A stretch of DNA of 64,000 bases from Streptomyces sp. MRC013 (GTDB taxonomy: Bacteria; Actinomycetota; Actinomycetes; Streptomycetales; Streptomycetaceae), in contig NZ_CP094264.1 of NCBI RefSeq assembly GCF_023614235.1, forward strand, positions 2,108,001-2,172,000, in the 5' to 3' direction. The notes below the pieces were generated by a model that saw only the letters and a list, made by a program, of their open reading frames with translations, was not told where the DNA came from and searched no databases. Positions 1 to 64,000 of the stretch are shown piece after piece; the first letter of the stretch is position 1; each line of letters starts with the position of its first letter. The position numbers and the translations under genes are program-made.

Positions 1-55
1 ACAGTTGCCAACAAGCGTTGTCCAACAGGTGTTGGCCAACGGTCGTTGACCCGTT
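1..55. promoter_or_regulatory. Three tandem 12-bp palindromes (operator array)
   Basis: Three copies of CAAC-N4-GTTG lie at 9-20, 23-34 and 37-48, exactly 14 bp apart, just upstream of the monooxygenase start at 80. Regular inverted repeats in front of an oxidoreductase gene are typical of a TetR- or MarR-type operator. The regulator is not in the window and may be encoded beyond the left edge. Confidence 0.5.
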
Positions 56-79
56 GTGGGTCGGCTTGAGGAGGCAGCT

Positions 80-1570
80 ATGACCAGCACCGCCGCAATC
101 GACGGGTCGAGCACCGGTACCGGGACGCACGCCGACGCGGACGTCGTGGTCGTGGGCGCGGGCCCGACCGGGCTGCTCCTCGCGGGCGACCTCGCCGGGG
201 CCGGGCTCCGCGTCACCCTCGTGGAGCGCCGCCCCCGCACGACCGGGAACCTGACGCGCGCCTTCGCCGTCCACGCCCGGACGCTGGAGCTCCTGGACGC
301 CCGGGGCCTGGCGGACGAACTGCTCGGGACGGGCCCGACCCTGACCCGGCTGCGCCTGTTCGGCAACGCGTCGCTGGACCTCTCGGGGCTGCGCTCCCGC
401 TTCCCGTTCCTGCTCGTCACCCCGCAGTACGAGGTGGAGCGGCTGCTGGAGCGCCGCGCCGTCGCCGCCGGGGTGGAGTTCCGCCACGAGACGGCGCTGC
501 GCGCACTGCGCCGGGACGTCGACGGCGTCACGGCCGAGCTGGTCCCCGCCGGCCACGGCGGCGCCCGGGGCGACGGCTCCGGGACGGGCGGCGCGGCCGT
601 ACGGCTCCGCGCCCGTTACCTGGTCGGCGCGGACGGTGTCCGCAGCACGGTCCGGGAGCAGTTGGGCCTGCCGTTCCCCGGCCGCTCCGTGATCCGCTCC
701 GTCGTCCTCGCGGACGTCCGCCTCGCCGAACCGCCCCGGGACGTGCCGATCGTGAACGGCACGGGCGACGCGTTCGCCTTCATCGCCCCGTTCGGCGACG
801 GCTGGTACCGGGTGATGGGCTGGGACCGGCACCGCCAGGCCCCGGACGGCGCCCCCGTCGACCCGGACGAGGTCCGCGGCATCGTCCGCCGGGCCCTCGG
901 CTCGGACTTCGGGATGGGCGAAGCCCGCTGGACCTCCCGGTTCCACAGCGACGAACGACAGGTGCCCGCCTACCGCGTGGGCCGCGTGCTGCTCGCCGGG
1001 GACGCCGCGCACGTCCATTCCCCCGCCGGGGGCCAGGGCATGAACACCGGCCTCCAGGACGCCGCCAACCTCTCCTGGAAGCTCGCCGCCGTCCTGCGCG
1101 GCGACGCGGGCGACCCGGAGGCGCTGCTCGACAGTTACCACGCCGAGCGTCATCCGGTCGGCGCGGCCGTCCTGCGCAGTAGCGGGGCGATCATCCGCCT
1201 CTCCACGGCGCGCACACCGCTCCGGCGCGCCGCCCGTGCCGCCGTCTTCCGCCTGGTCGGCACGGCCGGCCCGCTCTCCGCCCGGGTGACGGGCATGATC
1301 AGCGGGATCGGCGTCTCCTACGCCGCCGCGTGCGGCGCCCACCACCTGACCGGGCGGCGGGCGCCGGACCTCTCGCTCGCCGAGGGCCGCCTGTACGAGC
1401 TGCTGCGCGAAAGCGCCTTCGTCCTGGTCGCCTCGCGGGGCACCGAGCCGTCCGCCCCGGAGATCGCCACGGCACCCGGCGAGGTCATACGGGCCACGTG
1501 GGCGAACGCCGACCGCCACGGCGCCCTGCTGGTCCGCCCGGACGGCTACATAGCCTGGGCGCGGGACTGA
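80..1570 (+). CDS. FAD-dependent aromatic monooxygenase (PheA/TfdB family)
   Basis: Probable single-component flavin hydroxylase using NAD(P)H and oxygen on an aromatic or polyketide substrate; the substrate cannot be told from sequence. The 496-residue protein has the Rossmann dinucleotide motif GAGPTG at residues 26-31, the DG motif VGADG near 182 and the second FAD motif LLAGDAAH near 303. The latter is followed by the family signature GGQGMNTGLQDA. The last 60 residues form a thioredoxin-like C-terminal segment without obvious catalytic cysteines, as in this family. The ATG at 80 was chosen because GAGGAGG lies just upstream; a GTG at 56 in the same frame lacks a ribosome site. The tandem palindromes in front suggest control by a small repressor. 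An SDR gene follows 117 bp downstream. Confidence 0.85.
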   Translation: MTSTAAIDGSSTGTGTHADADVVVVGAGPTGLLLAGDLAGAGLRVTLVERRPRTTGNLTRAFAVHARTLELLDARGLADELLGTGPTLTRLRLFGNASLDLSGLRSRFPFLLVTPQYEVERLLERRAVAAGVEFRHETALRALRRDVDGVTAELVPAGHGGARGDGSGTGGAAVRLRARYLVGADGVRSTVREQLGLPFPGRSVIRSVVLADVRLAEPPRDVPIVNGTGDAFAFIAPFGDGWYRVMGWDRHRQAPDGAPVDPDEVRGIVRRALGSDFGMGEARWTSRFHSDERQVPAYRVGRVLLAGDAAHVHSPAGGQGMNTGLQDAANLSWKLAAVLRGDAGDPEALLDSYHAERHPVGAAVLRSSGAIIRLSTARTPLRRAARAAVFRLVGTAGPLSARVTGMISGIGVSYAAACGAHHLTGRRAPDLSLAEGRLYELLRESAFVLVASRGTEPSAPEIATAPGEVIRATWANADRHGALLVRPDGYIAWARD

Positions 1571-1687
1571 GGTGCGGAGCCGCACGCATGGCACCTGAGT
1601 CATGGTCATGTACACCCCACACGGTGGAGCGGGCGCGCCTATGCTGACGGCGTACCGCTCGCCGCCGCACCGAGGAGCACGCAGACC

Positions 1688-2452
1688 ATGACCGCCGCCG
1701 CACCGCCCGTCGCCGTCGTCACCGGAGCCAGCAGCGGCATCGGGGCCGCGACCGCCCGCCACCTGGCCGCGACCGGCCATCACGTCGTGCTCACCGCGCG
1801 GCGCGAGGACCGCATCACCGCCCTCGCCGCGGAGCTGACCGAGGCCGGCCACCGGGCGACCGCGTACGCCCTCGACGTCACCGACCGGTCCGCCGTCGAC
1901 GCCTTCGCCGCCTCTCTGGACCGCTGCGACGTGCTGGTCAACAACGCCGGCGGCGCGCTCGGCGCCGACCCGGTGGCGACCGGCGACCCGGAGGACTGGC
2001 GCCGCATGTACGAGGTGAACGTCATCGGCACGCTCCACATGACGCAGGCGCTGCTGCCCGCGCTCACCGCGAGCGGCGCCGGCACGGTCGTCGTGGTCTC
2101 CTCCACGGCCGGCCACGCCGCGTACGAGGGCGGCGCGGGGTACGTCGCCGCCAAGCACGGCGCCCGGGTCCTCGCCGAGACGCTGCGCCTGGAGATCGTC
2201 GGCACGCCGGTCCGGGTCATCGAGGTGGCGCCCGGCATGGTGAAGACGGAAGGCTTCGCCATGACCCGGTTCCGCGGCGACACGGAACGGGCGGCGAAGG
2301 TCTACGAGGGCGTCCCCGACCCGCTGACGGCCGACGACGTCGCCGACACGATCACCTGGGCCGTGACCCGCCCACCGCACGTCAACGTCGACCTGCTGGT
2401 GGTGCGCCCCCGCGCCCAGGCGTCCAACCACAAGGTGCACCGGGAGCTCTGA
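1688..2452 (+). CDS. Short-chain dehydrogenase/reductase (YdfG-like)
   Basis: Cytosolic classical SDR of 254 residues, expected to use NADP(H) to interconvert a hydroxyl and a carbonyl group; substrate unknown. Visible motifs are TGASSGIG (residues 12-19), NNAG (85-88), a catalytic serine in VVVVSS (138-139) and YVAAK with Tyr152 and Lys156. The C-terminal part holds PGMVKTEGF, resembling the substrate-loop motif of the serine/3-hydroxy acid dehydrogenase group. The start ATG is preceded by GAGGAGCACGCAG. It is on the same strand as the flavin monooxygenase, but the 117-bp gap makes separate transcription possible. Confidence 0.88.
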   Translation: MTAAAPPVAVVTGASSGIGAATARHLAATGHHVVLTARREDRITALAAELTEAGHRATAYALDVTDRSAVDAFAASLDRCDVLVNNAGGALGADPVATGDPEDWRRMYEVNVIGTLHMTQALLPALTASGAGTVVVVSSTAGHAAYEGGAGYVAAKHGARVLAETLRLEIVGTPVRVIEVAPGMVKTEGFAMTRFRGDTERAAKVYEGVPDPLTADDVADTITWAVTRPPHVNVDLLVVRPRAQASNHKVHREL

Positions 2453-2832
2453 CAACGCCCGGCCCGGGGCGAAGCCGCCGGAGGGCCCCGCCGGAGGGAA
2501 GCCGACCGGACGGGGCCGCCCGAAGGCCGGAGACCCGAAAGCCGGAGACCGGAGACCGAACCCGGAGGAGGCCCGGCCGGAGGCCAGGAACCCCCGGAGC
2601 GCCCGGCCGGGACCCGAGTACCCGGGCACCCCCCGGAGGCCGGAGGCCCGGAAAGGGCGACCGCCCGCGGCCCGGGCGCCCGAGGAGGCCCGGCCGGAGG
2701 CCGAAAGGACGGAGGCCGAAAGGACGGAGGCTGGAAAGACGGAAGTCGGAGAGACGGACACGCCCGGAAGGGGCGGCCGGACGGGCGGTCACCCGCAGGG
2801 GGAGCCGCCGGAACCGGGCGGGACCGGCCGGC
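2453..2832. repeat. Gene-free purine-rich repetitive spacer
   Basis: This 380-bp gap between the convergent SDR and rtcB genes is made of degenerate repeats on a GGAGGCC / GGACGGAGGCCGAAAG theme. On the plus strand it is strongly purine-rich, most clearly at about 2660-2765. No coding region, RNA gene or clear hairpin terminator is visible. Confidence 0.6.
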
Positions 2833-4026
2833 TCAGCCCTTCACGCAGACGACCTGCTTCAGCTTCGCCACGACCTCCACCAGGTCGCGCTGCTGGTCGA
2901 TGACCTTCTCGATCGGCTTGTACGCGCCGGGGATCTCGTCGACGACGCCGGAGTCCTTGCGGCACTCCACGCCCCGCGTCTGCTCCTCCAGGTCCTGCGT
3001 GGAGAACCGGCGCTTGGCGGCGTTCCGGCTCATCCGCCGGCCGGCACCGTGCGAGGCGGAGTTGAAGGACTTCTCGTTCCCGAGGCCCTTCACGATGTAC
3101 GAGCCGGTGCCCATGGAACCGGGGATGATCCCGTACTCGCCGCTCCCGGCGCGGATCGCGCCCTTGCGGGTGACGAGCAGGTCCACACCGTCGTACCGCT
3201 CCTCCGCCACGTAGTTGTGGTGGCAGGAGATCTCCCGCTCGAAGGTCACCCCGGTCTTCTCGAACTCGCCGCGAACGACGTCCTGCAGGAGCGCCATCAT
3301 GACCGAGCGGTTGTACTTCGCGTACTCCTGCGCCCAGAACAGGTCGTTGCGGTACGCGGCCATCTGCGGCGTGTCGGCGACGAACACCGCGAGATCCCGG
3401 TCGACCAGGTCCTGGTTGTGGGGCAGCCCCCGCGCGACGCCGATGTGGTGCTCGGCGAGCTCCTTGCCGATGTTCCGCGACCCGGAGTGGAGCATCAGCC
3501 ACACCGATCCGGTCGAGTCGAGGCAGACCTCGACGAAGTGGTTGCCGCTTCCGAGCGTCCCCATCTGCTTGGCGGCCCGCTCCTGGCGGAACCTCACCGC
3601 CTCCGCGATGCCTCCGAACCGCGTCCACAGGTCGTCCCACCCGGGCGCCGCGAGGCCCGGGAGCCGCCCGGGGTCGACCGCCTCCTCGTGCATCCCCCGG
3701 CCCACCGGGATGGCCCGCTCGATCCGCGACCGCAGCCCGGACAGGTCGTCCGGCAGGTCGTCCGCGGTGAGCGACGTCCTGACGGCCGACATGCCGCATC
3801 CGATGTCCACCCCGACCGCCGCCGGGCAGACCGCGCCGCGCATGGCGATGACGGATCCGACCGTGGCGCCCTTGCCGAAGTGGACGTCCGGCATGACGGC
3901 GAGCCCCTCGATCCACGGCAGGGTCGCGGTGTTCCGCAGCTGCCGGAGGGCGACGTCCTCCACCGTGGCGGGGTCCGCCCACATCCGGATGGGTACCTTC
4001 GCCCCCGGGATCTCGACGTACGACAT
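2833..4026 (-). CDS. rtcB: RNA ligase RtcB (tRNA-splicing / RNA repair ligase)
   Basis: GTP- and Mn-dependent ligase joining RNA 2',3'-cyclic phosphate (or 3'-phosphate) and 5'-OH ends. The 397-residue length is normal for actinobacteria. The metal-binding stretch VGVDIGCGM lies at 71-79, followed by GSGNHFVEV, HSGSRNIG and HHNYV histidine motifs. SHGAGRRMSR near 326 contains the histidine that is guanylylated. The ATG at 4026 was chosen because GGGGAGG precedes it; an upstream start at 4062 would add 12 residues without support. No archease (activator) gene is nearby, nor an RtcR-type regulator, so it is probably an isolated RNA repair gene. It diverges from a lipoprotein gene. Confidence 0.95.
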   Translation of the reverse strand: MSYVEIPGAKVPIRMWADPATVEDVALRQLRNTATLPWIEGLAVMPDVHFGKGATVGSVIAMRGAVCPAAVGVDIGCGMSAVRTSLTADDLPDDLSGLRSRIERAIPVGRGMHEEAVDPGRLPGLAAPGWDDLWTRFGGIAEAVRFRQERAAKQMGTLGSGNHFVEVCLDSTGSVWLMLHSGSRNIGKELAEHHIGVARGLPHNQDLVDRDLAVFVADTPQMAAYRNDLFWAQEYAKYNRSVMMALLQDVVRGEFEKTGVTFEREISCHHNYVAEERYDGVDLLVTRKGAIRAGSGEYGIIPGSMGTGSYIVKGLGNEKSFNSASHGAGRRMSRNAAKRRFSTQDLEEQTRGVECRKDSGVVDEIPGAYKPIEKVIDQQRDLVEVVAKLKQVVCVKG

Positions 4027-4197
4027 GCCTCCCCATTCCCCCAGAAAAGTCAGAAAACGCAAAAACCGGTTTCAGGACCGACATAAACGACGGTAGACCG
4101 GCAGCGACGGCGCGCGTGCGATACACATTGTGTTCACCGGCCGCCGATCACCGGCAAGCTGTTTTCACCGTGACCCCAGGGAAGGGAGCCCGGCACC

Positions 4198-5110
4198 GTG
4201 CAGCGAAGGGCGTACGCATCCGGTCTGGCCGCGCTCCTCGCGGCACTCAGCGCGACCGCCCTCGCCGGATGCAGCTCCGGTTCCGGGACGGACGGTTCCG
4301 GCATCGACGCCAAGACCGGCACCGCCGCAGGCCCCATCGCCCAGCCCGGCCGCTACCGCACCCTCTTCGAACCGTGCGGCTCCGTCCCCCGCTCCACCCT
4401 CCGGGACCTGCTCCCCGCCGTCACCGCCCTGCCGGCCGAACAGCGCGACCGCGTCCTGCGCGGCACCGCCGCCGTCACGTACGACACGGACCGCCGCGTC
4501 GGCTGCGCGTGGAAGGCGGACGGCCCGGACGCCATCCACCACCTCACCCTCGACTTCGAGCGCGTGGTCTCCTACGACCCGGCCGTCAGCGACGAGGCGC
4601 GGGCGCAGGAGGTGTACGCCACCAAGGAGTCCGCCGCCGGGCTGGCCCCCGCCTCACCCCCCGCCACGGACCAGGGCACCGCCTCGCCCCCCGGCCCCGC
4701 GGCCGGCACCGCCGGACCCGCGGCCCCCGCCAAGCCCGCCGGAGCCGGTACGCCGGCCAAACACGCCGGAGCCGGCGCCGCCCTCCCCCGCCGCCGGGCG
4801 GCAGGCGCAGACCGTCTCCCCCGCCACCTCCGGCACGCCCTCTCCCGCCGCCTCCGCCCCGGCCGGGGACCTGGGGTCCCGGGCACTGACCGACCTGGGT
4901 GACGCGGCGTTCCTCGACGACGTCCTCGCCCCGGCCGGCCCGGCCGCCCAGCAGCGCACCGTCAGCGTGGTGTTCCGCACATCGAACGTGCTCGTGACCG
5001 TGCGGTACGCGGCCCAGCCACTTCGTGACGGCGAGGTTCCGGACAGTGAGGAGATGCAGGAAAAGGCGCGCAGGCTGGCGCACCGGCTGGCCGAGCGGTT
5101 CGACGAGTAG
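4198..5110 (+). CDS. DUF3558-like lipoprotein, frameshifted
   Basis: Probable exported lipoprotein. Translation begins at a GTG with GAAGGGA upstream and reads an N-terminal signal ending in the lipobox LAGC. A cysteine-containing extracellular domain with the EPCGS and VGCAWKADG motifs follows. The reading frame then changes at about 4780-4790, beside a run of five C, inside an Ala/Pro-rich linker. Without the shift it ends at 4902 in junk-like sequence. In the other frame a normal C-terminus continues (RTVSVVFRTSNVLVTVRYA and onward) to 5110. The two halves together look like the DUF3558 lipoproteins common in Streptomyces. The next gene is a paralogue. Either a sequencing indel or a pseudogene; I favour the first because both halves keep normal codon use. 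Confidence 0.7.
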
Positions 5111-5308
5111 CGGTGTCCCGGGCCCCGGAGCACCGGACGGCTGGACGTACCGGCGGCCCCGGCCGGGCTTCCGGACGGGCTACCGTGGCCGGGCCGGACC
5201 GCCCGGACCGGGACCGTCCGGACCGTATGTCCGGGCCGAAGGACCGGGCCGTACGACGGGCCGGCACGAGCGACTCGTACGACAAGCGACAGAGCGACTG
5301 AAGGAACC

Positions 5309-6044
5309 ATGCACCGATCAGCCCCGCGTCTCACCCGCATACTCGCCTGCGCCGCCGTCCCGGTGATGATCGCCGCCGCCGGCTGCTCGTCGGACGGCTC
5401 CGGCTCCGACGCGTCCGCGTCGCCCTCCGCGCCGGCGACGGGCGCCCCGGCCGCGCCCGCCACGTCGGCGGCGCCCGTGCCGAGCATCGCTCCGGCGAAG
5501 TTCGCCAAGCTGCCGGACGCCTGCAAGGCGATCACCGCGAAGACGGTCGAGGACCTCGTGCCGGGCGTGAAGACGAAGTCCGGCACGCCCGGCAGGTCCT
5601 CCGACATGAACAGCCGCGGCAACTGCTCGTGGAACGGCCTGGAGGACAAGGGCGTCAAGGGCTCCGACTACCGCTGGCTGGACGTCTCCCTGCTGCGCTT
5701 CGACTCGGACCCGACGCTCGGCGGCGGCGAGAAGCGCGCGCAGGACGAGTACGCGGACAAGGTCGCCGAGGTGAAGGCGACGGAGGGCGCCATCGACGTG
5801 CGGACCTCGTCCGCGCCGGGCGTCGGCAACGAGGCCCGCGCCGTCAGCTACTCCCTGAAGAAGACCGGCGAGACCTTCCGCTACGGCGTGATCGTGGCCC
5901 GCACGGAGAACGTGGTGGTCACCGTCTCCTACAACGGCACCGGTTACGCGGGCGCCGAGGCCCCGGCCGCGGGCGAGCCTCATGGAGGGCACCGTGAAGG
6001 CCGTCAAGGACGCCGTAGCCGCCGTGGCCGCCGCCGGCAGGTAA
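5309..6044 (+). CDS. DUF3558-like lipoprotein, frameshifted near the C-terminus
   Basis: Second of two tandem DUF3558-type lipoprotein genes. ATG at 5309 follows AAGGA. The signal ends in AAAGC and is followed by a Ser/Ala/Pro linker and a domain with LPDACKAIT, GNCSWNG and a typical TENVVVTVSYNG strand. After about 5957-5976 the frame must change by one base to give the expected ending (LMEGTVKAVKDAVAAVAAA and a stop at 6042-6044); the uncorrected frame runs into arginine-rich nonsense to 6175. The ligand or role of the family is not known; the pair may act together at the cell surface. No operon partner other than its paralogue. Confidence 0.72.
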
Positions 6045-6156
6045 CCCCGCGGCGACGACCGGGTGACGGGATCCGGCCTCCCCGGGGGGCCGGGTCCCGT
6101 ACACGTGTGCCAGGCTGTGCCCGCGAAGCGCAGGTGAACCAGGGAGGGGACCGCGA

Positions 6157-7884
6157 GTGGCCGCGATGCAACTGACGCGGATGCACCGCGTTCTGATCGG
6201 TGTCGTCGTCGCCGGCGCCCTGGTCATCGCCGGGATCGGCTTCGCGGGCTCGTACGCGGCGGTGCGGGAACTCGCGGAGAAGAAAGGCTTCGGCGACTTC
6301 TCCCTGGTCTTCCCCATCGGCATCGACGCCGGCATCTGCGTGCTGCTCGCCCTCGACCTGCTGCTGACCTGGCTCCGGATCCCCTTCCCCCTGCTGCGGC
6401 AGACGGCGTGGCTGCTGACCGCCGCGACGATCGCCTTCAACGGCGCCGCGGCATGGCCGGATCCGCTCGGTGTGGGGATGCACGCCGTCATCCCGATGCT
6501 GTTCGTCGTGGCCGTCGAGGCGGCCCGGCACGCGGTGGGCCGGATCGCGGACATCACGGCCGACAAGCACATGGAGGGTGTGCGGCTCACCCGGTGGCTG
6601 CTGTCGCCCGTGCCCACGTTCCGGCTGTGGCGGCGGATGAAGCTGTGGGAGCTGCGCTCGTACGAGCAGGTGATCAAGCTGGAGCAGGACCGGCTGGTCT
6701 ACCAGGCGCGTCTGCAGGCCCGGTTCGGCCGCGGATGGCGGCGCAAGGCGCCGGTGGAGGCGCTGATGCCGTTGCGCCTCGCGAAGTACGGCGTACCGCT
6801 CGCGGAAACCGCCCCGGCGGGCCTGGCGGCGGCGGGAATCGAGCCGGTGCTGCTGCCCCCGAACCCGGCGGCCCGGGAGGCCACCGCGGAGGCCACCACC
6901 CTGCCGGTGACCTCCGCGGCGACCGCTCCGGTGGCGGAACTCCCCGGGGCGACGCCCACCGGCCCCCGCCCCGCGGTGCCCGTCCCGACGGCGCCGCAGC
7001 CCGCGGACCACGCGCCGCGGCAGGCCCCGGCGGTGCGCCCCGCGTCCGCACCGGCCCGGCCCCCCGCCCCGGTCGGGGACCGGTCCCCGGAGCCGGAGCC
7101 GGACCAGCACCAGCACCAGCAGGCTCATCCGCAGCCGCAGTCGGCCCGAACCCCCCACTCCCGGCCCGGACCGGACCCGCAGCCCGGACCCGAGGTACGG
7201 ACGGGACCCGAGACGCCGAAGGGACCTGACGTACGGACGGGACCCGAGGTACGGACAGGGCCCGAGGTACGGACAGGACCCGGAGTGGGGACGGGACCCG
7301 CAGTCGACGCACAGCCCGGACCGCGGCCCGCACCCGAACCGCAGCCCGCACCCGACGCCCAGCCCGGACCGCGGCCCGCACCCGACGCCCAGCCCGGACC
7401 GCGGCCCGCACCCGAACCGCAGCCCGGACCCGACGCACAGCCCGGACCGCGGCCCGCACCCGAAGTGCGGACGGGACCCGCGGCCGGCGCACAGGACGGG
7501 CCCGAACCGCAGGATGTCGCCGGACCGCACCCCCGGCCCGAACCGCAGGACGCCCCGGTCAGTCACGTCAGCCCCTGGTTCTCCGCGCCCAAACTCCCCC
7601 AGGACACCGTCTACGCGGGCTCGTACGACCCTGCCGCGTACGCCGGTCACGCCGACCGCCTGCCGGAGGCGGAGGAAGAGGAGGAGTACGTCCGCGCGGC
7701 GTACCGGGCGTTCCAGGCGTACGCCGAGGAGTACGGCAACCCGCCCGCCGCAGACGCCCTGGCCCGCCGCCTGGCGGAGGCGGAAGGCCTTCGGCACCCC
7801 CGCGCCGTACCGCTGCTGCGCAGGGTCCTCCCGGACTTCATCACCCGCTACCAGGCCGAGTTGGAAGCCGACCACATCGCCTGA
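6157..7884 (+). CDS. DUF2637 integral membrane protein with long repeat linker
   Basis: 575-residue protein. Residues 10-135 contain four hydrophobic segments typical of the DUF2637 (SpdB-like) family found in Streptomyces chromosomes and conjugative plasmids. A basic juxtamembrane region follows. Residues 225-470 are a low-complexity linker with many PEVRTGP and PGPRPAPEP units. The last 65 residues (AAYRAFQAYAEEYGNPPAAD onward) look like a helical, possibly winged-helix, DNA-binding end. GTG at 6157 follows AGGGAGGGG. Spd proteins help plasmid spread between mycelial compartments, but this chromosomal copy has no other transfer genes nearby, so a chromosomal housekeeping or developmental role is equally possible. 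Confidence 0.75.
   Translation: MAAMQLTRMHRVLIGVVVAGALVIAGIGFAGSYAAVRELAEKKGFGDFSLVFPIGIDAGICVLLALDLLLTWLRIPFPLLRQTAWLLTAATIAFNGAAAWPDPLGVGMHAVIPMLFVVAVEAARHAVGRIADITADKHMEGVRLTRWLLSPVPTFRLWRRMKLWELRSYEQVIKLEQDRLVYQARLQARFGRGWRRKAPVEALMPLRLAKYGVPLAETAPAGLAAAGIEPVLLPPNPAAREATAEATTLPVTSAATAPVAELPGATPTGPRPAVPVPTAPQPADHAPRQAPAVRPASAPARPPAPVGDRSPEPEPDQHQHQQAHPQPQSARTPHSRPGPDPQPGPEVRTGPETPKGPDVRTGPEVRTGPEVRTGPGVGTGPAVDAQPGPRPAPEPQPAPDAQPGPRPAPDAQPGPRPAPEPQPGPDAQPGPRPAPEVRTGPAAGAQDGPEPQDVAGPHPRPEPQDAPVSHVSPWFSAPKLPQDTVYAGSYDPAAYAGHADRLPEAEEEEEYVRAAYRAFQAYAEEYGNPPAADALARRLAEAEGLRHPRAVPLLRRVLPDFITRYQAELEADHIA
7180..7500 (+). repeat. In-gene Pro/Gly/Arg coding repeats
   Basis: Imperfect tandem DNA repeats within the DUF2637 gene, first about 18-bp units (roughly ACGGGACCCGAGGTACGG), then units encoding QPGPRPAPE. 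They vary in number and order and would be prone to recombination or length change. Confidence 0.7.
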
Positions 7885-7984
7885 CCCGGCGCCGGGCCCG
7901 GCCGGACGGCCGACGGCCCGCCGCCGCTCCTCCCACCCGCCTCGTCGCGCGCCGGGCGGCCCGGACCGGGGCGGCGACGGCGGA

Positions 7985-8009
7985 AGGGCCCCACCCGGGG
8001 TGGGGCCCT
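7985..8009. terminator. Bidirectional hairpin terminator
   Basis: An 11-bp perfect stem, AGGGCCCCACC and GGTGGGGCCCT, with a 3-nt loop. It lies between the convergent DUF2637 and lysS genes. Confidence 0.75.
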
Positions 8010-8042
8010 CCACGCGTCACTCGGGGCGGACCGCCCCCCGCG

Positions 8043-9779
8043 TCACGCGCCCAGCAGCTTGCGGACCCGCTCCGCGCCGACCGCCAGGAGCAGCGTCGGG
8101 AGGCGCGGGCCCGTGTCCCGGCCGACGAGCAGGCGGTACAGCAGGACGAAGAAGTCCCGCTGGGCGGTCTTCAGCTCCGGTGTCGGCTTCGCCTCCGGTT
8201 CCAGCCCGGCCATGATCTTCGGCACGCCGTAGACGAGCGTCGTCAGGCCGTCCAGTGACCAGTGGTCGTCCAGGCGCTCCAGCAGGAGCCGCAGCGACTC
8301 GCGGCCCTCGTCGCCGAGGGAGCCCAGCAGCTCCGTGTCCGGCTCGTCACGCACGACGGTGCGGGCCTCGGCCGGGACGTGGGTGGTGATCCAGTTCTCC
8401 GCGCGGTCCAGTCGCGGCCGCACCTCGTCGAGCGACGAGAGCGGGTTCGCCGGATCCAGTTCGCCGAGGATGCGCAGGGTCTGCTCGTCGTGTCCGGCCG
8501 TGATGTCCACGACCGAGGCGAGCGTCCGGTACGGCAGCGGGCGCGGCGTGCGCGGCAGCTCGCCGGCGGCCGTGCGCACGGCTCGCGAATGCGCGGCGGC
8601 GTCGGCCGGCAGCGCCGTGCCGTCCGCGACCTTGGCCTCCAGCTTGTCCCATTCGTCGTAGAGCCGCTGGATCTCCTGGTCGAACGCGATCTTGAAGGCC
8701 TGGTTCGGCTTGCGGCGCGCGTACAGCCAGCGCAGCAGCGGCGCCTCCATGATCTTCAGCGCGTCCGCCGGCGTGGGGACCCCGCCCTTGGAGGAGGACA
8801 TCTTCGCCATGCCGGAGATGCCGACGAAGGCGTACATCGGGCCGATCGGCTGGACGCCGTCGAAGACCTCGCGGACGATCTGGCCGCCGACCACGAAGGA
8901 GGAGCCGGGCGACGAGTGGTCGACGCCGCTGGGCTCGAAGACCACGCCCTCGTACGCCCAGCGCATCGGCCAGTCGACCTTCCACACCAGCTTGCCGCGG
9001 TCGAACCCGCTCAGCAGGACGGTCTCGGAGAAGCCGCAGGCGCAGCCGTACGCCAGCTCCGTCGTGTCGTCGTCGTACGACGTGACGGTCGTGAGGTCGC
9101 GCCCGCAGCGGCCGCAGTACGGCTTGTACGGGTAGTACCCGCCGGCGCCGCCCGAGCCGTCGTCCTCGCCGGCCGCGCCGGAGCCCTCGGCGGCCGCCAG
9201 CTCGGCCTCGTCGGCCGGCTTCTGCTGCGCCTTGCCCTTGGGCCGGCCGGCGGCCTTGTCCTTCGTCCGGTACCGGTCGAGGATCTCGTCGATCTTCGCG
9301 CGGTGCCTCATGGCGTGCAGGATCTGCGCGCGGTAGGCACCGGAGGTGTACTGCTCCGTCTGGCTGATGCCGTCGAACTCCACGCCCAGCTCGGCGAGCG
9401 ACTCGACCATGGCGGCCTTGAAGTGCTCCGCCCAGTTCGCGTGCGGGGAGCCGGCCGGGGCCGGGACGGACGTCAGCGGCCTGCCGATGTGTTCGGCCCA
9501 GGAGGCGTCGACCCCGGGGACGCCGGCCGGGACCTTGCGGTAGCGGTCGTAGTCGTCCCAGGAGATCAGGTGCCGGACCGCGTGCCCGCGGCGGCGGATC
9601 TCGTCGGCCACCAGGTGCGGGGTCATGACCTCGCGGAGGTTGCCGAGGTGGATGGGGCCGGACGGGGAGAGGCCGGAGGCGACGACGACCGGTTTGCCAG
9701 GCGCACGTCGCTCCGACTCGGCGATGACCTCGTCCGCGAAACGGGAGACCCAGTCGGTCTCGGTGCTGCTCTGAGCCAC
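8043..9779 (-). CDS. lysS: Lysyl-tRNA synthetase, class I
   Basis: Charges tRNA-Lys with lysine. The archaeal-type class I enzyme rather than the class II enzyme of most bacteria, a known Streptomyces trait. The 578-residue protein has the HIGH-type motif HLGN at 44-47 and KMSSS near 325, plus two Cys pairs (CGRCG and CACGF) near 220-255 that could bind zinc. GTG at 9779 gives the family N-terminus; a much longer open frame upstream to 10400 overlaps argS and is not coding. It diverges from argS across a 262-bp gap, so two essential synthetases share a promoter region. Confidence 0.95.
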
Positions 9780-10041
9780 GATCGGCACGTCCTTGTGTGT
9801 TCTGTGCGGGTTTCGAAGGGCTGGTCCGGGGACGGCTGCGTCCCCGGGCCATTCTCCCAGACGGGACGGCCGGGCCGGAGGTCGTCCACAGGCCGGCCGC
9901 CCGTCGGCCGGAGGTCGTCCACGGACCGGGGAAGTCGTGGGAAGGAGCCTGCTCGGTCGTGGGACACTTGACAACCGGAAAAGCACCACACGGACACCCC
10001 ACAAGACCCCGAACACGACCCCGACACAGGAACGGAAGCTC

Positions 10042-11829
10042 ATGGCCTCGGTCCCTTCCCTCGCTTCGACCGTGCAGCAGCGCCTCGCGGACGCCCTCTC
10101 GGCAGCCCTGCCGGAGGCCGGCTCCGCCGACCCGCTGCTGCGACGAAGCGACCGGGCCGACTTCCAGGCCAACGGCATCCTGGCGCTCGCGAAGAAGCTC
10201 AAGGGCAACCCGCGCGAACTGGCGGCGAAGGTCGTCGACGCGCTCCCGTCGGACGAGGTGCTGAGGGACGTCGAGGTCTCCGGCCCCGGCTTCCTCAACA
10301 TCACGCTCGGCGACCGGGCGATCGTGGAGACGCTGGCGGCCCGCGCCGCCGACGACCGCCTCGGCGTGCCGCGCGCGGAGAACCCGGGCACCACCGTCAT
10401 CGACTACGCCCAGCCCAACGTGGCGAAGGAGATGCACGTCGGCCACCTGCGGTCCGCCGTCATCGGCGACGCGGTGGTGCGGATCCTGGAGTTCACCGGC
10501 GAGAAGGTGATCCGGCGCCACCACATCGGCGACTGGGGCACCCAGTTCGGCATGCTCGTCCAGTACCTGATCGAGCACCCGCACGAGCTGGACCACAAGG
10601 CGGACACGGGCGACGCGCGGGCCTCCGGCGAGGAGGCCATGTCGAACCTGAACCGGCTCTACAAGGCGTCGCGCACGCTGTTCGACTCGGACGAGGAGTT
10701 CAAGGCGCGCTCCCGGGACCGGGTCGTCCTGCTCCAGTCCGGCGACCCGGAGACGCTGCGGCTGTGGCAGCGTTTCGTCGACGAGTCGAAGATCTACTTC
10801 CACTCGGTCTTCGACAAGCTGGACATGGAGATCCGCGACCCGGACGTGGTCGGCGAGTCGGGTTACAACGACATGCTGGACGAGACCTGCCGGCTCCTGG
10901 AGGAGTCGGGGGTCGCGGTCCGCTCGGAGGGCGCGCTGTGCGTGTTCTTCGACGACGTCAAGGGGCCGGACGGCCAGCCGGTCCCGCTGATCGTCCGGAA
11001 GTCCAACGGCGGCTACGGCTACGCGGCGACGGACCTGTCCGCCATCCGCGACCGGGTGGGCAAGCTCGGCGCGGACACCCTGCTGTACGTGGTGGACGCC
11101 CGGCAGTCGCTGCACTTCAGGATGGTCTTCGAGACGGCGCGCCGCGCGGGCTGGCTCGGCGACCGCGTGAAGGCCGTCCAGCTGGCGTTCGGCACGGTCC
11201 TCGGCAAGGACGGCAAGCCGTTCAAGACCCGTGAGGGCGAGACGGTCCGGCTCGTGGACCTGCTGGACGAGGCGGTCGAGCGCGCCTCGGCGGTCGTCCG
11301 GGAGAAGTCCGAGGGCCTCCCCGAGGGCGAGCGGCTCACCGAGGAGGAGATCGCCGAGCGCGGCGCCCAGGTCGGCATCGGCGCGATCAAGTACGCGGAC
11401 CTGTCGACGTCCGCGTCCCGCGACTACAAGTTCGACCTGGACCAGATGGTCTCGCTCAACGGCGACACCTCGGTGTACCTCCAGTACGCGTACGCGCGCA
11501 TCCGGTCGATCGTCCGCAAGTCCGGCGACGCGCGGCCGGCCGCGCACCCGGAGCTGGGGCTCGCCCCGGTGGAGCGGGCGCTCGGCCTGCACCTGGACCA
11601 GTTCGGCGAGGTGCTCGCCGAGGTGGCCGCGGGGTACGAGCCGCACAAGCTCGCCGCGTACCTGTACCAGCTGGCGTCGCTGTACACGACGTTCTACGCG
11701 GAGTGCCCGGTCCTGAAGGCACCGACACCGGAGCAGGTCGAGAACCGCCTGTTCCTGTGCGACCTGACGGCGCGCACGCTCCACCAGGGCATGGCGCTGC
11801 TGGGCATCCGGACGCCCGAGCGCCTCTGA
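10042..11829 (+). CDS. argS: Arginyl-tRNA synthetase
   Basis: Class I synthetase that charges tRNA-Arg. 595 residues, normal length. The N-terminal Arg-tRNA recognition domain occupies 1-100. The HIGH signature is HVGH near 132 within [11 protein letters not shown]. The catalytic domain contains [13 protein letters not shown] and [10 protein letters not shown], and the KMSK-type loop is in FKTREGETV, as in many ArgS. The C-terminal DALR anticodon-binding domain covers about 470-595 (YAYARIRSI onward, ending in [12 protein letters not shown]). The ATG at 10042 follows AGGAACGGAAG. A hairpin terminator lies just after the stop. Confidence 0.97.
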
Positions 11830-11833
11830 CCCC

Positions 11834-11865
11834 GGTGCGGCCGGCCCCACGGAGCCGGCCGCACC
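11834..11865 (+). terminator. argS hairpin terminator
   Basis: A 12-bp perfect stem (GGTGCGGCCGGC with GCCGGCCGCACC) with an 8-nt loop begins 5 bp after the argS stop codon. Confidence 0.75.
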
Positions 11866-12123
11866 ACGCCCGCCCACTCGGGGCGGGGCCGCTCACGTCC
11901 GAGCGGCCCGCCCCGGGCGGGCCGCCGCCGTCGGGCCCGGCCCGACGGCCGGCTCGCCGGTCCGGTGCGGGCGGGCCCGCTCGCGTCGGGTGCGGTACCC
12001 CGGCCCCTCACGAGGGCTGCGGGCGGCAGGAACCCGTCGTCTCCCGGGCCACCGGCCCCGGCTGCCCCCGGACCGGCGGCCCGCACTCCTCCCGGGCCAC
12101 CGGCTCCCGCCGCTCCCGGGCCG

Positions 12124-14041
12124 TCACTCGTACTCGACGGGAAGCCATCCGCTGCCGCCCAGCGGGTACGCGTAGTGGGGCCGCCCCGCGGCCGCGCTCG
12201 TGGCGAAGGGACGGCCGCGGTCGTTGATCAGCAGGGTGCCCCGCCGGTCACCGCTGCTCCACTCCAGTTCGGCGTACCAGCGCACGGAGTGCCCCGCCGT
12301 GTGCGCCGTGACCCGCAGCATCTGCGGGTCGGTCGCGGACACCTTGTACGGGAAGTCGGTCGCCGGGATCTCCTTGTCACCCTGCTGCCCGGCGACGGGC
12401 ACGACACGCGGTCGCGCCGCGTCCAGGTTGACGTCGAGGCTCATGGGCGTCATCTGACCGCCGCAGCCGTCGCCCATCAGGTACGTGGTCCACGGCAGCG
12501 GCGCGCCCTTCTCGACGATGCGCACGTGCAGCGCGTGGAGCACCACGACCTCTTCGCTCGTGCCCTGCACGGCCAGTTCCATCATCATCCTGTCGGCCGG
12601 CGTCCCGCCCAGAGCGGTGACCCAGCCGCGCGCGTCCTGCGGCGACGGCGGCGGCGGAACCTCGGCGGGCGGCCGGTCCACCATGTACGACTGGTCGCAC
12701 GGGTGTGGCCAGACGTACGGGCGCACGTCCACGGTCAGCGGTACGCCGCTCTTCTTCCGCTTCGCCGTTTCCCCGCCCGGGTGCGCTGCCCGCGAGGGCG
12801 CGGTGGAGGTGCGGGACGCGGTGGCGGAGGGGCTGGAGGCGCCGGTGGAGGGCGAGGACGAAGGGGAGGCGGAGGAGGCCGTTCCGGTGGGGTGGGCGGG
12901 GACCGAGGGCCGGGCGGGTGCGGCGCGGTGCCCGCTGTCGACGGCGAGGTTGCCCTTGGCCGTACTGGAGTCCAGGGTTCCGGCGAGCACGGCGGATGCG
13001 GCCAACGCGACGGCGGCTGCAGCGGCGGCGGCGAGCACGACCCGCCGCCGCGATCGGTCGCCCGCGGGCCGTCGTGGGGGCGGCGTGATGAGGGTGACGG
13101 GACCGGCGTCCGCGTCGGAGTCGCCGCCGGTGCCGGCCCCGGGGGCCCTCGGCGGCGCGGGGTCGGCGAACGGGCCGGGACCGGCGGAGGCCGGGGCCCT
13201 TCCCCAGGCGGGGGGCGGGAGGCGGGTCGGCGGGAGACGAGGCCGGCTCGGGGTTCGGCTCGGGGCCCCGCCCGGCGGCCGGTCCCGCCGCGGCGGTCCG
13301 GTCGGCGCGAGGCCCGGCGGAACCGACGCCCGGGTCGGCCGGTGCCGCCGAGATCTCCGGTGCCTTCGGTACATCCGGCACGGCAGGTACATCCGGTACG
13401 GCAGGTACATCCGGTACGGCAGGTGCGTCCGATACGGCAGGTGCGTCCGATACGGCAGGTGCGTCCGATACGGCCGGGCCGTCCCGGTCCGCCGGAGCGG
13501 CCGACGCCCTCGGGGCCGCCGGGCCGGCCGACGCGCCCGCCCCGCCCGGCACCGGCGACCCACCCGAAGCGTCCGACGGTCCCGGCACCGCCGATCCGCC
13601 CGACACCGCCGCCCCACCCGACGGGTCCGAGCCGCCCGGTGCGCCCGACCCATCCGGGGAGGCTCCAGACGGGTCCGAGCCGCCCGACGTGGCCGGGCCC
13701 GGGGCTCCGGCCGGGGCCGCCTCGCCGTCGCGCTCCCCCTCCGCGCCGGGTCCGTCGCCCGCCGAAGGCGACCGTTCCGGGGCGGTCCGGCTCCGGCGGC
13801 GGCCCTCGTCGGCGACGATCCAGCTGCGGTGCAGAGCCACCATCTCGTTCCGCGAGGCACCGCACAGCCGCGCGAGGCGCTCCACGGGGGCGAACTCCGT
13901 CGGCACGGCATCGCCGTTGCAGTAGCGATGCAGCGTCGACGTACTCATGTGCGCCCGTTTGGCCAGAGCCCCGTAACTGAGCCCGGATCGTTCCTTGAGC
14001 CCCCGCAACGACTCCGCGAAGTCTTCCATCCCGCTCGCCAC
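12124..14041 (-). CDS. Membrane-anchored XRE-type HTH protein, frameshifted
   Basis: About 640 residues if the frame is repaired. The N-terminus is an XRE-like helix-turn-helix (ALAKRAHMSTSTLHRYC, residues about 24-40). A roughly 200-residue Ala/Pro/Asp/Ser-rich linker follows, then one transmembrane helix (VVLAAAAAAAVALAASAVLA), and an outer domain with a Cys pair (HPCDQSYMV and DGCGGQM). The layout suggests a cytosolic DNA-binding head linked to an extracytoplasmic sensor. The frame changes at six G at 13210-13215, so the two halves lie in different frames. I chose GTG at 14041 because GGGAGGGAAGG precedes it; an ATG at 14029 is possible but has a weaker site. Ligand unknown. Confidence 0.7.
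13374..13481. repeat. Six 18-bp tandem repeats in the XRE linker
   Basis: Two successive 18-bp variants, three near-identical copies each (GCAGGTACATCCGGTACG then GCAGGTGCGTCCGATACG). On the minus strand they encode VPDVPA- and VSDAPA-type units of the linker. A multiple-of-three period keeps the frame when copy number changes. Confidence 0.8.
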
Positions 14042-14210
14042 CGCAGCCTTCCCTCCCACACACATTCCAGGAACGCATTCCAGGCACCTTGCGACCCTGC
14101 AGGTCAGGGGGGTTCCGGCGTTCCAGCGTCCCCCATTGTCCCGTGGACGTTGCCCGTGGGACACGGAGCCCGGCACGGTGTGTCCAGCGACACCGGAGAC
14201 GGGAGCACCG

Positions 14211-14315
14211 ATGCGGTCAGAACACCGCTTCGCACTCGAACTCGTCGACGCCTGCGCCGTCGGCGTACTGATCGCCTGCATCGCGATCGTCATCGCACTG
14301 ATCAACCACTACTGA
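14211..14315 (+). CDS. Small membrane peptide, 34 residues
   Basis: A short frame with ATG preceded by GGAGACGGGAG at good spacing. It encodes a polar start (MRSEHRFALELVDA) and one strongly hydrophobic helix (VGVLIACIAIVIALI) ending in NHY. It ends 28 bp before a lipoprotein gene on the same strand, so the two are likely co-transcribed. A single-span peptide of this size could assist or regulate a membrane partner. No known family recognised; support is the ribosome site, helix and gene spacing only. Confidence 0.55.
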   Translation: MRSEHRFALELVDACAVGVLIACIAIVIALINHY

Positions 14316-14343
14316 ACACCGCACAACGGGGAGTACGAACACC

Positions 14344-15087
14344 ATGCGAACCTTCCGCACCCGCACCACCGCCGCCGCCGCGACCGCCCTCCTGGCCGCG
14401 CTCTCGCTCACCGCCTGCCAGAGCGGCGGCTCCGACAACGCCGGCGCCGCGTCCGACACCCCGGCCGTCGCGGCCCCCGCCCCCGCGCAGGACGCCGCCC
14501 CGGCCCGTCAGACGGACACGGCCGAGGTCGTCCGGGCCGGCCAGACGAACGCGCCCAAGGCCGACAAGGGCAGCCTGCTCACGACGGACAAGAGCAGCAC
14601 CCCCAAGGCCGGCAAGAGCGCGTACCCCTCCACCGGGAACAAGTCCAACAACCCCTCCGCCTTCGTCACCTGCACCGGTGACAACATGCGGATCAGCGTC
14701 ACCAAGCCGACCCGCCCGATCAACCACCTGCTGATCACCGCCACCAACACCGGTTCCCGCACCTGCCTCGCCTACGGAGCCCCGATCCTCCGCTTCGACG
14801 ACGAGCAGGCGACGCCCGACCTCCTCGAGGACAGCCACCCCCAGGCGGTGGTCACCGTCGCGCCCGGCCAGTCCGCCTACGCAGCGGTCATCCTGAGCGG
14901 CGAGCGCGCCCCGGAGGAGGCGAACGGCCGGGTCACGGAGCGGCTGCAGGTCCTGTTCTCCCCCCGCAACGGAACCGGTTCGATCGGCTCGCCGGTCCGG
15001 GTGAAGCTCCCGGCGGACACGTACAAGACCGACGACGCGGCCACCACGTACTGGCAGCAGACCCTGGACGACGCCCTCGGCTTCTGA
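14344..15087 (+). CDS. DUF4232-type lipoprotein
   Basis: 247-residue exported lipoprotein. The signal sequence ends in the lipobox LTAC (Cys25). A low-complexity stretch with KADKG and TPKAGK repeats follows to about residue 100. A DUF4232-like beta-rich domain follows, recognised from FVTCTGDNMRISVTKP, TNTGSRTCLAYGAP and VVTVAPGQSAYAAVIL. The two cysteines in the domain probably form a disulfide outside the cell. Function of the family is unknown. It lies in the same direction as the 34-residue membrane peptide and has a hairpin terminator downstream at 15207. Confidence 0.82.
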   Translation: MRTFRTRTTAAAATALLAALSLTACQSGGSDNAGAASDTPAVAAPAPAQDAAPARQTDTAEVVRAGQTNAPKADKGSLLTTDKSSTPKAGKSAYPSTGNKSNNPSAFVTCTGDNMRISVTKPTRPINHLLITATNTGSRTCLAYGAPILRFDDEQATPDLLEDSHPQAVVTVAPGQSAYAAVILSGERAPEEANGRVTERLQVLFSPRNGTGSIGSPVRVKLPADTYKTDDAATTYWQQTLDDALGF

Positions 15088-15206
15088 GTCGCCGAACGGT
15101 CCGGGAGAGGACCGGGGCCGGAGGCCGGAGGCGGAAGGCCGAAGGCCGAAGGCCGGTGGGACGAAGAAGCGGAGCGACACGGGGACAGGCGGGCGATGGG
15201 GTCCCA

Positions 15207-15234
15207 GGGGGCGGCGCTGCATGGCGCCGCCCCC
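15207..15234. terminator. Bidirectional hairpin terminator
   Basis: An 11-bp stem (GGGGGCGGCGC with GCGCCGCCCCC) and 6-nt loop between the convergent DUF4232 and DUF1876 genes. Confidence 0.7.
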
Positions 15235-15255
15235 TCCCGCGCGCGGGAACCGGCT

Positions 15256-15525
15256 TCAGATCAGCGGGTGCGAGGGCTTCCCCTTCACCTCGTCGATCTC
15301 CACATGGGCCTTCCGGAGCAGCTGCGTGGCGATGTCCATCAGTGCGCGTGCGCCCGCGATCTCCTCGCCGACCTTCAGCTGACCCGGGTCGGACGGGTGG
15401 CGCTGGGCCTGTCCGTGCCCCCTCACCTCGGTCCCGTCCCCGAGCCGTACGAGCGCGGCGGCCCTGGTCCGGTCGCCGTCCTCCCGGAACTCCATGTCGA
15501 CGTGCCATCCGACCAGCGTGTGCAT
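15256..15525 (-). CDS. DUF1876 domain protein
   Basis: 89-residue cytosolic protein of the DUF1876 family, recognised from the start MHTLVGWHVDMEF, the central VRLGDGTEVRGHGQAQRHPSD and the end HVEIDEVKGKPSHPLI. The family adopts a double-stranded-RNA-binding-like fold, but a function has not been established. ATG at 15525 has GGGAGGTG upstream. It is transcribed alone, convergent with the DUF4232 lipoprotein gene. Confidence 0.85.
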   Translation of the reverse strand: MHTLVGWHVDMEFREDGDRTRAAALVRLGDGTEVRGHGQAQRHPSDPGQLKVGEEIAGARALMDIATQLLRKAHVEIDEVKGKPSHPLI

Positions 15526-16075
15526 GAGGAACACCTCCCGTGCCTTTCCTTCCAGGGTGCTCCGCCCGGCTCCGTTCCGCCCCCTCGGACACCAGCCCCA
15601 CCCCCGCCCGCGAGGGGGCCGTCGCGGGCGGCCCGTCCGGAGAAACCCCTCGCGAGCACGGCCACCACGCCCCCCGGACCCCGGACCCCGACATCGGACC
15701 CCCGGCATCGGACCCCGGACCCCGGCCTCGGGTCCCGGACCCCGGCATCGAGCCCACGCCCCCGGACCCCAGGCCTCGAATCCCCGGCGTCGGGTTCCCG
15801 GCGGAGCGGCCCCGACCACGGGGTTCCCGGCGGATCGGCCCCGGCCGTCGTCCGAGGGCCCCGCTGCGGCTTCCTCCGGACGTCCCGCTCGGACGCCCCC
15901 CTCGGCGGCCATGAGGGACCGCTCCAACGCGACGGCCGTCGCGGGACGACTCAGGACTCCGCGCGATCCCGGCCGCCGCGCGTCCGCGGCGGGGCGGCTC
16001 GGAACGCCGTACCGCCCCGGCCGTCGCGGGATGCGCACCGGACCCCGCCCGCGCCGCCCCGCCCGCGGTGCTCCG
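15526..16075. repeat. Gene-free spacer with GGACCCCGGCATCG-type repeats
   Basis: 550 bp between the DUF1876 gene and hemB. At about 15665-15790 it holds degenerate tandem repeats built on GGACCCCGG and GGCATCG. Open frames here show neither ribosome sites nor family resemblance. The right part, before hemB's stop codon, has no clear feature. Confidence 0.6.
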
Positions 16076-17071
16076 TCAGCGCCCGAGCCGCCGCGCGACC
16101 TCGGTCGCCCAGTACGTGAGGACGATCTGCGCGCCCGCCCGCCTGATGCCGGTCAGGGACTCCAGGATCGCCTGGTCCCGATCGATCCAGCCCTTCCCGG
16201 CGGCGGCCTCGACCATCGCGTACTCGCCGCTGATCTGGTACGCCGCGACCGGCACGTCCACCGCGTCCGCGACCTTCGCCAGGACGTCCAGGTACGGGCC
16301 GGCGGGCTTCACCATCACCATGTCGGCGCCCTCGTCCAGATCGAGCGCCAGCTCGCGCATCGACTCGCGGACGTTCGCCGCGTCCTGCTGGTACGTCCTG
16401 CGGTCGCCGCGCAGGGAAGAGCCGACCGCCTCGCGGAACGGGCCGTAGAAGGCGGAGGCGTACTTGACGGCGTACGCCAGGATCGACACGTCCTCCCTGC
16501 CGATCGTGTCCAGCGCCTCCCGGACCACGCCGACCTGGCCGTCCATCATGCCGCTGGGACCCACCACGTGAACGCCCGCGTCGGCCTGGACCTGCGCCAT
16601 CTCGGCGTACCGCTCCAGTGTGGCGTCGTTGTCGACGCGCCCCTCGGCGTCGAGGACGCCGCAGTGGCCGTGGTCGGTGTACTCGTCGAGGCACAGGTCC
16701 GACATGATCACCAGGTCGTCCCCGACCTCGGCGCGCACGTCCCGGACGGCGAGTTGGAGGATGCCGTCCGGGTCGGTCCCGGCCGTGCCGGTGGCGTCCT
16801 TCTTCGACTCCTCCGGCACGCCGAACAGCATGATCCCCGACAGGCCCGCCTCGGCCGCCTCCACCGCGGCCTTCCGCAACGTGTCCCGCGTGTGCTGCAC
16901 CACCCCCGGCATGGCCCGGATCGGCACCGGCTCGGTGACGCCCTCACGGACGAAGGCGGGCAGGACCAGGTCGGCGGGGTGCAGGCGGGTCTCCGCGACC
17001 ATCCGCCGCATGGTGGGGGTGGTGCGCAGCCGACGCGGCCGCGCCCCGGGGAAGGATCCGTACGCAGTCAT
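16076..17071 (-). CDS. hemB: Delta-aminolevulinic acid dehydratase (porphobilinogen synthase)
   Basis: Condenses two 5-aminolevulinate molecules to porphobilinogen, the second common step of tetrapyrrole synthesis. 331 residues, full length. The metal-site region is [14 protein letters not shown]. One active-site lysine lies in [16 protein letters not shown] near 202. The Schiff-base lysine is in [10 protein letters not shown] near 255. The rest ([22 protein letters not shown]) matches HemB throughout. GAAGG lies very close to the ATG. In other Streptomyces I remember hemB directly following hemD; here hemD is 31 kb away on the same strand, with accessory genes in between, so hemB must have its own promoter. 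Confidence 0.96.
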
Positions 17072-17374
17072 ACCTTCACGCTACGCCCGCCCCACCGGTG
17101 CCTTTGCCGACGCCCGGTCGGCGCCCCGCCACACCCCCCGACCGGCGGCCTCGGGCACCGCACCCGCGCACCGCGCACACCCCCGACGGCCGGGGGCCGC
17201 TCCCTCCTGGTCGACCTGCTCGGCCACGGCGGCCGCCCCGCCTCCGTCCGTCCGTGCGACCACCGTCCCCGCGCCGCTCGGCACGCCCCGCCGTCAGCAC
17301 GCCGGCCGTCCGCCGGTGAACCTCACGTCGGATACCCGCCAGCGCGAAACGCACGGACCCGGGAGCCTGGACGC
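17072..17374. other. Intergenic, no gene seen
   Basis: 303 bp between the divergent hemB and DUF1203 genes. It should hold both promoters, but I see no convincing motif. This is the left edge of the presumed inserted block between hemB and hemD. Confidence 0.5.
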
Positions 17375-17856
17375 ATGACCGCGACACCGCCCGCGACCTT
17401 CCGCGTCCACGCGATTCCCGCCGGGGAACTGGACGCCGTGCGCACCGGTGGGACCGACGCGTCGGGCAACCGCGTCGAGCGCCTCACCGCCGAGGGGGAG
17501 AGCCCGTCCGGTGCTGCCTGCGCGACGCCGCGCCCGGCGACGAACTGCTGCTCTTCGCCCACCGGCCGCCGCTTCCCGACGGCCCCTACCGCGAGACCGG
17601 GCCCGTGTTCGCCCACGCCGAGCCCTGCGCGGGCCCGGCCGACACCACCCGTTACCCGCCGGACTGGCGCGGACGGCCGCAGGTGCTGCGGGCGTACGAC
17701 GAGCGCGGCCGGATCCACGACGCGACCACGACGCACGACGGCCGGGACCCGGAGAAGGCGATCACCGAGCTGCTCGCGGAGCCCGGCGTCGTGCGCGTCC
17801 ACAGTCGCAACATCGCCTGGGGCTGCTACATGTTCGCCGTCACCCGCCCCGAATGA
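17375..17856 (+). CDS. DUF1203 protein, frameshifted
   Basis: About 160 residues if repaired. The first part (FRVHAIPAGELDAVRTGGTD) and the second part (VRCCLRDAAPGDELLLFAH, then YRETGPVFAHAEPC and HSRNIAWGCYMF) are both typical of DUF1203 proteins but lie in different frames. The change falls at five G at 17494-17498. ATG at 17375 follows GGGAG. The family is small and cytosolic with conserved cysteines, function unknown. A single-base assembly error would explain the break; otherwise it is a recent pseudogene. Confidence 0.75.
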
Positions 17857-18042
17857 GGCCGGGGCGGTCGTCCGGCGGCGCCTGCCGTACCGCCGTGAAG
17901 CCCCGGTCCCACCACGGCCGGGGGGACGGGTCCCACCACGGCCGGGGGCCGGTCCCCGCCGGTGTCGCGCGGGAGGTTCCCGCCCCGGCCGTCCGCGTGG
18001 TCCGGCGGGTCCGTCGTCGGAGGGGTGTGCGAGAGTCCGTCC

Positions 18043-18960
18043 ATGCTCGGGATCGCGGTGGAGACGGAGAACGGCGAGCGGCACGTCCGCGTGTCCACCG
18101 GGGAACTGGCCCGGCTGGTCCGGCGCGCCGGCGGTGACGGCGACCGCTTCCTGCTGGTCCGGCGGATACCCGACCCGCCCGAGGTCTTCGCCAGGGTCTC
18201 GCGCCGGGCCGGCGGCCCCTACGCGGTGGAGCACCACGACGGCGCCTCCGACCGGCACTCCCGGGCGGTGACCGACAGCCCCTGGGCCGTCGTCCTGGCG
18301 ATCACCGGCTGGGCGCGCCGGAGGGCCGGCTGGGAGGACGGTCTGGCCTGGTCGCCGCTGGAGACCGGCGCCGTACGGGAGGGGGCGCCGCCCGGCCTCG
18401 ACGAGGGCGAGCGCGAGCGGCTGGAGGAGTACGTCCGCGAGGTGCTGGTCGGCGGCTACGTCTCCCGCGCCGAACTGGCCGAGTTCGCCGGGGAGTGTCT
18501 GGCCACCGGGAAGCGCCGGCCGGTCTCGCCCGAGCAGGCGCGGGCGCTGGCCGACCGGTTGTGGCTGGAGCGCGTCGCGGAGCAGGCCGAGTGGCGGGGC
18601 GAGACCGACCCCGAACGGCTCACCCGCGCCTTCACGGCCCTGCGGGAGTCCGGCATCACCGCCTGCGAGGACTTCACCTGCTGCGTCACCTGCGGCCAGG
18701 CCGAGATCGGTGACGCCGGCGAGCCCGACGCCCGCGGTTACGTCTACTTCCACTCCCAGTGCACGGACTCCGCCGCGGCCGGCCACGGACTGGTGCTCTT
18801 CTACGGCGGTTTCGACGACTGCCCCGGGACCGCCGCGGCCGTCGGCCACGAGGTGGTGTCCGCCCTCGAAGCGGTCGGCCTCCGCACCGAGTGGGACGGC
18901 GACCCCGACCGGGCCGTCGTCGTCACCCCACTGGGCTGGCGCCGCCGCCTGGTCGACTAG
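18043..18960 (+). CDS. DUF6891 domain protein
   Basis: 305-residue cytosolic protein. The C-terminal half carries the DUF6891-like signature: FTCCVTCGQAEIG, GYVYFHSQCTD, LVLFYGGFDD and LRTEWDGDPDRAVVV. The Cys-x-x-Cys and a later Cys could bind metal. The N-terminal 40 residues (VSTGELARLVRRAG) are a separate short segment, and 110-190 is helical. Function unknown. ATG at 18043 is the most likely start although the nearest purine-rich site (GGAGGGG) is 19 bases upstream; a GTG at 18025 is in frame but too close to it. Lies alone between the DUF1203 gene and the minisatellite. Confidence 0.7.
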   Translation: MLGIAVETENGERHVRVSTGELARLVRRAGGDGDRFLLVRRIPDPPEVFARVSRRAGGPYAVEHHDGASDRHSRAVTDSPWAVVLAITGWARRRAGWEDGLAWSPLETGAVREGAPPGLDEGERERLEEYVREVLVGGYVSRAELAEFAGECLATGKRRPVSPEQARALADRLWLERVAEQAEWRGETDPERLTRAFTALRESGITACEDFTCCVTCGQAEIGDAGEPDARGYVYFHSQCTDSAAAGHGLVLFYGGFDDCPGTAAAVGHEVVSALEAVGLRTEWDGDPDRAVVVTPLGWRRRLVD

Positions 18961-19160
18961 GTCCCGTCCGTCCGATCCCGGAACCCCGGAACGTGGACGC
19001 CGGCCCCGTCGTCGCAGCTGCCCGGCACCACTCGTCCACCGGCGAGCGAACACGCGGTCAGGGCGGTCGCCCGCCTGCATGGTCCGGCGCCCCAGGGGCG
19101 AGGCCGACGGCGACGGACGGGCAGACGGGCCGACGGGCGGCCGGGCAGGCGGACGGGGCG

Positions 19161-19368
19161 GACGGCCGGACGGCCGGACGGGCGGGCAGGCGGGCAGGCG
19201 GACGGCCGGACGGGCGGGCAGGCGGGCAGGCGGACGGCCGGACGGGCGGACGGCCGGACGGGCGGGCAGGCGGGCAGGCGGACGGCCGGACGGGCGGGCA
19301 GGCGGGCAGGCGGACGGCCGGACGGGCGGACGGCCGGACGGGCGGGCAGGCGGGCAGGCGGACGGGTG
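19161..19368. repeat. Period-8 minisatellite with 80-bp higher-order units
   Basis: The array is a run of 8-bp modules of three kinds: A = GACGGCCG, B = GACGGGCG, C = GGCAGGCG. From 19161 the order is A A B C C, then twice A B C C A B A B C C. The two 80-bp units at 19201-19280 and 19281-19360 are identical. The array ends 11 bp from the stop codon of the protease gene, in the 3' gap of two convergent genes. Degenerate copies extend left to about 19110. No spacers, so not CRISPR. Confidence 0.92.
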
Positions 19369-19379
19369 ACTTCACCCCG

Positions 19380-20282
19380 TCAGGCACCCGACCGGGCTCC
19401 GCGGCCGCCGACGGCCGCCGACGGCCGCCGCACGGGTTGCGACGCGACGTCCGGCGACCGCCGGGACCAGGAGTTGTGCCCGATGGTCCGCCGGATCCAG
19501 CCCGCGTACGCGGGTGCGCTGGTGTAGAGGCCCGGCCCGGCCGAACACGGGACACCGGGGGCGCCCGGACCCGAGGCCACTCCGATGAGCTCCCACCGCC
19601 CGTGTCGGCCCTTCTGGAGCTGCGGTCCGCCGGAGTCCCCGAAGCACGCCATGGCCGCGGGCACGCGGCTGATCGTGCACAGCCGGGTCCGGTCGGCGTA
19701 TCCGGGGGCGCATTCGATCTCGGCGCCCCGGCGCGTCCGGAGTTCCCGCAGCCGCTCCGGGAAGTTCAGTTCGGTGTCGGAGGTGGTGCCGAATCCCAGG
19801 ATCCGGGTGGGGGTGCCGGGCCGTCCGGCCCGTTCCGCGATCCGGACGGGCTTCTCGGGGACGGGGCGGTCCAGGCGGACCAGGGCGATGTCGTCCCTGT
19901 TGGCGGCCTTCCCGTCACCGTTCAGATAGCCGGGGTGGAGGAAGGTCCGCTCGATGGCCCGGACGGTCCCCCCGGACTTCCGGTCCGTGCTGCCGATCCG
20001 GACGACGCCCTCCAACCGAAGCCCGTCGCCCCGCAGGCAGTGGGCCGCCGTCAGCACCCACTGCGGATCGATCAGCGAGGCTCCGCAGTTGCCGTCGTAC
20101 AGCCCCTGCTCGGGCGCCGACTCCGGGATCACCGCCATGAACGCGTAATGCTCCGTCGGCTCGGTCCCGTTGACGACGGCTCCGGCGCTGCCGGCCATCA
20201 GCGTGGCGCACGCTGCCACCGCGAGTGTGCCGACCGCCGCCGTGCGGGCCGCCCGGCGGCGGACCGGCTCCATGCCGAACAT
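19380..20282 (-). CDS. Secreted trypsin-like serine protease (S1 family)
   Basis: 300-residue extracellular protease. A signal peptide at 1-35 has an RRR start and a hydrophobic core ending in GSAGA. The mature enzyme begins close to [11 protein letters not shown], equivalent to the IVGG start of trypsin. The triad is present: His in VLTAAHC near 80, Asp in DDIALVRL near 132, Ser in GDSGGP near 215. Cysteines flank these as in disulfide-bonded S1 enzymes. ATG at 20282 has GGAAGGGA upstream. The C-terminal 30 residues are Arg/Ser-rich and extend beyond the catalytic domain. It diverges from an exported erythromycin-esterase homologue. Confidence 0.9.
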
Positions 20283-20507
20283 CCGGGGTTCCCTTCCTTC
20301 GTTCCTCTTGGCGGTTCCACCCTGTTCGTTCCGACGTCGGCCGGACCATCCGGCCGGCACCCGGGGGCGGTGGGGACGTTCCCCCGCCGGCTGCGGGGGA
20401 GGAACCCCCGGACCGAGACGGTGGGAGGCCTCAGCGCGGTCCGCGCCGCGGCGCACGAGGATCACTGCATCGGCTCGGGGAGCCGCCGCGTACGAGGAGT
20501 GATCGCC

Positions 20508-21875
20508 ATGCACGGGTACGGGAAGCCGATCGGCCGGCGAGGACTGCTCGCGTTCACGGCGGCGCTCGCCGCCACGGCTGCGGCCGCCCCGGTGGCTTCC
20601 GCGGCCCCGCCCCCGTCCTCCGCACCCGGCGCACCTCCGGCCTCCCCCGCGGGCGTCGTACGCTCCCTGGAGCGGGCCGCGCACCCGCTGCGCTCCACGG
20701 ATCCCGGCGGTCCGACGGCGGACCTGCGGGCGCTGGGCGCCATGGTCGGAGACGCGAAGGTGGTGGGCCTCGGCGAGGCCACGCACGGTTCGCACGAGTT
20801 CTTCGCCATGAAGCACCGCGTCTTCCAGTACCTCGTCGAGGAACGCGGCTTCACCGCCTTCGCCCTGGAGATGAGCTGGTCGGCCGGGCTCCGGATCGAC
20901 GAGTACCTCCAGGGCGGCCCCGGCGATGCGCGGCGGATCGCACGGGAGACGCTGGCCGGATCCCCCTGGGAACGCGAGGAGTTCGTCCGTCTGATCGGCT
21001 GGATGCGCGACCACAACAGCCGCCACCCCGACCGCCGGGTCCACTTCACGGGCGACGACCTCGGGGCACCGAAACTCGGCGACCACATCTTCGAACGGGT
21101 CCTGTCGTCCGTCGGTACGGTCGGGCCGGAGGCGCTGCCCCGGCTCGAGGAGTTGTACGCGGGGCTGCGCCCCTTCGACGACGTCTTCGCCCACCTGCGC
21201 AAGCCGCTCCCGGAACGCGAGGAGAACGCCGCGCGGGCCCGGGAGGCCCTCGACCTGGTCGCCGGGTACCGGGACACCGGTGGGGAGGACTACGCGTGGA
21301 CCGTGCAGCACGCCCGGAACATCGCGCAGACCTTCGCCTTCGCCACCGTCGACCTCGCCGACCCGGCCTCGGTCACGGCCGCGGAGCGCCTGCGCGACCG
21401 GGCCATGGCCGACAACGTGCTGTGGTGGCGGCGCCGGACCGGCCACCGGATGCTGCTGTCCGCCCACAACGGCCACGTCGGCTACCTCTCCACCCGTCCC
21501 GACCTGTACCCGCGCACCCAGGGTGCCGTGCTGCGCGACTGCCTGGGCCGCGACTACGCGGCGATCGGCTTCACCTTCGCCGGCGGCTCCTTCCTCACCA
21601 AGGACGCCCCCCTCGAGGGCGACTGGAAGCCGACCGCCGTTCCGGCGGCGCGCCCCGGCATGCACGAGCACACCCTGGACCGGGTCGGGTACCGGGACTT
21701 CTACCTGGACCTGCGGACGGCACCCGCCGGGGCCCGGACCTGGCTCGACCGCCCCCGGCCGGTCTACGACGCCGGTTCGACCTTCACCCCCGACCCCCTG
21801 CCCGCCCTCGCGATCGGCCGGGCCTACGACGTCCTCGTCCACCTCCACCGGGTCCGGGCGGCCGACAGGTTCTGA
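20508..21875 (+). CDS. Exported erythromycin-esterase family protein
   Basis: 455-residue member of the erythromycin esterase (EreA/EreB) superfamily. The N-terminus has [16 protein letters not shown], a good twin-arginine export signal, with likely cleavage near residue 33 (ASAAP). The family catalytic residues are visible: [12 protein letters not shown] with His and Glu near 85-95, FALEMSW, and [10 protein letters not shown] with two histidines. Characterised members hydrolyse macrolide lactones, but most of the superfamily has no shown activity on antibiotics. ATG at 20508 follows GAGGAG. The divergent secreted protease and this gene share a 225-bp gap. Confidence 0.82.
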
Positions 21876-21963
21876 ACCCCGTCCGGCGGCGGACGCGCCG
21901 ACCGTGACGAGCCCCCGCCGCGTGGGGACCGCGCACGTCACCGCCCCGGTCCGTCCGGCCGGG

Positions 21964-22581
21964 TCAGCCGGGAGCGGGGTCGTCGTGGACGGTCAGCGCT
22001 CCGGCGAGGTCGAGGTCGGTGACGGTGCCGCGCGCTCCGGCGCGGACGAGCAGCACGGCGCCGAGCGCGGTGCTCCAGAACGTCCTGGCCTCCACGTCGA
22101 GCGGTCGGCGGGCCCGCCAGCCGCGGTCCTCGACGAGTCGGCTCACGAAGCGCTCGGACTGCCGGAACAGCAGCTGGAGGTGCCGGTCGACCACGGGGGC
22201 GAGTTCGGGCCGGGAGACCCCGGCGGCGAGTGCTCGCGCGACCGACGGGAGCGAGGGCATGGCCAGTACGGCGCGGGCGATGTTGCGCCGGAACGTCGCC
22301 GCGTCGGGGGCCTGGCGGCCGATGCGCTCGATCCGCCGGGCGTCGTGCAGCAGGCCGAGGAAGGCCGCGTGCACGAGCAGCGAGTCCTTGGAGCCGAAGT
22401 AGTAGGTGACCTGGTTGGGGAAGGCGCCTGCCGCGTTCGCGATCTCCGCGACGCTCACCTCGGCGCCGGGCCGCTCCCCGCAGAGCCGTGCGGCCGCCTC
22501 GATCAGCCGGAGCCTCGTCGCGCGACCGCGGTCACGCGACCGGGCCGGTGCCGACCGGGCTTCGGTCCTCTTCTCCTCCAC
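21964..22581 (-). CDS. TetR-family transcriptional repressor
   Basis: 205 residues. The N-terminal TetR HTH runs from about 20 to 66, with [20 protein letters not shown] as the recognition part and [14 protein letters not shown] as the typical end. The C-terminal ligand-binding part is helical and has no recognisable ligand signature. GTG at 22581 gives the best N-terminus. The start codon lies 8 bp from a perfect 15-bp palindrome, and a second copy stands before the divergent ketosynthase gene. It therefore probably represses both itself and that gene, with release by an acyl-type effector as an inference. Confidence 0.85.
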
Positions 22582-22588
22582 CCCGGAA

Positions 22589-22633
22589 TTGTATGTGATA
22601 CAACAAGACCCCGTCAGCTTGTATCGCATACAA
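22589..22633. promoter_or_regulatory. Two 15-bp TetR operators
   Basis: TTGTATGTGATACAA at 22589-22603 and TTGTATCGCATACAA at 22619-22633. Both have perfect TTGTAT/ATACAA arms around three bases, with centres exactly 30 bp apart, about three helical turns. They occupy the whole promoter gap between the divergent TetR and ketosynthase genes. Confidence 0.85.
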
Positions 22634-22648
22634 GAAAGGCCGAAGGGC

Positions 22649-23998
22649 ATGCACCGGACCGAAGTCGTCGTGACCGGACTCGGCGCGATCACCCCGCTCG
22701 GGGCGGACGCGGCGTCCACCTGGGACGCCCTGCTCGCCGGCGAGTCCGGCATCCGCGGCGGCGCCCTGCGCGGCCACGAGGACACCGGTCTCCCCGACGC
22801 CGTCGCGGGGACGATGGCGGCCGACCCCGCCGGATCGCTGCCACCGGTACGGGCCCGGCGGCTCGACCGCTCGCAGCAGGCGGCCCTCGTCGCGGCGGCC
22901 GAAGCCTGGGCCGACGCCGGCGCCCCGGCGGTGGACCCGGACCGGCTCGCGTCGGCGATCGGCACGGGCATCGGCGGCGTACGGACGCTGTTGAAGGAGG
23001 ACGACGCACTGGAGGCGGCCGGGACCCGGCGCGTCTCACCCCGCACGGTCCCCATGCTCATGCCCAATGCGGCGGCGGCGCTGATCAGCATCGAGTACGG
23101 CGCACGGGCCGGGGCGTACACGCCCGTCTCGGCGTGCTCCTCCGGTGCCGAGGCGATCGCCCTGGGGGCCGCGCTCATCCGCGCCGGTGAGGCGGACGCG
23201 GTCATCGCGGGCGGGACCGAGGCCGCGATCACCCCGATCACCGTCGCAGGCTTCGCCCAGGCACAGGCGCTGTCGCGGTACGGCGCCGAACCCGCTTCGG
23301 CGTCCCGGCCGTTCGCCGCGGACCGCAGCGGATTCGTCCTCAGCGAGGGCGCCGCCGTCCTGGTGCTCGAAAGCGCCGAGCACGCCGCCGCCCGGGGCGC
23401 GCGCGTCCACGCCGTACTCGCGGGCGCCGGGATCGCCGCCGACGCCCACCACATCACGGCGCCCGCCGCCGACGGATCCGGCCAGATCTCCGCCATGCGG
23501 AAGGCCCTCGTACAAGCCGGCCTGGCTCCCGGGCGGATCAGCCACGTCAACGCCCACGCCACCGGAACCCCGCTCGGCGACATCGCCGAGGCGCACGCGA
23601 TCAGGGAGGTCTTCGGCCACGCCACCGTGACGGCCCCCAAGGCGTCGCTCGGCCACCTCTTCGGCGCCGCCGGCGCGATCGAGGCGCTCATCGCCGTCCT
23701 CAGCGTGGAGCACGGCGTCATCCCGCCGACCCGCAACCTCACCGCGACCGGCGTCGACCCCGACATCGACCTCGACGTCGTCACGGAGCGACGGGACACC
23801 CCCCAGGAGGCCGTACTCAGCAACTCCTTCGGCTTCGGCGGGCAGAACGTCTCGCTCATCGTCACCGGCGCACGGCGCCACGCGCCCGCACCGGACCACC
23901 CGCACACCGCCGACGGCCCATCACCGGCGGCCCACGGGCCGAACCGCTCCGGATCAATAGGTACGGGTACTCGGGGTCGCTCCCCGATGAGTCGTTAG
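22649..23998 (+). CDS. Stand-alone beta-ketoacyl-ACP synthase (KAS II-like)
   Basis: 449-residue condensing enzyme that would extend an acyl chain with a malonyl-ACP unit. The thiolase-fold catalytic residues are all there: Cys in SACSSGAEA, His in NAHATGTPLGD and His in KASLGHLFGAAG. NSFGFGGQN is the usual C-terminal motif. The last 35 residues are a low-complexity tail beyond the normal end. No acyl carrier protein, malonyl transferase or reductase gene is adjacent, so it must work with the housekeeping fatty acid system or another cluster. The two tandem operators in front show control by the divergent TetR protein. ATG at 22649 follows GAAAGG. Confidence 0.9.
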   Translation: MHRTEVVVTGLGAITPLGADAASTWDALLAGESGIRGGALRGHEDTGLPDAVAGTMAADPAGSLPPVRARRLDRSQQAALVAAAEAWADAGAPAVDPDRLASAIGTGIGGVRTLLKEDDALEAAGTRRVSPRTVPMLMPNAAAALISIEYGARAGAYTPVSACSSGAEAIALGAALIRAGEADAVIAGGTEAAITPITVAGFAQAQALSRYGAEPASASRPFAADRSGFVLSEGAAVLVLESAEHAAARGARVHAVLAGAGIAADAHHITAPAADGSGQISAMRKALVQAGLAPGRISHVNAHATGTPLGDIAEAHAIREVFGHATVTAPKASLGHLFGAAGAIEALIAVLSVEHGVIPPTRNLTATGVDPDIDLDVVTERRDTPQEAVLSNSFGFGGQNVSLIVTGARRHAPAPDHPHTADGPSPAAHGPNRSGSIGTGTRGRSPMSR

Positions 23999-24053
23999 TG
24001 TGACGCAGGAGTACTGCTGGGGCGTGGGAAAGACCCGTTGGGGAGGGGCGCCG

Positions 24054-24515
24054 ATGTCGTGGGACGAGTGGGAGCGGCTCAAGACCGAAGCCGCCGAGCG
24101 CCGGGCGACTGGGATGCAGCTCAACCAGTTGCCGGCTCCGGACCCGTCCGGTGGCGGGGGCGGCAGTTCCTCCGGAGCGCTGAGGACCCGGAGGAAGGCC
24201 TGGAGCCAGGCGGGTGAGGGCGTCAACGGCCTGAAGTCCGACATCGGCGAGGGCCTGAAGAAGTTGGAGGCCGGGCAGTCGGGCGTGGGGGACACGTCCG
24301 GGTGCCAGTCGGCGGCGGCGCAGAAGGAGTTGTACGACTCCTGGAAGGCGTACGTCGGCAAGCTGAGCGGCCGCTGCGGCACGGTGGGCGGACTGCTGGA
24401 ACGGGCCGGGCGCGATCTGGCGATGACCGACAAGGCGATCGAGGAGGAGTTCGCGAAGGTCAAGGCGCGGTACCAGGACACCGGGGCCGTCGGCGGCCGG
24501 GCGAAGGGCCGGTGA
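24054..24515 (+). CDS. Small helical WXG100-like secreted-partner protein
   Basis: 153 residues, first gene of a three-gene cassette. After an N-terminal MSWDEWERLKTEAAERR helix and a Gly/Ser-rich hinge, the rest is predicted to be two long amphipathic helices (QAGEGVNGLKSDIGEGLKK and RCGTVGGLLERAGRDLAMTD). Small helical-hairpin proteins of this type precede alpha/beta hydrolase genes in Streptomyces and resemble WXG100 partners of type VII secretion substrates. No WXG triplet is visible, so the assignment is by architecture and neighbours. ATG at 24054 follows GGGGAGGGG. A truncated relative is at 36288-36620. Confidence 0.6.
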   Translation: MSWDEWERLKTEAAERRATGMQLNQLPAPDPSGGGGGSSSGALRTRRKAWSQAGEGVNGLKSDIGEGLKKLEAGQSGVGDTSGCQSAAAQKELYDSWKAYVGKLSGRCGTVGGLLERAGRDLAMTDKAIEEEFAKVKARYQDTGAVGGRAKGR

Positions 24516-24524
24516 CCGACGGCC

Positions 24525-26315
24525 GTGGACCTGACGGCGCTGAAGAAGTTCAAGCCCACCGCGTACGAGGATGCCGCCGACGGCTACCGCGCCACCGGTG
24601 AGACGGCCGGCAAGGCCAAGGACGCGGTCGACGTCCGGATCTCCTCCGGAATGCGTGCGCAGCTCGAAGGCGAGGCGGCGACCGCGGCCCTGAACGAGCT
24701 GAAGGAGCTGTCGGAGAACTTCCACTACGTGCAGACCGAGTGCGGGCTGGTGAGCACCGCGCTCAACGGCTTAGCGCACGACATGGCCGCGGCCAAGCGG
24801 AAGCTGGAGGCGGCCCTGGCGGACGCGCGGGCCGCCGGCTGCACGGTGCACCCCGACGGCTCGGTCGGCTTCCCGGCCGGCGGCCGGGCGGTCGACGGCA
24901 AGGTCCCGGAGGGCGGCACCGTCAAGGGCACGGGCGGCCCGGCCTCCCCGACGGCCGACGCGCTCTACCGCCAGGCGGCCGACGCGCACCCGAACCCGAA
25001 CTACGGCAAGGCACTGGAGTTCGCGAACCGGATCGCCGACGCGGTGAAGGAGGCCGCGGACGCGGACGCGAAATGGGCCCCGAAGCTCCGCGCGCTCAAG
25101 GCCGACGACGACCTGACCGTCTCCGACCGCGACTGGACGGACACGCAGTCCGACGCGGACGGCGTCCGCGACGCGGGCAAGGGCTACCTCGACTCCCTCC
25201 CGCACCCCCCGAAGGACGGCAGCCCCAAGGACAACGCGGCCTGGTGGAGGGGACTGACGCCCGAGGAGCAGTCCGCGTACCTGTCGCTGAACGCGGCGCA
25301 GGTCGGCGCGCTGGACGGGCTGCCCTCCGCCGTCCGCGACGAGGCCAACCGCGTCGTCTTCGACCAGAAGTACGCGCAGTACCGGCTGGAGCTGGCCTCG
25401 ATCCCGAAACCGCCCGCCAACGAGTGGACCTGGATCACCGCGGGCAGGTTCCCGGTCAAGGTGCACACCGACGAGTGGATGGACTGGCAGAGGCAGTACG
25501 GCGAGCGCTACGAGCACCTCACCAAGTCCCTCAAGGGCATGGACAGCATCCAGAAGCGCTTCGACCGGACGGAGACGGGCCCCGGGGGTCTGCCCGAGGC
25601 GTACCTCCTGGGGTTCAGCGCGGAGGGCAACGGCCGGGCAATCATCGCCAACGGGAACCCGGACACAGCCGACCACCAGGCGGTCTACGTGCCGGGAACG
25701 ACGTCGAACCTGAGCAACATAGAGGGCAACGTCGACCGGATGATCAGCACGTGGCGCGTGGCCGACAGCGAGGCCGACGGCAGGAGCGTGTCCACGATCA
25801 CCTGGCTCGGATACGACGCCCCGCAGGACATCTACAAGGACGCGCCGTTCAGGCACTACGCGGATGACGGCGCACCCGCCTTCAACCGGTTCCTCGACGG
25901 CCTGGAGGAGTCGCACACCGGAGGCTCGGGGACCCACCGGACCGTGATCGGCCACTCCTACGGCACGACCCTCGTGGGTTCCGCCGCCGATCACGGCACG
26001 CTCAACGCGGACGACGTGATCACCGCGGGCAGCCCCGGGGTGACGGTGGCCAGGGCCGAGGACCTGGACGTGCCCCGGGGGCACGTCTGGAACCAGGAGG
26101 CGGATGGGGACATCGTCCCCGACATCGGCCGCTGGGGACACGGCGGTCATGAACGGGGAAGCTACTGGGTGATCCCCAGCGACGAGTGGTTCGGCGCCCA
26201 TCAGATGGCCACGGACACCGAAGGCCACAGCGGGTACTGGGACGAAGGCTCCCAGAGCCTGCGGAACCAGGGCCTGGTGGTGGCGGGGAAGTACGACGAC
26301 GTGAAGCTCAAGTAG
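24525..26315 (+). CDS. Helical-domain plus DUF1023 alpha/beta hydrolase (candidate type VII effector)
   Basis: 596 residues. The first 110 residues are helical and WXG/LXG-like (VDLTALKKFKPTAYEDAAD onward). The middle (150-330) is a linker region with DADAKWAPKLRALKADDDL and WWRGLTPEEQ. The C-terminal 230 residues form a DUF1023-type hydrolase with nucleophile motif GHSYG near 477. The strand before it (TWLGYDAPQD) and DGDIVPDIG, which holds a likely catalytic Asp, also fit; a His (GAHQMATD) follows. Such proteins are likely exported esterases or lipases. GTG start at 24525, 9 bp after the first cassette gene. The product may pair with it; the following lipoprotein could be a cell-surface partner or immunity factor. 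Confidence 0.75.
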   Translation: MDLTALKKFKPTAYEDAADGYRATGETAGKAKDAVDVRISSGMRAQLEGEAATAALNELKELSENFHYVQTECGLVSTALNGLAHDMAAAKRKLEAALADARAAGCTVHPDGSVGFPAGGRAVDGKVPEGGTVKGTGGPASPTADALYRQAADAHPNPNYGKALEFANRIADAVKEAADADAKWAPKLRALKADDDLTVSDRDWTDTQSDADGVRDAGKGYLDSLPHPPKDGSPKDNAAWWRGLTPEEQSAYLSLNAAQVGALDGLPSAVRDEANRVVFDQKYAQYRLELASIPKPPANEWTWITAGRFPVKVHTDEWMDWQRQYGERYEHLTKSLKGMDSIQKRFDRTETGPGGLPEAYLLGFSAEGNGRAIIANGNPDTADHQAVYVPGTTSNLSNIEGNVDRMISTWRVADSEADGRSVSTITWLGYDAPQDIYKDAPFRHYADDGAPAFNRFLDGLEESHTGGSGTHRTVIGHSYGTTLVGSAADHGTLNADDVITAGSPGVTVARAEDLDVPRGHVWNQEADGDIVPDIGRWGHGGHERGSYWVIPSDEWFGAHQMATDTEGHSGYWDEGSQSLRNQGLVVAGKYDDVKLK

Positions 26316-26398
26316 CACCACCCCCGGGGTGTGGTCCCGGCGGTCCCGGCGGCCCGACCACCCCGTGCTCCGAACCGACCGAAGCGAGGCATCTCGGA

Positions 26399-26926
26399 TT
26401 GAAGGCCAAACTGGGCGCGTCGGCGCTCCTCATCTCCATCGCCCTGACACCCCTCACCGGATGCGGCATGAACGAAGACAAGAGCACCGTCCCCTCCGCG
26501 GGCACCAGCACGTCCCGGGCCGCGGCCGACGAGATCAAGAAGCTGTCCAGCGAGATCTACGATCTCGTCGGCGTCAAGGGGAAGGCGTCCGACGCGAACC
26601 CCGGGGTCATGGACTGCGCGGGAAGGGATCGGGAGAAGTACTTCCGGGTGTTCCACTCGTGGAGCTTCTATCCCGCCTCACCCGGCCAGCTGGACGAGGC
26701 GATGGAGCGGCTCAGGGCGGAGTTGCCGAAGAACGGCTGGAAGATCTCCGAGTACGGCCCGGACACCAGCAAGAACGGGAACCTGTCGCTGACGGCCGAC
26801 AACGACGCGAAGAAGACGAGCGTCAACGTGTCCCAGCGCGCCAAGAACGACCCTCCCAAGCTCAGTCTGATGCTCGTGTCCGGCTGCTACGAGATCCCGG
26901 CCGGCCAGGAGATCGAACGCTTCTGA
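26399..26926 (+). CDS. Lipoprotein, third gene of hydrolase cassette
   Basis: 175-residue exported lipoprotein. A TTG start with GCGAGG upstream gives a signal of the form MKAKLGASALLISIALTPL and lipobox LTGC (Cys22). After a Ser/Thr-rich linker a small domain follows with PGVMDCAGRDREKYFR, HSWSFYPASP and LMLVSGCYEI; the two Cys may be disulfide-bonded. No family recognised. It follows the hydrolase by 83 bp on the same strand. A short lipoprotein beside a candidate secreted enzyme could be an immunity or inhibitor protein, but there is no direct evidence. Confidence 0.65.
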   Translation: MKAKLGASALLISIALTPLTGCGMNEDKSTVPSAGTSTSRAAADEIKKLSSEIYDLVGVKGKASDANPGVMDCAGRDREKYFRVFHSWSFYPASPGQLDEAMERLRAELPKNGWKISEYGPDTSKNGNLSLTADNDAKKTSVNVSQRAKNDPPKLSLMLVSGCYEIPAGQEIERF

Positions 26927-26937
26927 GCCCGGGGAAG

Positions 26938-26955
26938 CCGGTCCGCCGGGACCGG
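26938..26955. terminator. Short hairpin after the lipoprotein gene
   Basis: CCGGTCC and GGACCGG with a 4-nt loop, 12 bp after the stop at 26926. It also faces the end of the NB-ARC/TPR gene on the other strand. Weak stem, candidate only. Confidence 0.35.
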
Positions 26956-27127
26956 TCCGTGCCCCGGTGAAGAACCGGTACGGCGCGTACGGGCCCGGCG
27001 GCGGGCCGTGGACGCGGTCTTCTCCGTGGTGCGGACCGACTCCCCCAGTCGACGACACCCCCGCTCCTGGCGTTGAAGGACGTTCCCACGTCGCGGTTGC
27101 TCGTGATCGCGGGCCGTGCGGGTGCGT

Positions 27128-29150
27128 TCAAGGAGCCGGCGGGCGGGTTCGGTCGAGGAGTTGGCGGGCGAGTTCGGTGAGGGGGTGGTCGGGGCCGTAG
27201 AGGCGCTCGCGGTCGGCCAGCACCCTCTCGAAGAGGGCGGTGGCCGCGTCGATGTCGCCGGCGAGCTGGTGGGCGTAGCCGAGGTTGCTGCGGACGGTGA
27301 TCGTCTCGGAGTGGTCCGGCCCGTAGACCCGTTCGTAATCGACGAGGGCCTGGTGGTAGAGGCCGATGGCTGTTTCCAGGTCGCCCGTGTCCCGGTGGCA
27401 GCCGGCCAGGTTGGCACGGGCGTTGATGGTGTGCGGGTGGTCGGGGCCGTGGAGGCGCTGCATGTCCGTCAGGTTCTGCCGGTGCAGGTCCCGCGCCCGT
27501 GCCGGCTCGCCCCGCAGGGCGTGGAGGTAGGCGAGGTTGGCGCGGGCGACGAGGGTGTCGGGGTGGTCGGGGCCGTGGACGCGCTCGTGGTCGGCCAGGT
27601 TCCGCTGGTGCAGGGGGGGTGGCGGTCTCCAGGTCGCCGGCGGCCCGGTGGGCGCTGGCGAGGAAGCTGCGGGCCGCGAGCGTGTCCGGGTGGTCGGGCC
27701 CTTGGAGCCGGGTGCGGATGTCCACCGCGTGCCGGGCGCACTCCACGGCCTCACCGGTGTGGCCGTCGCCCTGCAGGAATGCCGAGGCGGCCACGAGCAG
27801 GCCGGCGGTGTGCGGATCCTCCTCCTCCGGGGTCCGGTCGGTCAGGGCCAGCAGGTGCGGCAGGAGCTCGCGCCACCGGGGCCACCCGGCGACGTCGAAC
27901 AGCGGGTTCTCCGGTAGCGCCCGCTCCAGCAGCCGGGTGGCGCGTTCGCGGGCGGTGGCGATGGCCCGGACGGTGCGGTGCGGGTCGGCGGGATCGGGCA
28001 GGCGTGCCACGGCCTGGACCAGGCGGTGCACGGTCACGGTCTGCCGGGTCAGGGTGATCATGCTGTAGCTGTGGAGGAGGGCCAGGGCTTCGTCGACGGC
28101 CCACGGGTCCTCCCCCAGGTGCGTGGGGAGGTCTTCGAGGACGTCGCGCGGTAGCGGGACGGGAGCGAGCCAGGCGAACAGCCGCAACAGGTCTCCGGCC
28201 AGGGGCTGCTGGTCCGTTATCGCTTGGAGCGACAGCTGCCAGACCCGGGCGACGGTCCGCTGGTCGTCCGCTTCCTGGCCGCCCGTCGAGGCGGCGGCGA
28301 ACATGCGGCCCGGGTAACGGCGGAGGCGGTCGAGGTAGGCGGCCGGGCTGATGGCGGTGGACTCGATGTAGGCGGCGGCCTGCTCCAGGGCCAGGGGCAG
28401 GTGCCCCAGTTCGTCGGCGAGGTCGGTGAGGATTCGCTCGTCGCCGGGTCCGTCGGGTCCGTCGGGTTCGATGATGCGCGTGAGCAACTCCATCGCGGCG
28501 TCGGAGGGCAGCGTGTCCAGCGGGAGGGGCTGGGCCAGTCGGCGCCAGCCGGTGGGCCGCCGGCTGGTGATGACGTACCGCCCTGTGGCCATGCCCAGCA
28601 CCGGGGCCAGGTCACGTGGGGAGGCGGCGTCGTCGAGTACGAGGAGCCAGTCCTGGTGGGCCTGTAGCCAGCTCAGGGCCCACTCGGCACGCTCGGTGCT
28701 GGTCGCGGCGGCCAGCTGGTGATGGGGGTCGAGCCGGGCGGCGAGGTCGGCGAGCCCGTGGGTGAGGTTGGAGGCGGAGTCCGCGCTGATCCACCACACC
28801 GGGTTGAACCGGTGCCGGTGCCGGTGGGCGAACTGCAGGGCCAGGGCGCTCTTGCCCGTCCCGCCCAGGCCGTGCACGACCGGGGGCACCGTCGGACCGG
28901 CCTCGTCCAGGGCGGCTTCCAGAAGGGCCAGGGGCTCGGTCCGGTCGACGAAGTTCGGGTTCGCCGGTAGTGGCAGGTTGGTGGTTCCCCGCGGCGCCGG
29001 AACGTCGGCGGGCCGCCGGACGGCGTCAGCCGGCAGGTGGACGGTGCGGGCGTCGATCGTGACGTGGTCGCCGGTGGACACGATGCCGCTGTTGGTGCCG
29101 ACGGCCACCGACTGTCGGCCGGAGGCCTCGACGTGGGGCCCCTCGTTCAC
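27128..29150 (-). CDS. NB-ARC / TPR STAND NTPase (NLR-like), frameshifted
   Basis: About 674 residues after repair. A short beta-type motif (SVAVGTNSGIVSTGDHVTI) occupies residues 14-32. An NB-ARC ATPase follows with P-loop GLGGTGKS near 94, WLLVLDD (Walker B) and GLPLAL-like LGHLPLALEQAA. At least five kinesin-light-chain type TPR units follow, each carrying a GPDHPDT-like sequence with 42-residue spacing. Known STAND proteins use such repeats to sense a trigger and then oligomerise. The frame changes in a run of seven G at 27613-27619; the other frame continues the TPRs and ends at 27128. GTG at 29150 overlaps the stop of the upstream gene as GTGA, so the two are translationally coupled. 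Confidence 0.85.
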
Positions 29151-29545
29151 CGCTGGATGGTGGCGCCGTCACCGGTGCTGATGACGCCGTTGTTCGTCTC
29201 CACCGCGACGGAGCCGTCCCCGGAGGCGGTGAAGGACCGGGCCGGGAGCAGTCGGGCCAGTTCCGCGGCCAGCTCGGAGTCCTGCCGCAGGATGCGACGC
29301 ACCTGGACGCGCAGGGCGGCTTGGGCGTCCTCGTCCTGCGGGTCCTCGGCGACCTCGTCGATGGCCTGTTCCAGCCCTTCCCGGTTCTCCTCCCGACTCC
29401 ACAGTCGCTGCACGATGCGCTGGCCCAGGGACACCGTCGCGTCGGCGGCCGTGTCGGTGGTCCGGACGAGCACGGCGCTCCCGTAGGCGGTGACGGCGGC
29501 GGTGACGTACGGCACCAGTTCGTTGGCGACGGTCAAGGCGTCCAC
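29147..29545 (-). CDS. Small helical protein with C-terminal NLR-shared motif
   Basis: 132 residues: residues 1-100 are all-helical (VDALTVANELVPYVTAAVTA onward, then a run of RxxLEQ and RVQVRRILRQDSE helices) and 101-108 is a loop. Residues 112-130 read SVAVETNNGVISTGDGATI, 13 of 19 identical to the stretch at the N-terminus of the NB-ARC protein encoded downstream. This matches the known layout of bacterial amyloid-signalling pairs: a helical effector (bell-type) with a C-terminal motif and an NLR with the same motif at its N-terminus. The call rests on layout. GTG at 29545 follows GAGGGGG. Its stop overlaps the NLR start by 4 nt. Confidence 0.7.
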   Translation of the reverse strand: MDALTVANELVPYVTAAVTAYGSAVLVRTTDTAADATVSLGQRIVQRLWSREENREGLEQAIDEVAEDPQDEDAQAALRVQVRRILRQDSELAAELARLLPARSFTASGDGSVAVETNNGVISTGDGATIQR

Positions 29546-29959
29546 GGCATTCCCCCTCTGTCGGTTCCCCAGCATGCTAAGGCCACCTGCGGCCCGGTGG
29601 CCTGACGGGCCGCCACCTGACGGCCCGACGGCCGGGAGCGTCGGAAATCGGTGCGGGGCGGGGCGACGGTGGCGTGGGACAGATGCGCGGTTACACGCCG
29701 AAGGTCGGCGAGACCAGCGTGCGCGCCCGGTCCCTGCAGGACGCGCAGACGGTCGTGACGGAGCACGTCACCGACCTGCCGGCCCGCGGCCGGAAGCGGC
29801 CTCGCAGGGCGCCCTGACAGCCGACAAGGCGTTCTCCGCCGGCACCGTCGCTCACGCCCTCGGCACCCGGGGTAGCCGGCAGACGGCCGTCACCGTCCAG
29901 GGCGGACGGGTCGAGGTCTCGATCACCAGGCGCCGCTGGTGGCGATGGCGAAACGTCTC
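29546..29959. other. Intergenic region with a probable broken small ORF
   Basis: About 410 bp. A 44-residue frame at 29683-29817 (start MRGYTPKVGETSVRARSLQD) has no family match. A separate frame ends at 29966 in VEVSITRRRWWRWRNVSY. The two may be halves of one small gene split by a frameshift near 29785-29800. I see no ribosome site strong enough to call it a gene. Confidence 0.3.
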
Positions 29960-30511
29960 CTACTGAGCCGACCGGACGTAGATCCGGGTGGTTCCGGGCT
30001 CGAACTCGTGGGTGAAGAGGTCGATGCAGCGTTGAAGGTACTTGCCTTCCGGTGTCTTGAGGCCATCGGGGCACAAGCTGATCCTCCGCAGCCCTTTCAC
30101 AAGGGTCTCCGGTTCGGGCAGCCCGAGGTGACGGAAGGCAGCCGCAGGGCGGTAGTCCTTCCCCTTGGGATGGAAGTTCTCGATCATCCTGGTGTCATCG
30201 CGGATGAGCCCGCCGGTGTACGCCTCCGCTTCGGCGGTCTCGAGGACGAAGGACAACAGGCCGGTGTCGTAACGCTGCCCGACCTTGTAGCCGGCCCGGC
30301 GGTCCGACGCTGTTTCCGGAATACGAATGCCGATCTGATCACTCATCCACGCGGGAGTCACTCCTTCCTCCCAGCAACAGGTCGTCTCCTGTTCCGACAG
30401 GTCCGACGAGATGTCCTCGGCGACCCAGGAGACCACACCGAGCGTGGTGGCGGCACAGGCGAGAAGTGCCAGGAAAACGACGAACGTGGTCGGCACGCGC
30501 CGCCGACGCAT
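29960..30511 (-). CDS. Hypothetical membrane-anchored protein
   Basis: 183 residues: a short basic start (MRRRRVPTT), one N-terminal hydrophobic segment (FVVFLALLACAATTLGVVSW) that is a membrane anchor or uncleaved signal, and a soluble outer domain. It has paired Cys in ETTCCWEEG, and CPDG and RCID later. No family recognised. ATG at 30511 has a strong GGGAGGC site 6 bases away, and the gene has normal codon use. Upstream neighbour of the NLR-like pair on the same strand, but separated by about 410 bp. Confidence 0.65.
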   Translation of the reverse strand: MRRRRVPTTFVVFLALLACAATTLGVVSWVAEDISSDLSEQETTCCWEEGVTPAWMSDQIGIRIPETASDRRAGYKVGQRYDTGLLSFVLETAEAEAYTGGLIRDDTRMIENFHPKGKDYRPAAAFRHLGLPEPETLVKGLRRISLCPDGLKTPEGKYLQRCIDLFTHEFEPGTTRIYVRSAQ

Positions 30512-30829
30512 GGGCTGCCTCCCTACAGCGGCCTGGCTGAAGTTACCCCCGGACTGGTGGACACCGGCCCGGCATCGAATGTTGGCAGGTCCTGGCCGGG
30601 TGCGTGGGCGGGGGTGACGTGCCGGTTCCGGGACCGCTCCCCGGGGCCCTCCGTCCGTGCCGGGATCCCGCCGAAGGCTCCGGGTCACACCAGATCAGTA
30701 CGCGGTCAGGTAGGCCCGGGTACGACCGCCCGCCATGTCGTCGACATGGGCTTCGATGCCCTGGACGTGCCTTCACCGAGGGGATCACGTGGCCACGGTC
30801 CCTGAGGGGACGCCGGCCGTCGGCGTCGG
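30512..30829. other. Intergenic, no gene seen
   Basis: 318 bp upstream of the membrane-anchored protein gene and downstream of the GNAT gene. Frames here lack ribosome sites. The near-palindromic CATGTCGTCGACATG at 30734-30748 is noted but unexplained. Confidence 0.4.
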
Positions 30830-31540
30830 TCAGTTCCGCAGCCAGACCCGCAGCGGGCCGATCGTCTCGAACCCGTGGCGGATGGCGGCGTCCAGGTCCT
30901 CGCCGTGCTCGTAGCCGACCACGGGCAGGCCGGGGAACAGCCCGTGCACCGCGTTCAGCACCGCCGGCCAGACCGCGTCACCGCCGCCCTCCCGCGCGAA
31001 GACGTTGGAGATCCCGACCACCTGCTCGCTGCGGGTCGCCACCGCCCCGGCGACCACGTGGCCGTCGGCGGAGCGACCGGCGAGCACGAAGGTGGACGGA
31101 TCGTCGAGCAACTCGGGCCGGAACAGGTCCTCGTCGCCCGCCCCGCCGTCCCAGGCGAGCGCCCAGGCCCGCAGCGCCTCGGGGCTGCGAACCACGTCCC
31201 AGGCGGGGTCCGGAGCGGCGGCCGGAGCGCCCGCCGGGCGGTGGATCCACTGCGCGTCGAACAGCACCCGGAAGCCCGCCCGCGCCAGGTCGAGGTCGGC
31301 GAAGCTGTCCTTGACGCAGGCGCCGGGCGCCCCGGTGTCGATCCGGACCAGCAGCGCGGCCCCATCGGCACCCGGCACCAGCGTCACCGCGTCGGGGTAG
31401 TACGGCGGCGTCCGGACCGGAGCGGACCACGCCTGCCGGCCGAACTCGCCGTCCACACCGTGCGATCGGCTCATCACCGCGCACCACTCCGCGTTGTTGC
31501 GGGCAGCCGCCTCGACCAGGAACCGCTTCGTCTCCGTCAC
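30830..31540 (-). CDS. GNAT-like acetyltransferase
   Basis: 236 residues. The C-terminal 100 residues resemble a GNAT fold: TFVLAGRSADGHVVAGAVAT (beta strands), VVGISNVFARE, then PVVGYEHGEDLDAAIRHGFE and IGPLRVWLRN. The acetyl-CoA binding loop is degenerate (no clear R/QxxGxG/A). The N-terminal half (LVEAAARNNAEWCAVMSRSH) is typical of Streptomyces proteins of this architecture. GTG at 31540 follows AGGA at 9 bases. Substrate unknown; stands alone. Confidence 0.65.
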   Translation of the reverse strand: MTETKRFLVEAAARNNAEWCAVMSRSHGVDGEFGRQAWSAPVRTPPYYPDAVTLVPGADGAALLVRIDTGAPGACVKDSFADLDLARAGFRVLFDAQWIHRPAGAPAAAPDPAWDVVRSPEALRAWALAWDGGAGDEDLFRPELLDDPSTFVLAGRSADGHVVAGAVATRSEQVVGISNVFAREGGGDAVWPAVLNAVHGLFPGLPVVGYEHGEDLDAAIRHGFETIGPLRVWLRN

Positions 31541-32260
31541 GGGTGTGGATCCTGGCCCGTCCGGGCCCGTGCCGTCGAACGGTTTTGGCGCGGCCGCGAG
31601 ACGAACGCTCCGTGCTCTCCCACCGGCTCCCGGGGAACCACATGGCCGCGGCTCCCGGGAATCGTGTGACCGCGGCTCCTGGCGAACCACGTGACCGCAG
31701 CCCCGGAGGCCCACGTGACCGCGGCTCCCGGGAATCGCGTGACCGCCGGCGGCCGTTGCCGTTTCCGGGGTGTCGTGTCGGTACCGGTCACCCGGCCCGC
31801 TTCACCGCGAGTGCCCTCCTCCTTCCACGAACCCCCGGCTCAGGGGTTCGGTTCCTTCGGAAACGGCGGTTCCCGCGAGGACGCGGAAGCCGCCGACAAG
31901 GCGCGCCCCAAGCCCTGCTCACGGCGCCCGGTGCAACCGGTCGGGTTTTCCGGCGCCCGGACGTGCCGGATCCGGACGGACACCGAGGGCCGGCGGCCTT
32001 GTGCACGTCGCTCACCCCGCCGCCGTCGTAGGTGTACGGGTAGTGGCCGGGTATCCGTCGACGGGCGCCCGAAAGCGGTCAGCCGGCTCCTCCACCGGCG
32101 GCGTCCCGCACCTCCCGCCCGCACCCCCTGGTTCCGGCGCGCAGCCCCCGGCACCGGCCCGACCGCTCAAACACCCATGGCTCCTCGCCCCCGCCCCCGA
32201 GCCCTCGACCGCCCCTGCTCCCCCACCCCCGAGCCCTCGACCGCTCCTGCTCCCACGCCT
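31541..32260. repeat. Gene-free region with about 24-bp tandem repeats
   Basis: 720 bp without a supported gene. At about 31640-31750 there are five degenerate 24/25-bp units, each beginning GTGACCGCGGCTCC or a variant and ending GAATCGC or GAACCAC. Near 32196-32253 a stretch of CCCGAGCCCTCGACCGC is directly repeated with a 32-bp offset. Open frames in the rest have no ribosome site or similarity. Confidence 0.55.
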
Positions 32261-32965
32261 TCAGGAACCCGCGGCGGTCGGCAGGCGGTACGCGGCCACC
32301 AGCAGTGCGTCGGCGGCGCGCGGCCCCCTCCCCCCGGGCAGTACGTCGACGGTGACCCGCGTGAACCCCGCCCGGTCGAGCAAGTCGCTCCACACCCGCC
32401 CCCGGAGCACCCAGCGCCGCATCGTGGCCGCCCCACCGCCCGGCGTCCGCGCCGGAACGTCGACGGACCGCACGTCGGGCCGCGCGGGCGTGCCGCCGAG
32501 GTGGTGGCCGAGGGTGGAGAACACCAGCCGCCCGCCGGGCCGCAGCGCGGCGGCCGCCGCCGGCAGCAGCTCGCGCGGTTCGGTGAAGTCCACCGCGCCG
32601 AAGACGCTGTACAGCACGTCGTACGCCCCCGGCCGTGCGCGCAGGTGGCCCACCGCGTCGGACCGCACGATGCGCAACCGGGGAGCGAGGTGCCCGTACA
32701 GGTCGACGGCCATGGCGTACTGGGCGGGTGACGCGTCGACCGCGTCGACCCGGGCGGGCCGGTGGCGGTCCGCCAGGTGGGCGGCGTGCCGGGCGGCCCC
32801 GGCTCCGAGGTCGCCGACACACGCCCCGGTAAGGTCACCGAGGACTTCGGGGCCCGGCCCGCCGTCCTGGGCCCAGTTCCAGCGGAAGTCGTCGGGCACG
32901 GCCCGATCGGCGGCGTGGCGAACGCGGCCGTAGTGGTGCCAGAGGTCTGCGGTACGGGTGGTCAT
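32261..32965 (-). CDS. Class I SAM-dependent methyltransferase
   Basis: 234-residue cytosolic enzyme. SAM-binding motif I is VGDLGAGAARHAAHLA near 50-65, motif II is DAVDASPAQ with an acidic residue binding the ribose, and the catalytic-loop region is YDVLYSVFGAVDF. The remainder (LRPGGRLVFSTLGH) is the canonical motif following. No signature identifies the acceptor; such enzymes methylate small molecules or nucleobases. ATG at 32965 has GAGG 9 bases upstream. Isolated gene between spacers. Confidence 0.82.
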   Translation of the reverse strand: MTTRTADLWHHYGRVRHAADRAVPDDFRWNWAQDGGPGPEVLGDLTGACVGDLGAGAARHAAHLADRHRPARVDAVDASPAQYAMAVDLYGHLAPRLRIVRSDAVGHLRARPGAYDVLYSVFGAVDFTEPRELLPAAAAALRPGGRLVFSTLGHHLGGTPARPDVRSVDVPARTPGGGAATMRRWVLRGRVWSDLLDRAGFTRVTVDVLPGGRGPRAADALLVAAYRLPTAAGS

Positions 32966-33114
32966 CCCCGTGATCCTCGCGGGCGCGGCCGTCGCCCCGG
33001 TACGCCGCCCGGGGGCCGCCCGTGCGAGTGGTGCCGGGAAGGCCCCGGGCGAGCCGCGGAACACGAACTCGAAAAGGAGACGGACGCCCCGGAGGGCGCC
33101 CGTCCTGCGGGATG

Positions 33115-33489
33115 TCAGAAGATCTCGATCCGGCTCACCTTGTGGACGTGGCCGGGGTTCCACGAGTTCCACTTCTCTATGGTGACGCTTTCGATCGCCG
33201 GATTGTTCAGGCTGCGCTGGAACTGGATCTCCGCCTTGTTGTTTCCCGATTCTATCCAGTTGACACCGTAGATGGCGACGGCCACGGCTCCGCGGTCGGC
33301 GAAGCAGAGAACGGACATGCCGCTGTTGTTGTGGATTTCGAGGTAATCGGTCCGGTCACAGTTCACGCGGTGGATGGGCATGGCGTAACCGTCGACCGGA
33401 GCACTGGCGAAGGCCGGTACGGTCGTGCTGGCCAGGGCGGCCAGCACGGTGGCCGCAACTCCGAGGGACCGATGCAAGGGCAGCTTCAC
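33115..33489 (-). CDS. Secreted beta/gamma-crystallin family protein (killer-toxin-like)
   Basis: 124-residue secreted protein. The signal (PLHRSLGVAATVLAALASTT) is cut near AFASA, leaving an 95-residue mature protein. It contains INRV-like IHRVNCDRTDYLEIHNNSG, AVAVAIYGVNWIESGNNKAE and QRSLNNPAIESVTIEKW. This matches the secreted beta/gamma-crystallin proteins of Streptomyces such as SKLP, which has been reported to be toxic to yeasts, and is related to the metalloproteinase inhibitor fold. Toxicity of this copy is not shown. GTG at 33489 follows GAGGAGG. Confidence 0.75.
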   Translation of the reverse strand: MKLPLHRSLGVAATVLAALASTTVPAFASAPVDGYAMPIHRVNCDRTDYLEIHNNSGMSVLCFADRGAVAVAIYGVNWIESGNNKAEIQFQRSLNNPAIESVTIEKWNSWNPGHVHKVSRIEIF

Positions 33490-33694
33490 ACTTCCTCCTC
33501 TACTGCGGGCAGACCCCCCGACCGTAACGCACACGGCCCGTGCCCGAGATACTCTTATCAGCCGTTCTCCCGTGCGGTGCTCTTGGCAAAAACACGTACA
33601 GGTAAATGCCGGTGGGGTGAAAACCGGCCGCCGCCCGACGGGGCCCGGAACTCGTCTCATGTGGCATGGGGTGGGTGCGGCATGATGCCGTGCC

Positions 33695-34090
33695 ATGGGT
33701 GTTGGTTTGTCGAAGCGGTTGGTTTCCGACGAACTCTGGTCGCTCGCCGCGCCGTTGCTGCCTTCCTTCGCCTCCCGTCCGCAAGGCGGAGGCACGGCCC
33801 CGGTGGATGAGCGAGCGGTCTTCACGGCCGTCGTGTACGTGCTGGCCAGCGGCTGCGCCTGGCGGCACCTGCCGGAGACGTTCGGCGTCTCGCCGGCGAC
33901 CGCGCACCGCCGGTTCTCCGCATGGACCAGGGACGGGTTGTGGCGGCGGCTGCATCGGGTCGTCTCGGACGACCCCGGGGTCCGCGGCGAGGTGGACTGG
34001 ACGGCGGTGATCGTGGACGCGGCCTCCGTCCGGGTGGAGAAGGGGAGGCACTGACCGGGCGCGACGCGGTCGACCGGGGCGAGAGGCAGC
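33695..34090 (+). pseudogene. IS5-family transposase, truncated remnant
   Basis: Residues 1-119 from ATG 33695 read an intact IS5 N-terminus: LVSDELWSLAAPLLP, AVFTAVVYVLASGCAWRHLP and WTAVIVDAASVR (first acidic residue of the DDE triad). It then stops at 34054; the expected continuation (EALTGRDAVDRGE, like the LTGPNPVDRGK of intact copies) appears in another frame to about 34090 and is lost afterwards. The second and third catalytic residues are missing, so it cannot encode an active transposase. No terminal inverted repeats were found. Confidence 0.85.
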
Positions 34091-34471
34091 AGGCTCCCCG
34101 TCCCGCCCGGCGCCCGGGGCCCGCCTCCCGCTCCCGGTTCCCGGTGTCCCGGGCGTGGACGTCCACGGCGGCCGGACGCCCATCCCGTCGGTGCCGGCAG
34201 GCCCGCTGCCCGCAGGGAGGTCGGTCGGCCGCGAAGAGGCGCTGCGGCTGCTCACCGATGTGGGCGTGGAGTCGTGCGGCATGCGCGATCCGGATCGCGA
34301 GCTCGGCCTGCCGTGACCCGTACGGCACGTGCCTCAGATGCGCTCGGGTCGGTCGCGGGGCAAGGTGGTTATGTGTCCATGCCGCGTGTGGTCGCGAACG
34401 ACCTGGCGCCGGATTGGGGCGGCGCGAGCGGGCCGGGGGGCCGCGTTCGCACGGAAGCCGCGGAGGCGGTT
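34055..34471. other. Gene-poor stretch with remnants
   Basis: After the IS5 fragment there is about 380 bp of non-coding sequence. A frame ending at 34316 (GREEALRLLTDVGVESCGM and on to a stop) looks like the C-terminus of a lost gene, but I cannot name it. Marks IS-related decay on this side. Confidence 0.35.
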
Positions 34472-35077
34472 ATGAATGACGCTTCGCCAGAACCAGAACC
34501 TGCTGAGCCTTCACCGGAGTCTCGTGAGCCTTCAAGAGATTCGCTCGGAAGTAAGCTGCGCTCCCATATCGGCTGGTGGGTGGGGGTCGCGTCGGCCCTC
34601 ATTGGCATTTTCGCATTCTTTCTAAACCAATTCGAGAGTGACGCGCCCGCATTTAGCGAGTGGCAAGATCAAGTAAATGCAATTTGCCAGCAGGAAATCC
34701 CCTCCATCGGCCCCGAGATGGAAGAGGCAACCGAATCCTTCGTGAAAATGGATGAAAAGCCGAATCCAGCGCAATCTGAACGCGACGCGGTTTCTGACAA
34801 GCTTGAGGCGACCGGAAGCTCCTTCCTGCACCTTGCAGGAAGCTGGCGGGCACTTGAACGACCCGATGATCACCAGGAGGGGATCAACGATCTGATCCGG
34901 GCTGTCTCTGACTTGGGTTACTCCTACGGTGCCGTTGCATACGCCGTTAGCCGTAATGAGGATACAGAGCAGCTTATTACGGAACAGCTCGGCCATCACA
35001 GACTGGTCGCGCTTGAAGTTCAAGCCCTCAAGTTGGAGCAGTGTCAGGAGCTGGTGGGTAAACCCGAGGATTGGTAG
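34472..35077 (+). CDS. Hypothetical single-span membrane protein, low GC
   Basis: 201 residues: a Pro/Glu/Ser-rich cytoplasmic N-terminus (30 residues), one transmembrane helix (WWVGVASALIGIFAFFLNQF), and a helical external part with ICQQEIPSIGPEMEEATES and HHRLVALEVQALKLEQCQEL. No family recognised. ATG at 34472 has GGAGG 5 bases upstream; an upstream start at 34378 is possible. From about 34610 to 35077 the sequence is much less GC-rich than its neighbours, with codons such as AAA, AAT and TTA-type, a mark of recent transfer. Located between two decayed IS elements. Confidence 0.6.
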   Translation: MNDASPEPEPAEPSPESREPSRDSLGSKLRSHIGWWVGVASALIGIFAFFLNQFESDAPAFSEWQDQVNAICQQEIPSIGPEMEEATESFVKMDEKPNPAQSERDAVSDKLEATGSSFLHLAGSWRALERPDDHQEGINDLIRAVSDLGYSYGAVAYAVSRNEDTEQLITEQLGHHRLVALEVQALKLEQCQELVGKPEDW

Positions 35078-35137
35078 AAGGGTTGCCCTCAATCCTTGAG
35101 TCGCGTCCAGAGGCGTCGTACCAGTCGCCGCATACGT

Positions 35138-36290
35138 TCAGTGATCCGGTCGCGGGCAGGTAGGCACGGCGGTGTTCGGGTGTCGGGCCCAGGGCTTCGG
35201 CGTAGTCACTTGACGTCCGTTTCGTGGCCGTGTGAGTCCGAGCAGGGCGAGTGGTCGGCGGGTGTCGCGGGCGTCGTGCCGCAGCGCGGAGGCGAGGTTC
35301 GTCTTGTCGGCCAGGCGGAGGGCGCCGATGGCGAGGTTGCGCCAGGTGGCCGTGGCGCGAGGTGCGGTGCCGGTCCGCAGTTGGGAAGCGTCCTCGGCGA
35401 ACGTCACGTCCCTGACATGGTGCAGGGCCTCGATCTTCCAGGGGCCGCGGATCAGCCGGGCGAGTTCGGTGGGTGTGGCTTGCTCGGCGGGGAGGCTGGT
35501 GACCGCGTCAATGATCTTGATGCTGATCTTGCCGGTCTTGCGGTCCACTCGGCGACGCTTGAGCTGGACGGCTTGGCGGGCCCCGGGGAAGAGCAGGTTG
35601 TTCACCGTGTACACCTTGATCCGGCGGATCTCGCCCCGGCCGTGTCCGGCGTCGCGGGTGCGTGACTGCAACGGAATCTGCCTCCACGGAAGAGACATCA
35701 ACTGTTTGCGAAGCTCCTTCTGGTTTCCCTCCGCGATCACGATGTGGTGCGCGTGACGGCCGAGCAGGTACTGAGCATGCTCGCGCTGGGTGTGCATCGC
35801 ATCGCTGGCCACGACCACGCCCGCCAAGTCGGCGATGGTCTCCAGCAGAGGCAGGAAGCAGGTGATCTCGTTGGTCTTCTCCCCCACGTCGAGCTGAGCC
35901 AGGTCCAGGCCGCGCACATGATCGCAGGCGGCGAGCAGGTGGATCTTCCGGCCCTCGGCCCTTACCGCTCCGCGCAGGCTCTTGCCGTCGACCGCCAGAC
36001 CGCGCAGTCGGCCGTCGGTGCCGGCGCGCCGGTCGGCCGTCGGTGCCGGCGCGCCGGTCGGCCAGCCAGCGGCCCACCGCCTGGTCTAACGCGTCGCCGT
36101 CGATGCGGCCCAGCAGCCGCCGCACTGTCGTTTCCGCAAGCAGGCTCCGCCTCGGGCACAGCAGGTCGGGCCGTACGCCGAGGCGTTCCAGGACGGATCA
36201 CGGGGCGTCGAGAACCCCATGATCTTGGAAACCGTGCCTGTCGTGCTCTGAGGACGTCGATAAGAGCAGATCGCCACGAACCCGGCATCA
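35138..36290 (-). pseudogene. ISAs1-family transposase, decayed
   Basis: The C-terminal part, 35138-35917, is an intact DDE-type frame: [36 protein letters not shown] and [14 protein letters not shown]. The upstream part ([32 protein letters not shown]) continues in the same frame to about 36005. There a perfect 25-bp duplication at 36007-36056 shifts the frame. The frame before it reads [20 protein letters not shown] and belongs to the same protein. Further upstream an in-frame TGA and degenerate sequence follow to about 36290. Not capable of making a full transposase. Confidence 0.82.
36007..36056. repeat. Perfect 25-bp tandem duplication
   Basis: Copies at 36007-36031 and 36032-36056 are identical (GTCGGCCGTCGGTGCC, then GGCGCGCCG). 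Twenty-five is not a multiple of three. Removing one copy joins the two transposase frames, so this is the inactivating step in the ISAs1 gene. Confidence 0.92.
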
Positions 36291-36620
36291 CGCGACTACG
36301 CCGAAGCCCTGCCCTCGGGAAAGGATGATCAACCGGACAGATCGACTACATGCAATGACCTTGCCTCCGTCCCTGGCACCGAATTCTTTGATCGCCGTGT
36401 TCGTGCTTTCGACCGCGTACTTGCCGTCTCGCGCCGCGCCCGGCATCAGGACTTCTTGAATTTCCTTCGCCGCCGCCTTCTTCACTCGCGGACTGGAAGT
36501 CAGATCCGGCCCGCTGCAGTCGCCGCCCCCTCCTCCCGAGGCGGCCTGGTTCAGCTGTATCCGAGTGGCCTTACGAGTAGCCGCCTCGGCTTTCAAACGC
36601 TTCCACTCCTCCCAGGCCAT
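36288..36620 (-). pseudogene. Truncated paralogue of the WXG100-like cassette protein
   Basis: Starts MAWEEWKRLKAEAATRK, matching MSWDEWERLKTEAAERR of the intact gene at 24054, followed by the same IQLNQ and Gly-rich hinge. After about residue 85 (GARDGGKVIA) homology ends and the frame runs 25 residues into IS-derived sequence before a stop. The break coincides with the upstream edge of the ISAs1 remnant. The hydrolase and lipoprotein genes that should follow are missing. ATG at 36620 has GGAG 8 bases away. Remnant of a second cassette removed by the insertion element. Confidence 0.7.
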
Positions 36621-36812
36621 GAATCGTCTCCGGGTTGTCTCCGTGGACGGCATACGGGGCGGACTGTGCGAGTAGAAGCCGATGACCGGCCCCCGGCCCC
36701 CGGCCGGCGACCGGGATCGGGCTTCTGGAGGACCACCGGCTCACACCGACGCCGTGGGCCGCGTCGGGAAGCACTTCCCAAGGCGCGTGCGGCCGAAGGA
36801 CGCCTGCCGTCG

Positions 36813-37268
36813 TCACGGGGCGGCCGGGTCCAGTTCGGCCCAGACGGTCTTGCACGGGGCCGGGCCGTGGCGGACGCCCCACCGGTCCGCCAGCTCCTCG
36901 ACCAGCAGCAGCCCGTACCCGGACTCGCCCAGGACCTCCGCCGCCAACCGCCCTCGAACGGGCGTCAGTTCGCCCCGCGTGTCGGTGACCTCCACGCACA
37001 GCGTCCCCGAGGCGGCGGCGGAGAGGGTCAGGCGGAAGTCCCGGCCCGGTACGCGGCCGTGCAGCACGGCGTTCGCCGCCAGCTCGGCCACGACCAGCCG
37101 GGCCGGGTCCGGCGGAAGTCCCCAGTCCTGCAACTGCTGGGCCGCGAGCAGCCGGGCGAGGCGCGCGCCGCGGCGGGTGGCGGAGAACCGCATGGAGAAC
37201 CGGCGCGGCGCGTCGGGAGCCGCCGGCTCGGCGGGGGCTCCGCTGGTGGAGGTGATTCGGTGATTCAC
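36813..37268 (-). CDS. HATPase_c ATP-binding protein (RsbW/SpoIIAB-like)
   Basis: 151-residue cytosolic GHKL ATPase of the anti-sigma/serine-kinase type. The N box is LVVAELAANAVLHG with Glu, Asn; G1 is VTDTRG; G2 is ESGYGLLLVEELADRWGV; the remaining lid is short. Such proteins typically control alternative sigma factors or anti-anti-sigma factors. Here it diverges from an XRE/DUF397 pair, a very common Streptomyces arrangement thought to form one regulatory module. GTG at 37268. Confidence 0.87.
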   Translation of the reverse strand: MNHRITSTSGAPAEPAAPDAPRRFSMRFSATRRGARLARLLAAQQLQDWGLPPDPARLVVAELAANAVLHGRVPGRDFRLTLSAAASGTLCVEVTDTRGELTPVRGRLAAEVLGESGYGLLLVEELADRWGVRHGPAPCKTVWAELDPAAP

Positions 37269-37426
37269 GTCACCCAGCGTGTCCGCGTCTGCATAGCCTG
37301 TGAAGCAGGACCGGCCGGGCGAAGGTCGGCTGTCCGCACGGCACCCGTTTCCGTCCGGGCGGTACGGGGTGTCCGGGCGGGGGCGTACGGAGTTGAACCG
37401 GGAAGGGCTCGACGGGAGGGCGGGAC

Positions 37427-38260
37427 ATGGGCGACTGGGACGCGGGACCGGAGGACGAGGAGGCCGGGGCGGTCGTCAAGGCCGTGGCCCGCCAACTCAA
37501 GCTATGGCGCGAGGCGGCCGGGCTGACGCAGGCGGAGTTCGGCGCGGCCATCGGGTACGGGGAGGAGCTGGTCTCCTCGGTGGAACGCGGGCGGCGCATC
37601 CCTCGACCGGAGTACCTGGACGCGGCGGACCGGGTACTTGAGGCGGGCGGCCGGGTCGTGGCGATGGGGCGGGACCTGGCGGAGACCCGGTACCCGAAGA
37701 AGGTACGGGACCTGAAGAGGTTGGAGGCGGACGCGGTAGAGCTGTGTGCCTACAACAACTCGGTCATCCATGGGTTGTTGCAGACGGAGGAGTACGCACG
37801 AGCGGTGTACGCCGGAAGCCGACCGCCTTTCATGGAGGGCGAGTTGGAGCAGCGCATCACCGCCCGGATGTCACGACAGGAGATCGTGCGCGAGTCCGCA
37901 GGCAGTCCTCTTTTCAGCTTCGTCCAGTGTGAGTCAACGCTGCGTCGCCCCGTGGGAGGCACAATGGTCATGCGCGCACAGCTCGAACGGCTGTTGGAGG
38001 TCGGCCGCTTGCGTAACGTAGATCTACAGGTTCTTCCACTGGCCCGTGAGGAGAACTCCGGCCTCGGCGGTTCGTTTAGGTTGCTCAGGCTGAGGGGCGG
38101 CAGCACGGTCGGACATGCCGAAGTGCAGGAGATCAGTCGTGTGATCACTGATCCGAAGCACGTGCAGGTCTTGGACATGCGCTACGGGACCATCCGTGCA
38201 CAGGCTCTCACCCCGCGTGAGTCACTGGCCTTCATCGAGAAAATGCTGGGAGAGTCATGA
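37427..38260 (+). CDS. XRE-family regulator with DUF5753 domain
   Basis: 277-residue protein. The N-terminal HTH_31-type domain (LKLWREAAGLTQAEFGAAIG, SSVERGRRIPRPEYLDAADR) lies at residues 22-75. The C-terminal DUF5753 domain, about 95-275, shows NNSVIHGLLQTEEYARAV, QEIVRESAGSPLFSFV, RNVDLQVLPL and ISRVITDPKHVQVLDMRY. Members often act with a DUF397 protein encoded immediately downstream. ATG 37427 follows GGGAGGG. Its stop overlaps the start of the DUF397 gene by 4 nt (ATGA). Confidence 0.9.
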   Translation: MGDWDAGPEDEEAGAVVKAVARQLKLWREAAGLTQAEFGAAIGYGEELVSSVERGRRIPRPEYLDAADRVLEAGGRVVAMGRDLAETRYPKKVRDLKRLEADAVELCAYNNSVIHGLLQTEEYARAVYAGSRPPFMEGELEQRITARMSRQEIVRESAGSPLFSFVQCESTLRRPVGGTMVMRAQLERLLEVGRLRNVDLQVLPLAREENSGLGGSFRLLRLRGGSTVGHAEVQEISRVITDPKHVQVLDMRYGTIRAQALTPRESLAFIEKMLGES

Positions 38261-38517
38261 CCTTCAAGCCGCCTGGTAGAGCCCGGACCAAGCTGGAGTG
38301 GATAAAGAGCAGTTACAGCACCGCTGACGGCCCTGACTGCGTCGAGGTCGCCTGGATCAAGAGCAGCTACAGCACCGCTGAAGGCCCCGACTGCGTCGAG
38401 GTGGCGACCGTTCCCGACCGGATCCTCGTACGGGACTCCAAGAACCCCGCCGGTCCCCGCCTCGCCCTCACCCCCGCCACCTGGGCGGCCTTCCTGCCGT
38501 ACGCCTCCGGGCACTGA
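38257..38517 (+). CDS. DUF397 protein with duplicated motif
   Basis: 86-residue DUF397 protein, partner of the XRE regulator upstream. The family has one WIKSSYS-type motif; here residues 15-32 and 33-50 both read WIKSSYSTA, then D or E, then GPDCVEVA. A 51/54-bp internal DNA duplication can be seen as two nearly identical stretches beginning at about 38299 and 38350. The rest (PDRILVRDSKNPAGPRLALT, then WAAFL) is normal. Possibly an altered interaction surface; the ATGA overlap keeps it coupled to the regulator. Confidence 0.87.
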   Translation: MTFKPPGRARTKLEWIKSSYSTADGPDCVEVAWIKSSYSTAEGPDCVEVATVPDRILVRDSKNPAGPRLALTPATWAAFLPYASGH

Positions 38518-38530
38518 CACGGCAAACGGG

Positions 38531-38566
38531 CGTGGCCCGCACCCGAGTTCACGGGTGCGGGCCACG
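38531..38566. terminator. Bidirectional hairpin terminator
   Basis: A perfect 14-bp stem (CGTGGCCCGCACCC with GGGTGCGGGCCACG) and an 8-nt loop. Sits between the convergent DUF397 and hsdM genes. Confidence 0.85.
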
Positions 38567-38573
38567 TCCGCGA

Positions 38574-40121
38574 TCAGTCAGCGGCCGGGGCCGCCTCCTC
38601 CGCCGGGTCGCCGCCCCGCGCCTGCTGCAAGGTCTCCGCGATCGCGGCGAACTCGGCCAACGCGGCCTGGAGGTCCTCCACTATCTCGGCGGCCAGCACC
38701 TCGGGGGCGGGCAGGTTGTCCGCGTCGTCCAGGCTGGGGTCGCGCAGCCAGGTGATGTCGAGGTTGGCCTTGTCGCGGGCGGTCAGTTCCTCGTACGTGT
38801 ACGCCTTGAAGCGCTCGGTCTCGACGCGCTTGGAGCGGTCCTCGCCGGGGCGGTAGCACTGCACGAAGTCGTCGAGGTGGGCCCGGGTGAGCGGGTTCTG
38901 CTTGAGGGTGAAGTGCTGAGCCGTACGGAAGTCGTAGACCCACAGCTTCTCGGTCCACGGCTGGTTGGGGCGGGCCGGCCTGCGCTCGAAGAAGAGGACG
39001 TTGGCCTTGACGCCGCCCGCGTAGAAGATGCCGGTGGGCAGGCGCAGCAGCGTGTGGACGTCGTACTCCTTCAGCAGGCGGCGGCGGATGGTCTCGCCCG
39101 CGCCGCCCTCGAAGAGGACGTTGTCGGGGACGACGACCGCCGCCCGGCCGTGGATCTCCAGCAGCGAGGCGATGTGCTGCATGAAGTTGAGCTGCTTGTT
39201 GGTGGTGGTGACCCAGAAGTCGCGGCGTTCGTACGCGATGGCCTCGCGGGCGGCGGAACCGTCGTCGCCGTAGACGGTGATGGACGACTTCTTGCCGAAG
39301 GGCGGGTTGGCCAGGACCAGGCTCGCGCGCTTGTCGGGCGGGGCGGCGAGGGCGTCCCGGGTGCGGACGAGGGCCTTGCCGGTGGGCTGGCCGATGCCGT
39401 GGAGGAAGAGGTTCATCGCGGCGAGACGGGCGGTGTTCCTGACCAGTTCGGTGCCCCAGATGCCGCCGCTGCTGAGGTGCTCGCGCTGCTCGGGGGTGAG
39501 GCGGTTGCCGTACTCCTGGAGGATGTACTCGGCGGCGGACAGCAGGAAGCCGCCGGTGCCGCAGGCGGGGTCGGTGATCGTGTCGTCCGGGGTGGGTCGG
39601 ACGCAGTCGACGATGGCCTGGATCAGCGGGCGGGGCGTGAAGTACTGGCCCGCGCCGGACTTGATGTCCTCCGCGCCCCGGGAGAGCAGTTCCTCGTAGG
39701 CGTCGCCCTTGATGTCGGTCTTCTGGCCCGACCAGCTCTCCTTGTCGATCAGGTCCTTGACCAGCCGCTTGAGCTTCGCGGGGTCGTGGATGCGGTTCCT
39801 CGCCCCGTTGAAGATCAGGTGGAAGGTGGTGCCGGGTATCTGGGCGCCGAGGTCTTCGAGGAGCTGGGTGTAGGCGGCTTCGAGCTTGGCGCCGTCGTTG
39901 TTCAGCAGCTCGGGCCAGCCACGGCCCTCCCAGACCGTGCCCTCGGGCATGATCTGCTCGCGGAACATCGGGGGGCGGGACTGCGCCTCGTGCGCCATCT
40001 TGAGGAAGACGAGGAGCGTCAACTGCTCCACGTAGTCGATGGTGGAGACGCCGTCGTCACGCAGGACGTGGCAGTAGCTCCAGAGCTTGTCGACGAGCCG
40101 ACGGGCCTCGGTCGTGGTCAC
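38574..40121 (-). CDS. hsdM: Type I restriction-modification methylase subunit HsdM
   Basis: 515-residue N6-adenine DNA methyltransferase. The N-terminal HsdM helical domain covers 1-150 (VDKLWSYCHVLRDDGVSTID, LTLLVFLKMAHEAQSRPP). The SAM motif is DPACGTGGFLLSA near 186 and the catalytic motif NPPFGKKS near 273. IKSGAGQYFTPRPLIQAIVD precedes. With HsdS it methylates a bipartite DNA site and with HsdR it cuts unmodified DNA. GTG at 40121 overlaps the hsdS stop (GTGA). The C-terminal 50 residues carry the Ala-rich tail often used to contact HsdS. Confidence 0.95.
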   Translation of the reverse strand: MTTTEARRLVDKLWSYCHVLRDDGVSTIDYVEQLTLLVFLKMAHEAQSRPPMFREQIMPEGTVWEGRGWPELLNNDGAKLEAAYTQLLEDLGAQIPGTTFHLIFNGARNRIHDPAKLKRLVKDLIDKESWSGQKTDIKGDAYEELLSRGAEDIKSGAGQYFTPRPLIQAIVDCVRPTPDDTITDPACGTGGFLLSAAEYILQEYGNRLTPEQREHLSSGGIWGTELVRNTARLAAMNLFLHGIGQPTGKALVRTRDALAAPPDKRASLVLANPPFGKKSSITVYGDDGSAAREAIAYERRDFWVTTTNKQLNFMQHIASLLEIHGRAAVVVPDNVLFEGGAGETIRRRLLKEYDVHTLLRLPTGIFYAGGVKANVLFFERRPARPNQPWTEKLWVYDFRTAQHFTLKQNPLTRAHLDDFVQCYRPGEDRSKRVETERFKAYTYEELTARDKANLDITWLRDPSLDDADNLPAPEVLAAEIVEDLQAALAEFAAIAETLQQARGGDPAEEAAPAAD

Positions 40122-41644
40122 GAGGGCATCTCCAGGTCAAGGGTGGGCTGGGTGGCGGTGGTGAGGGCCGGGCCGTCGGCCCGGGGCGGCGGGGGCGCGT
40201 CCGCTGCGGGTGCGTTCTCTCGCTGGGTGGGGGCCCGGCGGGGGCTGCGGCGCTTGGACTTGGCGGCCCCGGTCGCTTCCCGCTCCGTACGGATGCGGTC
40301 GAGCAGGGCGGTAGCGGGCTCGTCGGCGGGGTCCTGGGGGACGAGACGCCCCGCGAAGGCTTCGGCGAGGAGGGAACGGCGGAGGCTCGTGGCTCGGCCT
40401 AGGGCTGCACGTACGATTTTTTCCGCACTCTCAATGACCGATAGCTGGCGCTCCACCTCCTGCACTATCCGCTCTTGATGGGCCTGCGGAGGGATCGGCA
40501 CCGGGAATTGCTTGATCTTCCGAAGACTGATCGAGGCCAGATTCACGCTCTGCTTGCCGTTCACTTCAAACCAGTGACGCCCAAAGCTGTTGGCGTGCCA
40601 CGCCAAAATTTTAGAGCTGAGGACACCGCCACGAATCCTTGCCCGGAAGACGTGGTTCTGGTGAATGCAGCCTTCGATCTGCCCCTCCCAGATCCACCCT
40701 CGTCCGAGCTTATCGCGATCCCCTCCCTCATTCAGCAGCACGTCGCCCGACTGAAGAGTCAGTGCGGATACTTTACTAGGCGTAGCACGAATGGTAGCGA
40801 TATTCGACAAGTCCAAACGGCCACGCTGCACATTGGCCACACGGAGATACGGGACCTCCGGAAGCTCAGGGTCAGACTGCTTTTTAGCGTCTTTCGTGAT
40901 TCCGCCGACGACTTCAGCGAACTCACCCAGGCGGCTCCACGTCCAGCCTTCCGGCAAGGCCGAAAGTTCCCCGTCAATGCAATCGGCAGTTGAGGGAGTG
41001 GATTGCTCCGCCGCCGGAAGCAGCCCGAGCAACTTCCCATTGCAAGCTTCGAGAAGCAGGCGCTCGCCGTACACGGAGAGTTTGCGCAAGCTCGCTTGCA
41101 ACAGTTCCACGCCTCGCGCCAACTGGGCAAGGTGATCTTCGAGCACGGCGACGATACGCCGCTGCTCCTCCAGCGGAGGCAAGGGAAGGGGCCATGCCTT
41201 AATGATCTGTTGACTAATATTCTTTTGCGTGGCCCCTTTCCCTTTCGCTGCCAAGTCGTCACGCTGACCAAGAAGGTAATAAAAAAGATAGGAGGTGTCA
41301 ACGGCATCTGAGCGAGGGACCGCGAAAGCGATCGCTTGATTGGTCGCCATATCGATGCCAGCGACGCCCATCTTTCCAATCGAACCATACATGGCCAGCA
41401 AGAGCGAACCCGCCGGAACGATTTTCGCCGCACTGTTTTCGAGGCCAGATTGCGTGATGCGTCGAGCAGTTACGTTAACGACACCGTCGTTGAGATCCCC
41501 GATCACCGCCCAGGGAATTTCTCCGTCATAGAAGGCAGAAACTCCAGCCTTGGGTGTGCCGCCACTTCCCCATACGGCCACTTCGTCGAGCGTCGCCCAA
41601 GCCCACCCCTCCGGCAGTTCCGTGGAAACACCGCACCCACTCAC
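40118..41644 (-). CDS. hsdS: Type I restriction-modification specificity subunit HsdS
   Basis: 508-residue DNA recognition subunit with two target recognition domains. Central conserved features are PEGWAWATLDEV near 11 and PEGWTWSRLGEF near 229, each beginning a TRD, and PPLEEQRRIVAVLE near 156 and PPQAHQERIVQEVE near 390, the coiled-coil spacers. A 70-residue Pro/Ala-rich tail follows. Parts of the TRD-coding DNA are less GC-rich than the rest of the operon (for example 40760-41440), as expected for a swapped specificity module. GTG at 41644 overlaps the hsdR stop by 4 nt. The DNA site cannot be read from sequence. Confidence 0.94.
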   Translation of the reverse strand: MSGCGVSTELPEGWAWATLDEVAVWGSGGTPKAGVSAFYDGEIPWAVIGDLNDGVVNVTARRITQSGLENSAAKIVPAGSLLLAMYGSIGKMGVAGIDMATNQAIAFAVPRSDAVDTSYLFYYLLGQRDDLAAKGKGATQKNISQQIIKAWPLPLPPLEEQRRIVAVLEDHLAQLARGVELLQASLRKLSVYGERLLLEACNGKLLGLLPAAEQSTPSTADCIDGELSALPEGWTWSRLGEFAEVVGGITKDAKKQSDPELPEVPYLRVANVQRGRLDLSNIATIRATPSKVSALTLQSGDVLLNEGGDRDKLGRGWIWEGQIEGCIHQNHVFRARIRGGVLSSKILAWHANSFGRHWFEVNGKQSVNLASISLRKIKQFPVPIPPQAHQERIVQEVERQLSVIESAEKIVRAALGRATSLRRSLLAEAFAGRLVPQDPADEPATALLDRIRTEREATGAAKSKRRSPRRAPTQRENAPAADAPPPPRADGPALTTATQPTLDLEMPS

Positions 41645-44600
41645 GCGCCCAACTCCCGTCCCAGTTCATCCAGAATCTCAGCCGCGCGATCCGGCCCGAA
41701 CTCCCTCAGGAATCCGTCCACGCCCCCGCGCTCGTTGAAGGGCAAACCCTTCAAATGCGCGGGTTCGATCGCGGCGTCGGTGGCGATCACGTCGACCATG
41801 CGGTCCAGCCACCACGTCTGCTCCTCGGTGAAAACGGCTCCCGCCTGCTCCTGGCGGGCCCGCCAAGCGGCGTACCGCTCCTCCACCAGCGCCCGGTAGG
41901 GCCGTACCTCCTCGTCCAGGCCCAGCTCGAACCGCAGCAGCCCGATCAGGTCGACCACGCCCGCCGATCCGCCCGGGTGCCGGGCGGCCTTGCCGAGCTG
42001 CACGTACGCGTCGTACAGCCGCGCCGGGGTCCACTGGAACGGGGGGCGCTCGATCTTCCGGGCCAGGTCCTTCAGCCGCCGGTAGACCTCCTTGGGGTCC
42101 CTGCGGTCGCGGAAGGCGATCTCGAACGCGGTGGTCTCGTCCCGGTGTTCGTCCAGGTACTGCTTCCAGGAGGTGACGCGCCGCATGGCCAGTTCGTCCG
42201 GCGTGATGCCGCGCACCTCCCGCACCTCGTCCACGCTCACCTCGTCTATGACGATGTCGTGGGCCCGGCGCATGGACATCAGCCGGTCGCGCAGCTCGCG
42301 GTTGGCGGCGATCGGCTTCAGCGCGTCCAGCATGTCCCGGCGTACCTGCTCCTCGCCGCCGATCCGCCGGGCCCGTTCCTGCTGGTCGGGGTCGACGGAC
42401 CGGACCAGGCCGCCGACGATCTCCGTCAGCGGCCGGCCCGCGAGTTCCGCGACCTCCTCGCGCTCCTCGGCGGTGAGCTGCTGGTCGAGCCGGGCCAGTC
42501 GGCCCGCCAGGGTGGCGATCTCGTCCTCGGTCATGGCCAGGCCGGCCGTCTTGGCCATCAGCCGCTCCAGCGGGATCTTCCGCTCGGAGATCCGGTTGAG
42601 GGGGCGGGCGTCCACGCGGGGCGAGTCCGTCACCCCGACCGCGTCGACGATCACGAACCGTTCCTTGACCTCCGCGTCCGGGGTGACGGCCTGGAACTCC
42701 GCCGGGTCGACCGTCCGCGAACCGCGCCCCTTCATCTGCTCGAAGTACGCCCAGCTCTTCACGTCCCGCAGGAAGAAGACGCACTCCAGCGGCGGGATGT
42801 CGGTCCCGGTGGCGATCATGTCGACGGTGACCGCGATGCGCAGCTCGGGGCTGTTGCGGAACGCCTTGATCAGCTCCGCGGGCCGCTTCGCCGCGTGGGT
42901 GATCTTCTGGCAGAAGTCGTCGCTCTCGCCGAAGACCTGACGGACCATCCCCACGATCTCGTCGGCGTGGTTGTCGTCCACGGCGAAGACCAGCGTCTTG
43001 GGCACGTGGGTGCGGGCCCGCCGGGCCTCCCCCTCCCCCACCGGGGGGAAGATGTCGGTGAACAGGTGCTCGCGGAACGTCTCCAGCACCAGCTTCAGCT
43101 GTCCCTTGCTGATGACCTGCCGGCCGAGCTGGGACGCCTTCCACTCCAGGTCCTCCTCCAGCTCCTGGTACCGCTCGCGGCGCGTCCTGCGCTCCCGCAT
43201 CGGGACGACCGTCTCCGCCGGGATGGTCCCGCCGTTCTCGCCCAGTTCGGTGCGGATGCGGAAGACGTCGAAGTCGACGTTGACGCGGTCGGCGACGGCC
43301 TGCTCGTACGGGTACTCGCTGACCAGGTTCTGGAAGAAGAAGCCGAAGGTCTGCTTGACGGGGGTGGCGGTCAGGCCGACCAGGTGGGCGTCGAAGTACT
43401 CCAGGACCGCGCGCCACTTGCCGTAGATGGAGCGGTGGCACTCGTCGACGACGACGAGGTCGAAGGCCTCCGGCGGCAGGTCCGGGTTGTAGCCGACCTG
43501 GACGGGCTCCTTCACCAGGTCGTACCGGTCGAGGGCCGCGTCCTCCTTGTCGGCGCTCGGCACGTCGCGGCCGGTCAGCGCCATCCACAGGCGCTGCACG
43601 GTGGAGACCACCACGTGCGCGGAGCCCAGCACGGTGTCCCCGGCGAGGCGCTGCACCACGTACAGCTCGGTGAACTTGCGGCCGTCGTCGGGGGTGTCGA
43701 AGTTCTCGAACTCGGTGGCGGCCTGGCCGCCGAGGTTGTTGCGGTCGACCAGGAACAGGACGCGCCGGGCGCCGGCGTGCCTCAGGAGCCGGTAGGTCTC
43801 GCTGACCACCGTGTACGTCTTGCCGGCGCCGGTCGCCATCTGGATCAGGGCGCGCGGGTCGTCCTTGGCGAGGGAGCGCTCCAGGCCGGTGATGGCCGTG
43901 AGCTGCGCGGGGCGCAGGGGCGCGGGGTCGAGGAAGGTCCCCGGCAGGCGGCGCAGCCGGGCGCGCAGCGTGGGCGCGGCCGGGTCGGCCTCGGCCTCCT
44001 CGATCCAGCGGGCGACGGTCTCCGGCCGGTGCACGGCGAAGACCTCGCGGGTGCGCGGGGACGGGTCGAGCGCGTTGTGGAAGCGGACGGTGTTGCCGTC
44101 GGCGACGTACCGGAAGGGCAGGCTGGCACGCCAGGCGCTGAGCTGCTGGCTGCGGGTGAGGCCGGTGGCGTAGCGGGCGGCCTGCCGCATGGCGGCCTCC
44201 AGGTCGGCACCCTCCCGCTTGGCCTCCACGACGCCGACCAGGCGCTGGTCGACGTAGAGGAGGTAGTCGGCGCGGCCGACGGCGGTGGAGACCTCCCGGA
44301 CGGCGACGCCCCGCCCCGCGAAGAGGTTCTTGGCGGCGTCGTCCTGGACCGTCCAGCCCGCCTTCTCCAGCATCCGGTCCAGCTCGGCCCTCACCTGCGC
44401 CTCGCTCATCGGCGGGCGGGCGGCCTTCTGCGCGTACGCGATGAACTCGTCGCGCCGCGAGGCCCCGTCCAGCGGACGGGCGGCCGAGCGGGACTCCACG
44501 TCGGGGGCCGCCAGCTCGGTGATCCTCTCGCTCAGCTCGGCGATCAGGTCGTGCAGCGCGGCCCGTTCGGCCTCGGCGCGGGCCAGTTCCGCCTCGGCCT

Positions 44601-45228
44601 GCTCGCGGGCGGCCCGTTCGCGCTCCAGGCGGCTCTGCCTTCCGTCGTAGCGGAGGCGGGCCTCCTCCAGCCTGCGGCGGTAGGCGTCGAGTTCGGTGCG
44701 CAGTTGCTCCAGCTCGCGCAGGTCGGCGGCGGTCGTCGGGGCGGGCGCGGCGGAGGGCGGCGCGGGCGCCAGGAACACCCGGTGCGCGGTGTCGGACGGG
44801 TCCGAGGCGCGGTGGAGCCAGTCGCCGAGGCGGAAGCACGTCTCCACGCAGCGCAGCGCCTCGCGGACGTTGGCGTAGTACTCGTGGACCGCCCGGTTCC
44901 CCGTCTCGCGGATCGCCTCGAACCAGGCGCGCACCTGCGGGACCAGGACCTCGGCCCGGACGAGGGCGTTGATCCGGTCGACCTGCCGGTTGCCCGGGAC
45001 GGTGACGCCGAGGAGGGTGACCAGGTGCCGGGCCATGACCTCGCCGAAGAGGCGGGCCTTCACCATGGCCGCGTGCGGGTCGGTGTGGACGTACGACTCG
45101 GCGGAGCAGCCGAGCGTCACCAGTAAGGGCTCGTGGCGCAGCAGGTGGCCGAAGTTGGACGAGCCCGCCGCCAGGCGCGCGACCTGCTCGTCGTACTCCC
45201 CCGGACGGTTCCCCGTCGTACCGTTCAC
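41641..45228 (-). CDS. hsdR: Type I restriction endonuclease subunit HsdR (EcoEI-like)
   Basis: 1195-residue motor and nuclease subunit. The N-terminal 150 residues form a DUF4145-type domain (SSNFGHLLRHEPLLVTLG). A coiled-coil rich region follows (RYDGRQSRLERERAAREQ). The nuclease core has D...EAK (YLLYVDQRLVGVVEAKREG) near 334. The helicase has P-loop MATGAGKT near 465 and DECH (VVVDECHRSIYG) near 597, then FAVDDNHADEIVG, IAVTVDMIATGTDIP and QMKGRGSRTVD. An EcoEI-type C-terminus completes it. GTG at 45228 has GGGGGAG upstream; the upstream open frame to 45432 lacks a ribosome site. First gene of the hsdRSM operon. Confidence 0.95.
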   Translation of the reverse strand: MNGTTGNRPGEYDEQVARLAAGSSNFGHLLRHEPLLVTLGCSAESYVHTDPHAAMVKARLFGEVMARHLVTLLGVTVPGNRQVDRINALVRAEVLVPQVRAWFEAIRETGNRAVHEYYANVREALRCVETCFRLGDWLHRASDPSDTAHRVFLAPAPPSAAPAPTTAADLRELEQLRTELDAYRRRLEEARLRYDGRQSRLERERAAREQAEAELARAEAERAALHDLIAELSERITELAAPDVESRSAARPLDGASRRDEFIAYAQKAARPPMSEAQVRAELDRMLEKAGWTVQDDAAKNLFAGRGVAVREVSTAVGRADYLLYVDQRLVGVVEAKREGADLEAAMRQAARYATGLTRSQQLSAWRASLPFRYVADGNTVRFHNALDPSPRTREVFAVHRPETVARWIEEAEADPAAPTLRARLRRLPGTFLDPAPLRPAQLTAITGLERSLAKDDPRALIQMATGAGKTYTVVSETYRLLRHAGARRVLFLVDRNNLGGQAATEFENFDTPDDGRKFTELYVVQRLAGDTVLGSAHVVVSTVQRLWMALTGRDVPSADKEDAALDRYDLVKEPVQVGYNPDLPPEAFDLVVVDECHRSIYGKWRAVLEYFDAHLVGLTATPVKQTFGFFFQNLVSEYPYEQAVADRVNVDFDVFRIRTELGENGGTIPAETVVPMRERRTRRERYQELEEDLEWKASQLGRQVISKGQLKLVLETFREHLFTDIFPPVGEGEARRARTHVPKTLVFAVDDNHADEIVGMVRQVFGESDDFCQKITHAAKRPAELIKAFRNSPELRIAVTVDMIATGTDIPPLECVFFLRDVKSWAYFEQMKGRGSRTVDPAEFQAVTPDAEVKERFVIVDAVGVTDSPRVDARPLNRISERKIPLERLMAKTAGLAMTEDEIATLAGRLARLDQQLTAEEREEVAELAGRPLTEIVGGLVRSVDPDQQERARRIGGEEQVRRDMLDALKPIAANRELRDRLMSMRRAHDIVIDEVSVDEVREVRGITPDELAMRRVTSWKQYLDEHRDETTAFEIAFRDRRDPKEVYRRLKDLARKIERPPFQWTPARLYDAYVQLGKAARHPGGSAGVVDLIGLLRFELGLDEEVRPYRALVEERYAAWRARQEQAGAVFTEEQTWWLDRMVDVIATDAAIEPAHLKGLPFNERGGVDGFLREFGPDRAAEILDELGRELGA

Positions 45229-45441
45229 CGTGTTCTCCCCCCACCGGATACAGCGTCCACGTCCCGAGCAAAGCCTTGCAGCGTACATGAACTGGCGTGT
45301 GGGGGTGGGGGATTGGGGGAGATCGGCCGCCCCCGGGGTCCCGATCCGGGGCGGGCGGGGGTTCCGCGGCCCGGACGGGCCGGACGGCTTGGACCGTCTG
45401 CCGTACGCCGCCTGCCGCGCCACCGCCTGCACCCCGCCACG

Positions 45442-45489
45442 GTCAACTCAGGTTGACGATCGGGAGAGAAGTCAACTAAAGTTGACGCA
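45442..45489 (+). promoter_or_regulatory. Twin palindromic operators and leaderless promoter
   Basis: GTCAACTCAGGTTGAC (45442-45457) and GTCAACTAAAGTTGAC (45471-45486) are palindromes with centres 29 bp apart. A -35 TTGACG (45453-45458), an 18-bp spacer and a -10 TAAAGT (45477-45482) sit inside them. Only 6 bases remain to the ATG at 45489, so the transcript probably starts at the start codon (leaderless). Likely autoregulation by the HTH protein. Confidence 0.65.
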
Positions 45490-45719
45490 TGACCGGAGTG
45501 GACATCTCATCGATCACCGACAACGCCGATCCGATCGAAGCGCTGCGCGAGGCGGCCGCGCTGCGCCGCCGCCTGGAGGGTCAGGAGGAGGTCCTGGTGT
45601 ACCGGGCGCGGGTGGCGGGGGTGACGTGGGCGCAGATCGCGGAGGCGCTGGGGGTCTCGAAGCAGGCCGTGCATAAGAAGTACGGCGGACGGCGCCTGTT
45701 CGGCCGGACGGAGGCGTGA
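45489..45719 (+). CDS. Small HTH DNA-binding protein
   Basis: 76-residue protein with one helix-turn-helix at about 44-64 (GVTWAQIAEALGVSKQAVHKK). The N-terminal helix (ALREAAALRRRLEGQEE) may dimerise. The only ribosome-site-like purine run, GGGAGAGAA at 45462-45470, is 18 bases upstream of the ATG, too far and within the promoter; leaderless translation is likely. It overlaps the downstream serine hydrolase gene by GTGA. The twin palindromes ahead of it are good candidates for its own binding sites. Its role is probably to control the operon with the hydrolase. Confidence 0.75.
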   Translation: MTGVDISSITDNADPIEALREAAALRRRLEGQEEVLVYRARVAGVTWAQIAEALGVSKQAVHKKYGGRRLFGRTEA

Positions 45720-46753
45720 CGACCGTGGCCCCGTCCCTCGACGACCTGGTACGGCGGACGGCGGAGCGGCTCGGCGCCCGGCGGCGCGGCGCCGTCGTGG
45801 TGGGTGCCGTGCGGGGCGGGCGGTCCGCGCTGCACGGCGCGGACCCCGGCACGCTGTTCGAGATCGGTTCCGTCACCAAGACGTTCACCGCCCTGACCCT
45901 GGCCCGGCTCGCCGTGCGCGGCACCGTGGGGCTGGACCAGCCGCTCCGCGACCTGCTGCCCCGCGACATCACGCTCCCCGAACGCGGCGGCGAGGCCGTC
46001 AGGCTGGTCCACCTGGCCTGCCACACCTCCGGCCTGCCCCGGCTGCCCAGGGGCCTCCTGCCGCGCGGCCTGTTCCGGACCGACCCCTACGCCGGCTGCA
46101 CGGGCGAGTTCCTGCTGGACGGACTGCGGCGCACCCGCCTGCGGTCGGTGCCCGGCACCCGCTTCCACTACTCCAACCTCGGCGCCGGCCTGCTCGGGCT
46201 CGCCCTGGCACGCCGTACCGGCACCGACTACGACGCGCTCGTCCGGGCCGAGGTCTGCCGGCCCCTCGGCATGACCGACACCCGCGTGGTCCTCGACCCC
46301 GGACGCGCCGCGCGGCTGGCCGGCGGCCACTCCCGCACCGGCCGCCCCCGCCCGCCCTGGCACCTGGCCGCCCTCGCCGGCGCCGGCGGCCTGCACTCCA
46401 CCGTGCCCGACCTGCTCGCACTGGCCCGGGCCCACATCGACCCCGCACCAGGGGAACTCGCCGAAGCCGTCGCCCTCACCCGCGCCACCGCCCACCGCGT
46501 CAACGCCAGGGCCGCCGTCCACCCCGGCTGGATCTCGGCCGACCTGCCCCGCGGCCGGCACCGGACCCTGTTCCACAGCGGCGGCACCGGCGGCTACCGC
46601 AGCCTGCTGGCCGTGGCCCCCGGACACCGGGCCGCGGTCGTCGTCCTCAGCGCCGACGCCCGTTCCGTGGACCGTCCGGGCCTCGACCTGCTCGCGCGGA
46701 TCGTCGACGCCGGGCCCGACCCGGACCCCGTCCCGGCCGCCACCGGCGCCTGA
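45716..46753 (+). CDS. Serine hydrolase, class C beta-lactamase fold
   Basis: 345-residue beta-lactamase/D-Ala-D-Ala carboxypeptidase-fold hydrolase. The nucleophile motif SVTK lies at 52-55, YSN near 152, and a KTG-equivalent HSGGTGG near 287, so the active site looks complete. Such proteins include penicillin-binding esterases and D-aminopeptidases; beta-lactamase activity is not implied. No signal peptide, so probably cytosolic. GTG at 45716 overlaps the HTH gene stop by 4 nt, so it is translationally coupled to its regulator. Confidence 0.85.
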   Translation: MTTVAPSLDDLVRRTAERLGARRRGAVVVGAVRGGRSALHGADPGTLFEIGSVTKTFTALTLARLAVRGTVGLDQPLRDLLPRDITLPERGGEAVRLVHLACHTSGLPRLPRGLLPRGLFRTDPYAGCTGEFLLDGLRRTRLRSVPGTRFHYSNLGAGLLGLALARRTGTDYDALVRAEVCRPLGMTDTRVVLDPGRAARLAGGHSRTGRPRPPWHLAALAGAGGLHSTVPDLLALARAHIDPAPGELAEAVALTRATAHRVNARAAVHPGWISADLPRGRHRTLFHSGGTGGYRSLLAVAPGHRAAVVVLSADARSVDRPGLDLLARIVDAGPDPDPVPAATGA

Positions 46754-46772
46754 CCGGCGGGGCGCCCGGACC

Positions 46773-46840
46773 GCGTACGGGCGCCGCCGCACGACGCGTA
46801 CGGGCCGCCGTGCGACGCGTACGGGCCGCCGGTGCGGGCG
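46773..46840. repeat. Three 21-23-bp tandem repeats
   Basis: Three degenerate copies built on CGCGTACGGGCCGCCG, followed by TGCGA or GTGCG. They lie in the gap between the serine hydrolase gene and the membrane protein gene. No further features in this gap. Confidence 0.6.
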
Positions 46841-46902
46841 GCGCCCGCCGCCGGTGCTCCGGGGCCCCGCCCCGCCGGGCGCGCCGCGTGCCGCGGCGCC
46901 GT

Positions 46903-47487
46903 TCAGCCCTCGGGAGCCGCCCGGCGGCGCTTGGCGTAGGCGACGGTCAGCACGCCCAGCAGCGGCCCCCAGAGGACCAGCGGCGCGTAGCAGAGGTAGA
47001 ACCACGCGGCCTCCCAGCCCCCGGCCCTGCCCGGGTAGTCGGACGGCACCTCGCCGCCCCGGATCGTCACGTCCATGACCTCGGTGACCGGGACCGCCAC
47101 GGTCCACAGGAGGGTGAGGACCATGGCCTCGGCGGCGGCGGGTACGACGGCCGCCCCCACCGGGACCCGGCGGCCGCGCAGGAAGGGGACCCAGCGCGGG
47201 AACACCTCGCCCCAGCGGGCGACCAGCCCGACCGCGGTGAACGCGAGGACCTCGGACACGACCGACAGCAGGACGACGTACGCACACTCGCCGGGCGAGA
47301 CCCCGTAGGAGAACGCGGCGGGGAGCCGCCAGACGCTGGACGGCAGGACCGTGAACGGCACGGCGTACGCGATGAGCCGCGTCCGCCGGGACACCCCGTC
47401 GACGGGCCGGTGGGCCGCCCGCCACGCGGCGCGGAACCGCCCCGGGCGGGCGGAGGCGGGTTCCTCCGCGCGAAAGGTCGTCCGCAT
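46903..47487 (-). CDS. Integral membrane protein, unknown function
   Basis: 194 residues with about four hydrophobic stretches: RLIAYAVPFTVLPSSVW, YVVLLSVVSEVLAFTAVGLV, VVPAAAEAMVLTLLWTVAV and WFYLCYAPLVLWGPLLGVL. A Cys/Glu pair (GECAYV, VVSEV) sits within helices. N- and C-termini are basic. No family recognised. ATG at 47487 has GAGGAGC at 7 bases. Found next to hemD on the same strand but separated by 371 bp. Confidence 0.7.
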   Translation of the reverse strand: MRTTFRAEEPASARPGRFRAAWRAAHRPVDGVSRRTRLIAYAVPFTVLPSSVWRLPAAFSYGVSPGECAYVVLLSVVSEVLAFTAVGLVARWGEVFPRWVPFLRGRRVPVGAAVVPAAAEAMVLTLLWTVAVPVTEVMDVTIRGGEVPSDYPGRAGGWEAAWFYLCYAPLVLWGPLLGVLTVAYAKRRRAAPEG

Positions 47488-47858
47488 ACGTGCTCCTCGG
47501 CTCCGGCGGGCCGCCGGCCGGCCCCCTCGACACGAAGGTCGCAGGTGGAGGGGCGGCCGGGCATCGGCCCGCGGGCCACCCGGCTCCGCCGCGCGGCCGA
47601 CCCGGCGGTGCTACCGCAGGCGGACCCCGGCCCGGAGCGGTGCGCGCGGCTCCTCGACCGGCAGCAGCCCGTACGGGGCCGCGCCTCCGGGCGCCGGCCC
47701 TCCTCGGGGCCCCGCGGGGCCGGTCCGCGCCGGCCCTCCCGGGACGACGGCTCCCGCCCGTGGCCCCCGGCCGCACGCCGACGGGGCGGAGGCGCACCCA
47801 CCGGGTGCCCCTCCGCCCCGCCACCGGTCGGGAACCGGCCCCGTCGGGCCGGGAGCGG
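47488..47858. other. Intergenic, right edge of the presumed block
   Basis: 371 bp between hemD's stop and the membrane protein gene start. Dominated by GC-rich low-complexity sequence; no gene, RNA or attachment-site repeat is evident. Confidence 0.4.
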
Positions 47859-49529
47859 TCAGGTCGTCGTCGTCCGTCTGCGCCGCGCCCCCGGGCGCCG
47901 CTCGGAGGGCCGGGTGACCGGGCCTCCCGCCTCCAGCGCCGCCGCGCGGCGCTTCGCGCCGAACTCCGCCAGGGCCTCCGCCAGCTTCGTCACCGACGGC
48001 TCCGGCGACAGCACGTCCACCCGCAGGCCGTGCTCCTCCGCCGTCTTCGCGGTCGCCGGGCCGATGCAGGCGATCACGGTCACGTTGTGCGGCTTGCCCG
48101 CGATGCCGACGAGGTTCCGCACCGTCGACGACGACGTGAACATCACCGCGTCGAAACCGCCGCCCTTGATCGCCTCGCGGGTCTCCGCCGGCGGCGGCGA
48201 CGCGCGCACGGTCCGGTACGCCGTGACGTCGTCGACCTCCCAGCCCAGCTCGATCAGCCCGGCCACCAACGTCTCCGTCGCGATGTCGGCGCGCGGCAGG
48301 AACACCCGGTCGATCGGGTCGAAGACCGGGTCGTACGGCGGCCAGTCCTCCAGCAGCCCCGCCGCGGACTGCTCCCCGCTGGGCACCAGGTCCGGCTTGA
48401 CGCCGAAGTCGACCAGGGCCTTCGCGGTCTGCTCGCCCACCGCCGCGACCTTGATCCCGGCGAAGGCGCGGGCGTCGAGCCCGTACTCCTCGAACTTCTC
48501 GCGGACGGCCTTCACGGCGTTCACCGAGGTGAAGGCGATCCACTCGTAGCGGCCCGTGACCAGGCCCTTGACCGCGCGCTCCATCTGCTGCGGGGTGCGC
48601 GGCGGCTCGACGGCGATGGTCGGGACCTCGCTGGGCACGGCACCGTACGACCTGAGCTGGTCGGAGAGCGAGGCCGCCTGCTCCTTGGTGCGCGGGACGA
48701 GGACCTTCCAGCCGAACAGCGGCTTGGACTCGAACCACGCGAGCTGGTCGCGCTGGGCGGCGGCGCTGTGCTCACCGACCACGGCTATGACCGGCTGGTG
48801 GCCCTGCGGGGAGGGCAGCACCTTCGCCTGCTTCAGCGTCTGCGCGATCGAGCCGAGCGTCGCCGTCCACGTCCGCTGCCGGGTGGTCGTGCCGGCGACG
48901 GTGACCGTCAGCGGCGTGTCCGGCTTGCGGCCCGCCGTGACCAGCTCGCCGGCGGCGGAGGCGACGGAGTCCAGCGTCGTGGAGACCACCACCGTGCCGT
49001 CGGACGCGCCGACCTCGGCCCAGCAGCGGGCGCTCGCGGTGCGGGCGTCCACGAACCGGACGTCCGCGCCCCGGGAGTCGCGCAGCGGGACGCCGGCGTA
49101 CGCGGGCACGCCGACCGCGGTGGCGATGCCGGGCACCACCTCGAAGGGGATGCCGGCGGCGGCGCAGGCGAGCATCTCGGCGCCCGCGTCGCCGTCGAGG
49201 CCCGGGTCGCCGCTCAGCGCACGCACCACCCGCTTGCCGCCCCGCGCCGCCTCCATGACAAGATTGGCGGCGTCCCTCAACACCGGGACTCCGGCGGTCA
49301 TTGACGCCTCGTCGACAACCGTCAGCTCGGGCGTGCTCACACCCGCCCGCGCGTGGCCGCGTACGACGTCGAGCACATCGGGTTCGGCGATCAGTACGTC
49401 CGCGCCCGCCAGCGCCTCGACGGCGCGCAGAGTCAGCAGCCCCGGATCCCCGGGTCCGGCGCCGAGGAAGGTGACGTGCCCGCACGCGGAGAACGCCGAG
49501 GAGGCCTTGGATGCAGTGATGGGGCTCAA
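47859..49529 (-). CDS. hemD: Uroporphyrinogen-III C-methyltransferase / synthase fusion
   Basis: Bifunctional 556-residue enzyme. The N-terminal SUMT-like domain (20-250) has GAGPGDPGLLTLRA and GDPGLDGDAGAEM motifs. The C-terminal HemD domain (270-520) has VLVPRTKEQAASLSDQLRSYGA, IAFTSVNAVKAVRE and FTSSSTVRNLV. Together they cyclise hydroxymethylbilane to uroporphyrinogen III and likely methylate it toward precorrin-2. The fusion is normal in actinobacteria. TTG start at 49529 overlaps the hemC stop by 4 nt and has GGGGGAG upstream. Last gene of the rex operon. Confidence 0.94.
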   Translation of the reverse strand: MSPITASKASSAFSACGHVTFLGAGPGDPGLLTLRAVEALAGADVLIAEPDVLDVVRGHARAGVSTPELTVVDEASMTAGVPVLRDAANLVMEAARGGKRVVRALSGDPGLDGDAGAEMLACAAAGIPFEVVPGIATAVGVPAYAGVPLRDSRGADVRFVDARTASARCWAEVGASDGTVVVSTTLDSVASAAGELVTAGRKPDTPLTVTVAGTTTRQRTWTATLGSIAQTLKQAKVLPSPQGHQPVIAVVGEHSAAAQRDQLAWFESKPLFGWKVLVPRTKEQAASLSDQLRSYGAVPSEVPTIAVEPPRTPQQMERAVKGLVTGRYEWIAFTSVNAVKAVREKFEEYGLDARAFAGIKVAAVGEQTAKALVDFGVKPDLVPSGEQSAAGLLEDWPPYDPVFDPIDRVFLPRADIATETLVAGLIELGWEVDDVTAYRTVRASPPPAETREAIKGGGFDAVMFTSSSTVRNLVGIAGKPHNVTVIACIGPATAKTAEEHGLRVDVLSPEPSVTKLAEALAEFGAKRRAAALEAGGPVTRPSERRPGARRRRTTTT

Positions 49530-50518
49530 AGTGCTCGCTCCCCCATAAGACCGGCCGCGCCCTTGGCGAGCATCTCGTCCGCGAGTTCGCGGCCGAGGGC
49601 CACCGCGTCGTGGTGCGACGTGGGTACGGGACCGGTGGTGGACAACTGCACCAGCGTGGAGCCGTCGGTGGTGCCGACGACGCCGCGCAGGCGCATCTCA
49701 TGAACATCCTGGTCGCCGGCCGGCAGGTCGGCGAGCGCGCCCACGGGGGCGGAGCAGCCGGCCTCCAGGGCGGCGAGCAGGGACCGCTCGGCGGTCACGG
49801 CCGCGCGGGTGCGCGCGTCGTCGAGCAGGGCGAGCGCGGCGACGAGGTCGTCGTCGCCGGCCGGGCACTCGACCGCCAGGGCGCCCTGGCCCGGGGCGGG
49901 CAGGACGGTGTCGACCGGCAGGAACTCGGTGACCTCGTCGATCCGGCCGAGACGGCTGAGGCCCGCCGCGGCCAGGACGACCGCGTCGAGCTCGCCGCCG
50001 TGGACGTAGCCGACGCGGGTGTCGACGTTCCCCCGGATCGGGACGGTCTCGATGCGCAGGCCGTGGTCGCGGGCGTACGCGTTGAGCTGCGCCATGCGCC
50101 GCGGCGAGCCGGTGCCGACGCGGGCCGTGCCGCCGCGGGCGGACGCGGCCAGCTCGGCCAGCGGGAGCCCGTCGCGGGCGACGAGCACGTCGCGCGGGTC
50201 CTCGCGGACCGGGACCGCGGCGAGCACGAGGCCCTCGTGCCGCGCGGTCGGCAGGTCCTTGAGGGAGTGGACGGCGAAGTCCACCTCGCCGGCGAGCAAC
50301 GCGTCGCGCAGCGCGGCGACGAAGACGCCCGTGCCGCCGATCTGCGCGAGGTGCTCGCGGGAGGTGTCCCCGTACGTGGTGATCTCGACGAGCTCCACGG
50401 AGCGGCCGGTCAGCCGGCGGACGGCGTCCGCGACGTGCCCGGACTGGGCCATGGCGAGCTTGCTGCGCCTGGTTCCCAGCCTCAGTGCCCTCTGGGTGCT
50501 CTGGGCCCTCTCGGTCAT
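49526..50518 (-). CDS. hemC: Porphobilinogen deaminase (hydroxymethylbilane synthase)
   Basis: 330 residues. Joins four porphobilinogens to hydroxymethylbilane. Domain signatures LRLGTRRSKLAMAQSGHV, VDFAVHSLKDLPT, TGSPRRMAQL and RGNVDTRV are all present. The dipyrromethane cofactor cysteine is in ALEAGCSAPVGA. Middle gene of rex-hemA-hemC-hemD; ATG overlaps the hemA stop (ATGA), its stop overlaps hemD. Confidence 0.96.
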   Translation of the reverse strand: MTERAQSTQRALRLGTRRSKLAMAQSGHVADAVRRLTGRSVELVEITTYGDTSREHLAQIGGTGVFVAALRDALLAGEVDFAVHSLKDLPTARHEGLVLAAVPVREDPRDVLVARDGLPLAELAASARGGTARVGTGSPRRMAQLNAYARDHGLRIETVPIRGNVDTRVGYVHGGELDAVVLAAAGLSRLGRIDEVTEFLPVDTVLPAPGQGALAVECPAGDDDLVAALALLDDARTRAAVTAERSLLAALEAGCSAPVGALADLPAGDQDVHEMRLRGVVGTTDGSTLVQLSTTGPVPTSHHDAVALGRELADEMLAKGAAGLMGERAL

Positions 50519-51867
50519 ACTCGCCCTCGGTTCACGTCGGCGTCGGTCAGGTCGGCCCGCGAGACGGCGGCGACCGTCTCCGGGTCGAGGTCGAAGAGCG
50601 TGCGCAGCGCGTCGGCGTACCCGGCGCCGCCGGGCTCGCTGGCGAGCTGCTTCACGCGCACGGTCGGCGCGTGCAGCAGCTTGTCGACGACGCGGCGCAC
50701 CGTCTGGGTGATCTCGGCGCGCTGCTTGCCGTCGAGGCCGGGCAGGCGCCCCTCCAGGCGGGCCACCTCGGTCGCCACCACGTCGGCGGCCATCGCGCGC
50801 AGGGCGACGACGGTCGGGGTGATGTGCGCGGCGCGCTGGGCGGCGCCGAAGGCGGCGACCTCGTCGGAGACGATGCCGCGGACCCGGCCGACGTCGGCGG
50901 CCATGGGCGCGTCGGCGGACGCCTCGGCGAGGGTCTCGATGTCGACGAGGCGGACGTTGTCCATGCGGTGCACCGCGGCGTCGACGTCGCGGGGCATGGC
51001 CAGGTCGAGCAGGGCCAGCGGGGCCGTGCGGCCCGCCGCGGCGGTCTCGACGGCCGCGGCGGTGAGGACGAGGCCGGTCGCCCCCGTGCAGGAGACGGCC
51101 AGGTCGGCGCGGGCCAGCTCGCGGCCGACGTCGGCCATGCGGACGGCGCGGGCGGCGACGCCCGTGCCGCCGGGTTCGGCGAGCGCCCGGGCGAGGCGCT
51201 CGGCGCGCTCGACGGTGCGGTTGGCGACGACGACCTCGCCGGCGCCGACCCGGGCGAGGGTCGCCGCGGCCAGCGACGACATGGAGCCGGCGCCGATGAC
51301 GAGGGCGCGCTTGCCCCCCGCCCAGGCCGGCACGGGCTCCCCGGCGGCGAGCTGCTCCAGGCCGAAGGTCACCAGGGACTGCCCGGCCCGGTCGATGCCG
51401 GTCTCGCTGTGGGCGCGCTTGCCGACCCGCAGGGCCTGCTGGAACAGGTCGTTCAGCAGCCGGCCCGCGGTGTGCAGCTCCTGGGCGCGCGCGAGGGCGT
51501 CCTTGATCTGGCCGAGGATCTGGCCCTCGCCGACGACCATTGAGTCCAGGCCGCAGGCGACGGAGAACAGGTGGTGGACGGCCCGGTCCTCGTAGTGGAC
51601 GTACAGGAAGGGCGTGAGCTCCTCCAGGCCGAGGCCGCTGTGCTCGGCGAGCAGCGTGGACAGCTCGGCGACGCCGGCGTGGAACTTGTCCACGTCGGCG
51701 TAGAGCTCGATGCGGTTGCAGGTGGCCAGGACGGCGGCCTCGGCGGCCGGCTCGGCGGCGAGGGCCTCCTGGAGCAGCTTGTTCTGCGTGCCGGAGTCCA
51801 GGGAGGCCCGCTCCAGCACGCTGACGGGGGCGCTGCGGTGGCTGAGGCCGACGACGAGGAGGCTCAT
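50515..51867 (-). CDS. hemA: Glutamyl-tRNA reductase
   Basis: 450 residues. Reduces glutamyl-tRNA with NADPH to glutamate-1-semialdehyde, the first step of C5 haem synthesis. The catalytic Cys is in VLATCNRIELYA near 50, with VVGLSHRSAPVSVLER at the start, GEGQILGQIKDAL, and a Rossmann motif in LVIGAGSMSSLAAATLAR. The helical dimer domain ends the protein. Expression should drop when NADH is low because it sits in the rex operon. ATG overlaps rex stop (ATGA). Confidence 0.96.
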   Translation of the reverse strand: MSLLVVGLSHRSAPVSVLERASLDSGTQNKLLQEALAAEPAAEAAVLATCNRIELYADVDKFHAGVAELSTLLAEHSGLGLEELTPFLYVHYEDRAVHHLFSVACGLDSMVVGEGQILGQIKDALARAQELHTAGRLLNDLFQQALRVGKRAHSETGIDRAGQSLVTFGLEQLAAGEPVPAWAGGKRALVIGAGSMSSLAAATLARVGAGEVVVANRTVERAERLARALAEPGGTGVAARAVRMADVGRELARADLAVSCTGATGLVLTAAAVETAAAGRTAPLALLDLAMPRDVDAAVHRMDNVRLVDIETLAEASADAPMAADVGRVRGIVSDEVAAFGAAQRAAHITPTVVALRAMAADVVATEVARLEGRLPGLDGKQRAEITQTVRRVVDKLLHAPTVRVKQLASEPGGAGYADALRTLFDLDPETVAAVSRADLTDADVNRGRV

Positions 51868-52679
51868 GCCGGCATCACGGCGGGGACGTCCCCGTCCGTT
51901 CCCTCGTGGCCCGCGGCCGCGGGGGCGGCCTGCGGGGCGGCGGACGCGACGGAGGGGGCGGCGCCCACGGCGGCGGACGGCAGGCCGGCCTCGCCGACGC
52001 CGACGACGGCGCCGTCCTCACCGGCCTTGCGCTGCTCGTGGAAGGCGAGGATCTGGAGTTCGATCGACAGGTCGACCTTGCGCACGTCGACGCCGTCCGG
52101 GACGGACAGGACGGTCGGCGCGAAGTTCAGGATGGACGTCACCCCGGCGGCGACGAGCCGGTCGCAGACCTGCTGGGCGGCGCCGGCGGGCGTGGCGATG
52201 ACGCCGATCGAGACGCCGTTCTCCTCGACGATCCGCTCGAGGTCGTCGATGTGCTGGACGGGGATGCCGGCGACGGGCCTGCCGACCATCGACGGGTCGG
52301 CGTCGATCAGCGCGGCCACCCGGAAGCCGCGGGAGGCGAAGCCGCCGTAGTTGGCGAGGGCCGCGCCGAGGTTGCCGATGCCGACCATGACGATCGGCCA
52401 GTCCTGGGTCAGGCCCAGTTCGCGGGAGATCTGGTACACGAGGTACTCGACGTCGTAGCCCACGCCGCGCGTGCCGTAGGAGCCGAGGTAGCTGAAGTCC
52501 TTGCGCAGCTTGGCGGAGTTGACCCCGGCCGCCGCGGCGAGCTCCTCGGACGAGACCGTGGGCACGGAGCGCTCCGACAGCGTGGTGAGCGCCCGCAGGT
52601 ACAGCGGGAGGCGGGCGACGGTGGCCTCGGGGATGCCTCGGCTGCGGGTCGCCGGTCGGTGGGTTCGGCCAGTTGCCAC
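51864..52679 (-). CDS. rex: Redox-sensing repressor Rex
   Basis: 271-residue NADH/NAD+-sensing repressor. The N-terminal winged helix (20-90) includes ATVARLPLYLRAL and LAAAAGVNSAKLRKDFSYLG. The Rossmann domain has VMVGIGNLGAALAN with GIGNLG at 100-105. The last 50 residues are an Ala/Pro tail. Streptomyces Rex is displaced from DNA by NADH. GTG at 52679 has CAGGAG at 5 bases. A Rex operator is at 52753, so it represses its own operon, including hemACD. Confidence 0.97.
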   Translation of the reverse strand: MATGRTHRPATRSRGIPEATVARLPLYLRALTTLSERSVPTVSSEELAAAAGVNSAKLRKDFSYLGSYGTRGVGYDVEYLVYQISRELGLTQDWPIVMVGIGNLGAALANYGGFASRGFRVAALIDADPSMVGRPVAGIPVQHIDDLERIVEENGVSIGVIATPAGAAQQVCDRLVAAGVTSILNFAPTVLSVPDGVDVRKVDLSIELQILAFHEQRKAGEDGAVVGVGEAGLPSAAVGAAPSVASAAPQAAPAAAGHEGTDGDVPAVMPA

Positions 52680-52752
52680 GGTGCTCCTGCGGGATGAGCG
52701 GGGCTGCGGGCGGCCCCTCCCGAGACCGCCCCGTCGAAAGCAGGCTATGTCT

Positions 52753-52770
52753 TTGTGAACGCGTGCACAA
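52753..52770 (-). promoter_or_regulatory. Rex operator (ROP) of the rex-hemACD operon
   Basis: TTGTGAACGCGTGCACAA fits the Rex consensus TTGTGAA-N4-TTCACAA with one mismatch in the right half. Lies about 75 bp upstream of the rex start, the usual autoregulatory position in Streptomyces. Confidence 0.85.
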
Positions 52771-53003
52771 AGATGATGTCCGCTTTGTCCATGCAAAGTG
52801 ATCGGGGTCACGCGTCCTCTTCGCGCCACCGTGGAACCAAGGGGAAGCTCGACGCGTTCGATCTTCGAATAGGGCAAAGCCGTGCACACTCCCTGCGGTG
52901 ACGCCCCCGAAACCGAACAAAAAACACCCGATGGTAACCGTCTTCGGCCACCGCCGCCGCCGGGCGCCGACGGCCCCCGCTCCCGGCCCCGGCCGGCCCG
53001 CGC
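52771..53003. other. rex promoter upstream region
   Basis: About 230 bp between the Rex operator and the stop of the glutaredoxin-like gene. It is less GC-rich around 52780-52900. A second TTTGTCCATGCAAAG near 52792 looks like a degenerate ROP half-pair. Confidence 0.4.
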
Positions 53004-53273
53004 TCAGCCCAGCAGCGCCGCCCGCAGCCGCCCCGGGTCCACCCGCCAGAAGGTGTGCTGCTCCCCGTCGACCAGCACGACGGGGATCTGCTCCCAGTAG
53101 GCCCGGTGCAGCTCCTCGTCCCGGGTGACGTCCCTCTCCTCCCACGCGGCGCCCGTCTCCGCGCAGACGCGCTCGACCACCTCGCGCGCGTCGTCGCACA
53201 GGTGGCACCCGGGCTTCCCGATGAGCGTCACGGTCCGCGGACCGGCCGCCCCCTTCCTCGCACGTCCGAACAT
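53004..53273 (-). CDS. Glutaredoxin-like protein
   Basis: 89 residues, thioredoxin fold of the glutaredoxin-like DUF836 type. VTLIGKPGCHLCDDAREVV holds the CHLC redox pair near 23-26; later EQIPVVLVDGEQ has the cis-proline IPVV. It would reduce disulfides or act as a redox relay in the cytosol. Start ATG 53273 lacks a strong ribosome site. Located upstream of rex on the same strand in the same order as in other Streptomyces. Confidence 0.85.
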   Translation of the reverse strand: MFGRARKGAAGPRTVTLIGKPGCHLCDDAREVVERVCAETGAAWEERDVTRDEELHRAYWEQIPVVLVDGEQHTFWRVDPGRLRAALLG

Positions 53274-53397
53274 GCACCCATTGTCCGCCCCGGGCGCACC
53301 GCTTCACACCTTCGCCGCCGGGGGTTCACACGACGGCATCCCACGAGTCGGGCGATGGCGAACACTCTGGCTATGCTCACGCCATGGCCGCACTCGC

Positions 53398-54315
53398 ATG
53401 GCTCTCCCCCGCAGGCGCCCCGCCACCGCGCGCAGCGTGCTGGCCGGCGAGGCCGCCGCGGAGGCGGCGCGCAAGACCTCCCGGCAGCTGGAGCTCCTGG
53501 ACCGGGCGCTGGCGGAGCCGGCGGCCGAGTTCCCGGTGCGCGGCGACGTCCGCGCGGCCGCCTTCTTCGACCTGGACAACACCGTCATGCAGGGCGCCGC
53601 CCTCTTCCACTTCGGCCGCGGCCTCTACAAGCGGAAGTTCTTCCAGCGCCGCGAGCTGGCCCGGTTCGCCTGGCAGCAGGCGTGGTTCCGGCTGGCCGGC
53701 GTCGAGGACCCGGAGCACATGCAGGACGCCCGCGAGAGCGCCCTGTCGATCGTGAAGGGCCACCGCGTCTCCGAGCTGGCGGCCATCGGCGAGGAGATCT
53801 ACGACGAGTACATGGCCGGCCGGATCTGGCCCGGCACCCGCGCCCTCGCCCAGGCCCACCTGGACGCCGGGCAGAAGGTGTGGCTCGTCACGGCGGCGCC
53901 CGTGGAGACGGCGACGATCATCGCCCGGCGGCTCGGGCTGACCGGCGCGCTGGGCACGGTCGCCGAGTCGATCGACGGCGTGTACACGGGCCGCCTGGTC
54001 GGCGAGCCGCTGCACGGCCCGGCCAAGGCGGAGGCCGTACGGGCCCTGGCCGCCGCCGAGGGGCTGGACCTGGACCGCTGCGCGGCGTACAGCGACTCGC
54101 ACAACGACATCCCGATGCTGTCGCTGGTCGGCCACCCGTACGCGATCAACCCGGACGCGAAGCTGCGCCGGTACGCCAAGGACCGCGAGTGGCGGCTGCG
54201 CGACTACCGGACGGGCCGCAAGGCCGCGAAGGTCGGCCTCCCCGCCGCGGCGGGCGTGGGCGCGCTGGCCGGCGGCACCGCCGCCGCCGTGGCCCTGCAC
54301 CGCCGCCGCCGCTGA
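53398..54315 (+). CDS. HAD-IB family phosphatase
   Basis: 305 residues of the HAD superfamily subfamily IB, SerB-like. Motif I is AAFFDLDNTVMQGAAL, motif II lies in VWLVTAAPVETA, and motif III/IV in CAAYSDSHNDIPMLSLVG. A Gly/Ala-rich hydrophobic C-terminal segment (LPAAAGVGALAGGTAAAVAL) ending in RRRR suggests a tail anchor. Related Streptomyces genes sit upstream of bldN. Substrate could be a phospho-serine-like or lysophospholipid-type ester. ATG at 53398 is the first in this frame. Confidence 0.85.
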   Translation: MALPRRRPATARSVLAGEAAAEAARKTSRQLELLDRALAEPAAEFPVRGDVRAAAFFDLDNTVMQGAALFHFGRGLYKRKFFQRRELARFAWQQAWFRLAGVEDPEHMQDARESALSIVKGHRVSELAAIGEEIYDEYMAGRIWPGTRALAQAHLDAGQKVWLVTAAPVETATIIARRLGLTGALGTVAESIDGVYTGRLVGEPLHGPAKAEAVRALAAAEGLDLDRCAAYSDSHNDIPMLSLVGHPYAINPDAKLRRYAKDREWRLRDYRTGRKAAKVGLPAAAGVGALAGGTAAAVALHRRRR

Positions 54316-54670
54316 CCGCGGGGCCGGCCCGCCCGCGCCGGGCCGGGGCGCGCCGGAGCGCGGAGGGCGCCATTCCACGGGTCATACCCCCCGCACGCGC
54401 CCACCAGTCGCACCTACCGCGCTCGACCACAACAGAGCATCGGGTAAACAAAAACCGAACTAAATAAACAAGAAAACGGTCACCAGGTGTGACCTATTGC
54501 ATCTCTCGGCTGTAACAAAAGCGACTGAATCGACGATTTGAGCAACTCGGTGTAGCGCTCCCTGCACGAAGCGTTATTCTCCTGAGACGCACTCGGAACC
54601 CCCACACGTCGTCACGACGGGTGAAAGGTCCCGCACTGCACGTGATGGAAGCTCTGCCTCTGGGAGTCCC
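54316..54670. other. bldN upstream region
   Basis: 355 bp between the HAD-IB gene and bldN. From about 54430 to 54545 it is much lower in GC than the surroundings, typical of a promoter. It holds the BldD-like box and no small gene. Confidence 0.5.
54479..54493. promoter_or_regulatory. BldD-box-like palindrome upstream of bldN
   Basis: GTCACCAGGTGTGAC, a 5-bp inverted repeat with 5-nt spacer, fits the BldD consensus TnACnCwGnGTnA at seven of nine fixed positions. bldN is a known BldD target in S. coelicolor. It lies about 180 bp upstream of the bldN start, in a region with lowered GC. Confidence 0.55.
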
Positions 54671-55453
54671 GTGTACCCATACGTCGGGGTTGACGCCTCG
54701 GGCCTGGCTGCGCTGCGCACGATGGTCCTCGGCCACCTGCGCGGCTTCGTCCCCACCGCGTACGCCGTCCCCGCCCTCTCCGCACCGGCCCCCGCCGGCT
54801 CCTGCTACGCCCTGGCCGACGGCGGCGCCGCGGTCGTCGCCAGAAGGGGCGGGCGCAGCGGCGCCGGCGCCTCGACCACCGCGCGCCGGCCCACCGCCGA
54901 CAGCGACGGCGGACGCATGATGGAGCTGGTCGAGCGCGCCCAGGCCGGCGAGGCCGAGGCCTTCGGCCGCCTCTACGACCAGTACAGCGACACCGTCTAC
55001 CGCTACATCTACTACCGCGTCGGCGGCAAGGCGACCGCCGAGGACCTGACCAGCGAGACCTTCCTGCGCGCCCTGCGCCGCATCTCCACGTTCACCTGGC
55101 AGGGCCGCGACTTCGGCGCCTGGCTGGTCACGATCGCGCGCAACCTGGTCGCCGACCACTTCAAGTCGAGCAGGTTCAGGCTGGAGGTGACCACGGGCGA
55201 AATGCTCGACGCCAACGAGGTCGAGCGCAGCCCCGAGGACTCCGTCCTGGAGTCCCTCTCCAACGCCACCCTCCTCGAAGCCGTCCGCAAGCTCAACCCC
55301 CAGCAGCAGGAGTGCGTCACGCTCCGCTTCCTGCACGGCCTGTCCGTCGCCGAGACCGCGCGCGTGATGGGCAAGAACGAAGGGGCCATCAAGACCCTCC
55401 AGTACCGCGCCGTGCGCACGCTCGCCCGGCTGCTCCCCGAAGACGCCCGCTGA
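54671..55453 (+). CDS. bldN: Developmental ECF sigma factor BldN (pro-sigma)
   Basis: 260 residues. A long N-terminal extension (1-83: VGVDASGLAALRTMVLGHLR and a low-complexity stretch) precedes sigma region 2 from about 84 (ELVERAQAGEAEAFGRLYDQ, GKATAEDLTSETFLRALRRI). Region 4 follows from about 205 (AVRKLNPQQQECVTLRF, LSVAETARVMGKNEGAIKTL). In S. coelicolor the product is made as an inactive precursor cleaved to mature BldN, which drives bldM and chaplin/rodlin genes for aerial hyphae. GTG at 54671 with GGGAG. Followed by its anti-sigma gene. Confidence 0.95.
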   Translation: MYPYVGVDASGLAALRTMVLGHLRGFVPTAYAVPALSAPAPAGSCYALADGGAAVVARRGGRSGAGASTTARRPTADSDGGRMMELVERAQAGEAEAFGRLYDQYSDTVYRYIYYRVGGKATAEDLTSETFLRALRRISTFTWQGRDFGAWLVTIARNLVADHFKSSRFRLEVTTGEMLDANEVERSPEDSVLESLSNATLLEAVRKLNPQQQECVTLRFLHGLSVAETARVMGKNEGAIKTLQYRAVRTLARLLPEDAR

Positions 55454-55546
55454 CCCCCCGGGCCCCGTCCCGGGCCCGGCCCTCCCCTCCCTCCGAACCC
55501 GCCCCGGTGGCCACCTCATGACGCGCTGGTCCGATCATCTTCCGTC

Positions 55547-55575
55547 CGTAACCCATGTGCCGCGACGCTCGTTGT
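55547..55575 (+). promoter_or_regulatory. Candidate BldN-dependent promoter of rsbN
   Basis: -35 CGTAAC (55547-55552) and -10 CGTTGT (55570-55575) with a 17-bp spacer, close to the BldN consensus as I recall it (CGTAAC and CGTTGA). It lies in the bldN-rsbN gap, 130 bp before the rsbN start, and would form a sigma/anti-sigma feedback loop. Confidence 0.6.
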
Positions 55576-55705
55576 GCGGGCTGCAGGCTCCCTCTGGTCG
55601 CGCCCCGTCCACAGCCACCCACCCCTTCGTGTGGATGTGTCCGGCGTGTGCAACCTTCCGGATCCCCTGGGGAGTCGACCGTCATGACGAGAGGAGGTGC
55701 CGCCA

Positions 55706-56920
55706 GTGATCGCGAACGTATCGGCGCACCGGCGGGCGAACGCCTTCGCCCAGGCCCTGGAAGATCAGGCGGCCCAGCAGCCCGAGGCGTCGGCCGAACC
55801 CAGCGAGCTCGGCCGGCTCCTGACCCTGGCGAACGGCCTCGGCGAGCTGCCCAAGCCCACCATGGACCCCGAAGTGAAGGCGGTGCAGCGAGCCCGGCTC
55901 GTCGCCGCCATGGAGGCGACGTCCCAGGAGGGCGCGGCCACCGGCGGTGCGTCCGCGGACCCTACGGTTCCGGAGCAGCGGACACCGAACGGCCGCGGCG
56001 CGCACCGCACCGCCGCCCTCCGGAGACTGCGGCCCCGCACCCGCTGGACGAAGGGCCTGGCCGCCGGCGGCCTCACCGTGGGCGTGGCGGCGGGCGCCCT
56101 CGGCGGGGTCGCCGCCGCCAGCTCCGACGCCCTCCCCGGTGACTCCCTGTACGGGCTGAAGCGGGGCATGGAGGACCTGAAGCTCGGCCTCGCCGACGAC
56201 GACGCCGACCGCGGCGAGATCCACCTCGCCCACGCCTCCACCCGGCTCAGCGAGGCCCGCCGCCTGCTGGAGCGCGGCCGGTCCGGCGAGCTGGACCCCG
56301 AGTCCCTCGGCGAGATCCGCCGCACGCTCGACGGCATGCAGCGCGACGTCTCCGAGGGCCACCGCCTGCTCCGCCTCGCCTACGAGCGGGACGGCCGCAT
56401 CGGCCCCATCGCCACGCTCGACTCGTTCGCCCGCAACCACCGCGGCACCTGGGACGGCCTGCGCTCCAAGCTCCCGCCCCAGCTCACCGACACCAGCGAC
56501 CAGGTGACCTCCGCCTTCGACGCCATAGACCAGCAGGTCGCCCCGCTCAAGTCGCGACTGCCCGGCACCCCGGAGAAGAACGGCCGCAGCCCCGGCGGAC
56601 CCGGCACCACCACCGGCCCGACCGGCCCCGGCCCCTCCCGCCAGGCCCCGCCCGCCCCCCACGCCCAGCCCACGGGCGGCACGGAGAGCAGCCCCGGCCC
56701 GTCCGGCGGCTCCGGCCCGGACATCGAGGAGGGCCTCATCGGCGGCGGCACGGGCGGCCTCCTCGACCCCGGCCCGCCCACCAACCCGGCCCCGCCCTCC
56801 CAGGACCAGCCCCAGAAGCCCCCCGCACCCGCACCCGAACCCGCACCCGACGTGACCCTCCCCCCGCTGCTCCCCGGCATCCTCCCGGGCCTCGGCATCG
56901 ACGGCGAGGACACCCGCTGA
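55706..56920 (+). CDS. rsbN: BldN anti-sigma factor RsbN
   Basis: 404 residues. The N-terminal cytoplasmic region (1-115; VIANVSAHRRANAFAQALED) would bind BldN. One transmembrane helix at about 118-139 (GLAAGGLTVGVAAGALGGVA) follows, then a DUF5667-like outer segment (ALPGDSLYGLKRGMEDLKLG) and a long Pro/Gly-rich tail from 285. GTG at 55706 sits 8 bases from GAGGAGG; the earlier GTG at 55697 overlaps that site. Identified by the bldN neighbour and family pattern. Confidence 0.9.
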   Translation: MIANVSAHRRANAFAQALEDQAAQQPEASAEPSELGRLLTLANGLGELPKPTMDPEVKAVQRARLVAAMEATSQEGAATGGASADPTVPEQRTPNGRGAHRTAALRRLRPRTRWTKGLAAGGLTVGVAAGALGGVAAASSDALPGDSLYGLKRGMEDLKLGLADDDADRGEIHLAHASTRLSEARRLLERGRSGELDPESLGEIRRTLDGMQRDVSEGHRLLRLAYERDGRIGPIATLDSFARNHRGTWDGLRSKLPPQLTDTSDQVTSAFDAIDQQVAPLKSRLPGTPEKNGRSPGGPGTTTGPTGPGPSRQAPPAPHAQPTGGTESSPGPSGGSGPDIEEGLIGGGTGGLLDPGPPTNPAPPSQDQPQKPPAPAPEPAPDVTLPPLLPGILPGLGIDGEDTR

Positions 56921-56935
56921 CGACCCGCACCCCAC

Positions 56936-56975
56936 GGCGCCGGGCGCCGCTCCCCGCGGAGCGGCGCCCGGCGCC
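56936..56975. terminator. Strong bidirectional terminator
   Basis: A perfect 18-bp stem (GGCGCCGGGCGCCGCTCC and its complement) with a 4-nt loop between the convergent rsbN and acyltransferase genes. Confidence 0.9.
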
Positions 56976-56987
56976 GCACCCGTACGG

Positions 56988-58055
56988 TCAGAAGAACACC
57001 GACCTCCGGCGCACCAGCAGCTTGTACAGCGTGTGCTGGATCTGCTCCCGCACCCGGTCCGTCAGGTTGAACATCAGCATCGGGTCCTCCGCCGCCTCCG
57101 GCGCGTACCCGTCCGTCGGAATCGGCTCACCGAACTGGATCGTCCACTTCGTCGGCAGCGGCAGCACGCCCAGCGGCCCCAGCCACGGGAACGTCGGCGT
57201 GATCGGGAAGTACGGCAGGCCTAGCAGCCGCGCCAGCGTCCTGGCGTTTCCGACCATGGGGTAGATCTCCTCCGCGCCGACGATCGAGCAGGGCACGATC
57301 GGCACACCGGCCCGCAACGCCGTCGACACGAAACCGCCCCGCCCGAACCGCTGCAGCCTGTACCGCTCGCCGAACGGCTTCCCGATGCCCTTGAAGCCCT
57401 CCGGCATCACCCCGACGACCTCACCGCGCCGCAACAACCGCTCCGCGTCCTCCGCACACGCCAGCGTGTGCCCGGCCTTCCGGGCCAGCTCACCGACGAC
57501 CGGCAGCGTGAACACCAGGTCCGCGGCGAGCAGCCGGAGGTGACGGCCCGCCGGATGGTGGTCGTGGACGGCCACCTGCATCATCAGCGCGTCCAGCGGC
57601 AGCGTGCCCGAGTGGTTCGCCACGACCAGCGCCCCGCCCTCCGCCGGGATGTTCCCGACCCCCCGCACCTCCACCCGGAAGTACCTCTCGAACAGGGGCC
57701 GCAGCAGCGACATCAGAACCTGGTCGGTGAGCTCCTCGTCGAAACCGAACTCGTCGACCTCGTACTCGCCCGTGAGGCGGCGCCGCAGGAACGCCAGCCC
57801 GCCCGCGATCCTCCGCTCCCAACCGTTCCCGCCCGCCGCGCCCGAGGCACCCCCGCCGCCCCCGGCCTCCGACGGGCGCGGACCGCACGCGCCGTCCCGC
57901 GGCCCGGACGGCACCGCGGCCACCGGCCCGCCCTGTTCCGGCAGCGGGGTGACCCGGCGGGCCGAAGCGCCCCGGGAGGCCCTGCCCCGGCCCGTCCGGG
58001 GCGCACCACCGCGCGACCGGTCCTCGTCGAAGGGGATGACCTCGGCGTCCGCCAT
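56988..58055 (-). CDS. 1-acylglycerol-3-phosphate acyltransferase (PlsC-type)
   Basis: 355 residues. The catalytic NHSGTLPLD (HX4D) is near residue 145, the PEGFKG motif near 220, and PIVPCSIVGAEEI follows. It would move an acyl chain to lysophosphatidate or a similar lipid at the membrane. The first 110 residues are a variable Arg/Gly/Pro region before the fold. ATG at 58055 begins 2 bp after the stop of the epimerase gene, so the two form an operon. Confidence 0.9.
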   Translation of the reverse strand: MADAEVIPFDEDRSRGGAPRTGRGRASRGASARRVTPLPEQGGPVAAVPSGPRDGACGPRPSEAGGGGGASGAAGGNGWERRIAGGLAFLRRRLTGEYEVDEFGFDEELTDQVLMSLLRPLFERYFRVEVRGVGNIPAEGGALVVANHSGTLPLDALMMQVAVHDHHPAGRHLRLLAADLVFTLPVVGELARKAGHTLACAEDAERLLRRGEVVGVMPEGFKGIGKPFGERYRLQRFGRGGFVSTALRAGVPIVPCSIVGAEEIYPMVGNARTLARLLGLPYFPITPTFPWLGPLGVLPLPTKWTIQFGEPIPTDGYAPEAAEDPMLMFNLTDRVREQIQHTLYKLLVRRRSVFF

Positions 58056-58057
58056 CG

Positions 58058-59152
58058 CTAACCCGTGCTCCTCGTCCCGGCGGCTCCGCGCCGCTCCACC
58101 GTCCGCGCCGTCCGCGCGGCCACACCGTCACCGAGCCGGGCCGCCGCCCCGTCGACGGCCGCCGCCAGCACGGCCGGCGGCAGCGGACCGGGCCCCCGGT
58201 GCCGCACGAAGTCCGCGAGGGCCTCCGCCGCCGTGCGGGCGGGCCGGAACCCGAGGGTCTCGCGCATCTGGACCGTACTGACGACCCGGCCGTGCGTGAG
58301 GAGGCGGATCTGCTCGGTGGGGAAGTCGCTCACACCGAGCGTCCGCAGCACCGTACCGGCCCAGGCGAGGGCCGGCGGCAGCAGCGGGAGCGTCGGCCGG
58401 CCCAGGCGGCGGGCGCACTGCGACAGGGTCAGCACCCCGTCCGCCGCGACGTTGAACGTGCCGCTGTTGAGCGTGCCCCGGCGCGGCTCCGACGCGGCGA
58501 CGCCCAGCACCTCCAGCACGTCGTCCTCGTGGACGAGTTGGAGCCGCGGATCGTACCCGAACGCCGTGGGCAGCACCGGCAGCGAGAAGTACCGGGCCAG
58601 CGAGGAGCCGGCACCGGGACCGAGGACGTTCGCGAAGCGCAGTACGCACACGGCGACGTCGGGACGCCGCCGGGCGAAACCCCGCACGTACCCCTCGACC
58701 TCGGCGAGGTCCTTCGCGAAACCGCCGCTCGGCAGCGACTTCGGCGGGGCCGTCTCGACGAGGACCGCCGGGTCGCGCGGAGCCGCGCCGTACACGACGG
58801 TGCTGGAGCGGACGACGACACGGCTGACGGTGGGACACTTCTGGCAGGCGCCGAGCAGCTGCATCGTGCCGATGACGTTGGTCTCCTTCGCCGCGGCACG
58901 GCCGCCGCCCGCCGCCGGGCTCGCGGCGAGGTCCAGGTGGACCACGGTGTCCACGCCGTACTCGGCCAGGACCCGGCCGATGGCGGGCTGCCGGATGTCG
59001 GCGCGCACGAACACGGCGCCCCCCAGCGGATGCTCCGGAGCCACGGCGTCCACCCCGACGACCCGGTCCACACCGGGATCGCGTACGACACGCCGCACGA
59101 AACGGCCGGCGAGCTGCCTGGCCACCCCGGTGACGAGCACGACCCTGCCCAC
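58058..59152 (-). CDS. NAD-dependent epimerase/dehydratase (extended SDR)
   Basis: 364 residues with a Rossmann fold. VVLVTGVARQLAGRFVRR is a near-GxxGxxG start; VHLDLAA and RSSTVVYGAA resemble the SDR catalytic-Ser strand. The catalytic Tyr/Lys pair is atypical: FAKDLAEVEGYVRG gives Lys without a clear YxxxK. It may therefore act as a carrier of a nucleotide sugar or as a scaffold. GTG at 59152 follows GGAGGG. Paired with the acyltransferase gene, as in many Streptomyces. Confidence 0.85.
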   Translation of the reverse strand: MGRVVLVTGVARQLAGRFVRRVVRDPGVDRVVGVDAVAPEHPLGGAVFVRADIRQPAIGRVLAEYGVDTVVHLDLAASPAAGGGRAAAKETNVIGTMQLLGACQKCPTVSRVVVRSSTVVYGAAPRDPAVLVETAPPKSLPSGGFAKDLAEVEGYVRGFARRRPDVAVCVLRFANVLGPGAGSSLARYFSLPVLPTAFGYDPRLQLVHEDDVLEVLGVAASEPRRGTLNSGTFNVAADGVLTLSQCARRLGRPTLPLLPPALAWAGTVLRTLGVSDFPTEQIRLLTHGRVVSTVQMRETLGFRPARTAAEALADFVRHRGPGPLPPAVLAAAVDGAAARLGDGVAARTARTVERRGAAGTRSTG

Positions 59153-59270
59153 GTTCGGCGCCCTCCGTTCGGTCCTCAGACGCGTCCGGCTGCCACCGTA
59201 ACGGGTCGGCGCCGCGCCACGGCGACCACGGGCCGCGGCACGTCGGAACCCGGACCGGCCGGAGCACGAC

Positions 59271-59305
59271 CGCGGCCCTCCCACCGAACCGGTGGAAGGG
59301 CCGCG
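59271..59305 (-). terminator. Terminator of the small ribosomal protein gene
   Basis: Stem CGCGGCCCT with AGGGCCGCG, plus a second inner pairing CCACC with GGTGG, downstream of the minus-strand gene that ends at 59327. Confidence 0.65.
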
Positions 59306-59326
59306 AGGCGCACGTACAGCCGCCGC

Positions 59327-59425
59327 CTACTTCTTGTTACGGCGCTGAACACGGGTGCGCTTCAGAAGCTTGCGGTGCTTCTTCTTCGCCATCCGCTTGC
59401 GCCGCTTCTTGATAACAGAGCCCAC
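59327..59425 (-). CDS. AURKAIP1/COX24-domain ribosomal protein (bS22-like)
   Basis: A 32-residue, extremely basic peptide: [18 protein letters not shown] near its start and [10 protein letters not shown] at its end. This is the actinobacterial small ribosomal protein family also named bS22, located in the small subunit. GTG start at 59425; a near-upstream ATG is absent. Short genes of this sort are often missed. Followed by a hairpin terminator. The identity is clear from the composition and position. Confidence 0.9.
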
Positions 59426-59569
59426 GACTACCCTCGCTCACTTCTCGGAACACCCCCGCATGGGCGGGGATCTCGGTGCGGGGCGTCTGGGCCCACACGA
59501 CCTACGTCGGCCTAGCCTACCCGCCTGAACGCCGAGCTCGTAATCCGAGGGGGAGGAGAGAACTCCGGG

Positions 59570-59782
59570 CTACGCGGTCTCCGCCCCCACGAAGGAGTCG
59601 CGGAGATACGCGTGGACCGCCTGCTCCGGCACCCGGAACGACCTCCCCACCCGGATCGCCGGCAGATGCCCGCTGTGCACCAGCCGGTACACCGTCATCT
59701 TCGACACGCGCATCACCGAGGCGACTTCCGCCACGGTCAGGAACTTGACCTCGTTGAGAGGAGTCTCGCCAGCAGAAACCAT
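59570..59782 (-). CDS. Excisionase-family HTH protein
   Basis: 70 residues with a MerR/excisionase-type winged helix: KFLTVAEVASVMRVSKMTVY, VHSGHLPAIRVGRSFRVPE and AVHAYLRD. A DNA-binding protein without an effector domain. Its place next to the bS22 gene and after bldN/rsbN corresponds to the S. coelicolor gene that I recall being called bdtA, a BldD target; that name is an inference. ATG 59782 follows AGGTGGG. Confidence 0.85.
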   Translation of the reverse strand: MVSAGETPLNEVKFLTVAEVASVMRVSKMTVYRLVHSGHLPAIRVGRSFRVPEQAVHAYLRDSFVGAETA

Positions 59783-59908
59783 GACCCACCTGCACCTTCC
59801 GCACTGACGCCACCGGCTTCCCCTCCGGTGACTCTTCGTCGCCGTGCGCTCACGCCCCAGACTAGGGGCGGTTGATACGGGTGGGGAAGAGGAGCAGCCG
59901 CACGCCGC

Positions 59909-60724
59909 CTACCCCGACGGACACGCCCGGTCGAGGACGTAACGGGCGAGCGGGCCGTACCCCCCGGACCGCACGGCGTCGTCGAGCGGCACGGCCACCG
60001 CCACCAGCCCCTCGGCCTCCCCGACGAACGGTGCGGGATCGTCCGCGTCGGCCAGCCCGATGGCCTCGAAACCCAGCTGACCTGCCCCGCAGACCCATCC
60101 GTGGTCCCCCACCACCAACTCCGGGAGAGGGCCGCCCGCCTCGGCCGCGGCCCCCAGCACCACCCTGACCGGCAGGGGCGAGTGGGTGTGCGCGCCGGGT
60201 CCGCGACCGCCGCCCTCCCCGCCCGCCTCCCGCACCAGCGCGACCCCCCGCGCGTAGTCGAGGAGACGGGGGCGTACGCCGAATCGGGTCGCCATGTCGA
60301 CACGTCTCCCCTGCGCCGGGGTGAGGACGGGACAGCCCGCCGACGACACCGCGTCCGCCAACGCGGCGTAGAACCCCAGCAGCCGATGGGGGTGCCCGGT
60401 CCCGAACAGCACCGGCGCGCGGCGCCGGACCGCGCCCGCGAGCCGCCCGGCGAACGCGTCCAGCGCGCCGAGGGTCCGCTCCGGGTCGATGACGTCCCGC
60501 CCCGTGCGGAACCCCGGGTCCCCGGACACCCCGCACCTGTCGGCCATGAGGCGCAGCAGGTCCCGCTCGCTCCACCGCCCCTCGGGGTCGAGCCCGAGCG
60601 TGACCCGCGGGTCGCGGGCGGCGAACAGCCGGTAGTTGCGCAGGCTCCTCTCACGCGCGGTGGCCACGGTCCCGGCCAGTCCGGCCGCCAGCAGATGCGC
60701 GCGCAGCGCCCCGGTAGTCAGCAC
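59909..60724 (-). CDS. Phosphatase-like protein
   Basis: 271 residues, cytosolic. The Streptomyces family is often called phosphatase. It has FGTGHPHRLLGFYAALADA and VVGDHGWVCGAGQLGFEAIG, plus a DPERTLGALDAFAG helix. No canonical Cys-x5-Arg, DxD or RHG signature is visible, so the enzyme call is weak. GTG at 60724. Separated from acuC by 84 bp on the same strand. Confidence 0.5.
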   Translation of the reverse strand: MLTTGALRAHLLAAGLAGTVATARERSLRNYRLFAARDPRVTLGLDPEGRWSERDLLRLMADRCGVSGDPGFRTGRDVIDPERTLGALDAFAGRLAGAVRRRAPVLFGTGHPHRLLGFYAALADAVSSAGCPVLTPAQGRRVDMATRFGVRPRLLDYARGVALVREAGGEGGGRGPGAHTHSPLPVRVVLGAAAEAGGPLPELVVGDHGWVCGAGQLGFEAIGLADADDPAPFVGEAEGLVAVAVPLDDAVRSGGYGPLARYVLDRACPSG

Positions 60725-60808
60725 CCCGCCGATGGTGCCGCACGGACCCGGGAACCGCTCCCGGAACCACCGGGTGCCGCACGGCCGGCGTAACGGCGCC
60801 CGGCCCGC

Positions 60809-61993
60809 CTACGGCTGGGCGAGGAGCCCGCGCAGCGGGAACACCGCCCTGCGGGTGGCCAGCACCGCCTGGTCCAGCCGGTCCCCGGGATCGTAACCGT
60901 CCTCCCAGGGCCGCCAGCCGACGGGCCACCGCCCGTCGGTCATGCGCCGCGGACCGGGCAGCCGGGTCCGCGCGTACACGAAGTCCCGCCAGGACTGCGG
61001 GATGACCGTCTCAGGCGGTACGTCCGCTCCGGCGACGATGCCCACCAGGTGCGCCCACGACCGCGGCACCACGTCCACGACCGCGTACCCGCCGCCGCCG
61101 AGCGCCACCCACCGGCCGCCCTCCACGTACTCCTCGGCGAGGTCCCGGCAGGCCGACTGGACGGCCCGCTGGGCGTCGAGGGAGACCGCCAGGTGGGCGA
61201 GCGGGTCCTCGAAATGGGTGTCGGCCCCGTGCTGGGTGACGAGGACCTGCGGCCGGAAGTCCGCGAGCAGCTCGGGGACGACCGCGTGGAACGCCCGCAA
61301 CCAGCCGGCGTCACCGGTGCCCGCGGGCAGGGCGAGATTGACGGCACTGCCCGCGCCGGGCCCCGGCCCGCCGGTCTCCTCGGGCCGGCCGGTACCGGGG
61401 AAGAGGGTGCGGGGATCCTCGTGGAGGGAGACGGTCAGCACCCGCGGATCGTCCCGGAAGACGGCCTGCACACCGTCGCCGTGGTGGACGTCCACGTCGA
61501 GGTAGGCGACGCGCTCGGCGCCCAGTTCGAGGAGCCGGGCGATGGCCAGGGCCGCGTCGTTGTAGACGCAGAAGCCGGCGGCGGAGCCGGGCATGGCGTG
61601 GTGGAGGCCGCCGGTGAAGTTGACCGCGCGGTCCGCCTCGCCCCGCCACACGGCCTCGGCCGCGCCGACCGAGAGCCCGGCGATGCGGGCGGACACCTCG
61701 TGCATCCCGAGGAACGCCGGGTCGTCGACGGTGCCCAGCCCGTACGCCGGGTCGGCGCGGCGGGGATCGGCGGACGCGGCGCGCACCGCGGCGACGTAGT
61801 CCTCCCGGTGGACGAGCCCCAGCGTGGAGTCCCCGGCCGGTCCGGCCGACCCGACCTCGACGGCCCGGTCGACGCCGAGGGCCCGTACCAACTCCATGGT
61901 CAGCGCGAGCCGCACGGGGTCCATCGGGTGGCCGGGGCCGAAGTCGTACCCGGTCACCGCCTCATCCCACATCAACCGTGCGCGGACGCTCAT
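60809..61993 (-). CDS. acuC: AcuC-type histone deacetylase-family protein
   Basis: 394 residues. Class II HDAC/AcuC fold, zinc hydrolase. The catalytic stretch FTGGLHHAMPGSAAGFCVYN and the metal-binding DVDVHHGDG are complete; HEDPRTLFPGTG is the following loop, and ALGGGGYAV the last motif. AcuC removes acetyl groups from lysines, for example in acetyl-CoA synthetase. ATG 61993 was chosen; a longer frame upstream runs through a decayed MFS gene. GTG alternatives exist but ATG gives the family start. Confidence 0.92.
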   Translation of the reverse strand: MSVRARLMWDEAVTGYDFGPGHPMDPVRLALTMELVRALGVDRAVEVGSAGPAGDSTLGLVHREDYVAAVRAASADPRRADPAYGLGTVDDPAFLGMHEVSARIAGLSVGAAEAVWRGEADRAVNFTGGLHHAMPGSAAGFCVYNDAALAIARLLELGAERVAYLDVDVHHGDGVQAVFRDDPRVLTVSLHEDPRTLFPGTGRPEETGGPGPGAGSAVNLALPAGTGDAGWLRAFHAVVPELLADFRPQVLVTQHGADTHFEDPLAHLAVSLDAQRAVQSACRDLAEEYVEGGRWVALGGGGYAVVDVVPRSWAHLVGIVAGADVPPETVIPQSWRDFVYARTRLPGPRRMTDGRWPVGWRPWEDGYDPGDRLDQAVLATRRAVFPLRGLLAQP

Positions 61994-62508
61994 GACCGCC
62001 ACCGTATCGGTCGCCGTGCCCCGCGAAGGACCCGGCGTACGGGAGCGCCGCGAGCAGGAGCACCAGCGGCAACCACGGCCCCGCGCGGACTCCACACCTC
62101 CCCGAGGGCGCCGACGAGCGGGGACCCGACGAGGGTGCCCCCGTACGTGAAGACGTCGAGCCGCGCGACGGCCGCGCCGGCGGCGAGCCCGGACGGGCCC
62201 GGCGCTCCGGCCGTCTGCCACGTCCGCTCCCCGGCGCCGACCGCGGCGAGGGCGAGGAGCACCAGGGGCTGCGCCCACCGCAGGACGGCATGGGCGGGGA
62301 CGCGCCGGACGAGCGCGCCGGTGACGGCGCTGCCCGGTCCGGCGAGCACGGGCACACCCGCCAGGTGGGCGGGCAGGAGCGGGTCGGGAACACCGTACTG
62401 CTGCTGGACCGCGGGGACGCGGGTGGCGAGCAGCGCGAGGGCGGTGCCCTGCACGAGGAACGAGGGGGCCAGCGCACACCGTCCGCGCCGCAGCCGCGCA
62501 TCGGTCAC
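61962..62508 (-). pseudogene. MFS transporter remnant with internal deletion
   Basis: The start (VTDARLRRGRCALAPSFLVQ, LPAHLAGVPVLAGPGSAVTG) matches an MFS transporter beginning. After about residue 105 it jumps to a late MFS segment (DVFTYGGTLVGSPLVGALGE), and then shifts frame, with the true tail (PLVLLLAALPYAGSFAGHGD) in another frame. Only about 40 percent of a 400-residue transporter is left. The end overlaps the start of acuC. Non-functional. Confidence 0.75.
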
Positions 62509-62566
62509 GGCGGGAGAGGGTGCGGCGGGAAAGGGCGCGGCGGTGCTCTGCCGCCGGACAGCGTCG

Positions 62567-63211
62567 TCACAGGATGAGCGCGGGCAACCGGGCCATGTCG
62601 TCGAAGTACCCGTCGGCGCCGGGCAGTTCACCGGGATCGCTCATGGCGGTGAAGGCGTAGACGGCCATGCCCGCGGCGCGGGCGGCCCGGACGCCGAGGG
62701 GGCTGTCCTCGACGACGGCGCACCGTTCGGGGGCGACGCCCATGCGCTCGGCGGCGTGGAGGAACAGGTCGGGGGCCGGCTTGCCGCGACCGACGTCCTC
62801 GGCGCTGAACACGGTGCCGGGCGCGAACCACGGGTCGAGCCCGGTTCTGCGGTGCCCCGTGCGGATGCGTTCGTGACCGCTGGAGGAGGCGACGCAGTAC
62901 GGCACCCCCGCGGCGACGAGCCCGCCGAGGACGTCGGCCACCCCGGGCACGGCGGTGAGGTCGCGTTCGAAGGCGGCGAAGACACGGGCGTGGAAGGTGG
63001 CGTCGAAGTCCTCGGGCAGCCGCCGTCCGGTCCGTTCGAGGATGGTGTCGTGAACGCGGTGCAGTGCGCCCCCCATGTAGTCGCGGAGGGAGTCCTCGTA
63101 GGTGGTGGGGTACCCGAGTTCGGTCAGGTACCCGGCCAGGATGGCGTTGGAGAGGGGCTCGCTGTCCACCAGGACGCCGTCGTTGTCGAATATGATCAGG
63201 TCGTGGCGCAT
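62567..63211 (-). CDS. HAD-superfamily hydrolase (phosphoglycolate phosphatase-like)
   Basis: 214 residues. HAD motif I LIIFDNDGVLVDSEPLSN (DND rather than DxD), motif II near VPYCVASSSGHERI, motif III Lys in GKPAPDLFLHAAERMG and motif IV VVEDSPLGVRAARAAGM are complete. Subfamily IA, similar to beta-phosphoglucomutase or phosphoglycolate phosphatase. ATG 63211 follows GAGGGTGG. Lies 72 bp from the 5S rRNA. Confidence 0.9.
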   Translation of the reverse strand: MRHDLIIFDNDGVLVDSEPLSNAILAGYLTELGYPTTYEDSLRDYMGGALHRVHDTILERTGRRLPEDFDATFHARVFAAFERDLTAVPGVADVLGGLVAAGVPYCVASSSGHERIRTGHRRTGLDPWFAPGTVFSAEDVGRGKPAPDLFLHAAERMGVAPERCAVVEDSPLGVRAARAAGMAVYAFTAMSDPGELPGADGYFDDMARLPALIL

Positions 63212-63234
63212 GAACCCACCCTCAACGCGGAAAT

Positions 63235-63274
63235 GCCCCGGTCCGGGAAAGCCAGAGGCTTCCCGGACCGGGGC
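63235..63274 (-). terminator. rRNA operon terminator
   Basis: Long hairpin, GCCCCGGTCCGGGAA with TTCCCGGACCGGGGC and a short GCC-AGA-GGC tip, immediately downstream of the 5S rRNA end. Confidence 0.9.
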
Positions 63275-63282
63275 TCAAGAAT

Positions 63283-63402
63283 TGTTCGGCGGTGTCCTAC
63301 TCTCCCACAGGATCCCCCCTGCAGTACCATCGGCGCTGAAAGGCTTAGCTTCCGGGTTCGGAATGTAACCGGGCGTTTCCCTAACGCTATGACCACCGAA
63401 AC
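63283..63402 (-). rRNA. rrf: 5S ribosomal RNA
   Basis: 120 nt on the minus strand beginning GTTTCGGTGGTCATAGC and ending with CCGCCGAACA. Internal segments such as CCCGGTTACATTCCGAACCC match Streptomyces 5S. Part of an rRNA operon that continues past the right edge. Confidence 0.97.
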
Positions 63403-63480
63403 ACTATGAAGATACCGACACTCCACCGGCACACCGGGAGGTCGTTCCTTCAGAACAACACAGTGGACGCGAGCAACTGA

Positions 63481-64000
<520 letters not shown>

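Follow-up and report, generated by a model that had tools for sequence, protein, structure and literature searches.

Architecture of the gene pair

The window, by which we mean the whole 64,000-nucleotide stretch of Streptomyces sp. MRC013 DNA analysed here, contains two adjacent minus-strand genes that encode a small helical protein and an NB-ARC/TPR protein, treated below as candidate effector and receptor (NLR), respectively. The Bell-type effector gene (29147..29545, stop codon TGA included) begins with GTG at 29545 and specifies a protein of 132 aa, whose ending reads SVAVETNNGVISTGDGATIQR. An upstream ATG at 29575 would extend the product to 142 aa; the start MDALTVAN... is used at the equivalent residue by most of the aligned close homologues. 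The receptor, with the N-terminal sequence VNEGPHVEASGRQSVAVGTNSGIVSTGDHVTI, starts at a GTG codon (29150) that shares four bases with the effector stop codon, and this GTGA overlap (29147..29150, minus strand) is present as the initial annotation of the DNA had described it.

The two proteins carry related motifs at the ends that adjoin the overlap, namely SVAVETNNGVISTGDGATI at residues 112–130 of the effector (29156..29212, minus strand), which is conserved in homologues, and SVAVGTNSGIVSTGDHVTI at residues 14–32 of the NLR (29055..29111, minus strand), found from the sequence and by genome search. The match between the effector C-terminus and the NLR N-terminus that had been noticed at the outset is real, with 13 of 19 positions identical, compared with 9 of 19 in the best of 5,000 shuffles of both ends. 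This short motif tail is rich in G, N, S and T. When the 5.33-Mb genome was searched with a 27-aa query (E ≤ 10), the two sites in the window were the sole occurrences; the same genome holds six NB-ARC matches, yet the motif is confined to this effector/receptor pair.

The effector was also expected to be all-helical, and AlphaFold2 indeed predicts five helices across residues 3–99 of a helical domain that spans residues 1–99 (29249..29545, minus strand), leaving the motif tail without predicted secondary structure. Mean pLDDT was 83.2 with 63 sequences and 87.9 with 96 sequences, with pTM values of 0.69–0.73. The predicted domain is a small α-helical bundle, a feature in common with Bell/BASS-NLR effectors. 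Helix 1 is moderately hydrophobic (best 19-residue mean of 1.34), below the usual threshold for a transmembrane segment, and a 19-residue hydropathy of at least 1.6 occurs in six of the 63 aligned effector proteins, the window protein being one of the 63. A Pfam search with the window effector gave no match, and comparison of its model with solved structures gave no confident fold match; a membrane-targeting four-helix bundle of the HeLo/MLKL type was one of the folds considered. Among the PADLOC models, DruK matched the effector at E 0.0066, which was judged to be chance.

Close to the pair, the opposite strand encodes an Abhydrolase_8 protein (the surrounding open reading frames are 24525–26315 and 26329–26926 on the plus strand and 29960–30688 on the minus strand). 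Two of the frames on either side of the pair resemble lipoprotein genes by reading and are without a Pfam match.

The receptor frame and its family label

The receptor comprises an NB-ARC NTPase core above the Pfam cut-off (28383..28880, minus strand), with the P-loop GLGGTGKS in its front piece intact by reading, and a TPR region that is split between two frames. The first TPR stretch (TPR_12, residues 455–510; 27621..27788, minus strand) is in frame with the NB-ARC core, and the remaining array of four TPR_12 stretches (27128..27754, minus strand) lies in a different frame, such that the receptor is not a single open frame. From the sequence and from comparison with Streptomyces somaliensis DSM 40738, the nearest named relative among those compared, the break on the minus strand was placed at a homopolymer run within 27600..27640 (about 27.62 kb). 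The S. somaliensis receptor gene (positions 6396–8414 of locus L073) is open and encodes 673 aa; the DNA of the two loci is 97.7% identical over 3,655 columns. No PADLOC model matched the window's NLR pieces or the S. somaliensis NLR. The break may be a sequencing slip or a real mutation, and because the frame is broken this copy may be inactive, unless a slip is responsible.

These features raise two alternative accounts of the locus. A frame break inside the TPR region would fit a decaying remnant, in which the receptor has been broken and the effector orphaned in this genome. We regard this as possible, though we lean against it, given that the break falls at a homopolymer run, which is a usual place for sequencing slips, and that the effector gene remains whole, its product sharing 98% identity with the S. 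somaliensis counterpart. A different account follows from the NCBIfam model NF040586 (FxSxx_TPR, cut-off 300 bits), against which the intact S. somaliensis NLR scores 371.8 bits, and would place the NB-ARC/TPR protein in an FxSxx-COOH RiPP system, leaving the small protein without a link to defence. The two receptor pieces of the window score 254.1 and 112.1 bits, each below the cut-off. This account is very unlikely, as the genome's FxsB-like radical SAM matches, none of which reaches the family cut-off, occur at 409.6–410.7 kb, with a weak one at 4,377 kb, and hence at least 1.7 Mb from the pair at 2,137 kb. The shared motif, moreover, lies outside the best matched stretch of the S. somaliensis NLR (residues 62–434), and a second gene of the window's genome, at 755 kb, also exceeds the FxSxx_TPR cut-off, so the model apparently picks up a broad range of NB-ARC/TPR proteins. 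The FxSxx-COOH label on the intact receptor is therefore misleading, and NF040586 may mislabel NLRs.

Conservation of the pair and exchange of its motifs

Homologues of the effector were found in number: 66 by single-sequence search and 1,192 by profile search among 7,994 candidates scored, with the named homologues among the matches listed (120 of the 1,192) belonging mostly to Streptomyces and to other filamentous actinomycete genera. Within the genus, 89 of 392 sampled genomes have a match to the effector family at E ≤ 1e-5, weak matches included; counted by row, 64 places match at E ≤ 2e-17 and 43 more weakly (2.8e-12 to 7.7e-6). Named relatives that carry the effector include S. scopuliridis, S. 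netropsis and S. buecherae. Across the wider class, matches came from 22 of the 394 genomes sampled, representing 8 of 137 genera, and fell only in families f1 and f17.

For comparison of the gene pairs, 81 loci were taken, 79 of which contained the effector; removal of four duplicates left 75, and 11 of these had no usable receptor frame downstream of the effector (some lie at contig ends), so that 64 pairs were analysed. The identical four-base overlap recurs in 50 of the 64, and a motif segment located without using the partner was found on each side in 62 of the 64 (L041 and L069 lack one).

Several loci depart from the common motif in an informative manner. Three, all with a related effector domain, have a quite different tail that is matched on both sides: VVQQGDN and ITQQGDN in L103 (core QQGDN); QQANLGQGTMNV and QQFNLGQGTMHV in L105 (QQxNLGQGTM); and VIVGDAIQIG and VVAGDSVQIG in L049 (IQIG and VQIG). 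Mismatched cores within a pair also occur, with ISTGD facing VSLGD in L046 and VSLGD facing ISTGD in L061. In L063 (387–2076) and L065 (410–3140) a TPR array follows directly on the helical Bell-like domain in one protein, with the motif missing or degenerate, which is what one would expect of a motif whose sole task is to connect two separate proteins. By reading, neither fusion protein shows an NB-ARC domain. Bell-like domains also occur in two further single proteins that have hydrophobic stretches by reading. The one in L048 (447–1494) probably contains a transmembrane segment, besides pentapeptide-like repeats, and in the one in L104 hydrophobic segments come after a motif-like tail.

Covariation of the two motif copies

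The initial annotation had named the absence of motif covariation across homologous pairs as one half of what would refute its reading, and covariation was found in the 64 related pairs. When whole terminal segments were cut without reference to the partner, the mean score was 63.9 for cognate, 44.2 for non-cognate and 24.0 for composition-shuffled combinations, and the cognate sum of 4087 exceeded the permuted value of 2851 ± 97 (maximum 3198 of 9,999 permutations). The motifs were also delimited, each being located by comparison with non-partners alone, taken from loci whose effector domain was dissimilar, a procedure that placed the motif wrongly for at least one receptor (L049). For these delimited motifs, the partial Mantel r given effector-domain and NB-ARC distances was 0.351, above the permutation maximum of 0.283 of 9,999, and cognate combinations scored higher than swapped ones in 1439 of 1548 distant locus pairs. 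With undelimited segments the partial r was only 0.194, a value surpassed by one or more of 4,999 permutations (maximum 0.199); a value of 0.617, obtained from motifs that had been cut using the partner, is biased.

The true partner headed the ranking in only 7 of 64 loci for whole segments or 7 of 62 for delimited motifs, and came among the first five in 18 of 62. Insofar as the true partner rarely ranks first, the motifs are partly interchangeable. The sound statement is that both ends covary beyond what their own domains explain, while the motifs are partly common to different loci.

Comparison with known motif-coupled systems

The pattern S[IV]A..N.G..STGD may correspond to BASS1. Bell/BASS-NLR signalosomes, together with ten BASS profile HMMs, are said to have their defining paper in Dyrka et al. 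(2020, J Mol Biol). Passages of PMC7889193 describe Bell/BASS pairs of filamentous bacteria as adjacent or overlapping genes, with a motif at the NLR N-terminus and at the BELL C-terminus, and such amyloid signalosomes are also described in parts of PMC8086366 and PMC12261475. The present pair resembles this description in its adjacent and overlapping genes and in the position of the motif on the NLR N-terminus and on the C-terminus of a small helical protein, and may resemble it in a mainly filamentous actinobacterial host range, going by the named homologues among the matches listed. The BELL protein is described in the same portion of PMC7889193 with a hydrophobic transmembrane helix, whereas the predicted helix 1 of the window effector falls short of the hydrophobicity typical of such a helix. 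The testable layout features were thus found in the window, and we conclude that the pair is probably a further member of the described Bell/BASS-NLR class and not a new class, with the likeness being one of layout, sequence and prediction. The amyloid-signalling layout proposed initially therefore stands with respect to the shared ends, the overlap, the helical effector, conservation and covariation, and needs qualifying for the NLR, whose frame is broken in this possibly inactive copy.

Other systems share some of these properties. In common with BASS3, RHIM and the fungal PP motif, the window motif is short, is present on both sensor and effector, and has N-x-G and G-D features; unlike them, it is without a Q-centred core. 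Comparison of the window motifs with one Frankia BASS3 peptide (shuffle P of 0.057 for the effector and 0.78 for the NLR) and one Methanothrix BASS3-like peptide (0.66 and 0.80) revealed no significant similarity. The EADs of prokaryotic conflict systems, which passages of PMC7159879 present as small, mostly α-helical domains, offer a parallel in that a core component and the effector encoded next to it carry the same element, and copies in neighbouring genes tend to resemble each other most. They differ, on the basis of those passages, in that the element shared here has about 19–27 residues and no predicted secondary structure; no globular domain common to both partners was found, the shared part being a short tail. 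The gene-pair logic and the motif positions are likewise those of fungal HET-S/HELLP-type amyloid NLR signalling, as portrayed in parts of PMC7889193 and PMC7885112, the likeness here being one of layout.

A probable motif-coupled signalosome

We consider it probable that the pair constitutes a two-gene NLR signalosome, in which a Bell-type effector would be recruited by the NLR via a homotypic, probably amyloid, motif. This reading starts from what sequence or prediction provides: gene order, overlap, motif identity, conservation, cognate covariation, a helical effector and an NB-ARC/TPR receptor. On these comparisons, a role of the motif in joining receptor and effector is well supported. 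The NB-ARC/TPR protein would act as the sensor, with its TPR part meeting a trigger, upon which the NB-ARC core would oligomerise and cluster the N-terminal motifs of 19–27 residues. The clustered receptor motifs would then template the matching C-terminal tail of the effector, most likely by cross-β (amyloid) stacking, and clustering would in turn switch on the helical domain, assembled most likely on the cell's own membrane. The most likely outcome would be membrane damage, whereby the infected hypha would be killed or arrested. In this genome the switch may be off, unless a sequencing slip accounts for the receptor break. Analogy with published Bell/BASS and HET-S-type systems suggests oligomerisation, amyloid templating, membrane action, death and phage defence, and the systems relevant to amyloid, membrane action, death and defence appear in passages of PMC7889193, PMC8086366, PMC9815663, PMC7885112 and PMC12261475. 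A passage of PMC7889193 itself leaves the outcome of such signalling in filamentous bacteria to be explored.

The covariation and the layout would look identical if the shared motif were instead a homotypic docking peptide of a non-amyloid kind, such as a β-hairpin or a strand acting by β-strand augmentation, that forms a small stoichiometric complex and no self-propagating fibre. The dissimilarity of the motif to the two BASS3-type peptides tested would also accord with docking of this kind. Nevertheless, motifs published for the corresponding site of such pairs give rise to fibrils, foci or prions, according to portions of PMC7889193, PMC9815663 and PMC7885112 in which the printed examples are BASS3, and the G/N/S/T-rich tail without predicted secondary structure also argues against a docking peptide, which we judge to be unlikely. 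More improbable still, to the point of being scarcely credible, is that a stretch of DNA spanning the gene junction was recently duplicated, leaving shared ends with no signal function. The two copies are indeed adjacent, as such an event would leave them, but 62 of 64 loci retain a motif pair alongside divergent domains, some loci have another type of motif in both places, and the covariation across loci refutes a duplication in practice. With the amyloid signalosome as the preferred reading, the pairs described here form a further family of NLR pairs, covarying and coupled by motifs, in which bacterial amyloid signalling can be tested with respect to killing, trigger and pair specificity; the covariation, together with motif-swap data, suggests which pairs should and should not cross-talk.

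A shared motif in a membrane protein operon

More distant Bell-like matches led to another operon, present in other Streptomyces and composed of a Bell-like gene, a gene for a membrane protein of about 240 aa and a gene for a family-3 solute-binding protein. In the example of L070, the Bell-like gene lies at about 505–951, the membrane protein gene at 951–1685 and the solute-binding protein gene at 1689–2600. The L070 membrane protein has hydropathy peaks above 1.6, and Pfam returned no family above its cut-off for it; all three L070 proteins were without a PADLOC match. No description of the operon was found in a limited literature search aimed at it.

With the L070 protein as query, the membrane protein was detected in 28 of 382 sampled genomes, at one locus each (L120–L147), and was absent from the window's genome. 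A solute-binding match on the same strand as the membrane gene accompanies it in all 28 loci, the stop-free frame that holds it opening anywhere from 1.1 kb ahead of the membrane gene's stop to 0.1 kb past it. A Bell-like frame lies upstream in 23 of the 28, as judged by E values from a small search set (one being only 0.0049), and in 24 of the 28 a stretch is common to the C-terminus of the Bell-like protein and the N-terminus of the membrane protein, for example GDGSPAIG and GDQSPAIG. Four loci (L142, L145, L146 and L147) have neither the Bell-like frame nor the shared motif, and L143 has the motif and no Bell match.

In the membrane-protein loci the cognate sum was 1434, compared with 862 ± 56 upon permutation (maximum 1096 of 9,999), a result that is not corrected for relatedness and is therefore a lead. 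Tentatively, and with somewhat less than even confidence, we suggest that the effector/motif module may be a general plug not tied to NLRs, in which an extracellular ligand would trigger the same kind of cell-death switch via the membrane protein. If so, the operon would link the same output to extracellular sensing. Some of the weak same-genus effector matches belong to this operon type, with 18 of the 43 adjoining the membrane protein. Among the 81 loci taken for the pair analysis, a solute-binding match occurs only in L035, L067 and L070, the latter two being of the membrane-protein operon type.
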